Shown here: piece by piece, positions 1 to 54,540 of the stretch
Position numbering within the stretch: the stretch's first letter is position 1
How the letters are laid out: each line of letters begins with the position of its first letter
NCBI GenBank assembly: GCA_009843815.1
Contig: VYCS01000008.1
Location: 1-54,540 of the forward strand
DNA from: Cenarchaeum sp. SB0675_bin_21
GTDB taxonomy: Archaea; Thermoproteota; Nitrososphaeria; Nitrososphaerales; Nitrosopumilaceae
DNA: 54,540 bases
Direction: 5' to 3'
Position numbers and translations under genes: made by a program
The notes under the pieces: generated by a model
What the model was told of the DNA's origin: nothing
Seen by the model: only the letters and a program-made list of their open reading frames with translations
The model's database searches: none

Positions 1-133
1 GTATTAAAATTAGTATATTAAACCAAAATGTTGCGCAACAACATGCATTTGATCATACCAAAGACATAACATCAAAGATGTGTTATGGAATAGTCATTAT
101 GTTATCTACTAGCTATTACAAGATTTGACATTC

Positions 134-1015
134 CTACAATAGTAGTTCAAGATGTGATAAAGACTCAATTGTATAGTCAGCTCCATTATATTGAAGAGCT
201 CGCTCTCTTTGAGATGGGTCTATTGATGAGCCCCACACGCCCACAAACGTAACAGAGTCCACACGTTTGGCCATAATCAAGTCCTCCACAGAGTCACCGA
301 CATATATGCAGTTTTGTATCTTCATCTTTTGTATGGCCGACTTTAATGGTTCAGGATTAGGTTTTGCCAAAGCTCGGGGCTCATCCTCTAAAAACGAGGA
401 TGCCTGAACATCAAATATCTTCATGAATCCGCCTAATGTATATGATGCTGACTTGTAGCCACGGCCAGTCACCATACCTATTTTATCATGGAACCGCCGT
501 ACCAATACGTCAGATATTTTATCATCTATATAGAGCCGTTCTGTGTCAATCAATCCAGGTTCGCTAAATTTTGAAGGACGATTGAATATTGTTCTGTATA
601 ATGATGGTCCATAAAATATCTGATCAAAGACCTCCTGAACCACACTATTACATCCAGGATATGCCAACTCATCTATCATATCATGTATGTTGTGTATCTC
701 GTTGGCCCTCTGTTCTGTATCATGTATACCCTTGTTGTGCACGGATAACTTCATGGCAGTTTTGTATGGGTCAAGACCAGCTCGATGGCCAGCAACTATC
801 GATAATATTATAGAGTAAGTTAGGTCTATCTCGTTGTTGTATGCGCCCGTGTCCTTAAATGACTGTATTAGTGGTCCGATCTCAGGTTCAGATACAGGTA
901 TGCTAAAACTATACAAGATATTGTGAGTCGTTAACGATATTGTCTTGTAGTATGAATTGGCCACATCAACCAATACACCATCGCAATCAAACACAATCCC
1001 ATCAGCGGTTATCAT
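134..1015 (-). CDS. HAD-superfamily phosphatase in the histidine operon
   Basis: A 293-residue HAD-superfamily hydrolase. All four HAD motifs are visible: D10 and D12 in FDCDGV, T183 in VTGR, K219 in AKPNPEP, and D241/E244/D245 in YVGDSVEDL. The long insert between motifs I and II is the cap region. It is the last gene of a leftward operon hisG-hisD-hisC-HAD, and its start overlaps the hisC stop by 4 bases (ATGA). No hisN or PHP-type histidinol-phosphate phosphatase is visible in the window. The position therefore makes histidinol-phosphate phosphatase a reasonable inferred role, but it is not proven. Related HADs are known near histidine genes in some archaea and cyanobacteria. Confidence 0.85.
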   Translation of the reverse strand: MITADGIVFDCDGVLVDVANSYYKTISLTTHNILYSFSIPVSEPEIGPLIQSFKDTGAYNNEIDLTYSIILSIVAGHRAGLDPYKTAMKLSVHNKGIHDTEQRANEIHNIHDMIDELAYPGCNSVVQEVFDQIFYGPSLYRTIFNRPSKFSEPGLIDTERLYIDDKISDVLVRRFHDKIGMVTGRGYKSASYTLGGFMKIFDVQASSFLEDEPRALAKPNPEPLKSAIQKMKIQNCIYVGDSVEDLIMAKRVDSVTFVGVWGSSIDPSQRERALQYNGADYTIESLSHLELLL

Positions 1016-2061
1016 TTCAACAAGTCTCTAACAGCCAGTAAAAATCGTGAGTTCATCTTGTGTGTTCCAACGCTCACTCGCAGGCAGCCGGCGGCATCTC
1101 CTAGTTGCCCGAGCACTCTAACATGTATTCCCTGCTCTGCCAAGGCTTTGTGTATACGACGATAAGAGCCACCAGCATCAAAGAGCACAAAGTTAGCATT
1201 AGAGTCGAATACCCTAAAGGCGCTAAACTCACGTAATGATTGCACAATACGGTCACGCTCTTCTCGGATCACATCCCAAGAGGCAGATATTTCATCACGT
1301 AGTTGTAGCGCCCGTATGGCACCGTCTATAGATACTATGGATAGTGGATAAGGATACTGTATCATGCGGCGGAACGCATCTGTAATATGTGTATCAGCGA
1401 CCATGTACCCCACCCGCAAACCTGCCAGACCAAACGATTTGGAGAGTGTGCGCACTACCATTAACTGAGGCATATCCAAGACCATCTTACTGGCTGAAAA
1501 TACTCCAAAGTCTGCATACGCCTCATCTAATATTATGGGCGTGTCACATGATTCAATCAATCTATGTAAATCGCCCGGAGGTATCTGATATCCAGTAGGA
1601 TTGTTAGGCGAGTCCAGATATATCATGTCAACAGATGGAGCGTGCTGTATTATTGTATCCATGTCAAGGCTCATATCACTTCGACATTTTACACGTTTTA
1701 GTTGTATATTGTGTAGTTGGCACCGATCAACAAAGAAAGAGAATGTGGGGTCAGAGGCCAGTATTTTAGAGCCGGCCATCTTTGAGAGTATCATGTCTAG
1801 AATTTGGTCCGAACCGTTGCCGACCGAGATATAATTCTCAGATATATTCAGATATTTAGATAGACTGGATATTAGCCTCTCGGTGCCATCCAACGGGTAT
1901 ATGCGTATGTCCGAGTTTATGTCGGCGGTTATCTTATCTTGTATATGTTGAGATATAGCAAGGTTCTCGTTGGAGTCCAACCGCAGACCACCATGTGTTG
2001 CTGGTTTTTCATATGATGATAGTTTAGAGAGTGCATCAAGTCGCTCACGGAATGTACTCAT
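1012..2061 (-). CDS. hisC: Histidinol-phosphate aminotransferase HisC
   Basis: A 349-residue fold-type I PLP aminotransferase. It moves an amino group from glutamate to imidazole-acetol phosphate, step 7 of histidine synthesis in the cytoplasm. Visible features are the N-terminal LDSNEN motif, the SPNNPTG loop at about residues 151-157, the aspartate of ILDEAYADF near 179, and the PLP lysine K208 in RTLSKSFGLAGLRVGY. Length is normal for HisC. The start overlaps hisD by 4 bases and the stop overlaps the HAD gene by 4 bases, so the four genes are almost certainly co-transcribed. Confidence 0.95.
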   Translation of the reverse strand: MSTFRERLDALSKLSSYEKPATHGGLRLDSNENLAISQHIQDKITADINSDIRIYPLDGTERLISSLSKYLNISENYISVGNGSDQILDMILSKMAGSKILASDPTFSFFVDRCQLHNIQLKRVKCRSDMSLDMDTIIQHAPSVDMIYLDSPNNPTGYQIPPGDLHRLIESCDTPIILDEAYADFGVFSASKMVLDMPQLMVVRTLSKSFGLAGLRVGYMVADTHITDAFRRMIQYPYPLSIVSIDGAIRALQLRDEISASWDVIREERDRIVQSLREFSAFRVFDSNANFVLFDAGGSYRRIHKALAEQGIHVRVLGQLGDAAGCLRVSVGTHKMNSRFLLAVRDLLK

Positions 2062-3290
2062 TTTAAACGACCCCGCACTGCTTCATAGTGATTGTACAGT
2101 CCTTCAGAGTCTGTAATGTTTTGTATCTGCGGCGCAATCTTGCCAAGTCGTGTATTATCGGCTTGAGCTGTAACCTTCATCTTTACAAAGTCAAGTACGG
2201 ACAATGGTCCTCGAATCTGACCTTGCCTGTTGGTGGGGAGTATGTGGTTTGTTCCTAGCATGTAATCACTGGCCGCCGAGGGCGTGTCGGATCCCAATAG
2301 AATTAAACCCGGAGACTGTATCTTGGAGGCATCTTGTTTAGGGTTTGTGGTCATTATCTGTAGATGTTCTGGGGAGAGCCTCTCTGCTAGTTGTGTAGCA
2401 TCGTGTATTGTGTCGCACACGACGATAAAACCATTATTGTATAGGCTGTCCCGTACTATATCAGGACGCCGTATGGTTTGTAGTCGATACTCTATCTGTT
2501 CGGATACGCGTTGAGCCATACTGTGCGAATCTGTCAATAAAAAGCAGAATGTATCCCGGCTGTGCTCTGCCTGAGATATCATATCAAGTGCTACAAAGTC
2601 CGGACTTGCATTCGAGTCGGCAATTATACCCAGCTCGGTGGGGCCAGCATCCATATCAATCGATGTCACATCACAGACCAGTCGTTTTGCCTGAGACACT
2701 ATAGAGCCGCCCGGTCCCACAATCTTGTGTACGGGCCGTATCGTCTCTGTGCCGTATGCCAGTGCAGCAATTGCTTGAGCCCCGCCGGTCTGGTATATCT
2801 TGTGCGCTCCACAGTAGTGAGCTGCCACTATGGTGGCCGCATCTATAGGAGGTGGGGAGACTGCAACTATATTTGGTACACCCGATACAGCGGCAGGCGT
2901 TATTGACATTATGGCGGAGCTGGCATATCTAGCTTGGCCTCCGGGTATGTAGCAGCCCACACTTGGTATGGGACAGAACTGTCGTACCATATGGGATGCA
3001 GGTATGCTGTTTAATGTGTCGTATAGTATACGTTCATTTTCACGCAATACATCAGCCATTGCTTGTATGGCTTCACGCGTAGCGTCAGGTATGGCATCAT
3101 ATGCAGCCTTTATCTCATCATCAGATACAAGTAGAGGTCCCGCATATCCGGTGAACTTTTTTTCGTATTCGTGTAATGCCTCATCACCGCGCTCTTTAAT
3201 GTCGTGTATAATATTTTTTACTGTATCAGAGACTGTTATGGGGGGCCTGCCCAGCGCAGTAGTGTCGCTCAGCTCCAGTATACGAATCAA
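2058..3290 (-). CDS. hisD: Histidinol dehydrogenase HisD
   Basis: A 410-residue zinc-dependent, NAD-linked enzyme that oxidises L-histidinol to L-histidine in two steps, ending the pathway. Diagnostic stretches include CYIPGGQARY, GGAQAIAALAYGTETI with the following VGPGG, MDAGPTELGI, AEHSRDTF (catalytic and zinc-binding region) and LSPEHLQIM. Length matches the usual 410-430 residues. It overlaps hisG upstream and hisC downstream by 4 bases each, which suggests translational coupling. Confidence 0.96.
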   Translation of the reverse strand: MIRILELSDTTALGRPPITVSDTVKNIIHDIKERGDEALHEYEKKFTGYAGPLLVSDDEIKAAYDAIPDATREAIQAMADVLRENERILYDTLNSIPASHMVRQFCPIPSVGCYIPGGQARYASSAIMSITPAAVSGVPNIVAVSPPPIDAATIVAAHYCGAHKIYQTGGAQAIAALAYGTETIRPVHKIVGPGGSIVSQAKRLVCDVTSIDMDAGPTELGIIADSNASPDFVALDMISQAEHSRDTFCFLLTDSHSMAQRVSEQIEYRLQTIRRPDIVRDSLYNNGFIVVCDTIHDATQLAERLSPEHLQIMTTNPKQDASKIQSPGLILLGSDTPSAASDYMLGTNHILPTNRQGQIRGPLSVLDFVKMKVTAQADNTRLGKIAPQIQNITDSEGLYNHYEAVRGRLK

Positions 3291-4243
3291 TTTTCAATAT
3301 CCAGTATCTGACGAGGTTCGTGGACTACCAATCCTTGTGCCAAACGAGAGAGCCGAGGTACTAGTTTGTGGTATTCGGCCTTGCGAATTATGGTATTTAC
3401 GGCATACCAGTTTGGATCGCTTAATGGACTTATGGTGGGCCGTTTGAGGGACGTAAGTTGTTCAAGAACCATACCCAGATTGCTCCTATGAACGTTAAAG
3501 TAGATGTGTAAGTGCTTTCTGGCCTGAACGGCTCCCTGTAATAGCGATGTAATCTCGCGCATTATTTCACACTTTGCGGGATTGTTCAGTGTTTCTTTGT
3601 TGGATATAAGGCGGGCGCTGGAATGCATTATGGTATCTACGATCTTTAGATTATTTTGGGTTAGTGTGGTACCTGTCTCAGTAACATCCACTATGGCATC
3701 CACATCTAGAGGCGGTTTTGCTTCGGTGGCACCAAATGAGAGATGAATCTGGACTGCTTTGTTGTCACCCCGACGGAGCCAAGGTGTTATAATCAACGGG
3801 TCCTGATCCCCAAAGGCATCCTTGTAGGCTCTTCGCTGTTTGATAAATGAGGAGGATGTGGTCAAGTATTCTGAGGATATACGAAGTGTGCGGTTGTTTG
3901 AGGCGTAATCTGCAATCAAGTCGTTTAATGAGTCAAATTTTAACGAGTTGTGAAATGCTGTTACCACCTTTATACGACCATACTCCAAGTCTGCAATCTC
4001 ATCCACATTTGCAACTGTCTCTTGTATCCAGTCGCGACCAGTAATACCTACATCGTACAATCCTTCAGCCACTAAAGTTGGTATCTCTTGTGGACGCATC
4101 AACTTTACTAAGATGTCTGGATCATCAAGATAAACATCATAACTGCGTTCTTTGCGCTTTACCTTTGCCCATGCCTCTCTTAGCAACTTGAATGTAGCCT
4201 CTTCAAGACTTCCTTTGGGTATTGCAAACCGAACCTGTGCCAT
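3287..4243 (-). CDS. hisG: ATP phosphoribosyltransferase HisG, long form
   Basis: A 318-residue enzyme that condenses ATP with PRPP, the first committed step of histidine synthesis. The phosphate-binding stretch IVDVTETGTTLTQNNL near residues 185-200 and the opening RFAIPKGSLEEAT are typical. The length indicates the long form with a C-terminal regulatory domain of about 75 residues, which in this family gives feedback inhibition by histidine, so no HisZ partner is needed. It is the first gene of the operon. A TATA-like element lies about 28-38 bases upstream of the ATG, so the leader is very short. Confidence 0.94.
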   Translation of the reverse strand: MAQVRFAIPKGSLEEATFKLLREAWAKVKRKERSYDVYLDDPDILVKLMRPQEIPTLVAEGLYDVGITGRDWIQETVANVDEIADLEYGRIKVVTAFHNSLKFDSLNDLIADYASNNRTLRISSEYLTTSSSFIKQRRAYKDAFGDQDPLIITPWLRRGDNKAVQIHLSFGATEAKPPLDVDAIVDVTETGTTLTQNNLKIVDTIMHSSARLISNKETLNNPAKCEIMREITSLLQGAVQARKHLHIYFNVHRSNLGMVLEQLTSLKRPTISPLSDPNWYAVNTIIRKAEYHKLVPRLSRLAQGLVVHEPRQILDIEN

Positions 4244-4269
4244 TATCTATCTGTTTGAGTGTGGTTCTA

Positions 4270-4282
4270 ATATATTATATTG
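4270..4282 (-). promoter_or_regulatory. TATA box of the his operon
   Basis: On the minus strand the stretch ATAATATATTAG lies 28-38 bases before the hisG ATG. That distance would place the transcription start only a few bases before the start codon, as is common in thaumarchaea. No operator or attenuator is visible. The call rests on sequence and spacing alone. Confidence 0.45.
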
Positions 4283-4495
4283 GTTAGTTCTATGAGGTCA
4301 AAACTTTTGGATGGTGTAAACTAGTAGTGTTTGGGTGTTGATATTATATCGTATAGTGTTAGTTTAGAAGTACATGGTGAGCAGGCACCACACAGTCTGA
4401 AAATGAATTTGATGATACATCAAGATATACATCTGATAAATTTGAGAGATAGGACATGATAAAATATCTTTAAGGCGGTCAAGATAATACGTAAT

Positions 4496-4912
4496 ATGCC
4501 AGATGAGAGGAATCGTGTAAAGGCGACAAAGGCAACTGCCAATGCACTCCTAAGTGACGTAAGGCAGTACATGGACGATAATGGATATCTTTCATGGTCA
4601 GAGAGGGATAAAAAGTACATACTATTAGGTACAAACTCGCCCAAAAGTGGATTGGTGGACTGTCCAGAGTGCACCATAGGGAGAATCATAATGATACGCT
4701 CCAAATCCACTGGTAAGCGATTTTTGGGGTGTACAAACTATGCTAATGGCTGTACTGCATCATCCCCTCTTCTGCAAAAGGCGCGGCTTCGGGTCACAAA
4801 GACCCCCTGCGACATATGCAGGTGGCCCATTGTGATATTTCGATATTCTAGAAATCAAAAATGGTCCCGACAGTGCTCTAATATCAACTGCGAATCGCAT
4901 AAAGTCACTTAG
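4496..4912 (+). CDS. Topoisomerase-type C4 zinc-finger protein
   Basis: A 138-residue basic protein. The region around residues 60-90 (CPECTIGRIIMIRSKSTGKRFLGCTNYANGC) matches the C4 zinc finger found in repeats at the C-terminus of bacterial topoisomerase I. A second set of cysteines (CDICRWP ... CSNINC) follows near residues 102-132 and probably forms a second finger. The N-terminal part resembles no known catalytic domain. A role in nucleic-acid binding is inferred from the fingers. An AT-rich TATA-like element lies about 26-35 bases before the ATG. The gene is convergent with the nitrilase gene and overlaps it by 8 bases. Confidence 0.8.
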   Translation: MPDERNRVKATKATANALLSDVRQYMDDNGYLSWSERDKKYILLGTNSPKSGLVDCPECTIGRIIMIRSKSTGKRFLGCTNYANGCTASSPLLQKARLRVTKTPCDICRWPIVIFRYSRNQKWSRQCSNINCESHKVT

Positions 4913-5723
4913 GTATATCCTTCAATTCAGGGTATATGTCCAAACGCCTATTCTTAAGGAGTGGTAGTTTCTCTCTTGTACTATCCACAACAGATGTGTT
5001 GATGTCTACATATGCAATATCCTCCTCATCGCCCAGCTCGAATATTATGTCTCCAAAGGGATCTATAGCCATACTATGTCCGCAGTAGATATTCTTCGTA
5101 TGGGCCGGCGCTATAACATAGCAGCCGTTCTCTATGGCTCGGGCACGATTCATTATAAGCCAGTGATCTTTCTTGCGATATCCGCGTACCCATGCCGATG
5201 GTGCAATTAGAACCTGTGAGCCGGCATCAGTTAGGGCCCTGGACACCTCAGGAAAGCGCAAGTCGTAGCATATCAGTACTCCGACCATTCCAGCAGATGT
5301 CTGTATTGGTAATGATATGGCATCACCCTGTACAAGTTTGTCCGACTCTGTAAATCCCAAGGCATCATACAGGTGTGTCTTTCTGTATGTAGATGTGATC
5401 TCGCCAGAGTTGTTAATTATAAAGGCAGTGTCATAGACGCGTTCTGGTACAGGGCTGGTCTCGTAAAATGTTCCCACCACCTCAATTTGGTTATCTTTAG
5501 CAGCTTGACATATTGATGTGACAAACGGTCCTGTTATATCCTCAGAGTCATCGGCAAGCTGTGCCGGGGTCATGTCGGATGGAGTGTGAAACATCATAAA
5601 TTCAGGAAAGGTGCACATATGAGCCCCTTCTTCAGCTGTTTGGCGAATATACTCTAGTATTCGGTCTTGATTTACATCCTTATCTATGGATGCCTTCATT
5701 TGGACTACAGCTATTTTGGCCAT
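4905..5723 (-). CDS. Carbon-nitrogen hydrolase (nitrilase/omega-amidase family)
   Basis: A 272-residue nitrilase-superfamily amidohydrolase with the complete catalytic triad: E41 in FPEFMMF, K115 in YRKTHLYD and C152 in ICYDLRFPEV. The pattern and length are closest to the Nit/omega-amidase branch, which hydrolyses small amides such as deaminated glutathione or alpha-ketoglutaramate; the true substrate cannot be read from the sequence. The start MAKIAVVQMK was chosen over an in-frame ATG eight codons upstream because it opens directly on the family's first beta-strand. The tautomerase gene lies 36 bases upstream on the same strand. Confidence 0.9.
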   Translation of the reverse strand: MAKIAVVQMKASIDKDVNQDRILEYIRQTAEEGAHMCTFPEFMMFHTPSDMTPAQLADDSEDITGPFVTSICQAAKDNQIEVVGTFYETSPVPERVYDTAFIINNSGEITSTYRKTHLYDALGFTESDKLVQGDAISLPIQTSAGMVGVLICYDLRFPEVSRALTDAGSQVLIAPSAWVRGYRKKDHWLIMNRARAIENGCYVIAPAHTKNIYCGHSMAIDPFGDIIFELGDEEDIAYVDINTSVVDSTREKLPLLKNRRLDIYPELKDIPK

Positions 5724-5759
5724 CTTAAAACATACAGTATAAGTCAAAAATAAAAGAGT

Positions 5760-5936
5760 TTAAAGTGGTTTGCCGGCATGAAACCAGTTCTCTGAGGGAT
5801 TCTCTTCAAACACGACTATTACATGGTTTGCTTTGGCTCCAAGAATCTCGGTGGCGGCCTTTGTTATTGTGCGGGCGAACTCACTCTTTTGTTCTGCACT
5901 CCTACCTGGATACATTGATATCTTTATCAAGGGCAT
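5760..5936 (-). CDS. 4-oxalocrotonate tautomerase-family protein
   Basis: A 58-residue protein beginning MPLIKISMYPGRS. In this family the initiator methionine is removed and Pro1 becomes the catalytic base, so the start must be the ATG directly before PLIKI, although the frame stays open eight codons further upstream. The rest (EQKSEFARTITKAATEILG ... VIVVFEENPSENWFHAGKPL) fits the beta-alpha-beta fold of small tautomerases. Substrate unknown. It is probably co-transcribed with the nitrilase-family gene. Confidence 0.85.
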   Translation of the reverse strand: MPLIKISMYPGRSAEQKSEFARTITKAATEILGAKANHVIVVFEENPSENWFHAGKPL

Positions 5937-5968
5937 ACTTTTGCACCACACAATACACAATAAAATGA

Positions 5969-6778
5969 TTATCTATAGTCGTCAGGCCTGTACCCATAGC
6001 GGGTCCCGTATGTGGGCTCCCTATAGAACATCTTTTTGTAGAGATATCCAACAGCCAGCCCCACAACAAATCCTCCAATGTGGGCCAAATATGCTACACC
6101 ACCACCGGCCACACCAAATCCACTCACAAAGAACGGTAATAAATTCTGAAATACAAGCCAGAATGGCAAAAACCATCTTGCCTGTATGTGCATCATACGC
6201 CAAAAGAAGAAGAGCATCAGTACTGTCAGTATACGGGCGCGGGGAAACAGGACAAGATATGCACCCAGAATTCCAGATACTGCACCTGATGCGCCCACTG
6301 CTGGAATAACACTGGAAAAGTCGCCTGCTACATGTGCAAGTCCGGCCAACACGCCCCAAGCCAGATATATTCCCAGATACTTGAATCTACCAAATCTGTA
6401 CTCTATATTATCGCCAAATATCCACAAAAATAGCATATTTCCACCCAAATGTAGTATGCCACCATGCAGAAATGTCGATGATACCAGTGTGAATAATGGA
6501 TTGTTTGGACACTCTACGCTGAACGGCCCACTCCCAAAGTTCAATGTTAGAGTGTCGGCCCCCATTATACACTGTGGTACTGCCCCCCATTCGTAGAATA
6601 GTTGGAGGGCACGTCCATTGGTAAAGTCTATGAACTGCCCTGTCACAATAATCTCAAATATGAATGCCCCCACATTGACTGCAATGAGCATATATGTCAT
6701 GTATGGCTTCCATCTTCCCCGGGCCTGCCTCTCATGTTCGTCCAGATAGGAATTATCATCTTTTATTGGTAGTAGCAT
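5969..6778 (-). CDS. Rhomboid-family intramembrane serine protease
   Basis: A 269-residue polytopic membrane protein with at least six hydrophobic segments. The catalytic dyad is visible: S164 in VGASGAVSG and H233 in AHIGGFVVG. The FLHGGILHLGGNMLFLWIFGDNIE stretch (residues 103-126) holds the family histidine/asparagine motif for the oxyanion site. Rhomboids cleave substrates within the membrane; no substrate can be named. A long extracytoplasmic loop with two cysteines (residues 70 and 90) follows the first membrane segment. It starts 32 bases upstream of the tautomerase gene. Confidence 0.9.
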   Translation of the reverse strand: MLLPIKDDNSYLDEHERQARGRWKPYMTYMLIAVNVGAFIFEIIVTGQFIDFTNGRALQLFYEWGAVPQCIMGADTLTLNFGSGPFSVECPNNPLFTLVSSTFLHGGILHLGGNMLFLWIFGDNIEYRFGRFKYLGIYLAWGVLAGLAHVAGDFSSVIPAVGASGAVSGILGAYLVLFPRARILTVLMLFFFWRMMHIQARWFLPFWLVFQNLLPFFVSGFGVAGGGVAYLAHIGGFVVGLAVGYLYKKMFYREPTYGTRYGYRPDDYR

Positions 6779-7234
6779 GCATTGTAGTATATGCCGAAAT
6801 TGTTTAAATATTACTGAAAGTTGTTCTTGTGCAAATTCGGGCGTTATCTGGATTATGCAGTTTCAGAGCCCGTGTCTTTGGCCAGAATGGCCGGATTTTG
6901 TCCGGTTGGACGATCTTGAACAGTATCTGGCAGTGGTGGTTTTAGTCGTACCGCCGGTTCGCATGAAAGACGGACGATAGACGCTGTCGTCTCATCTCGC
7001 CCGGCATGTACGGCAACATGGTCACATCGTTGATGCTGCTCTGGACGATCTCTGACTCCAGTATGGTCCCCGGCCGCTCTTCTCTTGGCGCGGACACGGG
7101 TGCCCCCGCACCAAATTTGTCACGATGTAAATCATAAATGATGTCTTGTTGCTGTGTCTCAGGTGGCAGTATATCCAATAGTCCGGTCGTCTATTCATTG
7201 CCGAGTGTGGGGGATCAGCGATCAAAAGATACAT
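6779..7234. other. Gap with locally raised GC and no secure gene
   Basis: These 456 bases are richer in GC than the neighbouring genes. Short frames exist, the best on the minus strand at 6942-7178 (78 residues, TTG start with a stop codon a few codons upstream), but none shows a recognisable domain. Near 6880-6905 there are two adjacent small palindromes (GGCCagaatGGCC and CCGGAttttgTCCGG) that could form hairpins. The stretch may be decayed mobile DNA or an RNA-coding region; I see no proof of either. Confidence 0.3.
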
Positions 7235-8452
7235 CTACTCGGGGATGACAACTATGATGCCCAACTCGATCATGTATGAGATGGACTTTAGAAATTCATC
7301 ATCAGAGATTGTACCGTCCGCATACCATAGGGCCAGTGGGACCAACCAGCGGGGTAGGTAGGGCTCACCTTTGTATCCAGTAGAGATCATATCAAGATCA
7401 GACAGTAGAAAGAGATCATCTAATATATCATCTTTAGACTCATCCAAAGCCCACTGCTCTGCATCATATCTTAGATATTCAGGTACAAGTGGTTCTAGTG
7501 TAGGGCCAGGAACGAACCCCCGTATAGTTATGACATCTTGAGATAGTTTTCGTATATCAAAAGCCAGATGCCACATCCCCAGCTCATCCACACTCTGTAC
7601 AAAGTCTATCTCTGCTCCGTTTCTATACACCTGAAAAGTCTCCTGTCTAGTCACTGGAGGTATCTCAATGTTGGCAAATGTCTCAAACGTATAGCTGTTA
7701 GTAGTCTGTAATGTCAGTGTGGTGCCGTTCTCGGTAAATTCAGGCCTGTAAATCCATGCGCCAGACTCGTATCGAAGATTGTACGTCATATCGCCTCGCT
7801 GAGCCTTTATTGGGTATGTGGAGCGAGAGCTGGGAGCAAAGCAGCTATAATATGTTACATCATCAGATACAGCAGGGTCTGGATGCATTACAAATCTTCC
7901 CATTTGGCCTGGGTCTAATGGTCCTATCTCATGTAGACTCTGAGAGACATCCAAGGCTCCATCCATACCATGAACAACAGCCCATATTGTAATGTCTTGT
8001 ACTGTGTAATTACCATCATTGATTACAAATCCAGAGAGGGTCCCATTTGTGTGCAGTACAAGTGTCTCATCATATATGACTGATACCCGGGGTGCATAGC
8101 CAGTAGTGTTATAATATTCAACTTGTGGGTCCAACAGTACCAAATTATCATATGGTTGAGGTATCTGTGGCATCTTTACCTTGAATGGCAACTCGGAATT
8201 GGCAGGCAAAAAGTCATGGCGTATGGTGACTGTATATATGATATCACCATCAGTTACTGAAATTGTAACGGTTGTGGATATGTCTACAGGTTCCGTATTC
8301 TTGACATTTCCAATTATGGTGTACATGCCGTTGGTATCTACATACGAAAGATATTCGTTGTTCGGGACATAGACTTCGGCTGTGGCACTCAGTGTACCCA
8401 CAAGTATTATCATACATGATAGTGGAACAGTTGTATATCTAGTCAAGATCAA
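7235..8452 (-). CDS. Secreted thaumarchaeal protein with WxADGxISDDEF tail
   Basis: A 405-residue protein with an N-terminal signal peptide (hydrophobic CMIILVGTLSATAEV) followed by beta-rich, Ig-like extracellular sequence. At the C-terminus LPRWLVPLALWYADGTISDDEFLKSISYMIELGII matches a short helical motif that recurs in many thaumarchaeal secreted or surface proteins. It starts with TTG and overlaps the previous gene by 14 bases, so the pair is probably translationally coupled. No catalytic residues are recognised. A cell-surface or extracellular binding role is inferred from architecture only. Confidence 0.75.
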   Translation of the reverse strand: MILTRYTTVPLSCMIILVGTLSATAEVYVPNNEYLSYVDTNGMYTIIGNVKNTEPVDISTTVTISVTDGDIIYTVTIRHDFLPANSELPFKVKMPQIPQPYDNLVLLDPQVEYYNTTGYAPRVSVIYDETLVLHTNGTLSGFVINDGNYTVQDITIWAVVHGMDGALDVSQSLHEIGPLDPGQMGRFVMHPDPAVSDDVTYYSCFAPSSRSTYPIKAQRGDMTYNLRYESGAWIYRPEFTENGTTLTLQTTNSYTFETFANIEIPPVTRQETFQVYRNGAEIDFVQSVDELGMWHLAFDIRKLSQDVITIRGFVPGPTLEPLVPEYLRYDAEQWALDESKDDILDDLFLLSDLDMISTGYKGEPYLPRWLVPLALWYADGTISDDEFLKSISYMIELGIIVVIPE

Positions 8453-10010
8453 CAGGTATCACGCCCTTCTCCACCAAAAACGCAACACTGGCCAAAAACT
8501 CGGCATCGCTGACCAGTCCATCTACCCACCATTGAGCCGTGCTTCGGACCCATGACTCTATATCACCGCCTGTATCAGATGAGACCGCATCAACCTGTAT
8601 TACATCATTCTTAATTAAAAAGGCCATAGCCTGTACAAACGAATCATCATCTATATCACCTTCTGCCCACCACTGAACTGTATTACGGATCCAATCTGGT
8701 ATCAAATCCATATTACCATTTGATGCGGTATTGAATACTATTGGTAGTGCTGCTGCTGCCAACTCGTTATCATCCACATTACTAAACTGTAAGAGGGCAG
8801 GTCCCTGTATATCCGAGGGCACATCAAATACAATACTTACAGGTTTATTCTCATCGGATACGCCACTCCCCGAGTACAGTATAACATCATCATCATATAC
8901 TACTTGTACATCGTATGGTACTGATACCACCAAGCTGCTGGGAAAGACGTGTGTTATGTTAAATGATGCTGTGTTTGATTGTCCCGATACAGGTCCGTCC
9001 GGTTCTAAATCGATTAGTATGCGGTACTGGCCATTGGTGGTCACCGAACTGTACACAGAGTCCAAAGACGGTTTGGCAGTGACTCTCATTACATCGATAT
9101 CATCGGTCTGCTCGTATAATCTAAACAGTTCACCCTGAGGTAGTACTAAATGCACTATCCTATAGTCCAAAAAGTAGTCATCTATAGTCACTATTCTAGG
9201 AGGCAAGTCAAGTCCGTTTATTTGAACATCAAAATCAGAGACCAAAAGTTCCCCAAAGGTTATGGGCACAGCAAACTCTACATGTACCACATCTATCTGA
9301 TTTAATATATCCTCATCCCATTCAAAGGGCATCTCAAATGAGACGGTTCGCTGTGTGTCATCATATCTTATGTTATGTAATACATCATAGTACGTGACAA
9401 ATCTCATGGTTTGTTCATTCCAGTATTGATCGTCTATCGTATGAAGAAACGTCATGGGTACAGTGACGGCGGAGTTAAACTGTAATGGTTCAGGTGGCGC
9501 ATATCCCTGAGATGACAGTATGGAGACATCCAGAGAATATAGGCCGCCATCAGCCAAAGCGGGCCCAGACATCATATACGTTACATCGCTTAAAATTCCA
9601 AAGAAGCCGCCAGAACTACGCTCATACAGTACGCCATCACCAGAGTCATCAGAGGTAAATTGTAGTTTTACGACACCATTATTTGCCTGAAACTCTTGCG
9701 CAAAGAGTTGGGTCTGTCCGCGTCGGGCATCGATGTATAATATAGTATCCCCTATAGGCTCTCTATTGTCATCGCGAATGAATGATACGGATACCAGAAC
9801 TTCAGACTCTGTCTTTTCAGAGTCGACCATTACAGTGACTAGTTGATTGTTCATCAGTATGGGCGGTAACACCTCAGTACCAGTACCGTGTCCATGCGCC
9901 ATAAAGTTTGGTGTCATAATGACGCATAATGCCATTATCATACATGGTATCCATATAGTCTTACACATACTGTATATTAACAAATCAAATGCTGATAAAA
10001 ATCTCGCCAT
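8439..10010 (-). CDS. Secreted thaumarchaeal protein with two tail motifs
   Basis: About 523 residues. A signal peptide (CKTIWIPCMIMALCVIM) ends before AHGHGTGTEVLPP, an opening common in thaumarchaeal exported proteins. A long beta-rich region follows. The C-terminus carries two copies of the tryptophan motif, IPDWIRNTVQWWAEGDIDDDSFVQAMAFLI and IESWVRSTAQWWVDGLVSDAEFLASVAFLV. The start is uncertain: the frame is open from a TTG at 10034, and the ATG at 9968 would also give a good signal peptide. It is probably an operon partner of the following secreted protein. Function unknown. Confidence 0.75.
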   Translation of the reverse strand: MARFLSAFDLLIYSMCKTIWIPCMIMALCVIMTPNFMAHGHGTGTEVLPPILMNNQLVTVMVDSEKTESEVLVSVSFIRDDNREPIGDTILYIDARRGQTQLFAQEFQANNGVVKLQFTSDDSGDGVLYERSSGGFFGILSDVTYMMSGPALADGGLYSLDVSILSSQGYAPPEPLQFNSAVTVPMTFLHTIDDQYWNEQTMRFVTYYDVLHNIRYDDTQRTVSFEMPFEWDEDILNQIDVVHVEFAVPITFGELLVSDFDVQINGLDLPPRIVTIDDYFLDYRIVHLVLPQGELFRLYEQTDDIDVMRVTAKPSLDSVYSSVTTNGQYRILIDLEPDGPVSGQSNTASFNITHVFPSSLVVSVPYDVQVVYDDDVILYSGSGVSDENKPVSIVFDVPSDIQGPALLQFSNVDDNELAAAALPIVFNTASNGNMDLIPDWIRNTVQWWAEGDIDDDSFVQAMAFLIKNDVIQVDAVSSDTGGDIESWVRSTAQWWVDGLVSDAEFLASVAFLVEKGVIPVDLD

Positions 10011-10189
10011 TCCCATGTCAAGGTCTTTGCGCAATGTATACGGTAAACTCCCAATTCATTGGGAAGCATCTCCCGTTGTAGGAGAGTCATACATAGAATT
10101 ACTAGTAAATTTTGCCTATTTCAGGTATTAGTTCGTATTTGAGCAGGTTTGGCGCGCCCCGGGAGAACGCATTAAAATAATCAATGGTT

Positions 10190-11182
10190 TCACAGCCAAT
10201 GAGGCAGTCTTAGGTATTCATCTAGGTTCTCGCCCCGCAACACTCGAAGCAGACCCTGTGCTTGTGGGGTAGACAGGACAGGCATATCAAACTTGTTATC
10301 TATAGAGATTCGGGGACACGCCACCTGTATGAAAGCATCCACATTGTGAATATTCACGAGTCGGTCGTTGGTTATATCAGTGAGAGCAAACATCTCCACC
10401 TCTTTGCCCAACGACTCTAGTTCTTTTTTAAATTTTAGACCAACAGTTTTAGAGAGCTGCCCCTCTTTTAATCCCACAACAATACCAAATCGCTTAGCCT
10501 CGGCCGCTTTGTATATAGACAGTGTGGCCTTCTTGCGCAACAACTCTGCAAACTCAGATATCTCCCGAACCTCATTAAAATATGGATCAAGCACATATGT
10601 GGGTTTACCAGTGGAGAGTGCAACGCCAGCGGCATGAAAGTTGCTCTGTCCCAGAAATAGATACGAATCCACATCATTACAAAGTGATGTGGCAGGATAA
10701 AATTCACATCCAAATACTTGTCCATCATTTAATTGCCCCTTGCCAGCGCCGATAACTGTCTTTATGCCGTGTTTTTGGAGAATTTCTACAACCTTCTGTA
10801 TTTGGTGCAAATGTTGACTGTCAGTCACCACTGCTACAGTACCTGATTTTAAGAGTTGGGCGCATTTCACTGCCACCGAGTCAAACGAGACATCATCAAA
10901 AGCATCTACCATTACGGTATTCCCAATAGTATCCATGGATATGGTGTGTCCTATGTTAAAGTGAATACCAGTTCCCAAAGTGCGAGCACTACTCTCATTA
11001 ATATCACAGCTGCCCCAGGTGGTATCAGCTATGACAAATGCAGGTATTCCAAACTTTTTGGTTATGTTTATTGCAGTCTTTTGTACCTGCGCAAGAATAC
11101 CTTCAGGTCCGTTCAACGATACCGATTGGGGTCTTTTAGTGGATATTTCACGAAATATGTGCTCCTCATCGATGACTATCAT
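10190..11182 (-). CDS. dph2: Diphthamide synthase Dph2 (radical SAM-like ACP transferase)
   Basis: A 330-residue archaeal Dph2. It transfers the 3-amino-3-carboxypropyl group from SAM to a histidine of translation elongation factor 2, the first step of diphthamide formation. The three cysteines that bind the 4Fe-4S cluster are present with the expected spacing: C59 (WGSCD), C159 (FGCEFYPA) and C289 (VACPRISID). Archaeal Dph2 works as a homodimer without Dph1. The start MIVIDEEHIF suits the family. It stands alone, transcribed leftward. Confidence 0.93.
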   Translation of the reverse strand: MIVIDEEHIFREISTKRPQSVSLNGPEGILAQVQKTAINITKKFGIPAFVIADTTWGSCDINESSARTLGTGIHFNIGHTISMDTIGNTVMVDAFDDVSFDSVAVKCAQLLKSGTVAVVTDSQHLHQIQKVVEILQKHGIKTVIGAGKGQLNDGQVFGCEFYPATSLCNDVDSYLFLGQSNFHAAGVALSTGKPTYVLDPYFNEVREISEFAELLRKKATLSIYKAAEAKRFGIVVGLKEGQLSKTVGLKFKKELESLGKEVEMFALTDITNDRLVNIHNVDAFIQVACPRISIDNKFDMPVLSTPQAQGLLRVLRGENLDEYLRLPHWL

Positions 11183-11256
11183 GTAGACACCAATGTTGAT
11201 TTTTAATTTAAACTAAGGGTTGAGGACATTAGAATTATACACTAAAGTTCACAGAA

Positions 11257-11457
11257 CTACTTGTCTAGTTGTTTGATCATTAGTGACCGCCATGTGTAGC
11301 TGAACGTCTCGGTTAGAACTAAGCTGTTATAATGCCAAACTTCATCCTCAAAACTCCTATGAAACCGCTCCAACTTGCCATTGGTTTGTGAGTGGCGTGG
11401 TCTTGAGTTTATCAGTCCCACCCAAGTGAACCAATAAACTATCAGTAGTGTAATGGG
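11257..11457 (-). pseudogene. Remnant of a DDE (rve-type) transposase
   Basis: The minus strand reads INSRPRHSQTNGKLERFHRSFEDEVWHYNSL before running into unrelated sequence and a stop at 11257. The NGKLERFHR pattern is the region around the third catalytic acid (Glu) of integrase-core transposases of the IS481/IS3 type. The first two aspartates, the N-terminal HTH and the normal C-terminus are missing. About 45 residues are recognisable, so this is an old fragment of an insertion sequence lying between dph2 and tiaS. Confidence 0.7.
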
Positions 11458-11581
11458 TTACTTCCAGTCTTATCAGGAGGCCAGATTAGCTCTGAATAGT
11501 CCAGGTATGCGTAAAATCACCATCAACCGCTTTCTAGAGAACCATATATTGCAATACTGTATAACGAATATCATGCAAGAG

Positions 11582-12889
11582 ATGCATGTGGGTCTTGATG
11601 ACACCGACTCAACAAAGGGTATGTGTACTACATTTTTGGCATATATAATAACAGAGAGACTCTTGAAAGACAGAGTCAAATTCTTGGAGTATCCAAAACT
11701 TGTACGCCTAAATCCCAATGTACCCTGGAAGACAAGGGGGAATGGCGCCGTTGCACTACACTTTGCAACAGATGATGTAGAGCGCGTACGGCAACACATA
11801 ACAGAGATGGTATTATTATATTCGGATTTACAGAATGGTGCAAATCCAGGTGTGGTATTTTTGGAGGGAGACAACATAACTTCACATATGAAAAGATTCA
11901 GTCAAGATGCATTACATAAAATTGTAAAGATATCTGATGCGCAGAGTATAATTAAGCAAGCTGGTGGCGATACACTCTCTTTGGGGACCGGAATGGGAAT
12001 AATCGGAGCTACTGCTGCCATTGCATATGACTTTAGAGACAGTACGGTAGAGATTATCACATATAGGAGAGATACCAACCTTGGGACGCAGCGTCACATA
12101 GATCCCGACAGCGTACGAATGATGCAAGAGAAGACTTTTCCGTATACGTTCAATAGTTATGATGATGACTCTGGCCATGTATTGATAGCGCCTCGAGGGC
12201 CGGATCCTGTCTTTTATGGAATAAGAGGAGAATATCCCAACATATTGCATAGGGCATCATCGATGATAATACATAAGGAAAGATTACGAGGACATATGAT
12301 ATTTCGTACGAATCAAGGTACCGGGGACCACCTGCAACATATCATAAAATCAGATGCAATGGAGCCGCATACATCTGGATGTGTACAAGGAGTGGTATCA
12401 AGTGAACCTCAAATCATACCAGGAGGTCACATGTGCTTTAACATACATAGTAAAGGTATATCCATACCTTGCTGGACATACAAGCCTACAAAACTTCCCC
12501 AAAAGTTATCAGGACTGATCTGTGGGGATCATCTCATTGTGGGCGGTGGCGTCAGGGCGGAATCAGTAGATCACTCCAGATCCATAAATATTGAAAATGT
12601 ACATGTGCAGAGGCTAGCTCCACATATCACATATAGAAATCCTCGTTGTGAAAGATGCAATAAAAGCATGAAATCAAAGGGACGCGGGCAACACTTCTGG
12701 TGTATACGGTGCGGCGATAAGGCAGAGCACCGCCAACAGGTCTTTATTCCTAGAAAGATATCAGAGGGAGAGTACAGCGCCGTAATGACTGCGCATAGAC
12801 ACCTAACACGGCCACCTCAAAGACATAACAAGATAAACCGTATAACCTTTGAGCCAAATACAAACTGGGTCGCAGTTTATGAATACTGA
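11582..12889 (+). CDS. tiaS: tRNA(Ile2) 2-agmatinylcytidine synthetase TiaS
   Basis: A 435-residue enzyme that attaches agmatine to C34 of the CAU-anticodon tRNA-Ile so that it reads AUA. The start MHVGLDDTDST was chosen because it opens on the family's DDTD motif (residues 6-9); the frame is open about 130 bases further upstream. Later come the OB-fold region (PCWTYKPTKLPQKLSGLICGD) and a C-terminal zinc ribbon (CERCNKSM ... WCIRCGDKA). AUA codons are frequent in this window, so the enzyme should be essential. Its stop codon directly abuts the 3' end of the opposing tRNA-Met gene. Confidence 0.93.
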   Translation: MHVGLDDTDSTKGMCTTFLAYIITERLLKDRVKFLEYPKLVRLNPNVPWKTRGNGAVALHFATDDVERVRQHITEMVLLYSDLQNGANPGVVFLEGDNITSHMKRFSQDALHKIVKISDAQSIIKQAGGDTLSLGTGMGIIGATAAIAYDFRDSTVEIITYRRDTNLGTQRHIDPDSVRMMQEKTFPYTFNSYDDDSGHVLIAPRGPDPVFYGIRGEYPNILHRASSMIIHKERLRGHMIFRTNQGTGDHLQHIIKSDAMEPHTSGCVQGVVSSEPQIIPGGHMCFNIHSKGISIPCWTYKPTKLPQKLSGLICGDHLIVGGGVRAESVDHSRSINIENVHVQRLAPHITYRNPRCERCNKSMKSKGRGQHFWCIRCGDKAEHRQQVFIPRKISEGEYSAVMTAHRHLTRPPQRHNKINRITFEPNTNWVAVYEY

Positions 12890-12979
12890 TAGCGGGGAGT
12901 AGATTTGAACTACTGGTTTGCGGGTTATGAGCCCGCCGGGATGACCTAGTCCATAGTTGTCTGACTTCCCCACCCCGCT
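12890..12979 (-). tRNA. Initiator tRNA-Met (CAT) with D-loop intron
   Basis: On the minus strand the acceptor AGCGGGG pairs with CCCCGCT, and A follows as discriminator. The anticodon arm GCGGG-CTCATAA-CCCGC has anticodon CAT (12927-12929) and the three consecutive G:C pairs typical of initiator tRNAs; the A1:T72 pair also fits. The T arm is regular. The D arm is interrupted by 15 extra bases at 12946-12960; removing them restores a normal D-stem (GGGA/TCCC) and loop. The gene abuts the tiaS stop codon. Confidence 0.92.
12946..12960 (-). other. 15-nt non-canonical tRNA intron
   Basis: The insert ACAACTATGGACTAG lies in the D-loop of the initiator tRNA-Met. It forms a bulge-helix-bulge substrate for archaeal splicing endonuclease: exon AGTC pairs with intron GACT (four-base central helix). 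The 3-nt bulges AGA and AGG flank it, with cuts expected after AG in each. An inner CA/TG stem closes an ACTA loop and the outer GA/TC pairs lie in the D-stem. The pairing was worked out by hand. Confidence 0.85.
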
Positions 12980-13470
12980 GATATTAGTGAGATGCACAGA
13001 TATATCTATTTTTGGAAAACGTCCCAGAGTTACACCATATGCAAAGGGGGATGAGTTCATTTGCGACTGCCGGTCATCCTTGTCTTGTGTCGTTAGTCTC
13101 AGAGTCACCAATGTACGTCTTGCCCGCCTAGATGAGAGTACTGGCTCTTGCGCAAACGCAGGTGTCCCCTGGCTTGCATTATTACACGTCACACCAAAGA
13201 ACGACTGTACATGGAGCATCCCGTTCTCCGGTCAGTGCTTGATGGTTCATGGGGGGCCAATGCAAGAACCATAAGACACAGTATACAATATAGTCGATAC
13301 ACGGGGGCAGAGTCGCACATATCAGAGATCGGTCCCACTACCACCCGTTTTCAAAATGCCTCTCCAACCACCAGATGTAACTTGCCAGATATGTTTTAGT
13401 GAATTACCCAGTGTTTGTCACCATCCTAAACATGAGTGGTATATACTTATTGAACACAGCCGCTAATCAT
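12980..13470. other. Gap upstream of tRNA-Met and the sugar dehydrogenase
   Basis: About 490 bases. The end next to the tRNA holds its promoter. Frames of 80-138 residues cross this stretch on both strands, but they overlap the tRNA or its promoter, show no domain and have no convincing start. I see no supported gene here. Confidence 0.4.
12999..13010 (-). promoter_or_regulatory. TATA box of tRNA-Met
   Basis: Minus-strand AATAGATATATC is centred about 25 bases upstream of the mature tRNA 5' end at 12979. This is the expected archaeal box-A position for a transcript starting at or just before the tRNA. Confidence 0.5.
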
Positions 13471-14556
13471 ATGGTGGATAAGAGAGTACGTATCGCAGGC
13501 ATAATAGGGGCACTGGCTTTCTCTGCATGGGTACTGACATCACCATCAGATCCCCTACCCATACCAGCACCGTCTGGTGAGGGACCTGAAGACTCTGTAG
13601 TCATATTGGCAGAAGATTTAGAGAGGCCAAGGCACATAGCTGTAATAGATGATTATGTATTTGTTACAGAGCGGGAAGGGCGTATACGATTGGTGGACAA
13701 TGGGACACTACTCGAAAGGCCAGTAGCAGTACTGCGGCCTGTTGAGGACTTTGATATAGGACTCAGTGGCGTTGCAGTGCATCCAAACTATAACGAAAAT
13801 GGATTGTTATACGCATACATATCCTACAGAGAAGATGGCACACTATACAATAAAGTCATGAAGATAACGCTGGTAGAGAATAGATTGGTGGATGCCATAC
13901 CAATTATAGAGCATATACCGGGATCCCGATTCTCCAACGGTGGTGTAGTAAAGTTTGGGCCTGACGGTATGCTATACATAGGAACCGGTACACCTTCAGA
14001 CTCATCCCATCTACCTCAGGATATAGACTCGTTGGCTGGAAAGATACTGCGCATACATGATGATGGAGCCATACCAACAGATAATCCGTATAAAGATTCG
14101 CCGGTATACTCACTTGGTCATCGTAACATCAGAGGCATGGACTGGGACAGTACAGGAAGATTATACATATCCGAAGAGGGTCCTGACAAAAACGATGAGA
14201 TAAGCCTCATAACACCCGGTGAAAATTATGGTTGGCCAGAGAGTGAGTGTTATGGTTCAGGTTATGCCAATGCCACAATATGTTATGATCCTGCCATAGA
14301 GCCAGGGGGCATAGCATTCTCAAATGGTGTCGCGGCTACATCAGGTCATCTGTTGTTGGCATCATTACGGGGCGGTGGGCTCTTTGAGATAGACGTAAAT
14401 GAAGGTCTATCATCACAAAAAATTCTCTTAAGTGGTGTTGGACGCATTCGGGATGTGGTCCAGAGTGAAGATGGCACAATATACGTGATAACCTCAAATA
14501 CAGATGGTAAAGGATTTCCCGCCGAGAGTGATGATAGACTGCTGATGCTACGATAG
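13471..14556 (+). CDS. PQQ-type sugar dehydrogenase (GSDH family), membrane-anchored or secreted
   Basis: About 361 residues with an N-terminal hydrophobic segment (IAGIIGALAFSAWVL) acting as signal or anchor. A six-bladed propeller of the soluble glucose/aldose sugar dehydrogenase type follows. Recognisable motifs are LERPRHIAVIDD, GIGLSG-like DIGLSGVAVHPNY, FSNGGVVKFGPDGMLYIGTG, SLGHRNIRGMDWD, and EEGPDKNDEISLITPGENYGWPE. These enzymes oxidise sugars with PQQ outside the cytoplasm. Substrate and cofactor are inferred from the family. The frame is open from 13399, so the start is not certain; the ATG before VDKRVRIAG gives the best signal. Confidence 0.8.
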   Translation: MVDKRVRIAGIIGALAFSAWVLTSPSDPLPIPAPSGEGPEDSVVILAEDLERPRHIAVIDDYVFVTEREGRIRLVDNGTLLERPVAVLRPVEDFDIGLSGVAVHPNYNENGLLYAYISYREDGTLYNKVMKITLVENRLVDAIPIIEHIPGSRFSNGGVVKFGPDGMLYIGTGTPSDSSHLPQDIDSLAGKILRIHDDGAIPTDNPYKDSPVYSLGHRNIRGMDWDSTGRLYISEEGPDKNDEISLITPGENYGWPESECYGSGYANATICYDPAIEPGGIAFSNGVAATSGHLLLASLRGGGLFEIDVNEGLSSQKILLSGVGRIRDVVQSEDGTIYVITSNTDGKGFPAESDDRLLMLR

Positions 14557-14648
14557 CACAGGCCAGATGTGGTCTTGAATTATACTGGACAGTTGTAAAA
14601 GACAACAGGTCAAGATGGCCTCCAATATCAAGGGGCGCCGGACGCATA

Positions 14649-14656
14649 CATTATCA
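14649..14656. repeat. Target-site duplication, left copy (CATTATCA)
   Basis: The eight bases CATTATCA lie directly outside the left inverted repeat of the TnpB element and are repeated exactly and in the same direction outside the right repeat at 16273-16280. Confidence 0.8.
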
Positions 14657-14681
14657 GGTTCCTCCCGCAAAGTCGGGTGAT
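14657..14681 (+). repeat. Left terminal inverted repeat (25 bp)
   Basis: Begins GGTTCCTCCCGCAAAGTCGG and is the exact reverse complement of 16248-16272. It overlaps the start codons of tnpB. It contains a small hairpin, CCCG-caaagt-CGGG. Confidence 0.9.
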
Positions 14682-16248
14682 GGTTGATGTGTTGTTGGAT
14701 AGTGTTAAATACGTTATTAAACCGTACTATATGATGGCTCTTGTAAAAAATAGTAGGGCAATAACACGTACATACACAAAAAATTTGGGTATGCAGTACG
14801 TGTTTGAGCATGTCAGGAAGGTGGCAGAAGTGGCGTACATTATAGCAGATAACACGGGGAAGAATACCTATGGTGTTAACGCATTGATGTATCGTACAAT
14901 GCGCGGCCCTGACCCCAAAGTACATTCGTCCATAACGCAGACCGCCATACGGGACGGGGTTGCCGCCCATAAAACGTACAATACAAAGACTGCGCAGGGC
15001 ATGAAGGTATCTGAGCCCGTGTTTCGCAATCCGGTTGTAAAGTTGAAAAACCAAAATTGGAGGCTGAATCCGATAGCGGGTGGATATATGACTATTGCAA
15101 ATGTTGGCTCATCAAAACACCCACATATGATAGCAATTCCCATCTCTTCAGATGTGGTACGCCGCATAGGACAAAATGAGTTGGGCGAGTTGTGGATCAC
15201 GCCGACCACATACACCATAACGTATTACAACAAAGTGCCCGAGGTTGACAAGCCCCACCCATACGGCAAGTCAGAGATTATCGAGTTGCTTACGGATGTG
15301 GGGTATGTGGGCGGCACACCAAAGGATGTAATTGGCGTAGATATCAATGAAAAGAATATCACCGTAGGAGATAAAGATACAATGGTACGGTTTGATCTAT
15401 CCGATACGATACAGGCCATTGAGGACGCAAAGACTGACGATGCAAACAATACGTATACCCGTACGCATGATAATGCCGCATATGCGGCACGTACCGGAAG
15501 GCGTGTTGTACACAAAAAAGAGGAGGAGCGCAGAGAAAAACAACAAGTCGTGTGTGGCGGTCATAAATTATACAACAAACTCAAACGCAGATACAGGAAA
15601 CTCAAGAGGGAGGGCAAACACAAGAGGGCCGCGGAGATAAAGAAGCAGATGAATAAATGCATATTAAACATACAGCATAACCACACAAAGTCAAAGAAGA
15701 ATGCTAAAAAGCGCAAGGTAACTAAAGCCGTGCGCCACCACGAACATGGGCTGAATGTGATGGCACTATGCATCGCACAGTGGGCCGCACAGTCTGGGTG
15801 TTTGGTGGTGTTGGAGGATTTAACCCGCATATCGTATAATTGGCAGAAGGGTGGAAAGTTTGGCCATAATATGCGTCGCAGGTTACATTCTGCCATGATG
15901 CGAAAGGCATCAAATTTAATTTATGAAAAGTCCCGGTTTTTGGGAGTGGAGGCATTACATATGCGTCCACACAACACATCCAAGCTATGTGCTGTATGTA
16001 GAACCCCACTAACTGGAACTTATCATAAAAAAGACTACACCCACTGCCGTACAGTTGGCGTAGATCGTGACGTCAACGCAGTGGAGAACATACGGCGAAC
16101 AAGCGCCGTATCCCGGTATGGTCGTAAGGTTTCGGCCAGTCTGGGCGAAGTCCGTCGTGGTGTGGATGTAATCCTCGATCCCACACCACTCATACAGGGT
16201 TGCTGGAGCAACTGGGCTGACAGACTATCCCGCATAGCGGGGGTGTAA
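14677..16248 (+). CDS. tnpB: TnpB-family RNA-guided nuclease
   Basis: A 523-residue TnpB homologue, longer than the usual 350-450. The RuvC catalytic acids are D222 (GVDINEKNITV), E380 (VVLEDLTRIS) and D465 (DRDVNAVENI). A basic coiled segment (KLYNKLKRRYRKLKREGKHKRAAEIKKQ) precedes the second motif. The zinc finger is irregular: CAVC is intact but the second half reads THCRTVG, lacking one cysteine. The N-terminal about 200 residues do not match the standard wedge start. Start and stop codons fall in the terminal inverted repeats. An omegaRNA would be expected from the 3' end. Confidence 0.88.
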   Translation: MMVDVLLDSVKYVIKPYYMMALVKNSRAITRTYTKNLGMQYVFEHVRKVAEVAYIIADNTGKNTYGVNALMYRTMRGPDPKVHSSITQTAIRDGVAAHKTYNTKTAQGMKVSEPVFRNPVVKLKNQNWRLNPIAGGYMTIANVGSSKHPHMIAIPISSDVVRRIGQNELGELWITPTTYTITYYNKVPEVDKPHPYGKSEIIELLTDVGYVGGTPKDVIGVDINEKNITVGDKDTMVRFDLSDTIQAIEDAKTDDANNTYTRTHDNAAYAARTGRRVVHKKEEERREKQQVVCGGHKLYNKLKRRYRKLKREGKHKRAAEIKKQMNKCILNIQHNHTKSKKNAKKRKVTKAVRHHEHGLNVMALCIAQWAAQSGCLVVLEDLTRISYNWQKGGKFGHNMRRRLHSAMMRKASNLIYEKSRFLGVEALHMRPHNTSKLCAVCRTPLTGTYHKKDYTHCRTVGVDRDVNAVENIRRTSAVSRYGRKVSASLGEVRRGVDVILDPTPLIQGCWSNWADRLSRIAGV

Positions 16249-16272
16249 TCACCCGACTTTGCGGGAGGAACC
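16248..16272 (-). repeat. Right terminal inverted repeat (25 bp)
   Basis: Exact reverse complement of 14657-14681. Just inside it lies another hairpin, CCCGC-ata-GCGGG (about 16229-16241). The tnpB stop codon is at the inner edge of the repeat. Confidence 0.9.
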
Positions 16273-16280
16273 CATTATCA
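16273..16280. repeat. Target-site duplication, right copy (CATTATCA)
   Basis: Identical to 14649-14656 and directly adjacent to the right inverted repeat. Confidence 0.8.
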
Positions 16281-16393
16281 AAGATGTTTGTAATGTATGA
16301 ATGAAATTTACATATTTACAAGACCGCCATCGACCAGGCGTCAGCACACATAAAATAACAAATCTGTCATAGAGTTTTAATATAGACAAAAAA

Positions 16394-17560
16394 ATGATAA
16401 AAAGTGTGGAAAGCGTATGTGTTTTGGGTGCGGGAAGTACAAAGTATGGAAAGTTAGATGATAGCATAGTAGACATAACCGTACAGGCATCAGCAGATGC
16501 AATAAACAGTGCAGGAATAGAGCCTGCCGACATAAAGGCCGGATACATATCCAATGTATTTGGCATAGCAGACAAACAAGTGCATCTAGGACCTGTAATT
16601 ATGAGTAACCTTGGTATTTCAGACAGACCATCATTATCCATAGAGTCCGCATGTGGCAGTGGCTCTGTCTCGTTTAGGGAGGCATATGCCAATGTGGCGG
16701 CAGGATTCTACGACTGCCTATTGGTAGCAGGTACAGAGAAGGTCACCCACACCGGTACCGAATGGACTACCACGTACTTTGCATACTGCTCAGACTTCTT
16801 CCATGAAGGGTCTGCAGGCGCATCGTTCCCAGGACTGTTTGCAGCCATGGCACGTGCCTACCTGACCGAATTTGGCGCCACCGAAGAGGACTTTGCGCAG
16901 GTTGCAGTAAAAAACCACAACAATGGAATACTCAATCCAAAGGCGCATTTGAGAAAGAAGATAACCATAGATGATGTTATGAAATCGGCCGTGGTAGCCA
17001 GTCCGCTCAAGCTGTACGACTGCTGTCCATTCTCAGACGGGGCCAGTGCCGTCATATTATGTACAGAAGAGTTTGCCAAGAAGACAGGCGGCGACTACAT
17101 AAAAGTAACAGGATCCGGACGTGGAGGTTCGCCAGCAGCATTGCAGGGACGGGAGCACATTACAACAATTCCCAGTACAGTAATAGCATCAAGATCAGCC
17201 TACAAGATGGCAGGTATAACTGCCAAAGATGTGGACTTTGCCGAAGTACATGACTGTTTTACAATAGCCGAAATAGTAGATACTGAAGATTTGGGATTCT
17301 TTGAGAAGGGTAAGGGTGTGGAAGCTGCTCGAGAAGGTAGAACCGCACTAAATTCAGACATATCAATAAACCCCTCTGGAGGTCTAAAGTCAAAGGGACA
17401 TCCCATTGGTGCTACCGGTGTGGGGCAAGTAGTTGAGATGTATGATCAGTTAACAGGCCAAGCAGGTCCCCGGACCGTACATGATGCACATATAGGACTT
17501 ACTCATAACTTTGGAGCCACCGGGGCCAGCTGCGCCGTCCATATCTTTGAAAGTGTTTAA
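16394..17560 (+). CDS. Archaeal thiolase (acetyl-CoA C-acetyltransferase)
   Basis: A 388-residue thiolase of the archaeal SCP2-like type. The nucleophile is C87 in IESACGSGS. EVHDCFTIAE and KGHPIGATGVGQ hold the catalytic histidines. It makes or cleaves acetoacetyl-CoA. In this lineage that serves either the first step of mevalonate (isoprenoid lipid) synthesis or the last step of the 3-hydroxypropionate/4-hydroxybutyrate carbon-fixation cycle; the sequence does not decide. The DUF35 partner follows after one base. A TATA-like run (TTTTAATATA) lies about 20 bases upstream. Confidence 0.93.
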   Translation: MIKSVESVCVLGAGSTKYGKLDDSIVDITVQASADAINSAGIEPADIKAGYISNVFGIADKQVHLGPVIMSNLGISDRPSLSIESACGSGSVSFREAYANVAAGFYDCLLVAGTEKVTHTGTEWTTTYFAYCSDFFHEGSAGASFPGLFAAMARAYLTEFGATEEDFAQVAVKNHNNGILNPKAHLRKKITIDDVMKSAVVASPLKLYDCCPFSDGASAVILCTEEFAKKTGGDYIKVTGSGRGGSPAALQGREHITTIPSTVIASRSAYKMAGITAKDVDFAEVHDCFTIAEIVDTEDLGFFEKGKGVEAAREGRTALNSDISINPSGGLKSKGHPIGATGVGQVVEMYDQLTGQAGPRTVHDAHIGLTHNFGATGASCAVHIFESV

Positions 17561-17561
17561 A

Positions 17562-17927
17562 ATGTCCACTCGTCAAAAATTTATTGATGCCGCCCAAAGT
17601 GGTAAAGTACTACTATTACAGTGCAAGAGATGTAATACAATGCATACATCTACGGTGTGTTTCTGCAAAAAGTGTGGCTTCTCAAAGTTTGAGGACAAGG
17701 TAGTTCAAGGGATTGGCAAGGTAGTCACATATACCATAATTACTGTTCCACCGGCGGGTTTTGAAGAGTATACACCCTATGCGTTTGTTGTTGTAAACCT
17801 TGATGATGTAGACCAGCGAATATCTGGGTTCATGGGAGGGATCTCTACACCTGCAGATTTACCAGTGGGGTCTGCAGTCCGTGTATATGGATACGATGAG
17901 CGCGGTCTATTGATAAAGTTTCACTAA
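17562..17927 (+). CDS. DUF35 zinc-ribbon/OB-fold thiolase partner
   Basis: A 121-residue protein with an N-terminal rubredoxin-like zinc ribbon (C21, C24, C35, C38) and a C-terminal OB fold (GKVVTYTIITVPPAGFEEYTPYAFVVVNLDD ... VGSAVRVYGYDERGLLIKF). In archaea such proteins form a complex with thiolase and HMG-CoA synthase and bind CoA substrates between them. The start at MSTRQKF lies one base after the thiolase stop; the longer frame overlapping thiolase is not needed. Confidence 0.9.
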   Translation: MSTRQKFIDAAQSGKVLLLQCKRCNTMHTSTVCFCKKCGFSKFEDKVVQGIGKVVTYTIITVPPAGFEEYTPYAFVVVNLDDVDQRISGFMGGISTPADLPVGSAVRVYGYDERGLLIKFH

Positions 17928-17958
17928 CTTTATAAAATGATAAAGGATCATTCCTTGT

Positions 17959-18144
17959 ATGGTAATCGATGTTTATTGTGGAAAGTGCAATACAAAAATA
18001 GGATCAACAAATATACTAAAGCCCATCAAGCAGATATCTGGAGTCGAAGATGGAAAGTGTCCATCCTGCGGACATAAAGTATCACTGTCAAACTTCACAT
18101 TGGATGTAGTAAAGTCCACCTCCAAGTATGGCTCTCTAGAGTAA
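17959..18144 (+). CDS. Small zinc-ribbon protein
   Basis: A 61-residue protein with two CxxC knuckles, C7/C10 (YCGKC) and C34/C37 (CPSCG), spaced as in a zinc ribbon. It sits 31 bases after the DUF35 gene on the same strand and may be the third gene of that operon. Function unknown; a nucleic-acid- or protein-binding role is only a guess. Confidence 0.7.
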   Translation: MVIDVYCGKCNTKIGSTNILKPIKQISGVEDGKCPSCGHKVSLSNFTLDVVKSTSKYGSLE

Positions 18145-18294
18145 CATGTGATATAATGGGCCATACATCTCATACACCACACAAGATATCGGCTACATCT
18201 AAGGAATCATCATTTTCTAATGTTATAATAATCACCAATCTCTACAAAATGAGTAGAACCTAACTATTAATTACAACTTTGATGTAACCAGTCC

Positions 18295-20193
18295 ATGGAT
18301 AAGTGGGTTGGCGATATGTTTGAAGAGCCAGAGAACGAGTCGGTCATGCCAACCCGGGTCAAAAAGATCTTTTCAGCCATGGACAGTCCCCAGAGATTGA
18401 GAATTCTTAGGGCACTAAACTCAAAAGGTCCGCTCAGTTATTCAGAGCTTAAAAGACTTGCCGGCTTTCATCCCAAAAGTGAGAGTGGTAAGTTCGCATA
18501 TCATCTGCGCAGCTTGGACAATCCGGGTCTGGTATTGTTGGACAAAAATACCAAACGGTACGACATTACTAATCTAGGAAAGATGTCCATAAGTCTGGTA
18601 AAACAGATAGAAGAAAAGTCCATTCATGAGTCCAGTCGAATGTACGTGAGAACATCTCATCAGGCCATAGAAGAGTTTAACGCAGATAAGATAATGCGAT
18701 CCTTGGTACGTGAGGGGAGTATGCCCATGGATCTTGCGCAGCGCATCACCGAAGAGACGGAGAACCGCATATACAAGTATCAGACATCTCATCTTACAGG
18801 GCCTCTAATTCGAGAGTTGGTGAATGCCGTACTTTTGGAGGGCGGACATGAAGGCTATAGGAGCAAGATGGCCCGGTTGGGCATTCCCGTGCATGATCTA
18901 CAAGAGATGCTGACAGATGTCGATAGCGTGATGGCCGGTTTAGAACACATAATGCTAACTGCAGGGCGGCGGGTATTTGTAGAGTATCTACTAACTAATA
19001 CATTGCAGCGAGATGTGGCAGACATGTATCTGTCAGGTGGCATTCACATATCAAATCTGGCTTTATGGCCACTGGCACCAGATACAATATTTCTGAATAT
19101 CAACGACATCATACCGCAGAGTGACATAAAGATATCAAGTCTAGTCAAGATGCTCAACCATGTATTGTGGGAGGCATCCAGTGAAGTTGTAATAGATGGC
19201 ATATCCAATATCGACTCAATATCGCAGTATATGGCAGACACTCTCATCATGATGCACGCACCCCACGGTGCGGCCCACCTGTCACTATATGTACCATTGA
19301 ACTCAAAGTCCATACATGGCATATTAGAGGCGTACAAGACCTATGTCAAAAGTGTGGACACTCCCACAGCAGGGCTTGTCATAGATACAAAAGATACCAA
19401 GATTGCAGAATTTTCAGACATATTATCAGATATTATAAAATGTAACGGAGTCATAACTATTACCAAACAAAAGTCTGGTAAAAGTGGTATCATAGACAGT
19501 AACGATAAGGGGGCATCAGCAAAGATGCACTCGCTGGCCATAAATCTGCCTAGTTTGGCTTACGAGTCAGAGGGTGATGAGGCGTACTTTCGGGCAAAGT
19601 TAGCAATGAGTATGGAACCCATAATATCAGCATTGGAGTCAAGACGAAAGGATATTGCCGACATTACACGTTGGGGGCTTAATCCGATTCTTGCAGAGAA
19701 CATCATAAAGCAAGAGAAAAGGTCTGTAAATATCACTATCAATTTAGTGGGAATGCATGAGGCCATGACTCACATTTTAGGAGACGATTACCCGCCCAAA
19801 ATGGTGCTCAAAGTATTAGAGACTGCCAACCATGTTGTATCAAAGATTAGTGGTAAGACAGGTCTCCCCATACTGATATCCATGATACATGCAGATGGCA
19901 TCTCCCGTCTGGTGGAATTAGACGCAAAGAAGTACGGTAAAGACAAGGTGTATAATATGCAGGATGGTAGATATCAGCACGGTGTCAGTATAGATGTACG
20001 TCAGACCATAATACCAGGACAACTAGATCGCATAATATCAAATGCAAAGAAGGCTGCTGCTGTTTTGGGCGGAGGCCTGTACACCGAATTGTCATACCAA
20101 AAGAGTACGCCGCAGTCAGATATCATACGTGGAATAGAGTTGTTATCAGATCATCTCAACTTTACAGTAAAGCTCAAACACGACTCATCTTAA
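18295..20193 (+). CDS. HTH / ATP-cone / NrdD-like fusion, probably a nucleotide-sensing regulator
   Basis: A 632-residue protein. Residues 20-110 form a winged helix of ArsR type (SPQRLRILRALNSKGPLSYSELKRLAG ... GKFAYHLRSL). Residues 116-195 form an ATP-cone (MYVRTSHQAIEEFNADKIMRSLV ... EGYRSKMARLG). The remainder resembles anaerobic ribonucleotide reductase NrdD, for example MYLSGGIHISNLALWPL near 244-260. The whole protein has one cysteine (C383) and no glycyl-radical motif or C-terminal zinc site, so reductase activity is not expected. ATP-cones bind ATP or dATP. I infer a DNA-binding regulator that senses nucleotide state. It converges on the PDCD5 gene with a 20-base overlap. Confidence 0.75.
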   Translation: MDKWVGDMFEEPENESVMPTRVKKIFSAMDSPQRLRILRALNSKGPLSYSELKRLAGFHPKSESGKFAYHLRSLDNPGLVLLDKNTKRYDITNLGKMSISLVKQIEEKSIHESSRMYVRTSHQAIEEFNADKIMRSLVREGSMPMDLAQRITEETENRIYKYQTSHLTGPLIRELVNAVLLEGGHEGYRSKMARLGIPVHDLQEMLTDVDSVMAGLEHIMLTAGRRVFVEYLLTNTLQRDVADMYLSGGIHISNLALWPLAPDTIFLNINDIIPQSDIKISSLVKMLNHVLWEASSEVVIDGISNIDSISQYMADTLIMMHAPHGAAHLSLYVPLNSKSIHGILEAYKTYVKSVDTPTAGLVIDTKDTKIAEFSDILSDIIKCNGVITITKQKSGKSGIIDSNDKGASAKMHSLAINLPSLAYESEGDEAYFRAKLAMSMEPIISALESRRKDIADITRWGLNPILAENIIKQEKRSVNITINLVGMHEAMTHILGDDYPPKMVLKVLETANHVVSKISGKTGLPILISMIHADGISRLVELDAKKYGKDKVYNMQDGRYQHGVSIDVRQTIIPGQLDRIISNAKKAAAVLGGGLYTELSYQKSTPQSDIIRGIELLSDHLNFTVKLKHDSS

Positions 20194-20443
20194 AGTCGCG
20201 GCGAGGCTGCTGAAGAGACAGTAGTATCTGTTTTAACTGCTCATCAGTGACAGGGGGACTCAGACGGCCCTGAGTCATCATGGAAAGTAGATAATTTTCG
20301 ACCTGTGTGGCCAAATCTGGTCGGACCATGCGAACATTGCCCAATCGTAGACGTGACTCGGGATTAAGGATTCGACGTAATAGTGCATCTTTTTGTGCAG
20401 CAGCTTCATTGGCCTGTTCATCATTAAATTCAGGAGTGCTCAT
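20174..20443 (-). CDS. PDCD5-type DNA-binding protein
   Basis: An 89-residue archaeal homologue of programmed cell death protein 5 (TFAR19). The core LLRRILNPESRLRLGNVRMVRPDLATQVENYLLSMMTQGRL is the family signature: a three-helix bundle that binds DNA non-specifically. It is almost always next to ribosomal protein genes, here 2 bases after rps19e. Precise role unknown in archaea. Confidence 0.92.
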   Translation of the reverse strand: MSTPEFNDEQANEAAAQKDALLRRILNPESRLRLGNVRMVRPDLATQVENYLLSMMTQGRLSPPVTDEQLKQILLSLQQPRRDFKMSRV

Positions 20444-20445
20444 AT

Positions 20446-20898
20446 CTACATGTATACCCGAAGTTTGGGATTCTCCTGTACCATCTCTTTGAGTATGTCA
20501 GTGGATAGATTGTCTAACTTTTTCATGCCTGCAGAGGTTACGACACGTCCCCTCTTATCTATCGCCTCTACCAAGCCCAACTTCTCCAAACCATGTACGG
20601 CATTGCGAATTATGGCACCACCACCAGCGCGGTGATGTGCGGCTCCATATCCAGACGGCTTTCCGCCTCCGTACTCTTTGCGCAACCTGCTAATTCCAAC
20701 AGGGCCCTCCAAGTATATCTTGCGCAGAATAGATGCGCAACGGGTGTACCACCAGTCTTTTTGATGGGGCGGTCTGTCTGCATGTACTCCAGTCTTTACA
20801 AATATCGTCCATTCGGGCTTCTCTATACCACTATCCTGCAGGTATTGTGCTGTACGTGTGATGAGCTCGTGTGGCGGTACATCATATACTTTTGCCAT
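20446..20898 (-). CDS. rps19e: 30S ribosomal protein S19e
   Basis: A 150-residue archaeal/eukaryotic-type small-subunit protein. Signature stretches are VYDVPPHELI, DWWYTRCASILRKIYLEGPVGISRLRKEYGG and RRAG-like HRAGGGAIIRNAVHGLEKLGLV. S19e is needed for late maturation of the small subunit. A TATA-like ATTTATAAAT lies about 25-30 bases before the ATG on the minus strand. It forms a two-gene operon with the PDCD5-type gene. Confidence 0.97.
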   Translation of the reverse strand: MAKVYDVPPHELITRTAQYLQDSGIEKPEWTIFVKTGVHADRPPHQKDWWYTRCASILRKIYLEGPVGISRLRKEYGGGKPSGYGAAHHRAGGGAIIRNAVHGLEKLGLVEAIDKRGRVVTSAGMKKLDNLSTDILKEMVQENPKLRVYM

Positions 20899-21039
20899 AT
20901 TTTTTTATTTTCTTGTCTATTTATAAATCATAATTGAGCAGAAGAGCGTTTTATAATTTATCACCTTGGTCAACACCACCTAACTTTCAACGTATCAAAG
21001 TCATACAAGTTGTGATGACGTAATAGATATCTCTTGATT

Positions 21040-21615
21040 ATGCGCACTCCCCTAGGACACATCTTTGTATATGAAGACAGGTATATAATTCCCCCATACA
21101 CCACATGTACAGTGTATATTGTATCTGTGTTGTTGTGTATTTGTATTATATTGGTAGCAGGAGATGCATATGCGCACTCTCTATTCAACTCTGCTGAAGA
21201 GTTCTATGGTGGATATAGGGTACAAGTAGCAACAACTCCTGAATTTCCCCAGATAGACGAGATCTCGACAATTCTAATCCGTGTGACAGACGAAGACTTT
21301 GAGGAGGTTGATAGCTTCACCATGGGTCTGCGATTCTTTTATAATGATCTACAAGTAGATGCTGTGCCGCCCCAGAGCCACCAGGGAGGACACTGGGATA
21401 TCGACTACATCTGGAAGAAAGAGGGAAATCACATAGTGATGGTGGATATGTATAGTGTGAATGGAGATAGCACAGACATATTGACATATACGTTCAACAT
21501 GGGAACTCAGAGTCCGTTTGGATATATCTTCATATCCGCCATAACCGTGGGCGCCCTTACATTTACAGGAATAATGACATACATCTATCTTCCAAAGATA
21601 CTGCGGCGCCGTTGA
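21040..21615 (+). CDS. Membrane-anchored exported protein beside the oxidase cluster
   Basis: About 191 residues. An N-terminal hydrophobic segment (VYIVSVLLCICIILVAGDAYAHS) is followed by an about 110-residue beta-rich extracytoplasmic domain, and a C-terminal membrane helix (YIFISAITVGALTFTGIMTYIYL) ends in KILRRR. The arrangement resembles small copper- or oxidase-associated exported proteins, and it faces the haem A synthase gene, but no metal-binding motif is clear. The ATG at 21040 is preferred to the TTG two codons upstream. Function unknown. Confidence 0.7.
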   Translation: MRTPLGHIFVYEDRYIIPPYTTCTVYIVSVLLCICIILVAGDAYAHSLFNSAEEFYGGYRVQVATTPEFPQIDEISTILIRVTDEDFEEVDSFTMGLRFFYNDLQVDAVPPQSHQGGHWDIDYIWKKEGNHIVMVDMYSVNGDSTDILTYTFNMGTQSPFGYIFISAITVGALTFTGIMTYIYLPKILRRR

Positions 21616-21776
21616 ATTTGGCATTTCTGTATAGACAGCCCAAGTATCATCTATAGTATAGAAGGAGTATACGTTAATGTCCAAAGGCATACACCATACA
21701 GAATAGTTGGATGCCTGTGACGGTTGGCTGCTTGCCACCCTACCTATATGATATCATAGTACAGTAGTTTCAAGAG

Positions 21777-22220
21777 TTATGTGTGCGCAGGCATCTCTAT
21801 CTTTGATATGCGAAACGCAAAGAGGGTGGTTAATAGCACCATTGAAAACAACAGTATGCCTATGCCCAGATGTATGGCGACTAGTACGGCGTGCAGCTTC
21901 ATATCGATTACCAAGGCACCTAGTGTTATCTGAGTAACAACAAAGGCGGATGCCAAAGAGCTGGTCAGTTTTATCTTCAGGTCGGCACGCTTGTTCATGT
22001 ATGATGCGACCATTGTAGCAAGTACCAATGCACCCGTAGTGGCAGCTATCAGGCGATGCACCCATTCTATGAGATACTCTTCAGATGGCATCACGCCATT
22101 AGGACACAGTGGCCACTCCGGGCAGGTCAAGCCCAAGCCAGCAGCAGAGATGTACCCGCCAATAAACATCAGCGAATAGAGTACTATCATTGTACATAAT
22201 GCTAGATACTGTATAGCCAA
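21777..22220 (-). CDS. ctaA: Short haem A synthase (CtaA/Cox15 family)
   Basis: A 147-residue protein with four membrane helices, about half the bacterial length. GGYISAAGLGLTCPEWPLCPNG and EWVHRLIAATTGALV carry the paired cysteines and the haem-ligand histidine motif. Archaeal four-helix forms of this family are known and are thought to dimerise. It oxidises haem O to haem A for the adjacent terminal oxidase. It starts with TTG, 4 bases after the cupredoxin stop. No haem O synthase (ctaB) is visible in the window. Confidence 0.85.
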   Translation of the reverse strand: MAIQYLALCTMIVLYSLMFIGGYISAAGLGLTCPEWPLCPNGVMPSEEYLIEWVHRLIAATTGALVLATMVASYMNKRADLKIKLTSSLASAFVVTQITLGALVIDMKLHAVLVAIHLGIGILLFSMVLLTTLFAFRISKIEMPAHT

Positions 22221-22224
22221 GATA

Positions 22225-23175
22225 CTATTCCACTATGAAGGTCCCTTGCATGCCTTGTAGTGCATGGCCAGGAACTGTACATATGTAATAGTAGGTTCCA
22301 GGCGTATCTGCCACAAAGTTTACCTGACCGCTCTGACCTCCAGTCAGGGGTATATTTGCGGAACCTATTGCAGAGTCCCACATTATGGAATTAAAGTTTG
22401 CGGGATCCCGTACTATCGCAAATGAATGGAACGATATTCCTTGGTTTGTAGAAGAGATATTCACCTCATCTCCAGCGGTTACACGAATTTCAGGGTTTGC
22501 TCCTTCTGTACCGGGAACAGCAGAGAATGCAAACGTCAAAAAGTCATCGGACTCGTAAAAGTCCAGTGTAAAGTCATGGACAGTTCCAGTGGGCTCTACG
22601 GCAGATTCCTCTTGGCCGGCCGCACCAACAATTATCTCACCTACCATTCCCTGTTCGCGGTGACCAGGAACAGTACAGAGATAGTAGTAAGTACCTTCGC
22701 TAGGTGGTATGAACTCGGATGTGCCTGACTGGCCGTTTGTTAGGGGGTTCATTGCAGTTCCTATCTCAGAGCCTGGAAATATTCCTTCAGTACCACTCTC
22801 TTCGGCAGTAACACCAAAGGAGTGAAATGATATACCCTCACTGACTACGTTGAACACAATCTTGTCGCCTACTTGAGCGTTGATCGTCGGATTTGCGCCA
22901 GGTTCACCTAGTACCTCATTAAATGAAAAGTCTCTAAAGTCTGCAGACTCTACAAATACCAGATCTACCGTAAGTAGACTGCCGGTGAAGGAGCCCAACT
23001 CTTGCTCAACGGCCTCGCTCATTATTGCCACTATGGGAGGAGCTTCAGATATCCAATAGTCCCATAGTCCAAAGAATATACCGCCACCAGATATGCAGAT
23101 GCCCAGCATTATGGCCATCATCTTGGCGGTCCTAGCAGGACTCGTTCTCATTATTGGTGTGTCTTCATTTACCAT
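22225..23175 (-). CDS. Membrane-anchored two-domain blue-copper protein
   Basis: A 316-residue protein with an N-terminal membrane helix (MMAIMLGICISGGGIFFGLWDYWI) and two plastocyanin-like domains. Each has a complete type 1 copper site: GISFHSF supplies the first His, and CTVPGHxxQGM supplies Cys, His and Met, near residues 160-175 and 300-312. The domains are clear internal duplicates. It probably donates electrons to the CuA centre of subunit II, replacing cytochrome c, as proposed for ammonia-oxidising archaea that rely on copper carriers. It is co-transcribed with subunit I. Confidence 0.9.
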   Translation of the reverse strand: MVNEDTPIMRTSPARTAKMMAIMLGICISGGGIFFGLWDYWISEAPPIVAIMSEAVEQELGSFTGSLLTVDLVFVESADFRDFSFNEVLGEPGANPTINAQVGDKIVFNVVSEGISFHSFGVTAEESGTEGIFPGSEIGTAMNPLTNGQSGTSEFIPPSEGTYYYLCTVPGHREQGMVGEIIVGAAGQEESAVEPTGTVHDFTLDFYESDDFLTFAFSAVPGTEGANPEIRVTAGDEVNISSTNQGISFHSFAIVRDPANFNSIMWDSAIGSANIPLTGGQSGQVNFVADTPGTYYYICTVPGHALQGMQGTFIVE

Positions 23176-23185
23176 ATCTTATCAC

Positions 23186-24730
23186 CTAATGATGTGGGTT
23201 CTTTTGGGTATGCGGATAGTAGTAGCGGCCACCCAACCCAAATGGATCCTCCATATTTGCCTCTGGTCCTTTTGCAGAACTATATATCATATTACCCAAC
23301 CAAATGGCCATGCTGATTCCAATGAGCATGGCGCCAACTGTAGCTATCTGATTCATGGCAATCCACTCAGGTATAGGTGGATAGTCGTATATGCGTCTGG
23401 GCATTCCGTATAGTCCTAGTACGTGTTGTGTAAAGAATACCATTACAGTTCCTATCATGGCCAACACAAAGTGTATCTTGCCCAATACTTCGTGATACAT
23501 ACGGCCAGTCACGTATGGGAACATGTAGTATACATATCCTATTGTGCCAAATGCAATAGTTCCCATTACAAAGAGATGGAAGTGGCCCACCACCCAATAA
23601 GAGTCGTGCGTAACAAAGTCCAAGGGCATGGCGCTGTTTACCACACCACCAGCTCCAGCCGAGAAGAAGAGTGCAATTCCACCTACAGCCCACATCATGG
23701 GTGTGGAGAATCGTATACGACCACCCCACATGGTAGCGAGGAAGTTAAAGACATGCATTGCCGATGCTGGAACCGCAGCCAGTGTACCCACCATAAAGAC
23801 AGTCTTCTCTGTGAATGACATGCCAGTGGCATACATGTGGTGCGCCCAAGACGAGAATCCCACTATGGCCAGTATTATAAAGGCGGCCAGTCCTGAGGCA
23901 TGACTAAAGATGGGTTTGCGGGAGAAGCGAGGGATTATCTCATACATCATGCCTATGGCAGGTATGACCAGTACATACACTTCAGGGTGGAATGTAAACC
24001 AAAAGAGGTGTGCGTATGCGATGGGGTCGCCACCCATGGCAGGATTAAAGAATCCCGAGACGCCCAACCTGTCTGTAAGCAACATAAGTAGTGCAGCAGC
24101 AAATGTTGGGAGTGCCACTAGTATTATCAAGGATGATGAGAGAAATGACCATGCCAATAACGGAACCTGACCTAGCGACATGTCTGGGTGTTTGCACTTC
24201 ATTATAGTTACAACAAAGTTGATGGCTCCCAGTATGGAGGAGACTCCCAGTATCTTTAGGCCGAATATCCACATGTCTGCGGCAGGACCTGGTGCGCTGA
24301 TTATAGAGTAGGGTGGCGTGGCATACCAAGTAAAGTCGGCAAACCCTAGCCATATCAAGGCCCCTCCTGGAGGAATCATCCAAAAGGCTATGGCGTTTAG
24401 TTTTGGATACGCCATATCCTTGTAGCGTACCATTATTGGAACAAAGTAGTTTCCCACCGCCGATGCCGAAGGCAATATGAACAGAAATATCAATGTGGTG
24501 CCGTGTACTGTAAACATACGGTTGAACGTCATGGAGTCGGCGATAATCTGTGAGCCCGGAAAGAAGAGCTCCGCTCGGATGGCCAGCGCCAATGCGCCTC
24601 CCAAAAACAGAAATCCCAAAGACATTATCAGGTATAGAAGGCCCACATCTGTGTGGTGTGTTGAGAACATTATCTGCCAGATGGGTCGTGGTTTGTGCAG
24701 TTCCAGTACCATGTTATGTAATCCCTCCAT
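23186..24730 (-). CDS. coxA: Haem-copper oxidase subunit I
   Basis: A 514-residue catalytic subunit with about 12 membrane helices. Diagnostic motifs are FSTHHTDVG near the N-terminus, FHPEVYVLVIPAIGMM (CuB His cross-linked to Tyr, the A-type K-channel signature), WAHHMYATG (CuB histidines) and VVGHFHLFVMG (haem histidines). It reduces oxygen to water and pumps protons across the cytoplasmic membrane. It lies between subunit II and the blue-copper gene. Confidence 0.97.
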   Translation of the reverse strand: MEGLHNMVLELHKPRPIWQIMFSTHHTDVGLLYLIMSLGFLFLGGALALAIRAELFFPGSQIIADSMTFNRMFTVHGTTLIFLFILPSASAVGNYFVPIMVRYKDMAYPKLNAIAFWMIPPGGALIWLGFADFTWYATPPYSIISAPGPAADMWIFGLKILGVSSILGAINFVVTIMKCKHPDMSLGQVPLLAWSFLSSSLIILVALPTFAAALLMLLTDRLGVSGFFNPAMGGDPIAYAHLFWFTFHPEVYVLVIPAIGMMYEIIPRFSRKPIFSHASGLAAFIILAIVGFSSWAHHMYATGMSFTEKTVFMVGTLAAVPASAMHVFNFLATMWGGRIRFSTPMMWAVGGIALFFSAGAGGVVNSAMPLDFVTHDSYWVVGHFHLFVMGTIAFGTIGYVYYMFPYVTGRMYHEVLGKIHFVLAMIGTVMVFFTQHVLGLYGMPRRIYDYPPIPEWIAMNQIATVGAMLIGISMAIWLGNMIYSSAKGPEANMEDPFGLGGRYYYPHTQKNPHH

Positions 24731-24748
24731 GCACGGTTAAAATTCTTT

Positions 24749-25180
24749 TCAAGATGGGTCCTCCACGTATAGTTTTCCTCGCATGTTATAGTGAATTAGA
24801 CCGCAGTATTCACGGCACTGAATATCGTACTCCCCAGCTTCGGTGGGAGAGAACCATACAGTGTTAATACGACCAGGCACGGCATCCAACAACACCACAT
24901 AATCATGTATGTTAAATGAGTGATTTACATCAGTCGATGTTATCTCAAATTTGTACGCCTTGCCGGTCTCCAGATGTAGTTCGCCCACCTCCTTTGTACC
25001 ATCTTCATGCTCAAATGTCCAGAACCACTGCTGGCCGACCACTTTAATTATCTCAGCGTCTTCGGGTACATGCTCCACCAATCGCTCCACATTCCAGGCT
25101 TCAGCTCCCACCCAACAGAGTAGAGCTACCACGACTCCTATGTACACCCACTCAGGCCAGCTAGAATGTTCATCAGACAT
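24749..25180 (-). CDS. coxB: Haem-copper oxidase subunit II, CuA part
   Basis: A 143-residue protein. One membrane helix (WVYIGVVVALLCWVGAEAW) is followed by a cupredoxin fold with the CuA ligands: His in NHSFNIHDY and CREYCGLIHYNM with two Cys, His and Met. It lacks the first membrane helix of standard subunit II, which is encoded by the separate upstream ORF. The start MSDEHSSWPEW lies one base after the stop of that ORF; an in-frame ATG 13 codons upstream would overlap it. Confidence 0.93.
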   Translation of the reverse strand: MSDEHSSWPEWVYIGVVVALLCWVGAEAWNVERLVEHVPEDAEIIKVVGQQWFWTFEHEDGTKEVGELHLETGKAYKFEITSTDVNHSFNIHDYVVLLDAVPGRINTVWFSPTEAGEYDIQCREYCGLIHYNMRGKLYVEDPS

Positions 25181-25181
25181 A

Positions 25182-25433
25182 CTACCAATCAGTCCCCTCA
25201 TATTTGGTTGGTTTTGCATTTGGGTGAGACTCTCTGAATCTCCATATCAGCCATATTATTGTACCAGATACAACAGCCCCTATTGTAATTGCAACCACCA
25301 TCATTCTAAAGAATAGATTCCATATCTCAACACGACGATCAAGATACTCGCCGGGTTCGGCGGTGGCAGCAAACGCCACATTAACTGTAAACATAACCGC
25401 CATCATAACTAAAGCTCCAATAATGTATCGCAT
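25182..25433 (-). CDS. Subunit II N-terminal membrane fragment encoded separately
   Basis: An 83-residue protein. A signal peptide (MRYIIGALVMMAVMFTVNVAFA) is followed by RRVEIWNLFFRMMVVAITIGAVVSGTIIWLIWRFRESHPN, which resembles the first membrane helix of subunit II. The CuA-bearing ORF follows after one base. I infer that subunit II is split into two polypeptides between its two membrane helices. It is the first gene of the oxidase operon. Confidence 0.75.
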   Translation of the reverse strand: MRYIIGALVMMAVMFTVNVAFAATAEPGEYLDRRVEIWNLFFRMMVVAITIGAVVSGTIIWLIWRFRESHPNAKPTKYEGTDW

Positions 25434-25699
25434 TCCCTATTCACGATTCTATTAGGAATTCTATTTAATGGTTTACAGGGGTATGTCCTACTAGTATAAA
25501 GCTCCCGGAGTTTCCCCCGGCGACCTTATATCAGTAGCATAATTGGATACATCCAGGCGGTCGTCCAGAGATGGTGACTCATCACCCACATAAAGCAAGC
25601 TCCTCGCCTCCCCTTTAGGCCGCCGTCCTTCACCGTCGCATGGAAACCACAAGACGATACAGTCCAACAATTGTTGAACGCACTGCTCCCAATCCCAGT
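25434..25699. other. Gap between oxidase operon and TnpB element
   Basis: The first 40 bases hold the probable oxidase promoter (ATTAAATAG on the minus strand, about 30 bases before the ATG). The rest is GC-rich, with an open but unrecognised minus-strand frame at 25526-25738. The stretch near 25500-25525 (CTCCCGGAGTTTCCCCCGG) looks like decayed repeat DNA. No gene is supported. Confidence 0.35.
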
Positions 25700-25707
25700 C
25701 TTAGTCA
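25700..25707. repeat. Probable target-site duplication, left (CTTAGTCA)
   Basis: Directly outside the left inverted repeat. It matches CTTGGTCA outside the right repeat at 7 of 8 positions, same orientation. Confidence 0.6.
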
Positions 25708-25735
25708 TGGGCTGTGACGTTATCTGCGCGTGTCC
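25708..25735 (+). repeat. Left terminal inverted repeat (28 bp)
   Basis: Begins TGGGCTGTGACGTTATCTGC and is the exact reverse complement of 27150-27177. Confidence 0.9.
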
Positions 25736-25816
25736 CAAGACAGCGCGTTTGACAACCCGTCGTATAGTTGAGTAGACAAATCTCCTGAATACGCCGCTTA
25801 AATACCACCGAACTCA

Positions 25817-26998
25817 TTGTATAATATGAAGTACAAAGGCGAAAAGTACGTCATGAAGACTCTACAGTACCGTCTCAAGACATCCACCAGACTCACTCGA
25901 TACTTTAACTCAATGTATTCGGAATCCCACATATGGCTCAATGCAGGAATAAGGGCGCGTAAGGCTGGACTGACGGTGTTTGACACCAATAAGATAGCCA
26001 CTATATGCCAGACCATCCCCCAGGCCTGGGTTCGCGGCGCCATACGTGAAGGCCACAAGATAGAAGGCTGTACGCATGTAAGATATGGTAGGAAGGTTTA
26101 CCCCCTGTTTAGTAACGTGCCACTCGGTAAAAAATCCAAAGGTACAACGGTGTATTTCCCAAGATGTAATATACCATTCAAACTACAGAAAGGGCGTCTA
26201 CCCAATACATCCCAATCATATAAGATAGTGGATGTCACGAACACTACAGACAAGGAGAGGCAGTTCGAACTACATGTAACTATACGTGAGCATGTCCCGG
26301 ACCGCGTAGCGACGGGTGTACATGCTGGTATTGATATGGGTGGTAAGCACACGCTTGTTGTTGGAAAGTCCGATGGTAGTATTGCTATGCTGACATTACG
26401 TGAGAAGGATACTATACGGAACATAGCGCGTATGCAAAAGAAGATGAGTAGGTGCAAACTTCACTCCCGTAAGTGGCGCAACCTGCATGATACATTAAAC
26501 AGCATATACCGTAAGTTGGGAAATAGACAGAAAGACAAGCTGCGCAAGTTCTCAAAGAAACTAATGCGACAGTGTGATAGAATAATCATGGAGGGGATGA
26601 ACCTCCGTACAATGACGACCAAGGGTCCCGGGCAGACGCCCAAAAATCGTACGATGCGACAAAGTCATTGTGGTGAGGCGCGGGAGCACATTTCACAACA
26701 ATACCTACGATATAATGTAGAATATACGGAGATAAACCCAAAGAATACCTCAAAACAGTGCTGTATGTGCGGTAGTTTGAATACGTGACGCAAGAGCAGT
26801 AAGTTTAGGTGTCATAACTGCGGTATAGTGTGTCATGCGGACATCAATGCGGCATTCAACATACTTTTCGCTTTTCGTATTATACAGTGGAGTAAGCGCG
26901 CTCAGGGCGTGTATTCCCTACAAAACAAGGCTGGAATGGTCTTGAGAGGAAAGATACATCTCGCGACACTTACTATACCCAGTGTCGTGGTGATGTGA
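25817..26998 (+). pseudogene. tnpB: TnpB gene interrupted by an in-frame TGA
   Basis: The first 323 codons encode a typical TnpB: N-terminal MKTLQYRLKTSTRLTRYFNSMYSES, RuvC aspartate in GIDMGGKHTLVV, glutamate in IIMEGMNLRT, and the first zinc knuckle CCMCGS. A TGA at 26786-26788 follows NT. The same frame then continues RKSSKFRCHNCGIVCHADINAAFNILF, which supplies the second knuckle and the third RuvC aspartate, to a stop at 26996-26998. The TGA probably replaced an Arg CGA codon. Without readthrough the product lacks the third catalytic acid, so the gene is probably dead but recently so. Confidence 0.88.
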
Positions 26999-27149
26999 TG
27001 GCCGGTACAGGCTGTCACCAGGCTAGGTGTCAAAACCCGGCTGACAATGAACATCTCTTAGAAACTCCTCTGGATGGTAATTTGCCAACATTTGTTGTAC
27101 TGGGCGCAGGCCCAACTGTATAGCAGCTGTATTGAGTACGCGCATGTAT
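26999..27149 (-). other. Right interior of the second element, unexplained open frame
   Basis: The minus strand here, running inward from the right inverted repeat, is open for about 55 codons: GCDVICACPYMRVLNTAAIQ ... ANYHPEEFLRDVHCQPGFDT, then a stop near 27029. The left repeat read inward also gives GCDVICACP because the repeat sequence is shared. I do not recognise a family. It could be a captured gene fragment or chance. Confidence 0.35.
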
Positions 27150-27177
27150 GGACACGCGCAGATAACGTCACAGCCCA
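27150..27177 (-). repeat. Right terminal inverted repeat (28 bp)
   Basis: Exact reverse complement of 25708-25735; immediately followed by the right copy of the probable target duplication. Confidence 0.9.
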
Positions 27178-27185
27178 CTTGGTCA
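27178..27185. repeat. Probable target-site duplication, right (CTTGGTCA)
   Basis: Matches 25700-25707 at 7 of 8 positions in direct orientation. Confidence 0.6.
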
Positions 27186-27392
27186 TATGACATGAGTCTA
27201 TAAGATGCCTTGTGGCTTTGCAGTACTTTGGTGAAGTGTTATTAACTATTTTGCTTCATTGGTTGTCAAAGATGAGGTGTGCAGCCAAATGCTCTATACG
27301 TAACAGTACAACAGACAAAATAACAGATAGTTTAGAGGATACCTTTGTACAACAAAGAGACTACATCTACAATACCAACGAGTTGCCCTAGA

Positions 27393-28232
27393 ATGATAAA
27401 CCTACTGGATGTGGTAAGATGGACATTCAGGCGTAGTCCATCAGATATAATACGACTCTACAACTCCCTCTCAGGAGTCATGGTCACAGCCACTGGAGGG
27501 GCCAGCCTCAACTTTGGACTGTGGTCGGACGACTGTGTTGAACCACTCTTGGCGCAGGACAATATGGCGCGACACTTTGGCAGGATGGCAGACTTGGATA
27601 CGGCCAGTGTCGGGGCGGATGTTGGTTGTGGGCGGGGCGGACCTGCTAAAATATGGCAACAGTTGTATCCTGACTTTGATATAATAGGAGTAGACGTAAA
27701 CCGTAGAGGTCTAGTAGAGGCCAAGCGTCTGGACCTTGCAGTCAATGCACTCTCTACTAGTCTACCTCTAGCCAATAACTCGATGGATCGTGTGCTTGCA
27801 CTAGAGTCTGCGCAACATTTTCGTCCACTGTCAGTATTCACCAATGAAGCTGCCCGCGTATTGAAGCCTGGCGGCATACTATGTATGGCCATACCAGTCG
27901 TCGGACGACAGTACCACATAAGCCGATTGGGAATGCTTTGGTTGACATGGACATCTGAGCATTACAATGTATCGACCATACATGAGGCAATCAAAGCATC
28001 TGGGCTCCATATACAATATGAAGAGATGGTTGGTCCCATGGTGTATCTGCCGATGGCCAACTACTATATGAATAACAGAGACAGCTTACAGGAGAGAATC
28101 ACAGCCACATATCCTAGATATGTAGAGTCAATACTGTATCGCTCCATACTAGACATGAGGCGGGCTTCCACACAGGATGTTATTGAGTATATGATTATAA
28201 AATGTATAAAGCCATCACATGAGCGTATATGA
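27393..28232 (+). CDS. Class I SAM-dependent methyltransferase
   Basis: About 279 residues. The SAM-binding glycine loop GADVGCGRGGPAKIW, the acidic residue in IIGVDVNRRGLVEAK, and post-motifs ESAQHFRPLSVFTNEAARVLKPGGIL are clear. The overall pattern is closest to small-molecule methyltransferases of the tocopherol/sarcosine type, but the acceptor cannot be named. The frame stays open 16 codons upstream to 27345; MINLLDVVRW is preferred. It is monocistronic and follows the mobile element. Confidence 0.82.
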   Translation: MINLLDVVRWTFRRSPSDIIRLYNSLSGVMVTATGGASLNFGLWSDDCVEPLLAQDNMARHFGRMADLDTASVGADVGCGRGGPAKIWQQLYPDFDIIGVDVNRRGLVEAKRLDLAVNALSTSLPLANNSMDRVLALESAQHFRPLSVFTNEAARVLKPGGILCMAIPVVGRQYHISRLGMLWLTWTSEHYNVSTIHEAIKASGLHIQYEEMVGPMVYLPMANYYMNNRDSLQERITATYPRYVESILYRSILDMRRASTQDVIEYMIIKCIKPSHERI

Positions 28233-28260
28233 GACTATCCGCATAACGGGGAACCACACA

Positions 28261-28896
28261 TCACCATAGTTTTATCAGGCGTGAAGGCTCCATGACGTTT
28301 ATGCCGCCCACGGAGAATATACCCTCGCTATTCAAAAATATATTCAATGATGCGTTGGCTATGATCAGGTGATATAGATTTTGAGGCGTCATGTTCAGTA
28401 TGGTAGACAGCATGGCCTTGATGGGATCCATATGTGTGACTAATAGTACATTCTCGCCGGCATGTTTCTGTTGTATATAAGATACAATGTCAAGTATTCT
28501 GTTACGGACGCTTGCAAATGTTTCGACGCCCATATTTGTAAAATCATCAGATCCCTGATAGAAGTGTAGAAATATGTTCCCGTATCGTTCCATCAAATCG
28601 TCATACGTCTTACCGGTAAGTCCACCCATGTCTATCTCTGTAAGTCTATCGTCCGGAATAACCTCCAATGAGTTGTGTTTGGCGACAATTTGCGCAGTCT
28701 CCATGGTTCTCTGTATGGGACTAGAGTATATGCGGCTAACCTGCATGTCCGCGACACATGCAGCAGCATACGCTGCTTGAGCCTTGCCCTCAGCAGTGAG
28801 GGGTACATTCGGCAGGCGTCCCACAAGCCGTCGTTCAACATTGTTCTGAGCCTGGCCATGACGTAGGAATATCAACGAGGCCAACAGTATAGCCAT
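28261..28896 (-). CDS. Histidine phosphatase-family protein
   Basis: A 211-residue member of the phosphoglycerate-mutase-like superfamily. The phosphohistidine motif is LRHGQAQNN near residues 11-19, with the second catalytic histidine in LLVTHMDPIKAML. IYSSPIQRTMETAQIVA and LTEIDMGGLTGKTYDDL are also typical. Such proteins dephosphorylate small metabolites; candidates include alpha-ribazole phosphate in cobalamin synthesis (CobC-like), since the window holds many cbi genes, but nothing in the sequence proves this. Confidence 0.82.
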   Translation of the reverse strand: MAILLASLIFLRHGQAQNNVERRLVGRLPNVPLTAEGKAQAAYAAACVADMQVSRIYSSPIQRTMETAQIVAKHNSLEVIPDDRLTEIDMGGLTGKTYDDLMERYGNIFLHFYQGSDDFTNMGVETFASVRNRILDIVSYIQQKHAGENVLLVTHMDPIKAMLSTILNMTPQNLYHLIIANASLNIFLNSEGIFSVGGINVMEPSRLIKLW

Positions 28897-28936
28897 ACTA
28901 TAAAGATAATAAGAACATTCACTATGACATTACATA

Positions 28937-29608
28937 TTGAAGGTGGGAATAGTTGGTGGGACCGGAGGTATGGGTAAAGGGTTTGCCATGAGATGGTGTA
29001 AGAGTCATGACGTTTTAGTGGGATCGCGAAATGCCCAGAGGGCATCAGAGAGTGCTGCCACCTATGAGAGTGATGCCATAGAGGTATACGGCAGCATACA
29101 AGGAACCATAACTGGTAGCGACAACCTATCAATAGCATCAGATAGCGATGTATTACTACTATCCATTGGGTATGAAAATATTGACTCTACCTGCCCAGAT
29201 GTCTTGAATAATATCAAAGATGACTGCATAGTGGTATCGCCCATAGTACCCATGGAGAAGACAGATGTGGGGTTTGAGTTTATTCCATTTCGTGACAACA
29301 AACAGTTTGCCCATCAGATGGTACAGAGTCACATGAAGGACCCCTCTAGATTGGTGTCGGCGTTTCATGTCATATCAGAGAAGAAACTGGCCAACCTCAA
29401 AAGAGAGTTAGACTATGACATATTCGTATGTGGTGATGACAAAGGGGCCGTGGATGTTGTAAATGGTCTGATAAATGAGATTGATGGACTTCGTCCACTA
29501 TACATAGGGGGTAGCGGATTGTCATATATGGTAGAGATATCCACGCCCATACTACTAAACATAATGATTCAGAACAGAATTAAAAATCCAGGGATTAAAA
29601 TAGTCTAG
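28937..29608 (+). CDS. npdG: NADPH:F420 oxidoreductase
   Basis: A 223-residue Rossmann protein starting with TTG as MKVGIVGGTGGMGKGFAMRW, the NADP-binding glycine motif of F420-dependent NADP oxidoreductases. SRNAQRASESA follows at the 2'-phosphate-binding position, and SDSDVLLLSI and VSPIVPME match the family. It transfers hydride between NADP and coenzyme F420. The gene starts a tight three-gene run with a small membrane protein and a PPOX/FDOR flavoprotein, which supports an F420 link. Confidence 0.85.
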   Translation: MKVGIVGGTGGMGKGFAMRWCKSHDVLVGSRNAQRASESAATYESDAIEVYGSIQGTITGSDNLSIASDSDVLLLSIGYENIDSTCPDVLNNIKDDCIVVSPIVPMEKTDVGFEFIPFRDNKQFAHQMVQSHMKDPSRLVSAFHVISEKKLANLKRELDYDIFVCGDDKGAVDVVNGLINEIDGLRPLYIGGSGLSYMVEISTPILLNIMIQNRIKNPGIKIV

Positions 29609-29842
29609 ATGAGTCCTGAATATTATAGGCGCGGACGTAACTGGTATACAGCGTTAGGTGTACTGTTTATAGTATCAGCCATCATAGTTATAGTACGGCA
29701 GATAGCGCTATGGGGGTTTGAGTTTGTGGGGGACTTTATGTTGAATAGTGAATTTACCAATGAAAAGATATCTCTAGGTATGATAGGTTTTGGATGTCTC
29801 ATGATAATCTTGGGGTTGCGGCGTAATGTCCCGGCGCGTTGA
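29609..29842 (+). CDS. Small two-helix membrane protein
   Basis: A 77-residue protein with two hydrophobic segments (WYTALGVLFIVSAIIVIVRQIAL and ISLGMIGFGCLMIILGL). Its ATG follows the npdG stop directly and its end overlaps the next gene by 17 bases, so it belongs to the F420 gene run. No family recognised. Confidence 0.65.
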   Translation: MSPEYYRRGRNWYTALGVLFIVSAIIVIVRQIALWGFEFVGDFMLNSEFTNEKISLGMIGFGCLMIILGLRRNVPAR

Positions 29843-30221
29843 CTTTCTCCAGCACCAAAAGATCATGAGGCTGGCTACCACAAATGAGCATGGTGAGCCG
29901 CACGTAGTACCTGTGTGGTATATGTACGATGATAATACCATATACATAGGAACCAATACACGAACTGTAAAAGCAAGAAATGTAAAACATACAAAGACTG
30001 CTGCCTTCTGTGTAGATGAAGGGGTACGGGCACCCATATATGGCATAATGGGAAGAGGGTCTGCACGATTAATCTTAGACCCCACACAGGTGGGTAATTT
30101 GGCAGAACAGATACTGATGCGATACTATACAGATATACACCAAGAGGCAGCTCAGGCTCTATACAAGGATACAGACTGTATTATTGCCATACGTGTGGAC
30201 TCTATCACCGAATGGTCATAA
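29826..30221 (+). CDS. PPOX-class flavin/deazaflavin oxidoreductase
   Basis: A 131-residue split-barrel protein. The opening FLQHQKIMRLATTNEHGEPHVVPVWYMYDDNTIYIGT and the following RTVKARNVKHTKTAAFCVD match the pyridoxamine-phosphate-oxidase-like family, in particular the F420-binding FDOR-B branch. Substrate unknown. Its neighbour npdG would regenerate reduced F420. It is convergent with, and overlaps by 17 bases, the aminotransferase gene. Confidence 0.8.
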   Translation: MSRRVDFLQHQKIMRLATTNEHGEPHVVPVWYMYDDNTIYIGTNTRTVKARNVKHTKTAAFCVDEGVRAPIYGIMGRGSARLILDPTQVGNLAEQILMRYYTDIHQEAAQALYKDTDCIIAIRVDSITEWS

Positions 30222-31383
30222 AATCTTCAATCTTGTCTAGTGCGGAATTTAGTGTCGATATAGGGGGCAGAAATACCAGCCGGAAATGTTCCCTGCCAAA
30301 TGCCTCTCCAAATCCAGACCCATGCACGGTTAGTACACCTTTTTGACGGAGCAGCTCCAACACAAACTCTTTGTCTGAACTATACGGGTTGTCATCTATG
30401 TGTGGAAATACATAGAATGCGCCCTTAACAGGAGGACAGGTCAAATTCGGGATGGAGTTCAGACGTTTCACCATCAGGTCTCGGCGGCGACTCATCTCAG
30501 CTACAAACTTGTCGATATAATCCTGAGGGCCCCGCAGTGATTCAAGGGCCGCATATTGAGCGGGCATGTTGGCGGCTATGCGCACCCTAGTCAGCTGAGG
30601 CAGATATTTCTTTATATTGTGTAGTTGTGGCGAGTCGGCAAACGCAATATAGCCTAGGCGCCACCCGGTCATCAAGTTTACCTTTGAGAAGCCGTTCAGT
30701 AGAATCACTGGTGAGTCTTTGGCTACTCTACCAATGCTGGTGAACTCATCATCGTACGTTATACGATCATATATTTCATCACATATCACGTATAGATTAT
30801 GCTCGTTGGCCACATCTATTATATCTTGTAGTGATTTACGATCATACACCATACCGGTGGGATTGTTCGGGTTTATCAGACAGACTGCCACTGTCTTAGG
30901 TGTTATCTTTGAGCGCATATCCTCAATGTCGGGCCTACCAGCAGCAAGATCGACACCAAACTCTACAGGCGTACCGCCGTGTAGCTTAACATATGAAGAG
31001 TATGGTGGATAGTATGGGCCAGGCAACAGAACCTCATCGCCGGACTCCACTATGGAGGCGGTCACCATATCCAGTGCTTCGGATATGCCGTTTGTCACGA
31101 TTATACCATCTGATGATGTTTGCAGGCCTTTGGATCTCTCTTTTTCAGCTATGGCATCACGTAGTGGTTTAAGGCCTTCGGAGGGTGCATAAAAGTTGTT
31201 GCCGTTTCTGATGGCATCAATATGCGCATTTATCACATTTTCAGGCGGCTGAAATCCGTATTGGGGCGGATCTCCGACATTAAGATATTGTACTTGGATG
31301 CCACGCTTCTCGACCTCTCTGGCGCTAAGCACTATATCCCGTATGGCATACTCCACACCCTTGACCTTGCTTGAGACTTTCAT
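30205..31383 (-). CDS. Class I aminotransferase (AlaA/AspC-like)
   Basis: A 392-residue PLP enzyme of fold type I. Key features are VTNGISEALDM, LINPNNPTGMVYDRKSL, ICDEIYDRITYDD, the PLP lysine in LNGFSKVNLMTGWRLGY, and the substrate-binding arginine in HFRLVFLPP near the C-terminus. The pattern is that of archaeal alanine/aspartate aminotransferases acting on pyruvate or oxaloacetate with glutamate. Exact specificity is unclear. tRNA-Arg lies upstream in the opposite direction. Confidence 0.9.
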   Translation of the reverse strand: MKVSSKVKGVEYAIRDIVLSAREVEKRGIQVQYLNVGDPPQYGFQPPENVINAHIDAIRNGNNFYAPSEGLKPLRDAIAEKERSKGLQTSSDGIIVTNGISEALDMVTASIVESGDEVLLPGPYYPPYSSYVKLHGGTPVEFGVDLAAGRPDIEDMRSKITPKTVAVCLINPNNPTGMVYDRKSLQDIIDVANEHNLYVICDEIYDRITYDDEFTSIGRVAKDSPVILLNGFSKVNLMTGWRLGYIAFADSPQLHNIKKYLPQLTRVRIAANMPAQYAALESLRGPQDYIDKFVAEMSRRRDLMVKRLNSIPNLTCPPVKGAFYVFPHIDDNPYSSDKEFVLELLRQKGVLTVHGSGFGEAFGREHFRLVFLPPISTLNSALDKIEDFMTIR

Positions 31384-31394
31384 TGTAACAGGAC

Positions 31395-31403
31395 AAATAT
31401 TTA
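31395..31403 (+). promoter_or_regulatory. TATA box of tRNA-Arg
   Basis: AAATATTTA lies 24-32 bases before the mature tRNA 5' end at 31427, the expected archaeal box-A position. Confidence 0.5.
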
Positions 31404-31426
31404 GCGGGGTTAATTAATTAACTGTT

Positions 31427-31501
31427 GGACCCGTAGCACAGTCTGGATAGTGCGGGCGGCTTCGGACCGCCAGGTCGGGGGATCGAAGCCCTCCGGGCCC
31501 T
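31427..31501 (+). tRNA. tRNA-Arg (TCG)
   Basis: A complete cloverleaf of 75 bases including discriminator. D-stem GCAC/GTGC, anticodon arm GGCGG-CTTCGGA-CCGCC with anticodon TCG (31462-31464), and T arm GGGGG-ATCGAAG-CCCTC. The acceptor GGACCCG/CGGGCCC has an A3-C70 mismatch; U70 would be expected. The T-loop begins with A instead of T. No intron and no encoded CCA. Confidence 0.85.
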
Positions 31502-31628
31502 CTGTGCATTTAACATTGCCGAATTGACGTAGATCCAAGTCATGTAAACGGCTCTACTGTGAAAATGCAGTCATTTTGAATTGTGAGTGCGAAGAATGGT
31601 CAGCCTATCAAGAATAGTTATGTTATCT

Positions 31629-33815
31629 TCATTTATTTTGCTCTTTTTTTGTTCTCAGTTTGGCGCAGTCCCGAACCACCATGGCTAACAGTAATGCCCT
31701 ATCTATAAGAGAGTCTCGTAGTATGTATTCGTCTGGACTTTTAAATCCGGCACCCAGAGGACCTAGTCCCTCCAATGATGGAATGGTGGTGGGCACATGA
31801 CTGATATCTGATGATACAAAACGCCTTGTTGGTTTTATTGGAATGTTTACCTTCTTAGCAGCCTCTTCCACCATAGAGTATAGTTCATGTGTAACGTCTG
31901 TTTCAAGTACAGGATCCCTCCTCCGCCACCGCGAGACATCAACTCTGGCCCCGTTACCATCACGTTTCAGTACGCGACGAATCTTCTTCTCTATATCATC
32001 ACCCATCTCAAAGCTGTCATAGCTGGTAACAACGGTTATCGATGCTTTATCAGGTGAGTTGCCGTACGAGGTGTTTGCTTGTAGTGTGGGAACCATAACC
32101 CGGCATCCTTCTGTGGATAGTTTATCCAACGATACTACCTTTTTGCAGGCGTACGGAATTAAACCCGAGATTGTTGGTCTGGTGTCATCTTTTACATCAC
32201 GTATCTCTATGTGATAGTCGTCCCGGCCATGACCAGATACTGCCACTCCACCATCAACATCGCCCCACTTCATGCTCAAAATGTAACGTGAACGAGAAGC
32301 ATAGTCACGTATCAGATTTGCCGAGTGTTTTCCGTCCAGTGAGTCATCTGTGGTGAGCAGTATGCCGCACCGTATACGGCGAAGCCTCTTGGTAAAGCGT
32401 AGTGCCTGTAGTGCCGAGAGTATCACTGCCAGACCGCCCTTGCTCTCAGTTATACCTGTACCGTATATCTTTGTCTTGGTCTCATGAAATGGTGTGTGAT
32501 CATGAGATGTGTATGGTGTATCTAGATGGCTTAGAATCAGCACATCATTGTCAGGATGTATGTGATTTGCAAAGTAGCGTACATCACCTATATCTAAAAA
32601 GTGGTGTATATGTTCGGCAAATCCCAGATGCTCTAGCCGTTTTGACATCATCTTACCTAAGCGATTTACAGTCTCCACATCCCTAACATCGGTGTTCATA
32701 TCCAGCATGTGGCGGAGGAGTTGTGTCGTGGTTTCGAGGTGGGTGCGCAAGTAGCTACGTGCCACTGTATGTAGTGGCTGGCCCGACGATGCAATGAGGG
32801 GGCGGGCGGCGGACTCGCCAAAGTTTCGTATGGCGGCCACATCCAGCATCTTGTTTATCAGTGACTCATAAGAGTATCCCGCTGCAACTGCACCGGCCAC
32901 AAACGAGCCGGTCTTTCCCAAGCTGGCCATGGAGTTCAGCTCCAATATGTACATGTTACCGTCTTGGTCCATACGTATGTCCACGCGGGTATAGTCGTGC
33001 AGTCCCAGTTTTTTAAAGGCCTCTTGGCACAGTTCTTTCATCTCCTGTGTGGTGTCATCATCAAGGGGTGCCGGACACAGCTTGCGTCTTGGTGCAGACA
33101 TCTTGTCGGATTTGGTCTGTATATCATCAGGACCATTCATCGCAAACTCTACTATGGGAAATGTCTCTAAGTGGTGTCCATTTCCCACCATACCCACGGC
33201 AAATTCCCTTCCGGATACGAACTGTTCTACTAGAGCATCCTGTTGGTATTTGTCAATCTCTTCTCGTACTGCATCTCTGAGATCATCGTGGTTGTCGACA
33301 ACTCTCGTACCCATGGATGTAGACTCCATCTTTGGTTTCACTATGACAGGAAACTTCAGATCATCAAATGTGTCATCAGGGGTTGAAAATACCCAATAGT
33401 CGGCGGTGGGCAGATTGTTCTTTTGTAGGACGATTTTAGTCATTACTTTGTCTTGCACTATTGCGTGCGCCTCAGGCCCCGAACCTGTATAGGGAACGCC
33501 CAGCATCTCAAGCATGGCAGGCAGGTGCGTATATCTGTCATGTCCCTGTACACCATACGCCATATTAAAGACAATTCCTGGCGGCTCCCCAGCTGCAGGT
33601 TTTGCCATGAATTGATGCAACTCCTCCATTGAACTCATGGTTCCTTCTATTATCTTGACTGTGTGACCCCCACGCTCAAGTGCGGTAGCCACCTGCTCTA
33701 TGGTCTTGGGGTTGTAGTGCTCTTTGGTGGTCATGCCGTATATGTTGATCACATCGGTGGGATCGATATTCTTTTTGTTGTATATTACGGCTACCTTCAC
33801 AATATGTAATAGCAA
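31629..33815 (-). CDS. ATP-grasp ligase fused to an M20-like peptidase domain
   Basis: A 728-residue fusion. Residues 1-330 are an ATP-grasp ligase of D-Ala-D-Ala ligase type: FPVIVKPKMESTSMGTRVV, DALVEQFVSGREFAVGM, and the metal-binding DYTRVDIRMDQDGNMYILELNSMASL. Residues 390-728 follow the M20 fold: SHLDTPYT (H430, D432), YGTGITESKGGLAVIL, TTDDSLDGKHS, and GPLGAGFKSPDEYI. Several M20 metal or catalytic positions differ from consensus: E457 for Asp, D491/S492 for Glu-Glu and K692 for His. The first half probably makes an amide or peptide bond; the second may bind, or no longer cleave, the product. Substrates unknown. Confidence 0.82.
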   Translation of the reverse strand: MLLHIVKVAVIYNKKNIDPTDVINIYGMTTKEHYNPKTIEQVATALERGGHTVKIIEGTMSSMEELHQFMAKPAAGEPPGIVFNMAYGVQGHDRYTHLPAMLEMLGVPYTGSGPEAHAIVQDKVMTKIVLQKNNLPTADYWVFSTPDDTFDDLKFPVIVKPKMESTSMGTRVVDNHDDLRDAVREEIDKYQQDALVEQFVSGREFAVGMVGNGHHLETFPIVEFAMNGPDDIQTKSDKMSAPRRKLCPAPLDDDTTQEMKELCQEAFKKLGLHDYTRVDIRMDQDGNMYILELNSMASLGKTGSFVAGAVAAGYSYESLINKMLDVAAIRNFGESAARPLIASSGQPLHTVARSYLRTHLETTTQLLRHMLDMNTDVRDVETVNRLGKMMSKRLEHLGFAEHIHHFLDIGDVRYFANHIHPDNDVLILSHLDTPYTSHDHTPFHETKTKIYGTGITESKGGLAVILSALQALRFTKRLRRIRCGILLTTDDSLDGKHSANLIRDYASRSRYILSMKWGDVDGGVAVSGHGRDDYHIEIRDVKDDTRPTISGLIPYACKKVVSLDKLSTEGCRVMVPTLQANTSYGNSPDKASITVVTSYDSFEMGDDIEKKIRRVLKRDGNGARVDVSRWRRRDPVLETDVTHELYSMVEEAAKKVNIPIKPTRRFVSSDISHVPTTIPSLEGLGPLGAGFKSPDEYILRDSLIDRALLLAMVVRDCAKLRTKKEQNK

Positions 33816-33841
33816 AAAATGTTTTTAATATTATAATAGAT

Positions 33842-33873
33842 GGTTCCTCCCGCAAAGTCGGGCGATTACACCC
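33842..33873 (-). repeat. Third copy of the right end of the TnpB element
   Basis: 31 of 32 bases match the reverse complement of 16241-16272, so the inverted repeat plus a few inner bases of the first TnpB element occur here. The orientation is that of a right end on the minus strand, fitting the adjacent minus-strand TnpB relic. Confidence 0.85.
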
Positions 33874-34007
33874 AGATAATGTGATGTCGCGCCGCAGCTT
33901 CAGTTGGCCGCTACACGCCTTGGGGCCGAGCTTTTCCAAACTGGCTACCCCTATGTTAGCCCCAGCATTACAGTCAGCGTGATCCGAGTGGCCGCACCGC
34001 TGCACCA
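33842..34007 (-). pseudogene. TnpB C-terminal relic, minus strand
   Basis: The minus strand reads RCGHSDHADCNAGANIGVASLEKLG, the second zinc knuckle and the catalytic DxNA motif of TnpB, followed by a decayed tail that runs into the repeat copy. Everything upstream of the zinc finger is lost. Confidence 0.75.
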
Positions 34008-34192
34008 GAGCTCCCTACCGTCCCGGTTGTCCTTGTGGATGCACCCACACGGACATCAACGCTGGCTGGTGTAAGCTACCATGACCCAAATGATACCACC
34101 GATACGCTGGTAAGATAGCAGAAGAGCCAGTAACCCCAGCATTGCTCGGGTATCTACTTGTTGAGTCCGGATTTTCGACTCAAGATTATAAT
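34008..34192 (+). pseudogene. TnpB C-terminal relic, plus strand
   Basis: The plus strand reads CPCGCTHTDINAGW, another TnpB zinc-finger/RuvC motif, then stops and a tail (EEPVTPALLGYLLVESGFSTQD) typical of TnpB C-termini. It lies back to back with the minus-strand relic, both with their C-terminal ends facing outward. A hairpin at 34161-34183 (TTGAGTC ... GACTCAA) may be part of the old right end. Confidence 0.6.
34161..34183. repeat. Seven-base-pair hairpin in the TnpB relic tail
   Basis: TTGAGTC and GACTCAA are separated by nine bases. It overlaps the decayed coding tail and could be the end hairpin of a former IS200/IS605-type element. Confidence 0.5.
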
Positions 34193-34219
34193 AACATCAC
34201 ACAATACAAGAGATTAGTA

Positions 34220-34471
34220 ATGCCTGGTATAGGATTAATGAAACGGCGATTAGAGAAAGAGAGTGATGCCATAGCTTTGGCCGTATCGGGTGTCGTAAAA
34301 AAATACAACATAGAGCCCACTCAGCCAAAGACGCTAGAGACCAAGTATCATACAGATGCTGGAGATTGGTATGTAGCTTTAGGTTGGGACAAGATGCGAG
34401 TGGTAATAAAGATGGACTCTGTATTGGCGCAGATCACCGAAATCAAAGAGATTCCATGGAGCGATGTATAA
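34220..34471 (+). CDS. Conserved-looking small hypothetical protein
   Basis: An 83-residue protein starting MPGIGLMKRRLEKESDAIAL. It is mixed alpha/beta (VVKKYNIEPTQPKTLETKYH ... WYVALGWDKMRVVIKMD) with no recognised domain. Its TAA stop shares one base with the ATG of the SDR gene, suggesting coupling. The frame is open further upstream, but that part is TnpB relic sequence, so the internal ATG is chosen. Confidence 0.6.
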   Translation: MPGIGLMKRRLEKESDAIALAVSGVVKKYNIEPTQPKTLETKYHTDAGDWYVALGWDKMRVVIKMDSVLAQITEIKEIPWSDV

Positions 34472-35115
34472 TGAAGGTCATAGTTATGGGCGGTACTAGA
34501 GGGATTGGTAACGCCATAGCAAACTCACTACAACAGTATGGTCACCAGGTCATATCAGTGGGGCATCACGATGTAGACACTTCAGATATAGGCTCTGTAA
34601 GGCAATTCATACATAATAATCCAGATACAGATATTCTGGTATTAAACACAGGAGGACCGCCGCCCAAAAAGTATAACGATGTAACAGAGCAAGAGTGGCA
34701 AAAGTATCACAACCAGTTGTTTTTGAGTTTTGTACTGATACTACAGAGCATAAAAGTAAACAAGGGCGGCTATATCTTTCTGATAAGCTCATCTGTCGTA
34801 AAGGAACCCAATCCGAATCTGGCCATATCAAGTGCTTATAGGGCAGCATTTGTAGAGATATTCAAGCTGGCCAGTCGGGAACTAGCTACACAAAACATCA
34901 GCTGCATCAATATAGCTCCTGGTCTGATATCTACGGATCGCACACTAGAGATAATGAAAGATATGGAGGCAGACATATCATCCCTTCCCATGGGACGTAT
35001 GGGTAGACCTTCAGAGATTGGCGACTTTGTGGGAGCCATAGTAGAGAAGCAGATAAAGTATCTGTCAGGTGTGACTGTTACATTTGATGGGGCTAGTTCA
35101 GCCCACATATTCTAG
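34471..35115 (+). CDS. Short-chain dehydrogenase/reductase
   Basis: A 214-residue SDR. The NADP-binding motif is GGTRGIGNAIA, and LVLNTGGPPPKK and LISSSVVKEPNP follow. The usual YxxxK is replaced by SAYRAAFVEIFKLASRELA, the pattern of the SDR branch with an xRAA motif that also has GLISTDRT. Proteins of this branch are usually annotated as oxoacyl-ACP reductase-like, with the catalytic lysine missing or displaced. Function is therefore open. It converges on the DUF59 gene. Confidence 0.82.
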   Translation: MKVIVMGGTRGIGNAIANSLQQYGHQVISVGHHDVDTSDIGSVRQFIHNNPDTDILVLNTGGPPPKKYNDVTEQEWQKYHNQLFLSFVLILQSIKVNKGGYIFLISSSVVKEPNPNLAISSAYRAAFVEIFKLASRELATQNISCINIAPGLISTDRTLEIMKDMEADISSLPMGRMGRPSEIGDFVGAIVEKQIKYLSGVTVTFDGASSAHIF

Positions 35116-35744
35116 TTCTTGAAGGCCACATTGGGAACTTCGGGTTTATTGGGTATAATAATTAGTTCGCCTTCGTGTAGTTGTTTTATAAGCTGAGCGA
35201 CCTCTTTTTCGACATTGGCACGTTGTAGGCCAGTATGTTTGGCAAATACATCCACCAACTCAGTCATCTTCCTCTCCCCATTACAACACTTCCAAAAGTC
35301 TACAATGGCCTGGTTTACCATAAATCCCTGATCTTTGTCGTTTAACAACATCATGGAACCATCCTCCTGTGTGGCAAGCTTGCCGACGCCCTGAGGCATG
35401 GCACTATCATAATCAAATGGCGTCAAAGAGCCAGACCCGGAAGCCATACTCTTTATCTTCTCTCGCGCACCAGAGGTCATCTTATCCATGGACCAAGGTG
35501 GATCCCACACTATCTTGACATTGACATTATCCACGCCAGGTACCTTTTTGGCATAACGCGTAACATCCTGTACTATAGTAGCATGCAGGGGGCATCCTTG
35601 TGTAGTCATGGTCATTGTAATATCAACATCACCTCCATTGACATCTATACCATACACAAGACCCATCTCAACTATATTCAGTGGAACTTCAGGATCCATG
35701 CATTGTTTAAGTGAGTTCTCCACATCCAGCGTACTTACAGTCAT
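35112..35744 (-). CDS. DUF59/MIP18-family protein with a PqqD-like C-terminus
   Basis: A 210-residue protein. Residues 1-90 are a DUF59 (MIP18/SufT/PaaD) domain: MDPEVPLNIVEMGLVYGIDV and MTMTTQGCPLHATIVQDV with its conserved Cys. Such domains take part in iron-sulfur cluster delivery. The C-terminal 75 residues (MVNQAIVDFWKCCNGERKMTELVDVFAKHTGL ... LIKQLHEGELIII) look like a PqqD-type winged helix. A role in Fe-S protein maturation is inferred. The start MTVSTLDVE is chosen; the longer frame overlaps mtnA. Confidence 0.82.
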   Translation of the reverse strand: MTVSTLDVENSLKQCMDPEVPLNIVEMGLVYGIDVNGGDVDITMTMTTQGCPLHATIVQDVTRYAKKVPGVDNVNVKIVWDPPWSMDKMTSGAREKIKSMASGSGSLTPFDYDSAMPQGVGKLATQEDGSMMLLNDKDQGFMVNQAIVDFWKCCNGERKMTELVDVFAKHTGLQRANVEKEVAQLIKQLHEGELIIIPNKPEVPNVAFKN

Positions 35745-35778
35745 GTTTGGTTCTGCATGTAGAAAGCATAAAAACGTT

Positions 35779-36813
35779 TTAGAAATTAGCTTTGAATAAT
35801 TTTTTGATGGATTCCACATATGGAGCCGTCGCCACACCTGCCTCTGTAATGATACCAGATATCAGCTCAGGCGGGGTCATATCAAATGCAGGATTCAATA
35901 CATTAACACCTTCAGGTGCGGTCCTATTCTCAGGCGGTCCTGAAACCTCTGCGGAGCGTCTCATCTCTATAACAACGTCTTGTGGTTCGCTATCCATATC
36001 AAATGTAGAGAGGGGTGCAGCAACATAGAAGGGTATATTGTGCTGCCTGGCCATTGTGGCTACCTGATAGGTACCTATCTTGTTGTAGACATGACCAGTG
36101 GAGAGTATACGGTCGGCTCCCACCACCACTTTATCTATCAGTCCATTTGCCATTGAATATCCTACGGCGGTATCTGAAATCAAACTGACATCAATACCAT
36201 CATGCATCAACTCAAAGGCAGTAAGCCTTGAACCCTGCTGTATTGGTCTTGTCTCAGTGGCTATCACCTGTACTGATTTTCCATCCTCGGCAGCTGCGCG
36301 AATAACCCCCAATGCCGTTCCATACCCCACAGTAGCCAGTGCTCCGGCGTTACAATGGGTCATGATGGTATCACCATCACCAAAGAGAACTGAGCCATTG
36401 CGGCCCATCGTCTTATTTGTGATGATGTCATTCTCTGCCATAGAGATAGCCTCCTTGAATATTACATCCCGGGCAGTCTGTGCATCAGTGGACATCTTGG
36501 CAGTATCATATATTTTGTTGAGGGCCCACACTAAATTGACGGCAGTCGGACGGGTTGCTCTAAGATAGGTACGGGCAGCATCCAGATCACGTAGTAAGTC
36601 TTTTAGTGTTGTAGCTGAACTCTGGCGGGATGCCAGTACCATACCAAATGCGGCAGCAACACCAATGGCAGGTGCGCCCCGTATGACCAATCTTTTGATG
36701 GCGTCAGCCACACCTTTGTAGTCGTCATACTCAACATACTCTAGTGTGCCTGGCAGTTTGGTTTGATCAATCATGGCGACCTTGTCATTCTTCCATAGAA
36801 TGGTACGAAGCAT
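35779..36813 (-). CDS. mtnA: S-methyl-5-thioribose-1-phosphate isomerase MtnA
   Basis: A 344-residue member of the eIF2B/MtnA fold. RGAPAIGVAAAFGM, the catalytic cysteine in THCNAGALATVGYGTALG and the catalytic aspartate in VVGADRI are all present. It converts methylthioribose-1-phosphate to methylthioribulose-1-phosphate in methionine salvage. Related archaeal enzymes isomerise ribose-1,5-bisphosphate, but the motifs here fit MtnA better. The start MLRTILWKND is preferred to the ATG six codons upstream. metK lies 8 kb away. Confidence 0.9.
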   Translation of the reverse strand: MLRTILWKNDKVAMIDQTKLPGTLEYVEYDDYKGVADAIKRLVIRGAPAIGVAAAFGMVLASRQSSATTLKDLLRDLDAARTYLRATRPTAVNLVWALNKIYDTAKMSTDAQTARDVIFKEAISMAENDIITNKTMGRNGSVLFGDGDTIMTHCNAGALATVGYGTALGVIRAAAEDGKSVQVIATETRPIQQGSRLTAFELMHDGIDVSLISDTAVGYSMANGLIDKVVVGADRILSTGHVYNKIGTYQVATMARQHNIPFYVAAPLSTFDMDSEPQDVVIEMRRSAEVSGPPENRTAPEGVNVLNPAFDMTPPELISGIITEAGVATAPYVESIKKLFKANF

Positions 36814-36867
36814 ATACCTAGACAATATCAATCCATATTTAAACAGGATTATAGCTCGTTAACAGAG

Positions 36868-37890
36868 ATGGTAGTAATATCGAAATCTCTGTTGGCCAAG
36901 TATGACACACAGGACATGTGTTCTGTATACGATATGTGGCCTGAGATTGCGCAAGAGGCATACAATGCAGGACAAGATACCAAGATTGTAGATACAACAG
37001 GTATAAACCATATAGTCTTTGCAGGCATGGGTGGGAGCGGAGCCCTGGGGGACTATTATGCTGCATTACTCTCAAATCACAACACCCATGTAACTGTCGT
37101 AAAAGGCTATAGGCTGCCAAAGACTGTGGATAACAATACACTAGTAGTGTGCAATAGCGTCTCTGGCAACACCTCAGAGACTCTAACTATATTAAAAAAG
37201 TCATTAAGACAACCTTGCAGGCGCATAGCACTCTCGGCGGGTGGCAAAATGAGAGAGTTCTGCACACAGAATGATATTCCACATTACACTGTTGATATGT
37301 TTCACACTCCACGTGCATCATTTGTGGCTTATGTATATGCCCTCCTAGGCATACTAAAGATAGGCACAACAGCACATGATATAGACGAATCCATAAGTAT
37401 AATGCAAGAAAAGAGATCACAAATACAATCTACAAATTTAACCACAGAAAATCCGGCGCTAAATTTAGCAACAAAATTAACTAAAATTCCTTTGATTTAT
37501 TATCCGTGGGGACTTCAGGCCGCTGCTGTACGATTTAAAAATTCATTACACGAGAATGCTAAGATGCATGCAATGATCGAGGATGTGATAGAAGCAGGAC
37601 ACAATGGAATAATGTCTTGGGAGATGCCAGCAAATGTGCAGCCTGTATTTATACAAGGTGCCGATGACAATCGTAAAACCAAGGAACGCTGGAAGATATT
37701 TGAGGATTATTTTAGTGAAAAAAAGATACCGTGCATAGTAATTAATTCATCGGGGAGACACATAATGACAAAATTGGTAAATCTCATTTATCTGCTGGAT
37801 TACTCAACCATATATCTTGCTGCCATACGGGGGGTCAATCCCACCTCAACAAATTCAATAAAGTATATAAAAGAGAGATCAAAATTATGA
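36868..37890 (+). CDS. Bifunctional phosphoglucose/phosphomannose isomerase
   Basis: A 340-residue archaeal PGI/PMI with two SIS domains. The glycine-rich phosphate loop HIVFAGMGGSGALGDYYAALL and the SVSGNTSETL motif are diagnostic. It interconverts fructose-6-phosphate with glucose-6-phosphate and mannose-6-phosphate for gluconeogenesis and glycan precursors. Its stop overlaps the cbiA start by 4 bases (ATGA), an odd operon partner for a corrin enzyme. Confidence 0.9.
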   Translation: MVVISKSLLAKYDTQDMCSVYDMWPEIAQEAYNAGQDTKIVDTTGINHIVFAGMGGSGALGDYYAALLSNHNTHVTVVKGYRLPKTVDNNTLVVCNSVSGNTSETLTILKKSLRQPCRRIALSAGGKMREFCTQNDIPHYTVDMFHTPRASFVAYVYALLGILKIGTTAHDIDESISIMQEKRSQIQSTNLTTENPALNLATKLTKIPLIYYPWGLQAAAVRFKNSLHENAKMHAMIEDVIEAGHNGIMSWEMPANVQPVFIQGADDNRKTKERWKIFEDYFSEKKIPCIVINSSGRHIMTKLVNLIYLLDYSTIYLAAIRGVNPTSTNSIKYIKERSKL

Positions 37891-39230
37891 AAAAAATTCC
37901 TCGCTTAATAATAACAGGCACCAACAGTAACGTGGGAAAGACTGTAATTAGCTGCGCCATCATACATGGTCTACAAAAGAGAGGATATTCGGTTCAACCC
38001 TTCAAAGCAGGGCCTGACTATATAGACGCAGGATACCTATCTGCTATATCAGGTAGACAAGCCTGCAACTTGGATGTGTGGCTCATGGGAAAAAATAATA
38101 CACTAGACAGTCTAGCAAAAAACTCCACATCGGATATCTCCATAATAGAGGGAGTCATGGGATTTTATGATGGTATTGATGGCTCAAAGAATCTGGCCAG
38201 CACATACCAGCTACATCGCATAACAAAATCACCGGTAATATTGGTGGTGGATGTTAGTGGTACGGGACGCTCTGTTGCAGCCACGGTTTTGGGATTTATG
38301 CGGTTTAATAAAAAGACACAGATTGCCGGCATAATATTAAATCGTGTTGGGAGCGAACGTCATAAAAGAATATGTATTGATGCAATAAAATCTCTAAATA
38401 TTCAAGTATTAGGAGCTATACCAAAAAATGTCATACAGTTAAAAAGTCGCCATTTAGGACTCATTCCTGTTATGGAGGGCAATAAAAATAAGGACATTGA
38501 AAAGATCTCTGAGACTATACATGACCACATCGATATGGATAAAATAATAAAAATATCAAAATCCGCGCCCCCGATTCATCTACAAAAGAGTAGTAAAAAG
38601 AGGGATTTACACACAACCATCGGTATAGCATTGGATGGTTCATTTAATTTCTACTACAAAGATAATCTGGAAAAATTAAAGAATAATGGAGCTAAATTGG
38701 AGTTCTTTAGTCCCGAGATATCAAAGCACATGCCAGACATAAATGGATTATACATTGGCGGTGGATTTCCCGAGGTACGGGGAGCCATTCTAGAAAAAAA
38801 CTACACCTTAATTAATGAAATAAAAAAGGCCATATTAAATGAAATGCCAACATATGCAGAGTGTGGTGGGCTGATATATTTAGGAAAGACTCTTCAATAC
38901 GATAACAAACAGTACGATATGGTGGGCGCCGTGGATGGTCACACATACATGACAAAGAGGCCAACATTGAACTACACCAAAGGTGTCATGTATGATAACA
39001 TATTAAATAAAAAAACTATAAAATTTCATGGACATGAATTTCACTACTCAAAGATGGATGTTAGTGAGGACTCTAGATTTACGCAAAAACTGTATCGTGG
39101 AGAGGGTATTTTAGATAACAAAGATGGCATACTTGTACATAATACAATGGCATCATATGGGCATCTATACTTTTCAGAAAAGATGGCCAAAAATGTAGTA
39201 GAGTGCTGCGCAAAATTTTCAAGGAGATGA
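37887..39230 (+). CDS. cbiA: Cobyrinate a,c-diamide synthase CbiA
   Basis: A 447-residue amidotransferase. The N-terminal P-loop GTNSNVGKT (residues 11-19) and FKAGPDYIDAGYL form the ATP-dependent synthetase. The C-terminal class I glutaminase domain has its nucleophile in TYAECGGLIYLG. It amidates carboxyls a and c of cobyrinic acid in B12 synthesis. It is convergent with cbiC, overlapping by 12 bases. AAA and ATA codons are noticeably dense in this gene and the following cbi genes compared with the his operon. Confidence 0.95.
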   Translation: MKKIPRLIITGTNSNVGKTVISCAIIHGLQKRGYSVQPFKAGPDYIDAGYLSAISGRQACNLDVWLMGKNNTLDSLAKNSTSDISIIEGVMGFYDGIDGSKNLASTYQLHRITKSPVILVVDVSGTGRSVAATVLGFMRFNKKTQIAGIILNRVGSERHKRICIDAIKSLNIQVLGAIPKNVIQLKSRHLGLIPVMEGNKNKDIEKISETIHDHIDMDKIIKISKSAPPIHLQKSSKKRDLHTTIGIALDGSFNFYYKDNLEKLKNNGAKLEFFSPEISKHMPDINGLYIGGGFPEVRGAILEKNYTLINEIKKAILNEMPTYAECGGLIYLGKTLQYDNKQYDMVGAVDGHTYMTKRPTLNYTKGVMYDNILNKKTIKFHGHEFHYSKMDVSEDSRFTQKLYRGEGILDNKDGILVHNTMASYGHLYFSEKMAKNVVECCAKFSRR

Positions 39231-39851
39231 TCGTAAAAGTTTAAACAATGCATTTATGATAGCCGCAGCCACAGGACTCCCACCCTTACGACCTCTGTTG
39301 GTTATGTAGGGTACCTGAATCTTTTCTAGTTCTGCCTTGGACTCGGCAGCTTGTATAAAACCTACCGGTACACCCACCACTAGAGATGGACGAGCCTCAT
39401 TCTGATGAATCATCGATATAACCTCTAAAAGGGCCGTAGGAGCGTTGCCTATAACTACAACACCATTCTCCATCTCAGCAGCAGATTGCTGCATCGATAC
39501 CCGAGCTCTTGTTGAATTGGCTTTTTTAGCTAAATTGGCTATTTTATCATCTGATATTTTGCATATTGTGTTATTGCCAAAATCTGCTAGGTTTCGTTTG
39601 TTCAATAAACCTGGTATGCCGTTGACATCTGTGATAATATTACACCCATTATTTAGTGATTTTATGCCGCTTTGAATGGCATCATCATGAAATATTACAC
39701 GATTATCTCGGGCAAAATCAAAGTCTGCAGTAGAGTGAATAATTCTGCGCACAATTGGCCACTCCCACGTGTCATAATCATGTGATACTATCTCATCTTC
39801 AATAATACTCATACTGGCATCCTCAATGGATTGACCCTGCCTAGTCTGCAT
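39219..39851 (-). CDS. cbiC: Cobalt-precorrin-8 methylmutase CbiC
   Basis: A 210-residue CbiC/CobH. The catalytic histidine is H39 in RRIIHSTADFDFA. NGCNIITDVNGIPGLLN, VVIGNAPTALLEV and GVPVGFIQAAESK are family signatures. It moves the methyl group from C11 to C12 to give cobyrinic acid, the substrate of CbiA. It is last in a leftward cbiG-cbiX-cbiC run, overlapping cbiX by 11 bases. Confidence 0.95.
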   Translation of the reverse strand: MQTRQGQSIEDASMSIIEDEIVSHDYDTWEWPIVRRIIHSTADFDFARDNRVIFHDDAIQSGIKSLNNGCNIITDVNGIPGLLNKRNLADFGNNTICKISDDKIANLAKKANSTRARVSMQQSAAEMENGVVVIGNAPTALLEVISMIHQNEARPSLVVGVPVGFIQAAESKAELEKIQVPYITNRGRKGGSPVAAAIINALFKLLRSSP

Positions 39852-40593
39852 GCTCCACCTCGGATGCCCGCTCTAAGATTAAATCAATCATGGCATCATC
39901 GACCCCTATATGGCGCGTTATACATGCATTTTTAAGGTTAAATTTTTCAAGGGCCGGTTGTAAAAACGCATTTACGTCTCGTTTTACATGGGCACCCTCA
40001 TGCAAAAAATAAAAGACTACAACTAAAATTGATGGATTGTTGGCCGCGCTGATCTCTACTCCTGCCGGAATATCTGGTTGCTCTATCTCTAAATAGCATC
40101 TGTTTACGTTTCGGTACGAGTCTTTTAACTGTTCGACAACATAATTTATAGATCGTTGAGCGTTAATATCCGAGCTGCCATGTGCTACTATGAGTACGTC
40201 AGTTTTATCGCGATCTATATCATAATTATTTCTCTTTAGAGCATCAACTATCCTGTTGTCAACTAGCTTCACCATGGTGGGATGCATGCTCATCTGCTTT
40301 GTAACTAGAAATTTTGTCTTGGTATACTTTTGGTATTTCATGACATTAGTTACTGTCACTTTTATCTTTCTTCCAGGATATAGAAAGTATGGTACTATCG
40401 TTAGTGTATCCAAATCATTTAGGGGGCATTTTTTCATAGCGTCACTGATGAACGGGGGTAGCACCTCAAGAAAGCAAAAGTCAGCATAGTCATATCCGCC
40501 TTTAATGCGCACCTTCTCTGTTATTATTTTCAGTTCTCTGGGGGCCCCGGTCTCCCTGCTTCCCCTATTTATAATCAATATGCCCCTCTTCAT
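39841..40593 (-). CDS. cbiX: Sirohydrochlorin cobaltochelatase CbiX, two-domain with one degenerate half
   Basis: A 250-residue protein with two tandem CbiX-like domains. The C-terminal half has both expected histidines: H138 in VAHGSSD and H202 in LHEGAHVKRDV. In the N-terminal half the matching positions are N9 (INRGSRE) and K76 (LYPGRKIKV), so only the C-terminal site should bind and insert cobalt. It catalyses the entry step of the early-cobalt B12 route. It overlaps cbiG by 4 bases and cbiC by 11. Confidence 0.88.
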   Translation of the reverse strand: MKRGILIINRGSRETGAPRELKIITEKVRIKGGYDYADFCFLEVLPPFISDAMKKCPLNDLDTLTIVPYFLYPGRKIKVTVTNVMKYQKYTKTKFLVTKQMSMHPTMVKLVDNRIVDALKRNNYDIDRDKTDVLIVAHGSSDINAQRSINYVVEQLKDSYRNVNRCYLEIEQPDIPAGVEISAANNPSILVVVFYFLHEGAHVKRDVNAFLQPALEKFNLKNACITRHIGVDDAMIDLILERASEVEHAD

Positions 40594-41654
40594 GGTATTT
40601 TAGCCACCGCCACCGTCAAATCTGGAGGAAATTTTTGTTTCTCTATAACTAAATTACCATTAGAGACCAATATGGCTGCTGCCTCAGATACACTGGGGGT
40701 ACCCTCAAACTTTTTAACTACACCAGATGGGTTTGGTATAGATACCTGAGCCAACTCACCTCTCTCTACTAGATGCAATGATACATTTAACATATTGGCT
40801 GCATCTTGAATTCCCGGTATTGTATATGACTTCTTTATGGATGCGATCTTTGCAACACATTTCAGACTAAAATTATATTTTTTTAATGACTGAATTATGC
40901 CTCTTTGTATAGTCTCGGATGTCGTATTATGATGTAACCCCACCCCTATAACAAGGGAGGGGGGCCTATAAAGAACAGCTTTATCTGCAACATCACTAGA
41001 CACTATACTGTCAGTAAGTATACGGTCAGTAATTATCAGATAGCCCTTGCTGTTGGATTGTACTAGTCCGTCTAGTGTATCATATATGGTCACATTGGAT
41101 GGTAATGGGTGGTGCCACCAATTCTTATCTCCAGCATCCTGAAATATGCCTATGGGCTCTTCATTTACCATATATGCACTGATACGGGTCACATTGGTAT
41201 CATCATCAATCGCCCATCCCAAATCTCTGCCCACCAAATCTACAGAGATTGTTTTATTAACATCAGCCGCAGTGGTTATGACTGGTGTTGCTCCAGTCTC
41301 TTTTGCAATCTTGTTGGCCAATTTATTTGCGCCTCCCAAATGTCCAGATAGTACGCTTATTACAAAGTTGAGTTTGTCATCTATGACTATAACGGCGGGA
41401 TCACTCTTTTTATCTTTAAGATGAGGCGATATCAGCCGTATTACCGCACCCAATGAAAAGATATACACTACACCATCATATTTGGAGAACAGTTCTCCGG
41501 CCATCTGTGTTGTAGAGTTATCATACCATATTATGCCAGATTCAGAGTCTTGCAATTTTTTGGGAGAGTATAATGTCATGTCAGTAAATATCTCTGTTAA
41601 TCGTCGTCCAATTTTTTTACCGTTCTTTGTTATTGCCAAAATTGCCACCTTCAT
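40590..41654 (-). CDS. cbiG: Cobalt-precorrin-5A hydrolase CbiG
   Basis: A 354-residue CbiG. The N-terminal and central parts have GVVYIFSLGAVIRLISPHLKDKKSDPAVIVID and SGHLGGANKLANKIA. The C-terminal domain begins VIGVGLHHNTTSETI. It opens the delta-lactone of cobalt-precorrin-5A and releases acetaldehyde. The start MKVAILAITKNG is chosen over an in-frame codon nine residues upstream. It is the first gene of cbiG-cbiX-cbiC. Confidence 0.93.
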   Translation of the reverse strand: MKVAILAITKNGKKIGRRLTEIFTDMTLYSPKKLQDSESGIIWYDNSTTQMAGELFSKYDGVVYIFSLGAVIRLISPHLKDKKSDPAVIVIDDKLNFVISVLSGHLGGANKLANKIAKETGATPVITTAADVNKTISVDLVGRDLGWAIDDDTNVTRISAYMVNEEPIGIFQDAGDKNWWHHPLPSNVTIYDTLDGLVQSNSKGYLIITDRILTDSIVSSDVADKAVLYRPPSLVIGVGLHHNTTSETIQRGIIQSLKKYNFSLKCVAKIASIKKSYTIPGIQDAANMLNVSLHLVERGELAQVSIPNPSGVVKKFEGTPSVSEAAAILVSNGNLVIEKQKFPPDLTVAVAKIP

Positions 41655-41797
41655 AATATTGAATGGTACAATATGTTGCATAAAATACCTTTTGTTCTAC
41701 AGATATTAGTGATGCAAGCATCTTGCAGATGTTTTGTGTGTAGTGGGTTTGACTGTTTGTATGGTAAGGATTGTATTATTGTTATGGCCTCTTGTAA

Positions 41798-42496
41798 TTA
41801 TGCAAGATTTTTTGAGGTATTTTTACGCAATCTTCTTTGGATTATTATAAAAGCTACACCTGCAGGAGTTGCCAGAACGGAAAAGAGTATCCCCATTGAA
41901 AGATAGTCGTTCACAAATAGTTTTGTTTCAAACCATGCCATTGGTAGTGTCAAAAGAAAGTTCTCACCAGAAAAATCCTCAATTGTACCAATGGATAGAG
42001 CGTATCTTCCACCCACTCCTTCATCTGCAACCACGACATAGTATTGCCCATCAATAGGAATGTTGGTTGTGACCTCTTGTCTCTTCCAGTAGGTCACTTG
42101 GCCAAATGGCTCATAGAATTCGTTCCCGGGAAAGTCGCCATTGTATGGAAACTCCTCAACGTTTGGCCCAATCTCAAGTAGAGCAATACTATTCTCAACC
42201 CCTGCCGGGCTCACCAAAAATAGTGATGGCGAGTACTCTTCTAATCCATTTATTTTGGGAATTAATATGCTTGCATAAAATGGGTCACCGTGTTTGGCCT
42301 CAAACGTGTAAAACTTTACTCCGTTCGCATCCAGATTATCGTAGATGGCCCAAGAGATGCGGTGATTGGGTATGTAAAGGGCGGAGTCAAAATCTGTATG
42401 TGTCCCATCGTGGGTTATTAGTTTGTGGGCATGTGCTGGACCTGTTGTGATTATAATTATTGTGAAAATCAAAAGGAGCGGTATAATCTTTGACAT
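41798..42496 (-). CDS. Exported membrane-anchored protein
   Basis: A 232-residue protein with a signal peptide (IIPLLLIFTIIIITTGPAHAHK), a beta-rich extracytoplasmic domain of about 150 residues, and a C-terminal membrane helix (YLSMGILFSVLATPAGVAFIII) followed by RRLRKN. No metal-binding or catalytic motif is clear. A TATA-like element lies about 25 bases before the ATG. It lies between the cbi genes but need not belong to that pathway. Function unknown. Confidence 0.72.
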   Translation of the reverse strand: MSKIIPLLLIFTIIIITTGPAHAHKLITHDGTHTDFDSALYIPNHRISWAIYDNLDANGVKFYTFEAKHGDPFYASILIPKINGLEEYSPSLFLVSPAGVENSIALLEIGPNVEEFPYNGDFPGNEFYEPFGQVTYWKRQEVTTNIPIDGQYYVVVADEGVGGRYALSIGTIEDFSGENFLLTLPMAWFETKLFVNDYLSMGILFSVLATPAGVAFIIIQRRLRKNTSKNLA

Positions 42497-43041
42497 AATT
42501 TTATCTGTTAAAAATTATATTTTAGTTGTAGGGTAAATCTAAATCAGAATGGCACTAGATCTTGGGCAAACTAAACCGTTGTGGCATATATACCTCAAAT
42601 TTGGGGCCAAATATTATGGTCATATTGGTTGTGGCGCCTCATAATGTTGCAAAACTCTCAAGTCTATTTTGGTAAACTCATGTAGTGCACTTGGACTATA
42701 CAGATGGCCTTTCCTGTACTGTGATTGGCCCGTTTTAATATCAAATTTTATATTATAATTAACTTCTGGAAAATATCGATGAGAGTCTCTCCCCCACTGA
42801 ATTATGTTCTGTTGAATTGTGGTTGTAAAAGTTGAGTGTTCGGTATTTGCAATCAGGTGTATTTAATACAATACGAATTTATTTTAAAATACATAAAGTA
42901 ATAATAAACAATATTTTACATTTATTATCTTACAATTTATACTAGAATAATTATCATCTATAATTTGACCGTCCAAGACAGACGAGTAGTTTTTTGCATG
43001 ATGATACAACACTGAAACTATAACAGATTTGTAATATATGA
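42497..43041. other. Long AT-rich intergenic region
   Basis: 545 bases between the exported-protein gene and the end of cbiD, very AT-rich between about 42840 and 42980. I find no tRNA, convincing ORF, clear repeat or riboswitch-like structure. The 42510-42524 stretch probably serves as the promoter of the exported-protein gene. Confidence 0.5.
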
Positions 43042-44115
43042 TTAGGCATGTTTGGATGTGTTGCCTATAACCAACCCCTCAAAGTCAAACATTATTACAT
43101 CAACATGTGTATCATTAGCGCGACTCTGCATATGTTTGCGCACGCGCTGACATATCTTATCAAAAAAGTTTGGGATATTATTCTGTTGTATCATCTCCAT
43201 AACGTGTCGTGCCGTATTTGCCTTTTGTATATCACGTATGATATAGTCTGGTGCTCCACACTCTTTGGCTATATCGGATAGTAATTTCATATCCACCTTG
43301 GAGCCTTTTACATGCGTCTGAGACACACCTGCAGCCATCTTTGCTAACTTTCCTACAAATCCCACCACATATGCTTTTTGTAGTCCTTTTTTGCCACACT
43401 GCTGTATTGCATAGCCAGAAAAGTCGCCTATCTGGACATAACAGTGATCCGGTAACTTTACGAGTTTTTTGGCATACTCTTCACTACGGCTACCAGTTGT
43501 CAGTACGACTGTATCACTTTTCATGGCTACGGCCACATCAAGATTTTGTCGTATTGAAGCAGCAAATGATGCCGTCGAAAACGGCACTACTATGCCACTA
43601 GTACCTAGTATTGATATTCCGCCCATAATTCCCAACCGAGGATTGTCTGTCTTTGGGGCTAGATTTGCACCGTCGGGGACAGATATTGTTACTTTGAGTC
43701 CGGTCTTTTGTATCATTGCTGTGTTCACCTCCCGAAGATTCTCCTGAATCATGCGTCGAGGTACGGGATTTATCGCTGGCCCCCCTATATCCAATCCCAG
43801 ACCGGGTTTGGTAACTATACCCACACCCACCCCACCGTGTATGGTAATCACGTCGGGATCATCACCAGATACAACATCAGTTACAATCTGAGTGCCGTGG
43901 GTAACATCTGGATCATCACCACCATCCTTGATAATAGTACATCGCGCACCGGTCTCTGTTACATTGCATGATTCTATGGGTATGTCAATATAGTCGCCTC
44001 GGGGTAGCCGCACGGCAACTGTGGATACCTGTACATTATTCAGTAGCATTAGTGCTGCTTTTGCACCAGCGGCGGCGCATGTGCCGGTGGTATAACCAGT
44101 ACGCAATTTTGCCAT
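43042..44115 (-). CDS. cbiD: Cobalt-precorrin-5B C1-methyltransferase CbiD
   Basis: A 357-residue CbiD. The opening LRTGYTTGTCAAAGAKAA, the central GGVGVGIVTKPGLGLDIGGPAINPVPRRMI and GGISILGTSGIVVPFS are family hallmarks. It methylates C1 of the corrin ring using SAM in the anaerobic-type pathway. It is transcribed leftward, separate from cbiGXC by the exported-protein gene. Confidence 0.95.
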   Translation of the reverse strand: MAKLRTGYTTGTCAAAGAKAALMLLNNVQVSTVAVRLPRGDYIDIPIESCNVTETGARCTIIKDGGDDPDVTHGTQIVTDVVSGDDPDVITIHGGVGVGIVTKPGLGLDIGGPAINPVPRRMIQENLREVNTAMIQKTGLKVTISVPDGANLAPKTDNPRLGIMGGISILGTSGIVVPFSTASFAASIRQNLDVAVAMKSDTVVLTTGSRSEEYAKKLVKLPDHCYVQIGDFSGYAIQQCGKKGLQKAYVVGFVGKLAKMAAGVSQTHVKGSKVDMKLLSDIAKECGAPDYIIRDIQKANTARHVMEMIQQNNIPNFFDKICQRVRKHMQSRANDTHVDVIMFDFEGLVIGNTSKHA

Positions 44116-44171
44116 TATACACTTGTTAAATCAGTATCTTTTAATTTTTTAATTATAATACAACATCAAAC

Positions 44172-45020
44172 ATGAAGATATTCGTAACTGGGGCTAGTGG
44201 CTTTGTAGCCAAAAATATACGATGTGCACTCTCAAAAGCAGGCCATCAAATCGTTTCGACGTCTCGTAAAAGAGTAACACCTGTATTACATAACGAAGAG
44301 AATCTACAGACCGACTACTCTGATGATCACAGCATAATACCACATATGAAATCTGCTCATGCAGCAATACATCTGGTCGGAAGTGGCATACAGACTACCA
44401 GTATTCAGTATCATATGATAAATCAACGCCTGACTGAGCGTGTAATAAGGTGGTGCAAGGATGCAGATATACCCCGAATCATATACTTTAGCGGTCTTGG
44501 AGTCTCTGCAGATACCACACAGGGCTACTTCATATCAAAGTATCTGGCCGAAGAAGCAATAAGGCAGTCTGGACTAGACTATGTAATATTTCGACCCTCA
44601 TATATAATAGGCAAAGATGACTATCTAAGTTGTAATTTACAGAGACAGATCAAAGATGGTAACGTAGTAATTCCCGGTTCGGGCAAATATGTAATGCAGC
44701 CCATATCCATACACGATGTTATCCGCATTGTGATAAAGTCAATACATGATGATGCATTCTGTAATAGTACACTAGATATGGTTGGGCCTCGCATAATATC
44801 ATACAAGAGTTATGTCAAAATGTTTGTTAAAAATAGTGCAAGGGTAACTCATATGGATGCAGAAGAGGCATACAGGCAAGCCATCTGTGGAGAGACGACA
44901 TACTATTCGATAGATGATCTAAATATCATGATGGGGAGTTTTGTGGGAAATCATGATAAACTAGCAAGTATATCGGGTATGAAATTTCATGACTTTTTAG
45001 AGGCCGGCAGCACGTCGTAG
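44172..45020 (+). CDS. NAD-dependent epimerase/dehydratase family (NDUFA9-like atypical SDR)
   Basis: A 282-residue extended/atypical SDR. The Rossmann motif is [26 protein letters not shown] and the catalytic-type [29 protein letters not shown] follow. This resembles the NDUFA9-type complex I-associated group and other sugar-nucleotide or NADPH-binding SDRs. Substrate unknown. It is divergent from cbiD, and its end overlaps metK by 24 bases. Confidence 0.82.
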
Positions 45021-46169
45021 TATGTCTGCCTTGTCGGTTCGCTCCCAAATAAATTCGGGATCTTCACGACCAAAGTGACCATACGTGGATGATTTTTGAT
45101 ATATAGGTCTCTTTAGATCCAATTGTGTTATTATACTTGAAGGAGTCAAATCAAAGTTTTTACGCACTATATCTTCTATATCTTTGTCGGGTATACGGCC
45201 TGTGCCAAATGTTACAACGTATAATGAGACCGGCTCGCTCATTCCTATGGCGTATGCCACCTGAACCTCACACCTGTCGGCTAGGCCGGCGGCTACTATG
45301 TTCTTTGCTATATATCGGCACATGTAGCTGGCGGATCTATCTACCTTTGAAGGATCTTTGCCCGAGAACGCGCCACCGCCATGTCGTGACATACCACCAT
45401 ATGTATCTACGATTATCTTGCGGCCAGTAACTCCAGCATCACCATGAGGGCCACCAATCACAAAACGGCCGGTGGGATTGATGTGTACATTTATGGAGTC
45501 ATTCCATAAATCACCCAAGACTGGTTTTATCACCTTTTCAATTATGGTGTCATGTATAATTCGATTGGGCACACCCGGATCGTGCTGTGTAGAGACGACC
45601 ACCGTCTCTATGGCAATGGGTTTTCCGTCCTCGTACCGAACAGATACCTGAGATTTGCCATCGGGTCTTAACCAGGTTACTGCATTGGTGCGACGCATAT
45701 GTGATAGTTGTCGTGTCAGTTTGTGTGCCAATAGTATGGGCATGGGCATCAGTTCGGGAGTCTCGTTGGTAGCATATCCAAACATCAATCCCTGATCTCC
45801 CGCTCCTTGATCTTTATCTAGTGTGGCATCCACACCCTGGCCTATATCGGGACTTTGGGGGTGTAGACGTAGTATCACCTCACACGAGTCTGTATCAAAC
45901 TTCAAATCCGGACTGTCATATCCAATATCTCGAATTATCTGTCTAACAATTCTTTCTTGTTGTGTGGCATCAAGTTCTGTCTTGGATGTAACTTCGCCGG
46001 CCACAGATACAAAACCCGTAGTCACCATGGCTTCAACGGCCACTCGAGAATCAGGATCGGCGCGCAGATAGGCATCTACGAATGCATCTGATATTTGATC
46101 ACAAACCTTGTCCGGATGTCCTTCAGTTACCGATTCGGACGTAAACAGGTAGGATGGGCTAGAGCTCAT
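44997..46169 (-). CDS. metK: S-adenosylmethionine synthetase, bacterial type
   Basis: A 390-residue MetK making SAM from methionine and ATP. The motifs are those of the bacterial/eukaryotic family: [55 protein letters not shown] and [19 protein letters not shown]. Most archaea instead use a very divergent MAT. The ATG at 46169 overlaps the LSm stop; a TTG two codons upstream is also possible. SAM supplies the corrin methylations and Dph2. Confidence 0.95.
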
Positions 46170-46401
46170 TTTCAAGTTTGATGAACAGTACGTTGTTGCC
46201 TCTTACAATAATTCGACCATATTTTCCTACAACCTTACTTGATTGTATCTCTTCGGCATTGGTCATAATTAAATTCATGTAAGAGTCCACATTGTCCATC
46301 TTTCCTTTGTATTCTACCTCGTTTTTAAGCCGTACAGTAACCTTCTTTTTTGTATTCTTTTGCAGGGTTGTCAATGGTCGTTGCACATTTGTCTGGGACA
46401 T
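46159..46401 (-). CDS. LSm-family RNA-binding protein
   Basis: An 80-residue archaeal Sm-like protein. Sm1 ([34 protein letters not shown]) and Sm2 ([15 protein letters not shown]) are both present. These proteins form hexa- or heptameric rings that bind U-rich RNA. The gene overlaps metK by 11 bases, suggesting an lsm-metK operon. Confidence 0.92.
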
Positions 46402-46554
46402 TACACTTCCTTTTTTTAATTTATTTCATGAATAAAAGCCTTCCTTTTTGATTTTTTGATGCTCATGATTTCTGATTAAAATAGGTTCAGATGACGTTCA
46501 AGATGATAATACAAATAGTTAGATGAGGGAGTTTATTGAATAAGTCTCACAATC

Positions 46555-46995
46555 ATGGAACTAAAAGATATTGTTAGCGTGTATCTGGAGGCGTTTCCGG
46601 CGCATCGAAGAAGACCTACCGAAGACTTGCGCAGAATGATAAACGATGGTACGTATAAAACATATACAAATAGTGATGCTTTTGGCCTAGTGCTGGAGTT
46701 GGAGGGATTCTCACTGCTGAATTATTTTGCAGTACGTAGTGGGATGCGAAAAACAGGGGTTGGTTCAGAATTATACAGAACGATAGTAAAGAATCATGAT
46801 CCCATACTAATGGAGGTCAGAAGAGGACTACAATTCTACTTTAAACATGGGGCGCGTTTGATACGGTGGTACCATAAGCCACCACACTACACAGACACAG
46901 CACCATACTCCATGATGCTTGTATATCATGGTTCAAAACCACTTCCATCTAACTATATTGAAGCTATACGTAGAGTCTACTCGGGTCTTGTATGA
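46555..46995 (+). CDS. GNAT-like acetyltransferase
   Basis: A 146-residue protein. LLNYFAVRSGMRKTGVGSELYRTIVKNH resembles GNAT motif A, with the R-x-x-G-x-G pyrophosphate-binding loop of acetyl-CoA enzymes, and ARLIRWYHKPPHY lies where motif B is expected. The fold is plausible but remote; the acceptor is unknown. It is monocistronic. Confidence 0.55.
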   Translation: MELKDIVSVYLEAFPAHRRRPTEDLRRMINDGTYKTYTNSDAFGLVLELEGFSLLNYFAVRSGMRKTGVGSELYRTIVKNHDPILMEVRRGLQFYFKHGARLIRWYHKPPHYTDTAPYSMMLVYHGSKPLPSNYIEAIRRVYSGLV

Positions 46996-47079
46996 GTTAT
47001 TCATAACACGATATACTCTCTGGTACGACAATGACCTTACAGATGCCCCTTTTTATCATTGAGATTCACATGATAACAC

Positions 47080-47709
47080 ATGGTGTATACAGGTATTAGA
47101 GAGGTGGATAGGTTTTTGGGTGGGGGTTTGTTGCCTGGAACCATACTGGACATTTATGGGCCGGGAGGTGCAGGTAAGACGCAGGCATTACTACAGATAT
47201 CATCGATGGCAGTTCAAGCGGGATATAAAGTGGGATACATAGATTCCACGGGCGACTTTAGGCCTGAAAGAGTGTACGACATATGTCAGAATGACTTGGT
47301 TTTAGACTTGATACAGGTATCCCGAGTCACCAATGTGGCAGAGCAGATAAGGTCAATCCATCAATTTGATGATGTATCCATGATAATACTAGATAATGTG
47401 ACAGACTTGTTTACATATGAGTACTACAAAGAGGGCCGACAACACATCAGAAACCAAAGATTTGCCAGACATATGCAAGATATGTCACGTTTGGCGTTAA
47501 GACATGAAATACCCATCATAATATCAAATATGATGAGATATTCAGGTGTTGAGCACGTTGAGAGTTTGGATTACATAGTTAATTTGTACACTCATGTTAA
47601 GTTGCATCTTGGTGGCTCACCCGAATATATGGCGCATCTGGTTTTGGCCCACAAGGAGACAGAGTTTCAATATGCAATAACACATACAGGCATACAGTCG
47701 GTGAACTAG
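47080..47709 (+). CDS. RecA/Rad51-superfamily ATPase (RadB/KaiC-like)
   Basis: A 209-residue single-domain RecA-fold ATPase. IREVDRFLGGGLLPGTILDIYGPGGAGKTQALLQ carries Walker A (G27 to T34), and SMIILDNVTDLF is Walker B. It lacks the N-terminal HhH domain of RadA and matches archaeal RadB/RadA paralogues, which assist recombination. An Lhr-like helicase and RPA downstream suggest a DNA-repair neighbourhood. Confidence 0.8.
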   Translation: MVYTGIREVDRFLGGGLLPGTILDIYGPGGAGKTQALLQISSMAVQAGYKVGYIDSTGDFRPERVYDICQNDLVLDLIQVSRVTNVAEQIRSIHQFDDVSMIILDNVTDLFTYEYYKEGRQHIRNQRFARHMQDMSRLALRHEIPIIISNMMRYSGVEHVESLDYIVNLYTHVKLHLGGSPEYMAHLVLAHKETEFQYAITHTGIQSVN

Positions 47710-48017
47710 GCATCCCATGGAAGTGGTTCGCTGGGAACCATATTACCCAATGCAAAGTATATTCCCATGGAGATCAGTGATGAGAGGGCTCCCACTAACA
47801 GACAGTTCTTTGCCATGACATTGTCTGACTTGCGTAGTATAAACCATGTAATAAAACCCCCTATTACGCCAAAGAGTATGGGAATTGCATACCACAGCTT
47901 GTTACTCTGCTCTCTATACATACCACATATACATGAAAAAATATCAATTTGTATGTTGGCTAGCGGCGCCATGGCCATCCGGAAAATAAAGAATGATAGG
48001 GCCGCCGGCTGAGGCAT
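47706..48017 (-). CDS. Small exported/membrane protein
   Basis: About 103 residues. A weak N-terminal hydrophobic segment with a pair of cysteines (SCICGMYREQ) is followed by two membrane helices (LWYAIPILFGVIGGFITWFIL and NCLLVGALSSLISMGIYFALG) joined by RKSDNVMAK. The pattern recurs in small thaumarchaeal membrane proteins. The start is uncertain, since the frame opens at 48062. It converges on the RadB-like gene with a 4-base overlap. Function unknown. Confidence 0.6.
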   Translation of the reverse strand: MPQPAALSFFIFRMAMAPLANIQIDIFSCICGMYREQSNKLWYAIPILFGVIGGFITWFILRKSDNVMAKNCLLVGALSSLISMGIYFALGNMVPSEPLPWDA

Positions 48018-48242
48018 CCAACATATATTGATACAATAGGCCGCATTAGTACTAGATTTCATTCATCATGCATGATTGAGCCCAAAACATACTCAAAGTT
48101 ATACAGTATAATCTGGATTTTGTCAACGACACATCTTAAGGTGGACCCACCGGCCATCAATGGTACAATTTATAGTATCATTCAAATTTGTATGGGGGCG
48201 ACCATAGCAAATAATTTATTTCCGTAGATACACAGGATTGTC

Positions 48243-48335
48243 GTGTACGATGCAATACCAATTATAGTGCCAATACTCTTTGTAATAGGTACTGTAGGTG
48301 CACTGGTGTATGACCGAGCAAATAAAGAGAGATAG
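48243..48335 (+). CDS. Possible 30-residue membrane peptide
   Basis: A GTG-initiated frame encodes YDAIPIIVPILFVIGTVGALVYD followed by RANKER: one hydrophobic helix with a charged tail. It overlaps the start of the helicase gene in another frame. No promoter or ribosome-binding site is clear; it is listed because its composition is that of a real single-pass peptide. Confidence 0.3.
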   Translation: MYDAIPIIVPILFVIGTVGALVYDRANKER

Positions 48336-50994
48336 TCTGCAAGCACTGTTTGCCGACATGGGTTTTAGTTCACTGACCAATATACAACAGAGGGCATCTC
48401 CTGCAATACTACAGAAACACGACTGTCTGGTTATAGCTCCGACCGGCTCAGGCAAGACCGAGTGTGCCGTCATTCCTGCATTTCATATAATGGGAAGGGG
48501 GAAGGGGGAAGGGATACGTTGCCTATACATAACCCCATTAAGGGCGCTAAATCGTGATGTCTTTCGTCGTATTGAACACTACGCAAAAAGAAACGGCCTG
48601 ACCGTTCAGGTACGACATGGAGACACCACGGCCACCATGAGAAGACGCATAGCCGACTCTCCTCCAGACATACTGATCTCAACACCTGAGACAGCGGTGG
48701 TATTATTATCCCAAGAGAAGATGTTAAAGGCCCTATCCCATCTACAGTGGGTTATAGTAGATGAGGTTCACGAGGTACTATCCAATGAGAGAGGCTCACA
48801 ACTCAGTATTACAATGGAGAGGCTGCAGATGAATTCAACGTATACACTAACAAGAGTAGGCCTCTCGGCAACGGTGGGAAACCCACAGTTGGCAGCAAAG
48901 TTTCTGGTTGGAACAAAACGGAGATGCCGCATTAAACATGACAGGACATTAAGAAGATATGATGTGGATGTGCGTTTAGAGAGGGGGGGCATCTCAGGGG
49001 TTGCAGATGTCATAGCGACATATGTAAAAGAGCACAAGACAGACTCACCCACACTACTATTCACCAATACTCGAAGTGAAGCAGAGATGCTAGCATCCAT
49101 ACTAAAGAGTAAAGTGGCCATACCAGTGGAGATGCATCATGGTTCGCTCTCAAAGCAAGTAAGAGAAGAGACCGAACAAATATTGCGTGAGGATCAAAAA
49201 GGATTGGTGGTATGTACCTCGTCTCTGGAGCTGGGTATAGATGTGGGAACTGTTGATACGGTCATACATTATGGCTCACCCCATCAAGTGTCAAAGTTAC
49301 TGCAACGTATAGGCAGAAGTCGCCACAAAAGCGGCAGATCAGCCTCAGGTTTGATAGTTACAAGTCGTCATGACGACTACATCGAGGTGGCCGCCATACT
49401 AGATAGAGTCAAACGACGCAGTATAGAGAAGCAGTACATACACAACTCTCCTTTAGATGTATTGGCACACCATATGGTGGGATTGCTATACCAGTGTGGT
49501 ACTGTAAGTGTACAGGATGTCTTGTTGATGGCAAGTGCGGCATTTCCATTCCGCTCAGTGAGTATATCAGATATACATAATACACTACTATTATTGGAAG
49601 AGAACCGTGTAGTGAAGTTTGATCAGGAAAGTATGACATACTCGGCGGGTAGTCGCACATTCTGGTATCACTTAGAGAATCTATCCACAATTCCAGACAT
49701 ACTTAAATTTCAAGTATTTGATAGTGTGGGTAAAAAAATAATCGGCAGTCTGGACCAACGATTTGTGGGGGATAATGAGGTTGGTGATCTCTTTGTGCTA
49801 AAAGGTTCTCAATGGAAGATCTTGGCTGTGGATGAAAAGTCATTCCGGGTCAATGTAGAACCACATAGAAGAGGTACCACCATACCGCGTTGGGAGGGTG
49901 AGAGCATACCTGTAGAGAGGGAGACTGCGCAGACTGTTGGCATGTTGCGCCAGAGTGACTCAGGAGACATGAAGGAATCGATACCATACCACAAAACCAT
50001 ACTAGTCGAGTCGAACAGGCATAAGGGCACGCTGGTACTTCACGCGTGCTTGGGGACTAGAATAAACCTGACATTAGCCTCCATACTATCTGCAATACTC
50101 TCATCATCTATAACAGGTACAGTTCAGGTTCGTTCGGATGCATACAGGATAATGTTGACCTCTGCTCATCATATAACCGAACATCAAGTAATGGACATAC
50201 TGCAGTCCGAGTATGACATACTTGATACTGTTACTGCATCGGTGGTCGGCAAGCACAATATCAACTGGCGCATATGGAATACCGCCAGAAAGTTTGGCGT
50301 TATACGAAAAGGTATTGTGTATGATCAACGGCGAGCGCGCTACCTATACAAAAGATATCGTAACACGCCCTTGGTAACAGAAGCCTTGCGGGAGCTCTTT
50401 CATGAAAAATACGATATTTCAGGAACAAAACAGATAATGAGACAGATACGGGATGGCACCATAGCGATAATCTGGGAAGATGTTGAAGAGTTCACGGATC
50501 TGGCCATGCCAATACTGGATTATTCAGCATTGCACTACTCGGATGCGGCCAAGATAGACCCTGAACTATTAGATATAGTCAAAAGTAGACTATACAAGAC
50601 TAAACATAGGCTGATATGTGCTCGGTGCGGTACATGGGAACGTGTAATGGAGACATCACAGATAACCAAGATGCCTCATTGTCCGTACTGCAGAGGCAGG
50701 CAGATAACCACCACATTCTACTCTGACTATGAACTAACCAAGATAATATCAAAGAAATACAGTGGTAAAAGACTCACAAAAGAGGAAGCACACAGATACA
50801 AAAGGGCGTGGAAGGTAGCATCTCTGGTGGAGACCTTTGGGGTTACTGCCATTATAGTACTATCAGGGTATGGTGTGGGCGCGGACACTGGTGCGCGCAT
50901 ACTGCGCAACATGGTGGATGAAGAGCACATGTTTCGACAGATATACGATGCCGAGCGGCAGTATACAATGACTAGAGGGTTTTGGGATCAGTAG
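48310..50994 (+). CDS. Lhr-family superfamily 2 helicase
   Basis: An 894-residue helicase. Walker A is APTGSGKT (residues 43-50), then ITPLRALNRD, ISTPET, VDEVHEVL (motif II), LSATVG (motif III), CTSSLELGIDVGTVDTVIHYGSP and QRIGRSRHK (motif VI). After the RecA pair come the winged-helix and Lhr-core regions. Near the C-terminus a zinc finger (CARCGTWERV ... CPYCRGRQ) is present, which is not part of the minimal Lhr core. Lhr proteins unwind DNA and DNA:RNA hybrids in repair. It is convergent with the RPA gene. Confidence 0.92.
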   Translation: MTEQIKRDSLQALFADMGFSSLTNIQQRASPAILQKHDCLVIAPTGSGKTECAVIPAFHIMGRGKGEGIRCLYITPLRALNRDVFRRIEHYAKRNGLTVQVRHGDTTATMRRRIADSPPDILISTPETAVVLLSQEKMLKALSHLQWVIVDEVHEVLSNERGSQLSITMERLQMNSTYTLTRVGLSATVGNPQLAAKFLVGTKRRCRIKHDRTLRRYDVDVRLERGGISGVADVIATYVKEHKTDSPTLLFTNTRSEAEMLASILKSKVAIPVEMHHGSLSKQVREETEQILREDQKGLVVCTSSLELGIDVGTVDTVIHYGSPHQVSKLLQRIGRSRHKSGRSASGLIVTSRHDDYIEVAAILDRVKRRSIEKQYIHNSPLDVLAHHMVGLLYQCGTVSVQDVLLMASAAFPFRSVSISDIHNTLLLLEENRVVKFDQESMTYSAGSRTFWYHLENLSTIPDILKFQVFDSVGKKIIGSLDQRFVGDNEVGDLFVLKGSQWKILAVDEKSFRVNVEPHRRGTTIPRWEGESIPVERETAQTVGMLRQSDSGDMKESIPYHKTILVESNRHKGTLVLHACLGTRINLTLASILSAILSSSITGTVQVRSDAYRIMLTSAHHITEHQVMDILQSEYDILDTVTASVVGKHNINWRIWNTARKFGVIRKGIVYDQRRARYLYKRYRNTPLVTEALRELFHEKYDISGTKQIMRQIRDGTIAIIWEDVEEFTDLAMPILDYSALHYSDAAKIDPELLDIVKSRLYKTKHRLICARCGTWERVMETSQITKMPHCPYCRGRQITTTFYSDYELTKIISKKYSGKRLTKEEAHRYKRAWKVASLVETFGVTAIIVLSGYGVGADTGARILRNMVDEEHMFRQIYDAERQYTMTRGFWDQ

Positions 50995-52381
50995 CCGCGG
51001 TTATTACAGAGAATGCGGTAAGTACTAAATCTACGCGACCATCCATACCATGTCTGGCGTTTATGCCGGTTATAGACAGTCTATCGCCCTGCTTAAAATC
51101 TGCAGCCAAGAGGGCCTGATTGCGCCATCCTTTGACCCACATCTCTTTGGAGTCATCGCCCACATACATCTCCAAGAGTTGTATAGACTCGCCGCTACGG
51201 GTCTGCACATCACGCACCACCGGGTTTTGTAGTACTATAACCTCTATGCAATAGTCTTCACCAGGCTCGGCATCACCAATCCGGGTTCGTATGGCCTCTT
51301 TTGTTGGTATACTAAAGTCATCCTCCATGTTACGAATGTATGCATCCTCTTCCAGAGTGATGGATTTACCATATGCTTTTGTGGGCTGACATTCTATGAC
51401 ATCATTCTCGCGGCATTTTATGGAGTGATTTGCCTGATCCATCAAAAAGTAGAGTATCTTGGCAGAGTCTACACATAACAAAAGATTGTTGCTTCGTTCG
51501 TTGGCAGATATTGAAATTATACGTAATGTTAGTGGGTCTTTAAGATCTCCATCTATCAATATCTGAGTTGAGTCGTTTCCATGTATCTCTAAATCCTGTT
51601 GTCCTTGTTTTCCCCGTACCCCTAAAAGTTTCACTTTGGCTTTAGGTTTTATCATCTTCGGCATTGCAGAATCATCCAAGCCCCAAAGGACCACCCTGTA
51701 GCTTGTGCCATTCTCTCCACGAATCCGCATTCTTAGTGCCGTGCTAGGCATACCCCGACTATTGGTAAAGTTCATGGTACTCACCATGCCGTCCAACTCC
51801 CCAGCTACTATGGCATCACGATCCGCCTCGGTTATATCAATCGGGTCTACAGCCATGTCGTCTATGCCGGGTATATCAGGTAGATCATCTACAGTCTCAA
51901 TCTGGCCGCCATCTCCCAAGTTTATATTCAATCCGCCATTATTATCACTCCTTACATAGCCACCAGATATGCGAATGGCATCTCCAGGTTTGAGACCATC
52001 TAGTACAGCCAAGGACGCCACAGCATCCCACATCTTAACTGGACATCTTGTGTTCTCATCATAGACGGTCATGGTACGCAAGGCCAATGGTGAGTTATCC
52101 TTGCGTGTGAGATTTTTTGTTTTGGATACGCCCATTACACGGACCTCCACCTGTATATCCTTGGCTCCCGAATAGATATCCTTAAGTTTCATCTGTGAAT
52201 CCAATGGTTCAGAGAGTTGTACGCCAGCATCGGACGCCACCAGAAACAAGGCGCCCTGATCAGTAAGATAGCCAGCACCAATGTGTCGTTTTTTTATCTC
52301 TATCTGGTGAAGTATATCATCACGAGTAAGATTTGAATTTGATTCCAAAAGCTTGCTCATCAAGACTTCAAAGTCATCCAT
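50972..52381 (-). CDS. rpa: Replication protein A-type ssDNA-binding protein
   Basis: A 469-residue protein with at least three OB folds in series (around residues 60-160, 170-260 and 350-460), for example VRVMGVSKTKNLTRKDNSPLALRTMTVYDENTRCPVKMWD and MEMYVGDDSKEMWVKGWRN-type strands. It coats single-stranded DNA in replication and repair. The start MDDFEVLMSKLLESNSNLTRDDILHQIEIKK is chosen over a codon 20 residues upstream. It overlaps the end of the Lhr-like gene by 23 bases. Confidence 0.9.
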   Translation of the reverse strand: MDDFEVLMSKLLESNSNLTRDDILHQIEIKKRHIGAGYLTDQGALFLVASDAGVQLSEPLDSQMKLKDIYSGAKDIQVEVRVMGVSKTKNLTRKDNSPLALRTMTVYDENTRCPVKMWDAVASLAVLDGLKPGDAIRISGGYVRSDNNGGLNINLGDGGQIETVDDLPDIPGIDDMAVDPIDITEADRDAIVAGELDGMVSTMNFTNSRGMPSTALRMRIRGENGTSYRVVLWGLDDSAMPKMIKPKAKVKLLGVRGKQGQQDLEIHGNDSTQILIDGDLKDPLTLRIISISANERSNNLLLCVDSAKILYFLMDQANHSIKCRENDVIECQPTKAYGKSITLEEDAYIRNMEDDFSIPTKEAIRTRIGDAEPGEDYCIEVIVLQNPVVRDVQTRSGESIQLLEMYVGDDSKEMWVKGWRNQALLAADFKQGDRLSITGINARHGMDGRVDLVLTAFSVITAATDPKTL

Positions 52382-52662
52382 ATGAGATTTGATATTTTTA
52401 GTATAATTAAGACTTGCTAAAATTATGTCCTCCAGAAACACCTGTGTGTTTATATAATGATATATGATTGAAAAAGTCTGCGATTATGTCTCCGGTATGG
52501 GAGTGACATCATGTATTTTAGCTGCATCTATGGCATCTATGTTATGTAGAGATTTTGATTATACTTTAAAGATCGTATGTTGACAATCCCATATACACTA
52601 GTAAACATTCTGTACAACATAGTGATTAGTTAAATTGGTGAAATATTTTGTATATAGATATA

Positions 52663-53607
52663 ATGAAGAGTATCTCTGCAACCAACCTCTCAAAATCATA
52701 TGGGGATTTGGTTGCAGTAAATGGTATAGACATTCAAGTAGAAGCAGGGCACGCCTTTGGTTTTTTGGGATCTAATGGTGCTGGAAAATCTACAACCATA
52801 AAGATGCTCACCACACTAATTCAGCCCACCCGAGGCAAATTGGATATTCTAGGAATAGATGCTCTTCGAAATCCTCTAAAGGTTAGAGACAGAATAGGAG
52901 TCGTACTGCAGCAGCCCAGCTATGAGCCCACTTTAAGTGTAGAAAAGTCACTAACAAAGTATGGTATGATGTGGAATATGTCTTCGGATGAACGGCAAAG
53001 ACGGGCAGAGCAACTGTTGCACGACTTTGAACTGACCAATTTAAAAAAGAGAAGAAATGAGGATTTGTCCATAGGGCAACGACGACGTGTGCAAGTTGCT
53101 CGTGAATTTATGCACGATATGGACCTGCTGTTTTTGGATGAGCCAACCGTGGGATTGGATCCCGCAGCCAGAAGAAGTCTGCTGGACTACCTTAAAGAGA
53201 AGGTGAGGGGTGGCCTGACCATATTTTACACCACACATGTACTCAGTGAGGCCGACTATCTATGTGATGAGATCGCCATTATAAAAGAGGGAGAGATATT
53301 GGTGTCAGATACTCCCTCATCCATCAAAAAAAAGATGAGGCGTAAAAAAATCATAACTCTGCGCACCAACGTCAACGATACGACGGCCAGGGAGGTTCTG
53401 ACAGGAATAAACGACTGCACAGTGGAGAGTGGTATGGGAGCACATGTTGTAATTGAGTCCACTGAACCAGAAGAGACACTGCTGAGGGTGTTGAGCCGCT
53501 TGCATCAAAATAATATAAAAATGCGCGAGATATCTGCTGAGGCAGCGACACTTGAAGATATATTTTTGGAGACTGTAGGTAATGCACCCCATAATTCGAC
53601 TGATTAA
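52663..53607 (+). CDS. ABC transporter ATP-binding protein (DrrA-like)
   Basis: A 314-residue ATPase. Walker A is GSNGAGKST (residues 36-44), the signature is LSIGQRRRVQVAREFM, and Walker B is LLFLDEPTVGLDP, with the switch histidine in FYTTHVLSEA. The C-terminal about 90 residues match the extension of DrrA/CcmA-type exporters. It works with the downstream permease, with which it overlaps by 26 bases. The substrate is unknown; drugs, lipids or polysaccharide are typical of the family. Confidence 0.93.
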   Translation: MKSISATNLSKSYGDLVAVNGIDIQVEAGHAFGFLGSNGAGKSTTIKMLTTLIQPTRGKLDILGIDALRNPLKVRDRIGVVLQQPSYEPTLSVEKSLTKYGMMWNMSSDERQRRAEQLLHDFELTNLKKRRNEDLSIGQRRRVQVAREFMHDMDLLFLDEPTVGLDPAARRSLLDYLKEKVRGGLTIFYTTHVLSEADYLCDEIAIIKEGEILVSDTPSSIKKKMRRKKIITLRTNVNDTTAREVLTGINDCTVESGMGAHVVIESTEPEETLLRVLSRLHQNNIKMREISAEAATLEDIFLETVGNAPHNSTD

Positions 53608-54343
53608 TAGAAATCTGACTGTATCTTTGAATCCTGGATTTCTGCTTTGGCAGGTCATCTTTCCATTGATCTATATATTTATAGCTGGTTTTGCCTACAC
53701 AACCCTCATACCTAGTGTGCCGTACGGTGTGGCCACCGTAGGGTATCCAGCATACCTGGCCACAGGCATGATCGGTTTTAACATAATGAATAGTACGCTG
53801 GTATCAGGTCTTTTAATCTGGAATGACCGTCGGCATGGAATGTTTGAGCAGATAATGTCTGGACCCTTTACACGAATGCAGTATGTCATTGCCAACATAT
53901 GTACAATTGGCATAATCGGTATAGTTAGCGCGGTATTAATTATACTGGTGGGATTTCCTGTATTTCAGGAGTCTGTGGAATTTTCCGTATATACAGTGCC
54001 AATTTTAGTGATAGCGTCCATATCAGGATCAGTACTGTTTGGGTCTCTAGCCTCAATTATATCCACAAGAATAAGATCCAGTGAGAGTTTTAATGTCATA
54101 CTAAATACGACGTTTCTTTTTTTGGCTTTTGCCAGTACGGCCTTTTATCCTGCGCAAGGGGCTCCTCCAGAATTGAGTGCAATCTTTTACGCTAGTCCCC
54201 TAACATATCTAGTGGATAGCATAAGAGCGGGAATATTTGGTGGCATAACGGAGATTATATTAATTGAGATGTCAATTTTGGTGGTTTTAGCGGCAGTATT
54301 GTTTACGGTAGCAACCAAAATGATGACAAAGTTGAACTTTTAG
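53582..54343 (+). CDS. ABC-2 type transporter permease
   Basis: A 253-residue integral membrane protein with six predicted helices. The ABC-2 region (WNDRRHGMFEQIMSGPFTRMQYVIANI and STAFYPAQGAPPELSAIFYASPLTYLVDSIRAGIFG) is typical of DrrB-type permeases. It pairs with the ATPase gene upstream to form an exporter in the cytoplasmic membrane. Confidence 0.92.
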   Translation: MHPIIRLINRNLTVSLNPGFLLWQVIFPLIYIFIAGFAYTTLIPSVPYGVATVGYPAYLATGMIGFNIMNSTLVSGLLIWNDRRHGMFEQIMSGPFTRMQYVIANICTIGIIGIVSAVLIILVGFPVFQESVEFSVYTVPILVIASISGSVLFGSLASIISTRIRSSESFNVILNTTFLFLAFASTAFYPAQGAPPELSAIFYASPLTYLVDSIRAGIFGGITEIILIEMSILVVLAAVLFTVATKMMTKLNF

Positions 54344-54540
54344 TTGAACTATATGTTTAAAGGTGCACTACAAAGTTTAAATGTATAATTTTTTTATTGT
54401 TTTTGAATATTCAGTATAAATTTGGCCATATTACAGATACAAACTTCAAAAATAGTCTAATATTCGTGTAGAATAGCCACACTATACAATACTTGGGTTT
54501 GGCATTATGTATGTTAATATTTGACTCTACTGTACACGAT

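Follow-up and report, generated by a model that had tools for sequence, protein, structure and literature searches.

A candidate RNR-linked archaeal regulator built on an inactive NrdD scaffold

What does a protein do that joins a DNA-binding domain to the body of a ribonucleotide reductase (RNR)? The question is raised by a 54,540-nucleotide stretch of DNA from Cenarchaeum sp. SB0675_bin_21 (contig VYCS01000008.1), referred to below as the window, which encodes a protein of 632 aa at 18295..20193 (+). The gene is supported by its open frame, by Pfam matches, by the predicted fold of its product and by purifying selection. Relatives are present in 60 of 61 genomes sampled from genus to order level (G042 being the one without the gene), and dN/dS against the nearest homologue is 0.14 (G000 versus G002), so that a chance open reading frame can be set aside. 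Selection acts on the NrdD-like body at dN/dS 0.14–0.21 and on the winged helix and ATP-cone at 0.06–0.07, the latter two being the best-conserved parts of the family protein. An Rfam search of the window returned no match.

Domain make-up, fold and distribution

The original prediction described a single 632-residue chain of winged helix, ATP-cone and a body resembling NrdD, the class III anaerobic RNR, and both the Pfam matches and the fold obtained with AlphaFold2 and Foldseek agree with this description. The winged-helix DNA-binding domain occupies residues 24–97 (18364..18585 (+); PF24038 (DUF7347), E 4.4e-9, above the curated cut-off, with support from conservation) and was modelled as helices with a two-stranded wing; its recognition-helix segment is KSESGKFAYHLR, and K61 as well as G65 to R72 are invariant across 129 Nitrososphaeria proteins. 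It is followed by the ATP-cone at residues 116–188 (18640..18858 (+); PF03477, E 1.4e-6, above the curated cut-off), which aligns with the cones of NrdR, NrdD and NrdJ. The NrdD-like body, at about residues 206–600 (18910..20094 (+)), was delimited using Pfam, Foldseek and a comparison of alignment columns with 30 true NrdD, and contains an NRDD match (PF13597) at residues 411–593 (19525-20073; E 7.2e-15, above the curated cut-off). The remaining C-terminus (20095..20193 (+)) is shortened, stopping just ahead of a zinc ribbon that is found in most relatives, as judged from the alignment, the counts and the list of open reading frames.

In the PDB, the top Foldseek matches of the AlphaFold2 model of the window protein (pLDDT 81.8, pTM 0.69) were class III RNRs (9d3x, E 4.9e-17) and covered nearly the whole chain, with a query TM-score of about 0.5 and a different orientation of domains. 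A deeper homologue of 782 aa (pLDDT 84.7) was superposed on T4 NrdD with a target TM-score of 0.78 and an rmsd of 3.8 Å over about 600 columns, and the 10-stranded barrel fold of class III RNR is present, both by Foldseek and in this superposition. While a PDB search with the single sequence of the window protein yielded nothing useful, a profile of the family detected NrdD in the PDB by sequence (E 2.6e-13). Taken together, the Foldseek matches, the superposition and the profile match place an NrdD fold beyond residue 200, as the original prediction required.

Across the phylum, relatives were detected in 237 of 300 genomes, some by weak matches alone, and several families with complete genomes yielded no relative in this survey; the family reaches across much of the phylum, and its proposed restriction to Thaumarchaeota could not be upheld. 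Named records with the gene include Nitrosopumilus, Nitrosarchaeum, Nitrosopelagicus, Nitrosotenuis, Nitrosotalea and Cenarchaeum, and the nearest relative of the window protein is that of Cenarchaeum sp. SB0662_bin_33 (74%), which hints at a sponge-symbiont origin for the window. An archaeal gene at 45% identity was also found on a contig labelled Phycisphaerales bacterium (L097), probably a MAG binning error. Additionally, a viral contig (IMGVR_UViG_3300006094_000039, L321:3001-5373) carries a 24%-identical relative whose match begins after the winged helix, and which is perhaps a viral NrdD.

Catalytic residues and the zinc ribbon

We compared catalytic columns in an alignment of 24 Nitrososphaeria members, 19 deeper homologues of the phylum and 30 true NrdD. 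The thiyl-radical cysteine and the second active-site cysteine, invariant in 30 of 30 true NrdD, are absent at the aligned columns in 43 of 43 family members, all of which have lost the NrdD-invariant active-site cysteines C187, C392 and C393 (numbering of the L195 protein). Similarly, the invariant asparagine columns of the NxN flap, which binds substrate in Prevotella NrdD (PMC11226230), are gaps or not conserved in the family, and the radical-glycine motif RxxGYL occurs in 0 of 147 family proteins; one deeper homologue has a glycine at the radical column by alignment, still without RxxGYL. The structural residues N417, P419, D543 and Y560 are retained. The window protein itself lacks the thiyl cysteine, the second active-site cysteine and the NxN flap, contains just one cysteine (residue 383), in line with an earlier count, and scores far under the cut-off of the NCBI NrdD equivalog model.

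These losses extend the proposal of a catalytically dead NrdD scaffold to the family as a whole, and no homologue with intact radical and thiol residues was seen among the 43 aligned members or, for RxxGYL, among the 147. A branch with 100% support separates true NrdD from the family in a tree of the NrdD region (made by a quick method, unrooted and with several long branches), which is consistent with a single origin of the dead-NrdD family. Although the NRDD match and the NrdD fold might suggest an anaerobic reductase that still works, or has specialised, and that carries an added DNA-binding domain, the missing catalytic residues allow this reading to be dismissed, and a class II RNR is present in every genome sampled in the order.

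Most relatives (125 of 147, made up of 110 of the 129 Nitrososphaeria proteins and 15 of the 18 deeper ones) retain the C-terminal CxxC...CxxC, a distribution indicating an ancestral zinc ribbon that the window's lineage has since lost. Both the window's genus and Nitrosopelagicus lack it, through separate losses. The window protein thus lacks radical glycine, thiyl cysteine and structural zinc site alike, as had been predicted for it, whereas zinc loss does not define the family and was rejected as a family trait on the count of relatives with the ribbon. In open-ocean Nitrosopelagicus loci (L010, L056, L061, L064, L066 and others), the regulator lacks the ribbon independently of the window's genus.

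Gene linkage and the window's locus

We searched the same 61 genomes with the NrdJ of the window's genome and compared gene positions. Of the 60 genomes of the order that carry the family gene, 54 have it immediately before nrdJ in the same orientation. Three of the exceptions (G000, G001 and G002) are the window's genus, two (G046 and G059) have the gene at a contig end, and in the sixth (G048) nrdJ is adjacent yet past the distance cut-off because only parts of NrdJ were matched. The gap between the two genes is commonly about 200 bp in Nitrosopumilaceae, and nrdJ may therefore well have its own promoter. In four deeper families (f40, f50, f54 and f42) it is nrdD that lies downstream of the gene in the same orientation, and in a fifth (f31) it is nrdJ. 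A glutaredoxin-like gene is placed between regulator and nrdD in f40 (L215:5233-5559, with the same placement in L220 and L221). NrdR was detected above cut-off only in family f18 (13 of 200 genomes), beside nrdD in several of those; no genome of the order reached that cut-off, and the window's genome had no TIGR00244 match; f18 carries both NrdR and a dead-NrdD family member, showing that the two are not strictly exclusive.

The conserved position upstream of nrdJ, and of nrdD in deeper lineages, with pyrBI nearby, supports the link to nucleotide supply that had been suggested for this protein. On sequence evidence, we consider it likely that this family, with its dead NrdD as scaffold, comprises archaeal RNR-linked transcription regulators that are NrdR-like in action. 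An alternative, which would also account for the adjacent nrdJ and nrdD and for the retained dimer-type NrdD fold, is a protein-level partner of RNR: its catalytically dead body would bind to, or assemble with, the active enzyme and adjust its activity, and the winged helix would act as a protein contact or as a DNA tether. We regard such a partner as unlikely, since the winged helix is among the best-conserved parts, with an invariant recognition-helix segment, and since a family coupled to both nrdJ and nrdD, whose products differ in the folds surrounding the barrel, is more easily explained by gene control than by a single docking surface.

Improbable, too, is a regulator of broader reach, acting on genes of nucleotide metabolism or growth (those for pyrimidine synthesis and perhaps others), with RNR as one target or as a chance neighbour. 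Such a regulator is suggested by pyrI near the family gene in 12 of 28 deeper families, by a carbamoyltransferase (mostly pyrB) in 13 of 28, and by ATP synthase, NAC and other housekeeping genes nearby in some; the carbamoyltransferase cluster mixes aspartate and ornithine enzymes, so that the pyrB count is an upper bound and the pyrI count is cleaner. Yet most pyrB genes run convergently to the family gene, which is weak evidence of a link; the pyrB and pyrI promoters inspected by eye revealed no shared element, and the partner within the order is always nrdJ.

In the window, the regulator gene follows a thiolase gene (16394-17560 (+)), a gene for an OB-fold ChsH2-like protein (17511-17927 (+)) and a gene for a small CxxC...CxxC protein of 61 aa without a Pfam match (17959-18144 (+)), the first two identified by Pfam and all three recovered by tblastn in other loci. 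This order is common to other Nitrosopumilaceae, in many of which the small CxxC...CxxC protein is encoded directly upstream of the regulator. On the other side, the regulator's stop overlaps by 20 bp a convergent gene for a PDCD5-like DNA-binding protein (20174-20443 (-)), beyond which lies the likewise convergent gene for ribosomal protein S19e (20446-20898 (-)), both assigned by Pfam. Other genera have nrdJ at this position; the arrangement seen here recurs in the two other members of the window's genus, and PDCD5 sits elsewhere in other genera. This side of the locus is likely a rearrangement break, and a break at the 3' end of the regulator would explain both the truncated C-terminus and the lost nrdJ linkage in the genus. 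Two IS605/OrfB (TnpB-like) transposase genes (14677-16248 and 25817-26788 (+)) are found within 12 kb of the regulator, matching OrfB_IS605 above the cut-off and a Cas12f1-like TNB domain just below it; these mobile elements may be related to the rearrangement.

The window's genome encodes no other NRDD protein; ribonucleotide reduction falls there to a class II enzyme, an ATP-cone-bearing NrdJ encoded on a different contig. With nrdJ unlinked, any control in this genus would act in trans, and the lost linkage lowers our confidence in a regulatory role there. A relic, deprived of partner and zinc ribbon and losing its function, would account for the unlinked nrdJ in all three genus members and for the cut C-terminus, but the low dN/dS between G000 and G002, frames intact in all three, and the example of Nitrosopelagicus, which also lost the ribbon yet keeps the nrdJ linkage, make a decaying gene very hard to credit.

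Candidate DNA site, nucleotide sensing and proposed mechanism

An imperfect inverted repeat, TGTnAA-N5-TTGA, was found in 66 of 114 regulator-nrdJ intergenic regions at a near-constant distance, about 100 bp upstream of nrdJ, compared with 0.3% of shuffled intergenic regions, a contrast that is too strong because the intergenic sequences are related. Upstream of nrdD, L216, L219 and L220 carry the related TGTCAAWWTTT (chance 0.2-0.5% each, for a pattern picked after the sequences had been seen). As a hypothesis, we propose TGTnAA-N5-TTGA as a candidate binding site of the regulator; its placement upstream of a TATA-like box leans towards activation, without fixing the sign of control.

The element is common genome-wide, and genome-wide specificity was set aside on the modest excess of matches over a reversed control. 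Allowing two mismatches, matches in the window were at chance, and for the unlinked nrdJ of the window's genus no convincing copy was seen in the upstream region. Nor was the element found in front of the regulator gene itself, which led us to reject autoregulation through it. Further palindromes are conserved in the regulator-nrdJ intergenic regions (L058, L059, L294 and others), namely TATGAAnTTCATA in 33 of 114 and CGATCATCG in 32 of 114.

NrdR, a bacterial RNR repressor of about 150 aa with a zinc ribbon and an ATP-cone, offers the closest parallel in design: both it and the archaeal family join a DNA-binding domain to an ATP-cone, and both are encoded beside RNR genes, nrdJ included. NrdR has its zinc ribbon at the N-terminus, where the family has a winged helix, and lacks the NrdD-sized body that the family adds. 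In Streptomyces, where nrdR likewise precedes nrdJ, residues K50, R51 and E56 of NrdR contact the inner nucleotide and K62 the outer one, and mutants of V48, K50, E56 or K62 lose nucleotide and DNA binding (PMC9110341). The family ATP-cone keeps V118, E126 and K132 (K or R), corresponding to V48, E56 and K62, whereas T120-S121 replace K50-R51 in nearly all members; with these contacts replaced, it is doubtful whether the cone reproduces the ATP/dATP switch of NrdR unchanged. The altered cone may bind a different ligand from NrdR, or sensing may have passed to the former specificity site.

With NrdD, the family shares its fold and an ATP-cone N-terminal to the body, and most relatives also have the zinc ribbon at the C-terminus, but the family has lost all radical and active-site cysteines, the NxN flap and the radical glycine, and has gained a winged helix. 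ArsR-like archaeal winged-helix proteins (DUF7347, HTH_20) resemble it in their N-terminal DNA-binding domain, but their effector is a small dimerisation or metal-sensing domain, in contrast to a dead reductase. Judged by these features, the family falls outside the NrdD enzymes and outside NrdR. A search of the open-access literature returned no description of a dead-NrdD regulator family, and we found none of how ammonia-oxidising archaea adjust DNA-precursor synthesis.

For the RNR-linked regulator, we propose a mechanism in which a class III reductase would have lost its chemistry and come to carry an N-terminal winged helix. An NrdD-like dimer with its ATP-cone would bind nucleotides, and this binding would alter the seating of the winged helices on DNA beside the RNR gene. 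RNR expression would then track nucleotide supply, with nrdJ as the presumed target in Nitrososphaeria and nrdD in several deeper lineages, and the regulator would take the place that NrdR, absent from the order, has elsewhere. More tentatively, the family could represent an RNR turned transcription factor, an ancient archaeal regulator using the complete NrdD scaffold as a nucleotide sensor, possibly reading beyond ATP/dATP through the former specificity and active sites, and wired to whichever RNR class a lineage uses.

Ammonia-oxidising archaea are very abundant in the ocean and in soil. Occurring throughout a large group of archaea, and nearly always directly upstream of a working RNR gene, the family is probably a dedicated controller of DNA-precursor supply where NrdR is absent, and with one candidate gene beside nrdJ almost order-wide, the control of this supply in ammonia oxidisers becomes directly testable. 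If true, this would be a clear case of a dead copy of a central metabolic enzyme regulating its own pathway, and one in which the dead-copy regulator stayed with that pathway although the RNR class differed (nrdD or nrdJ).
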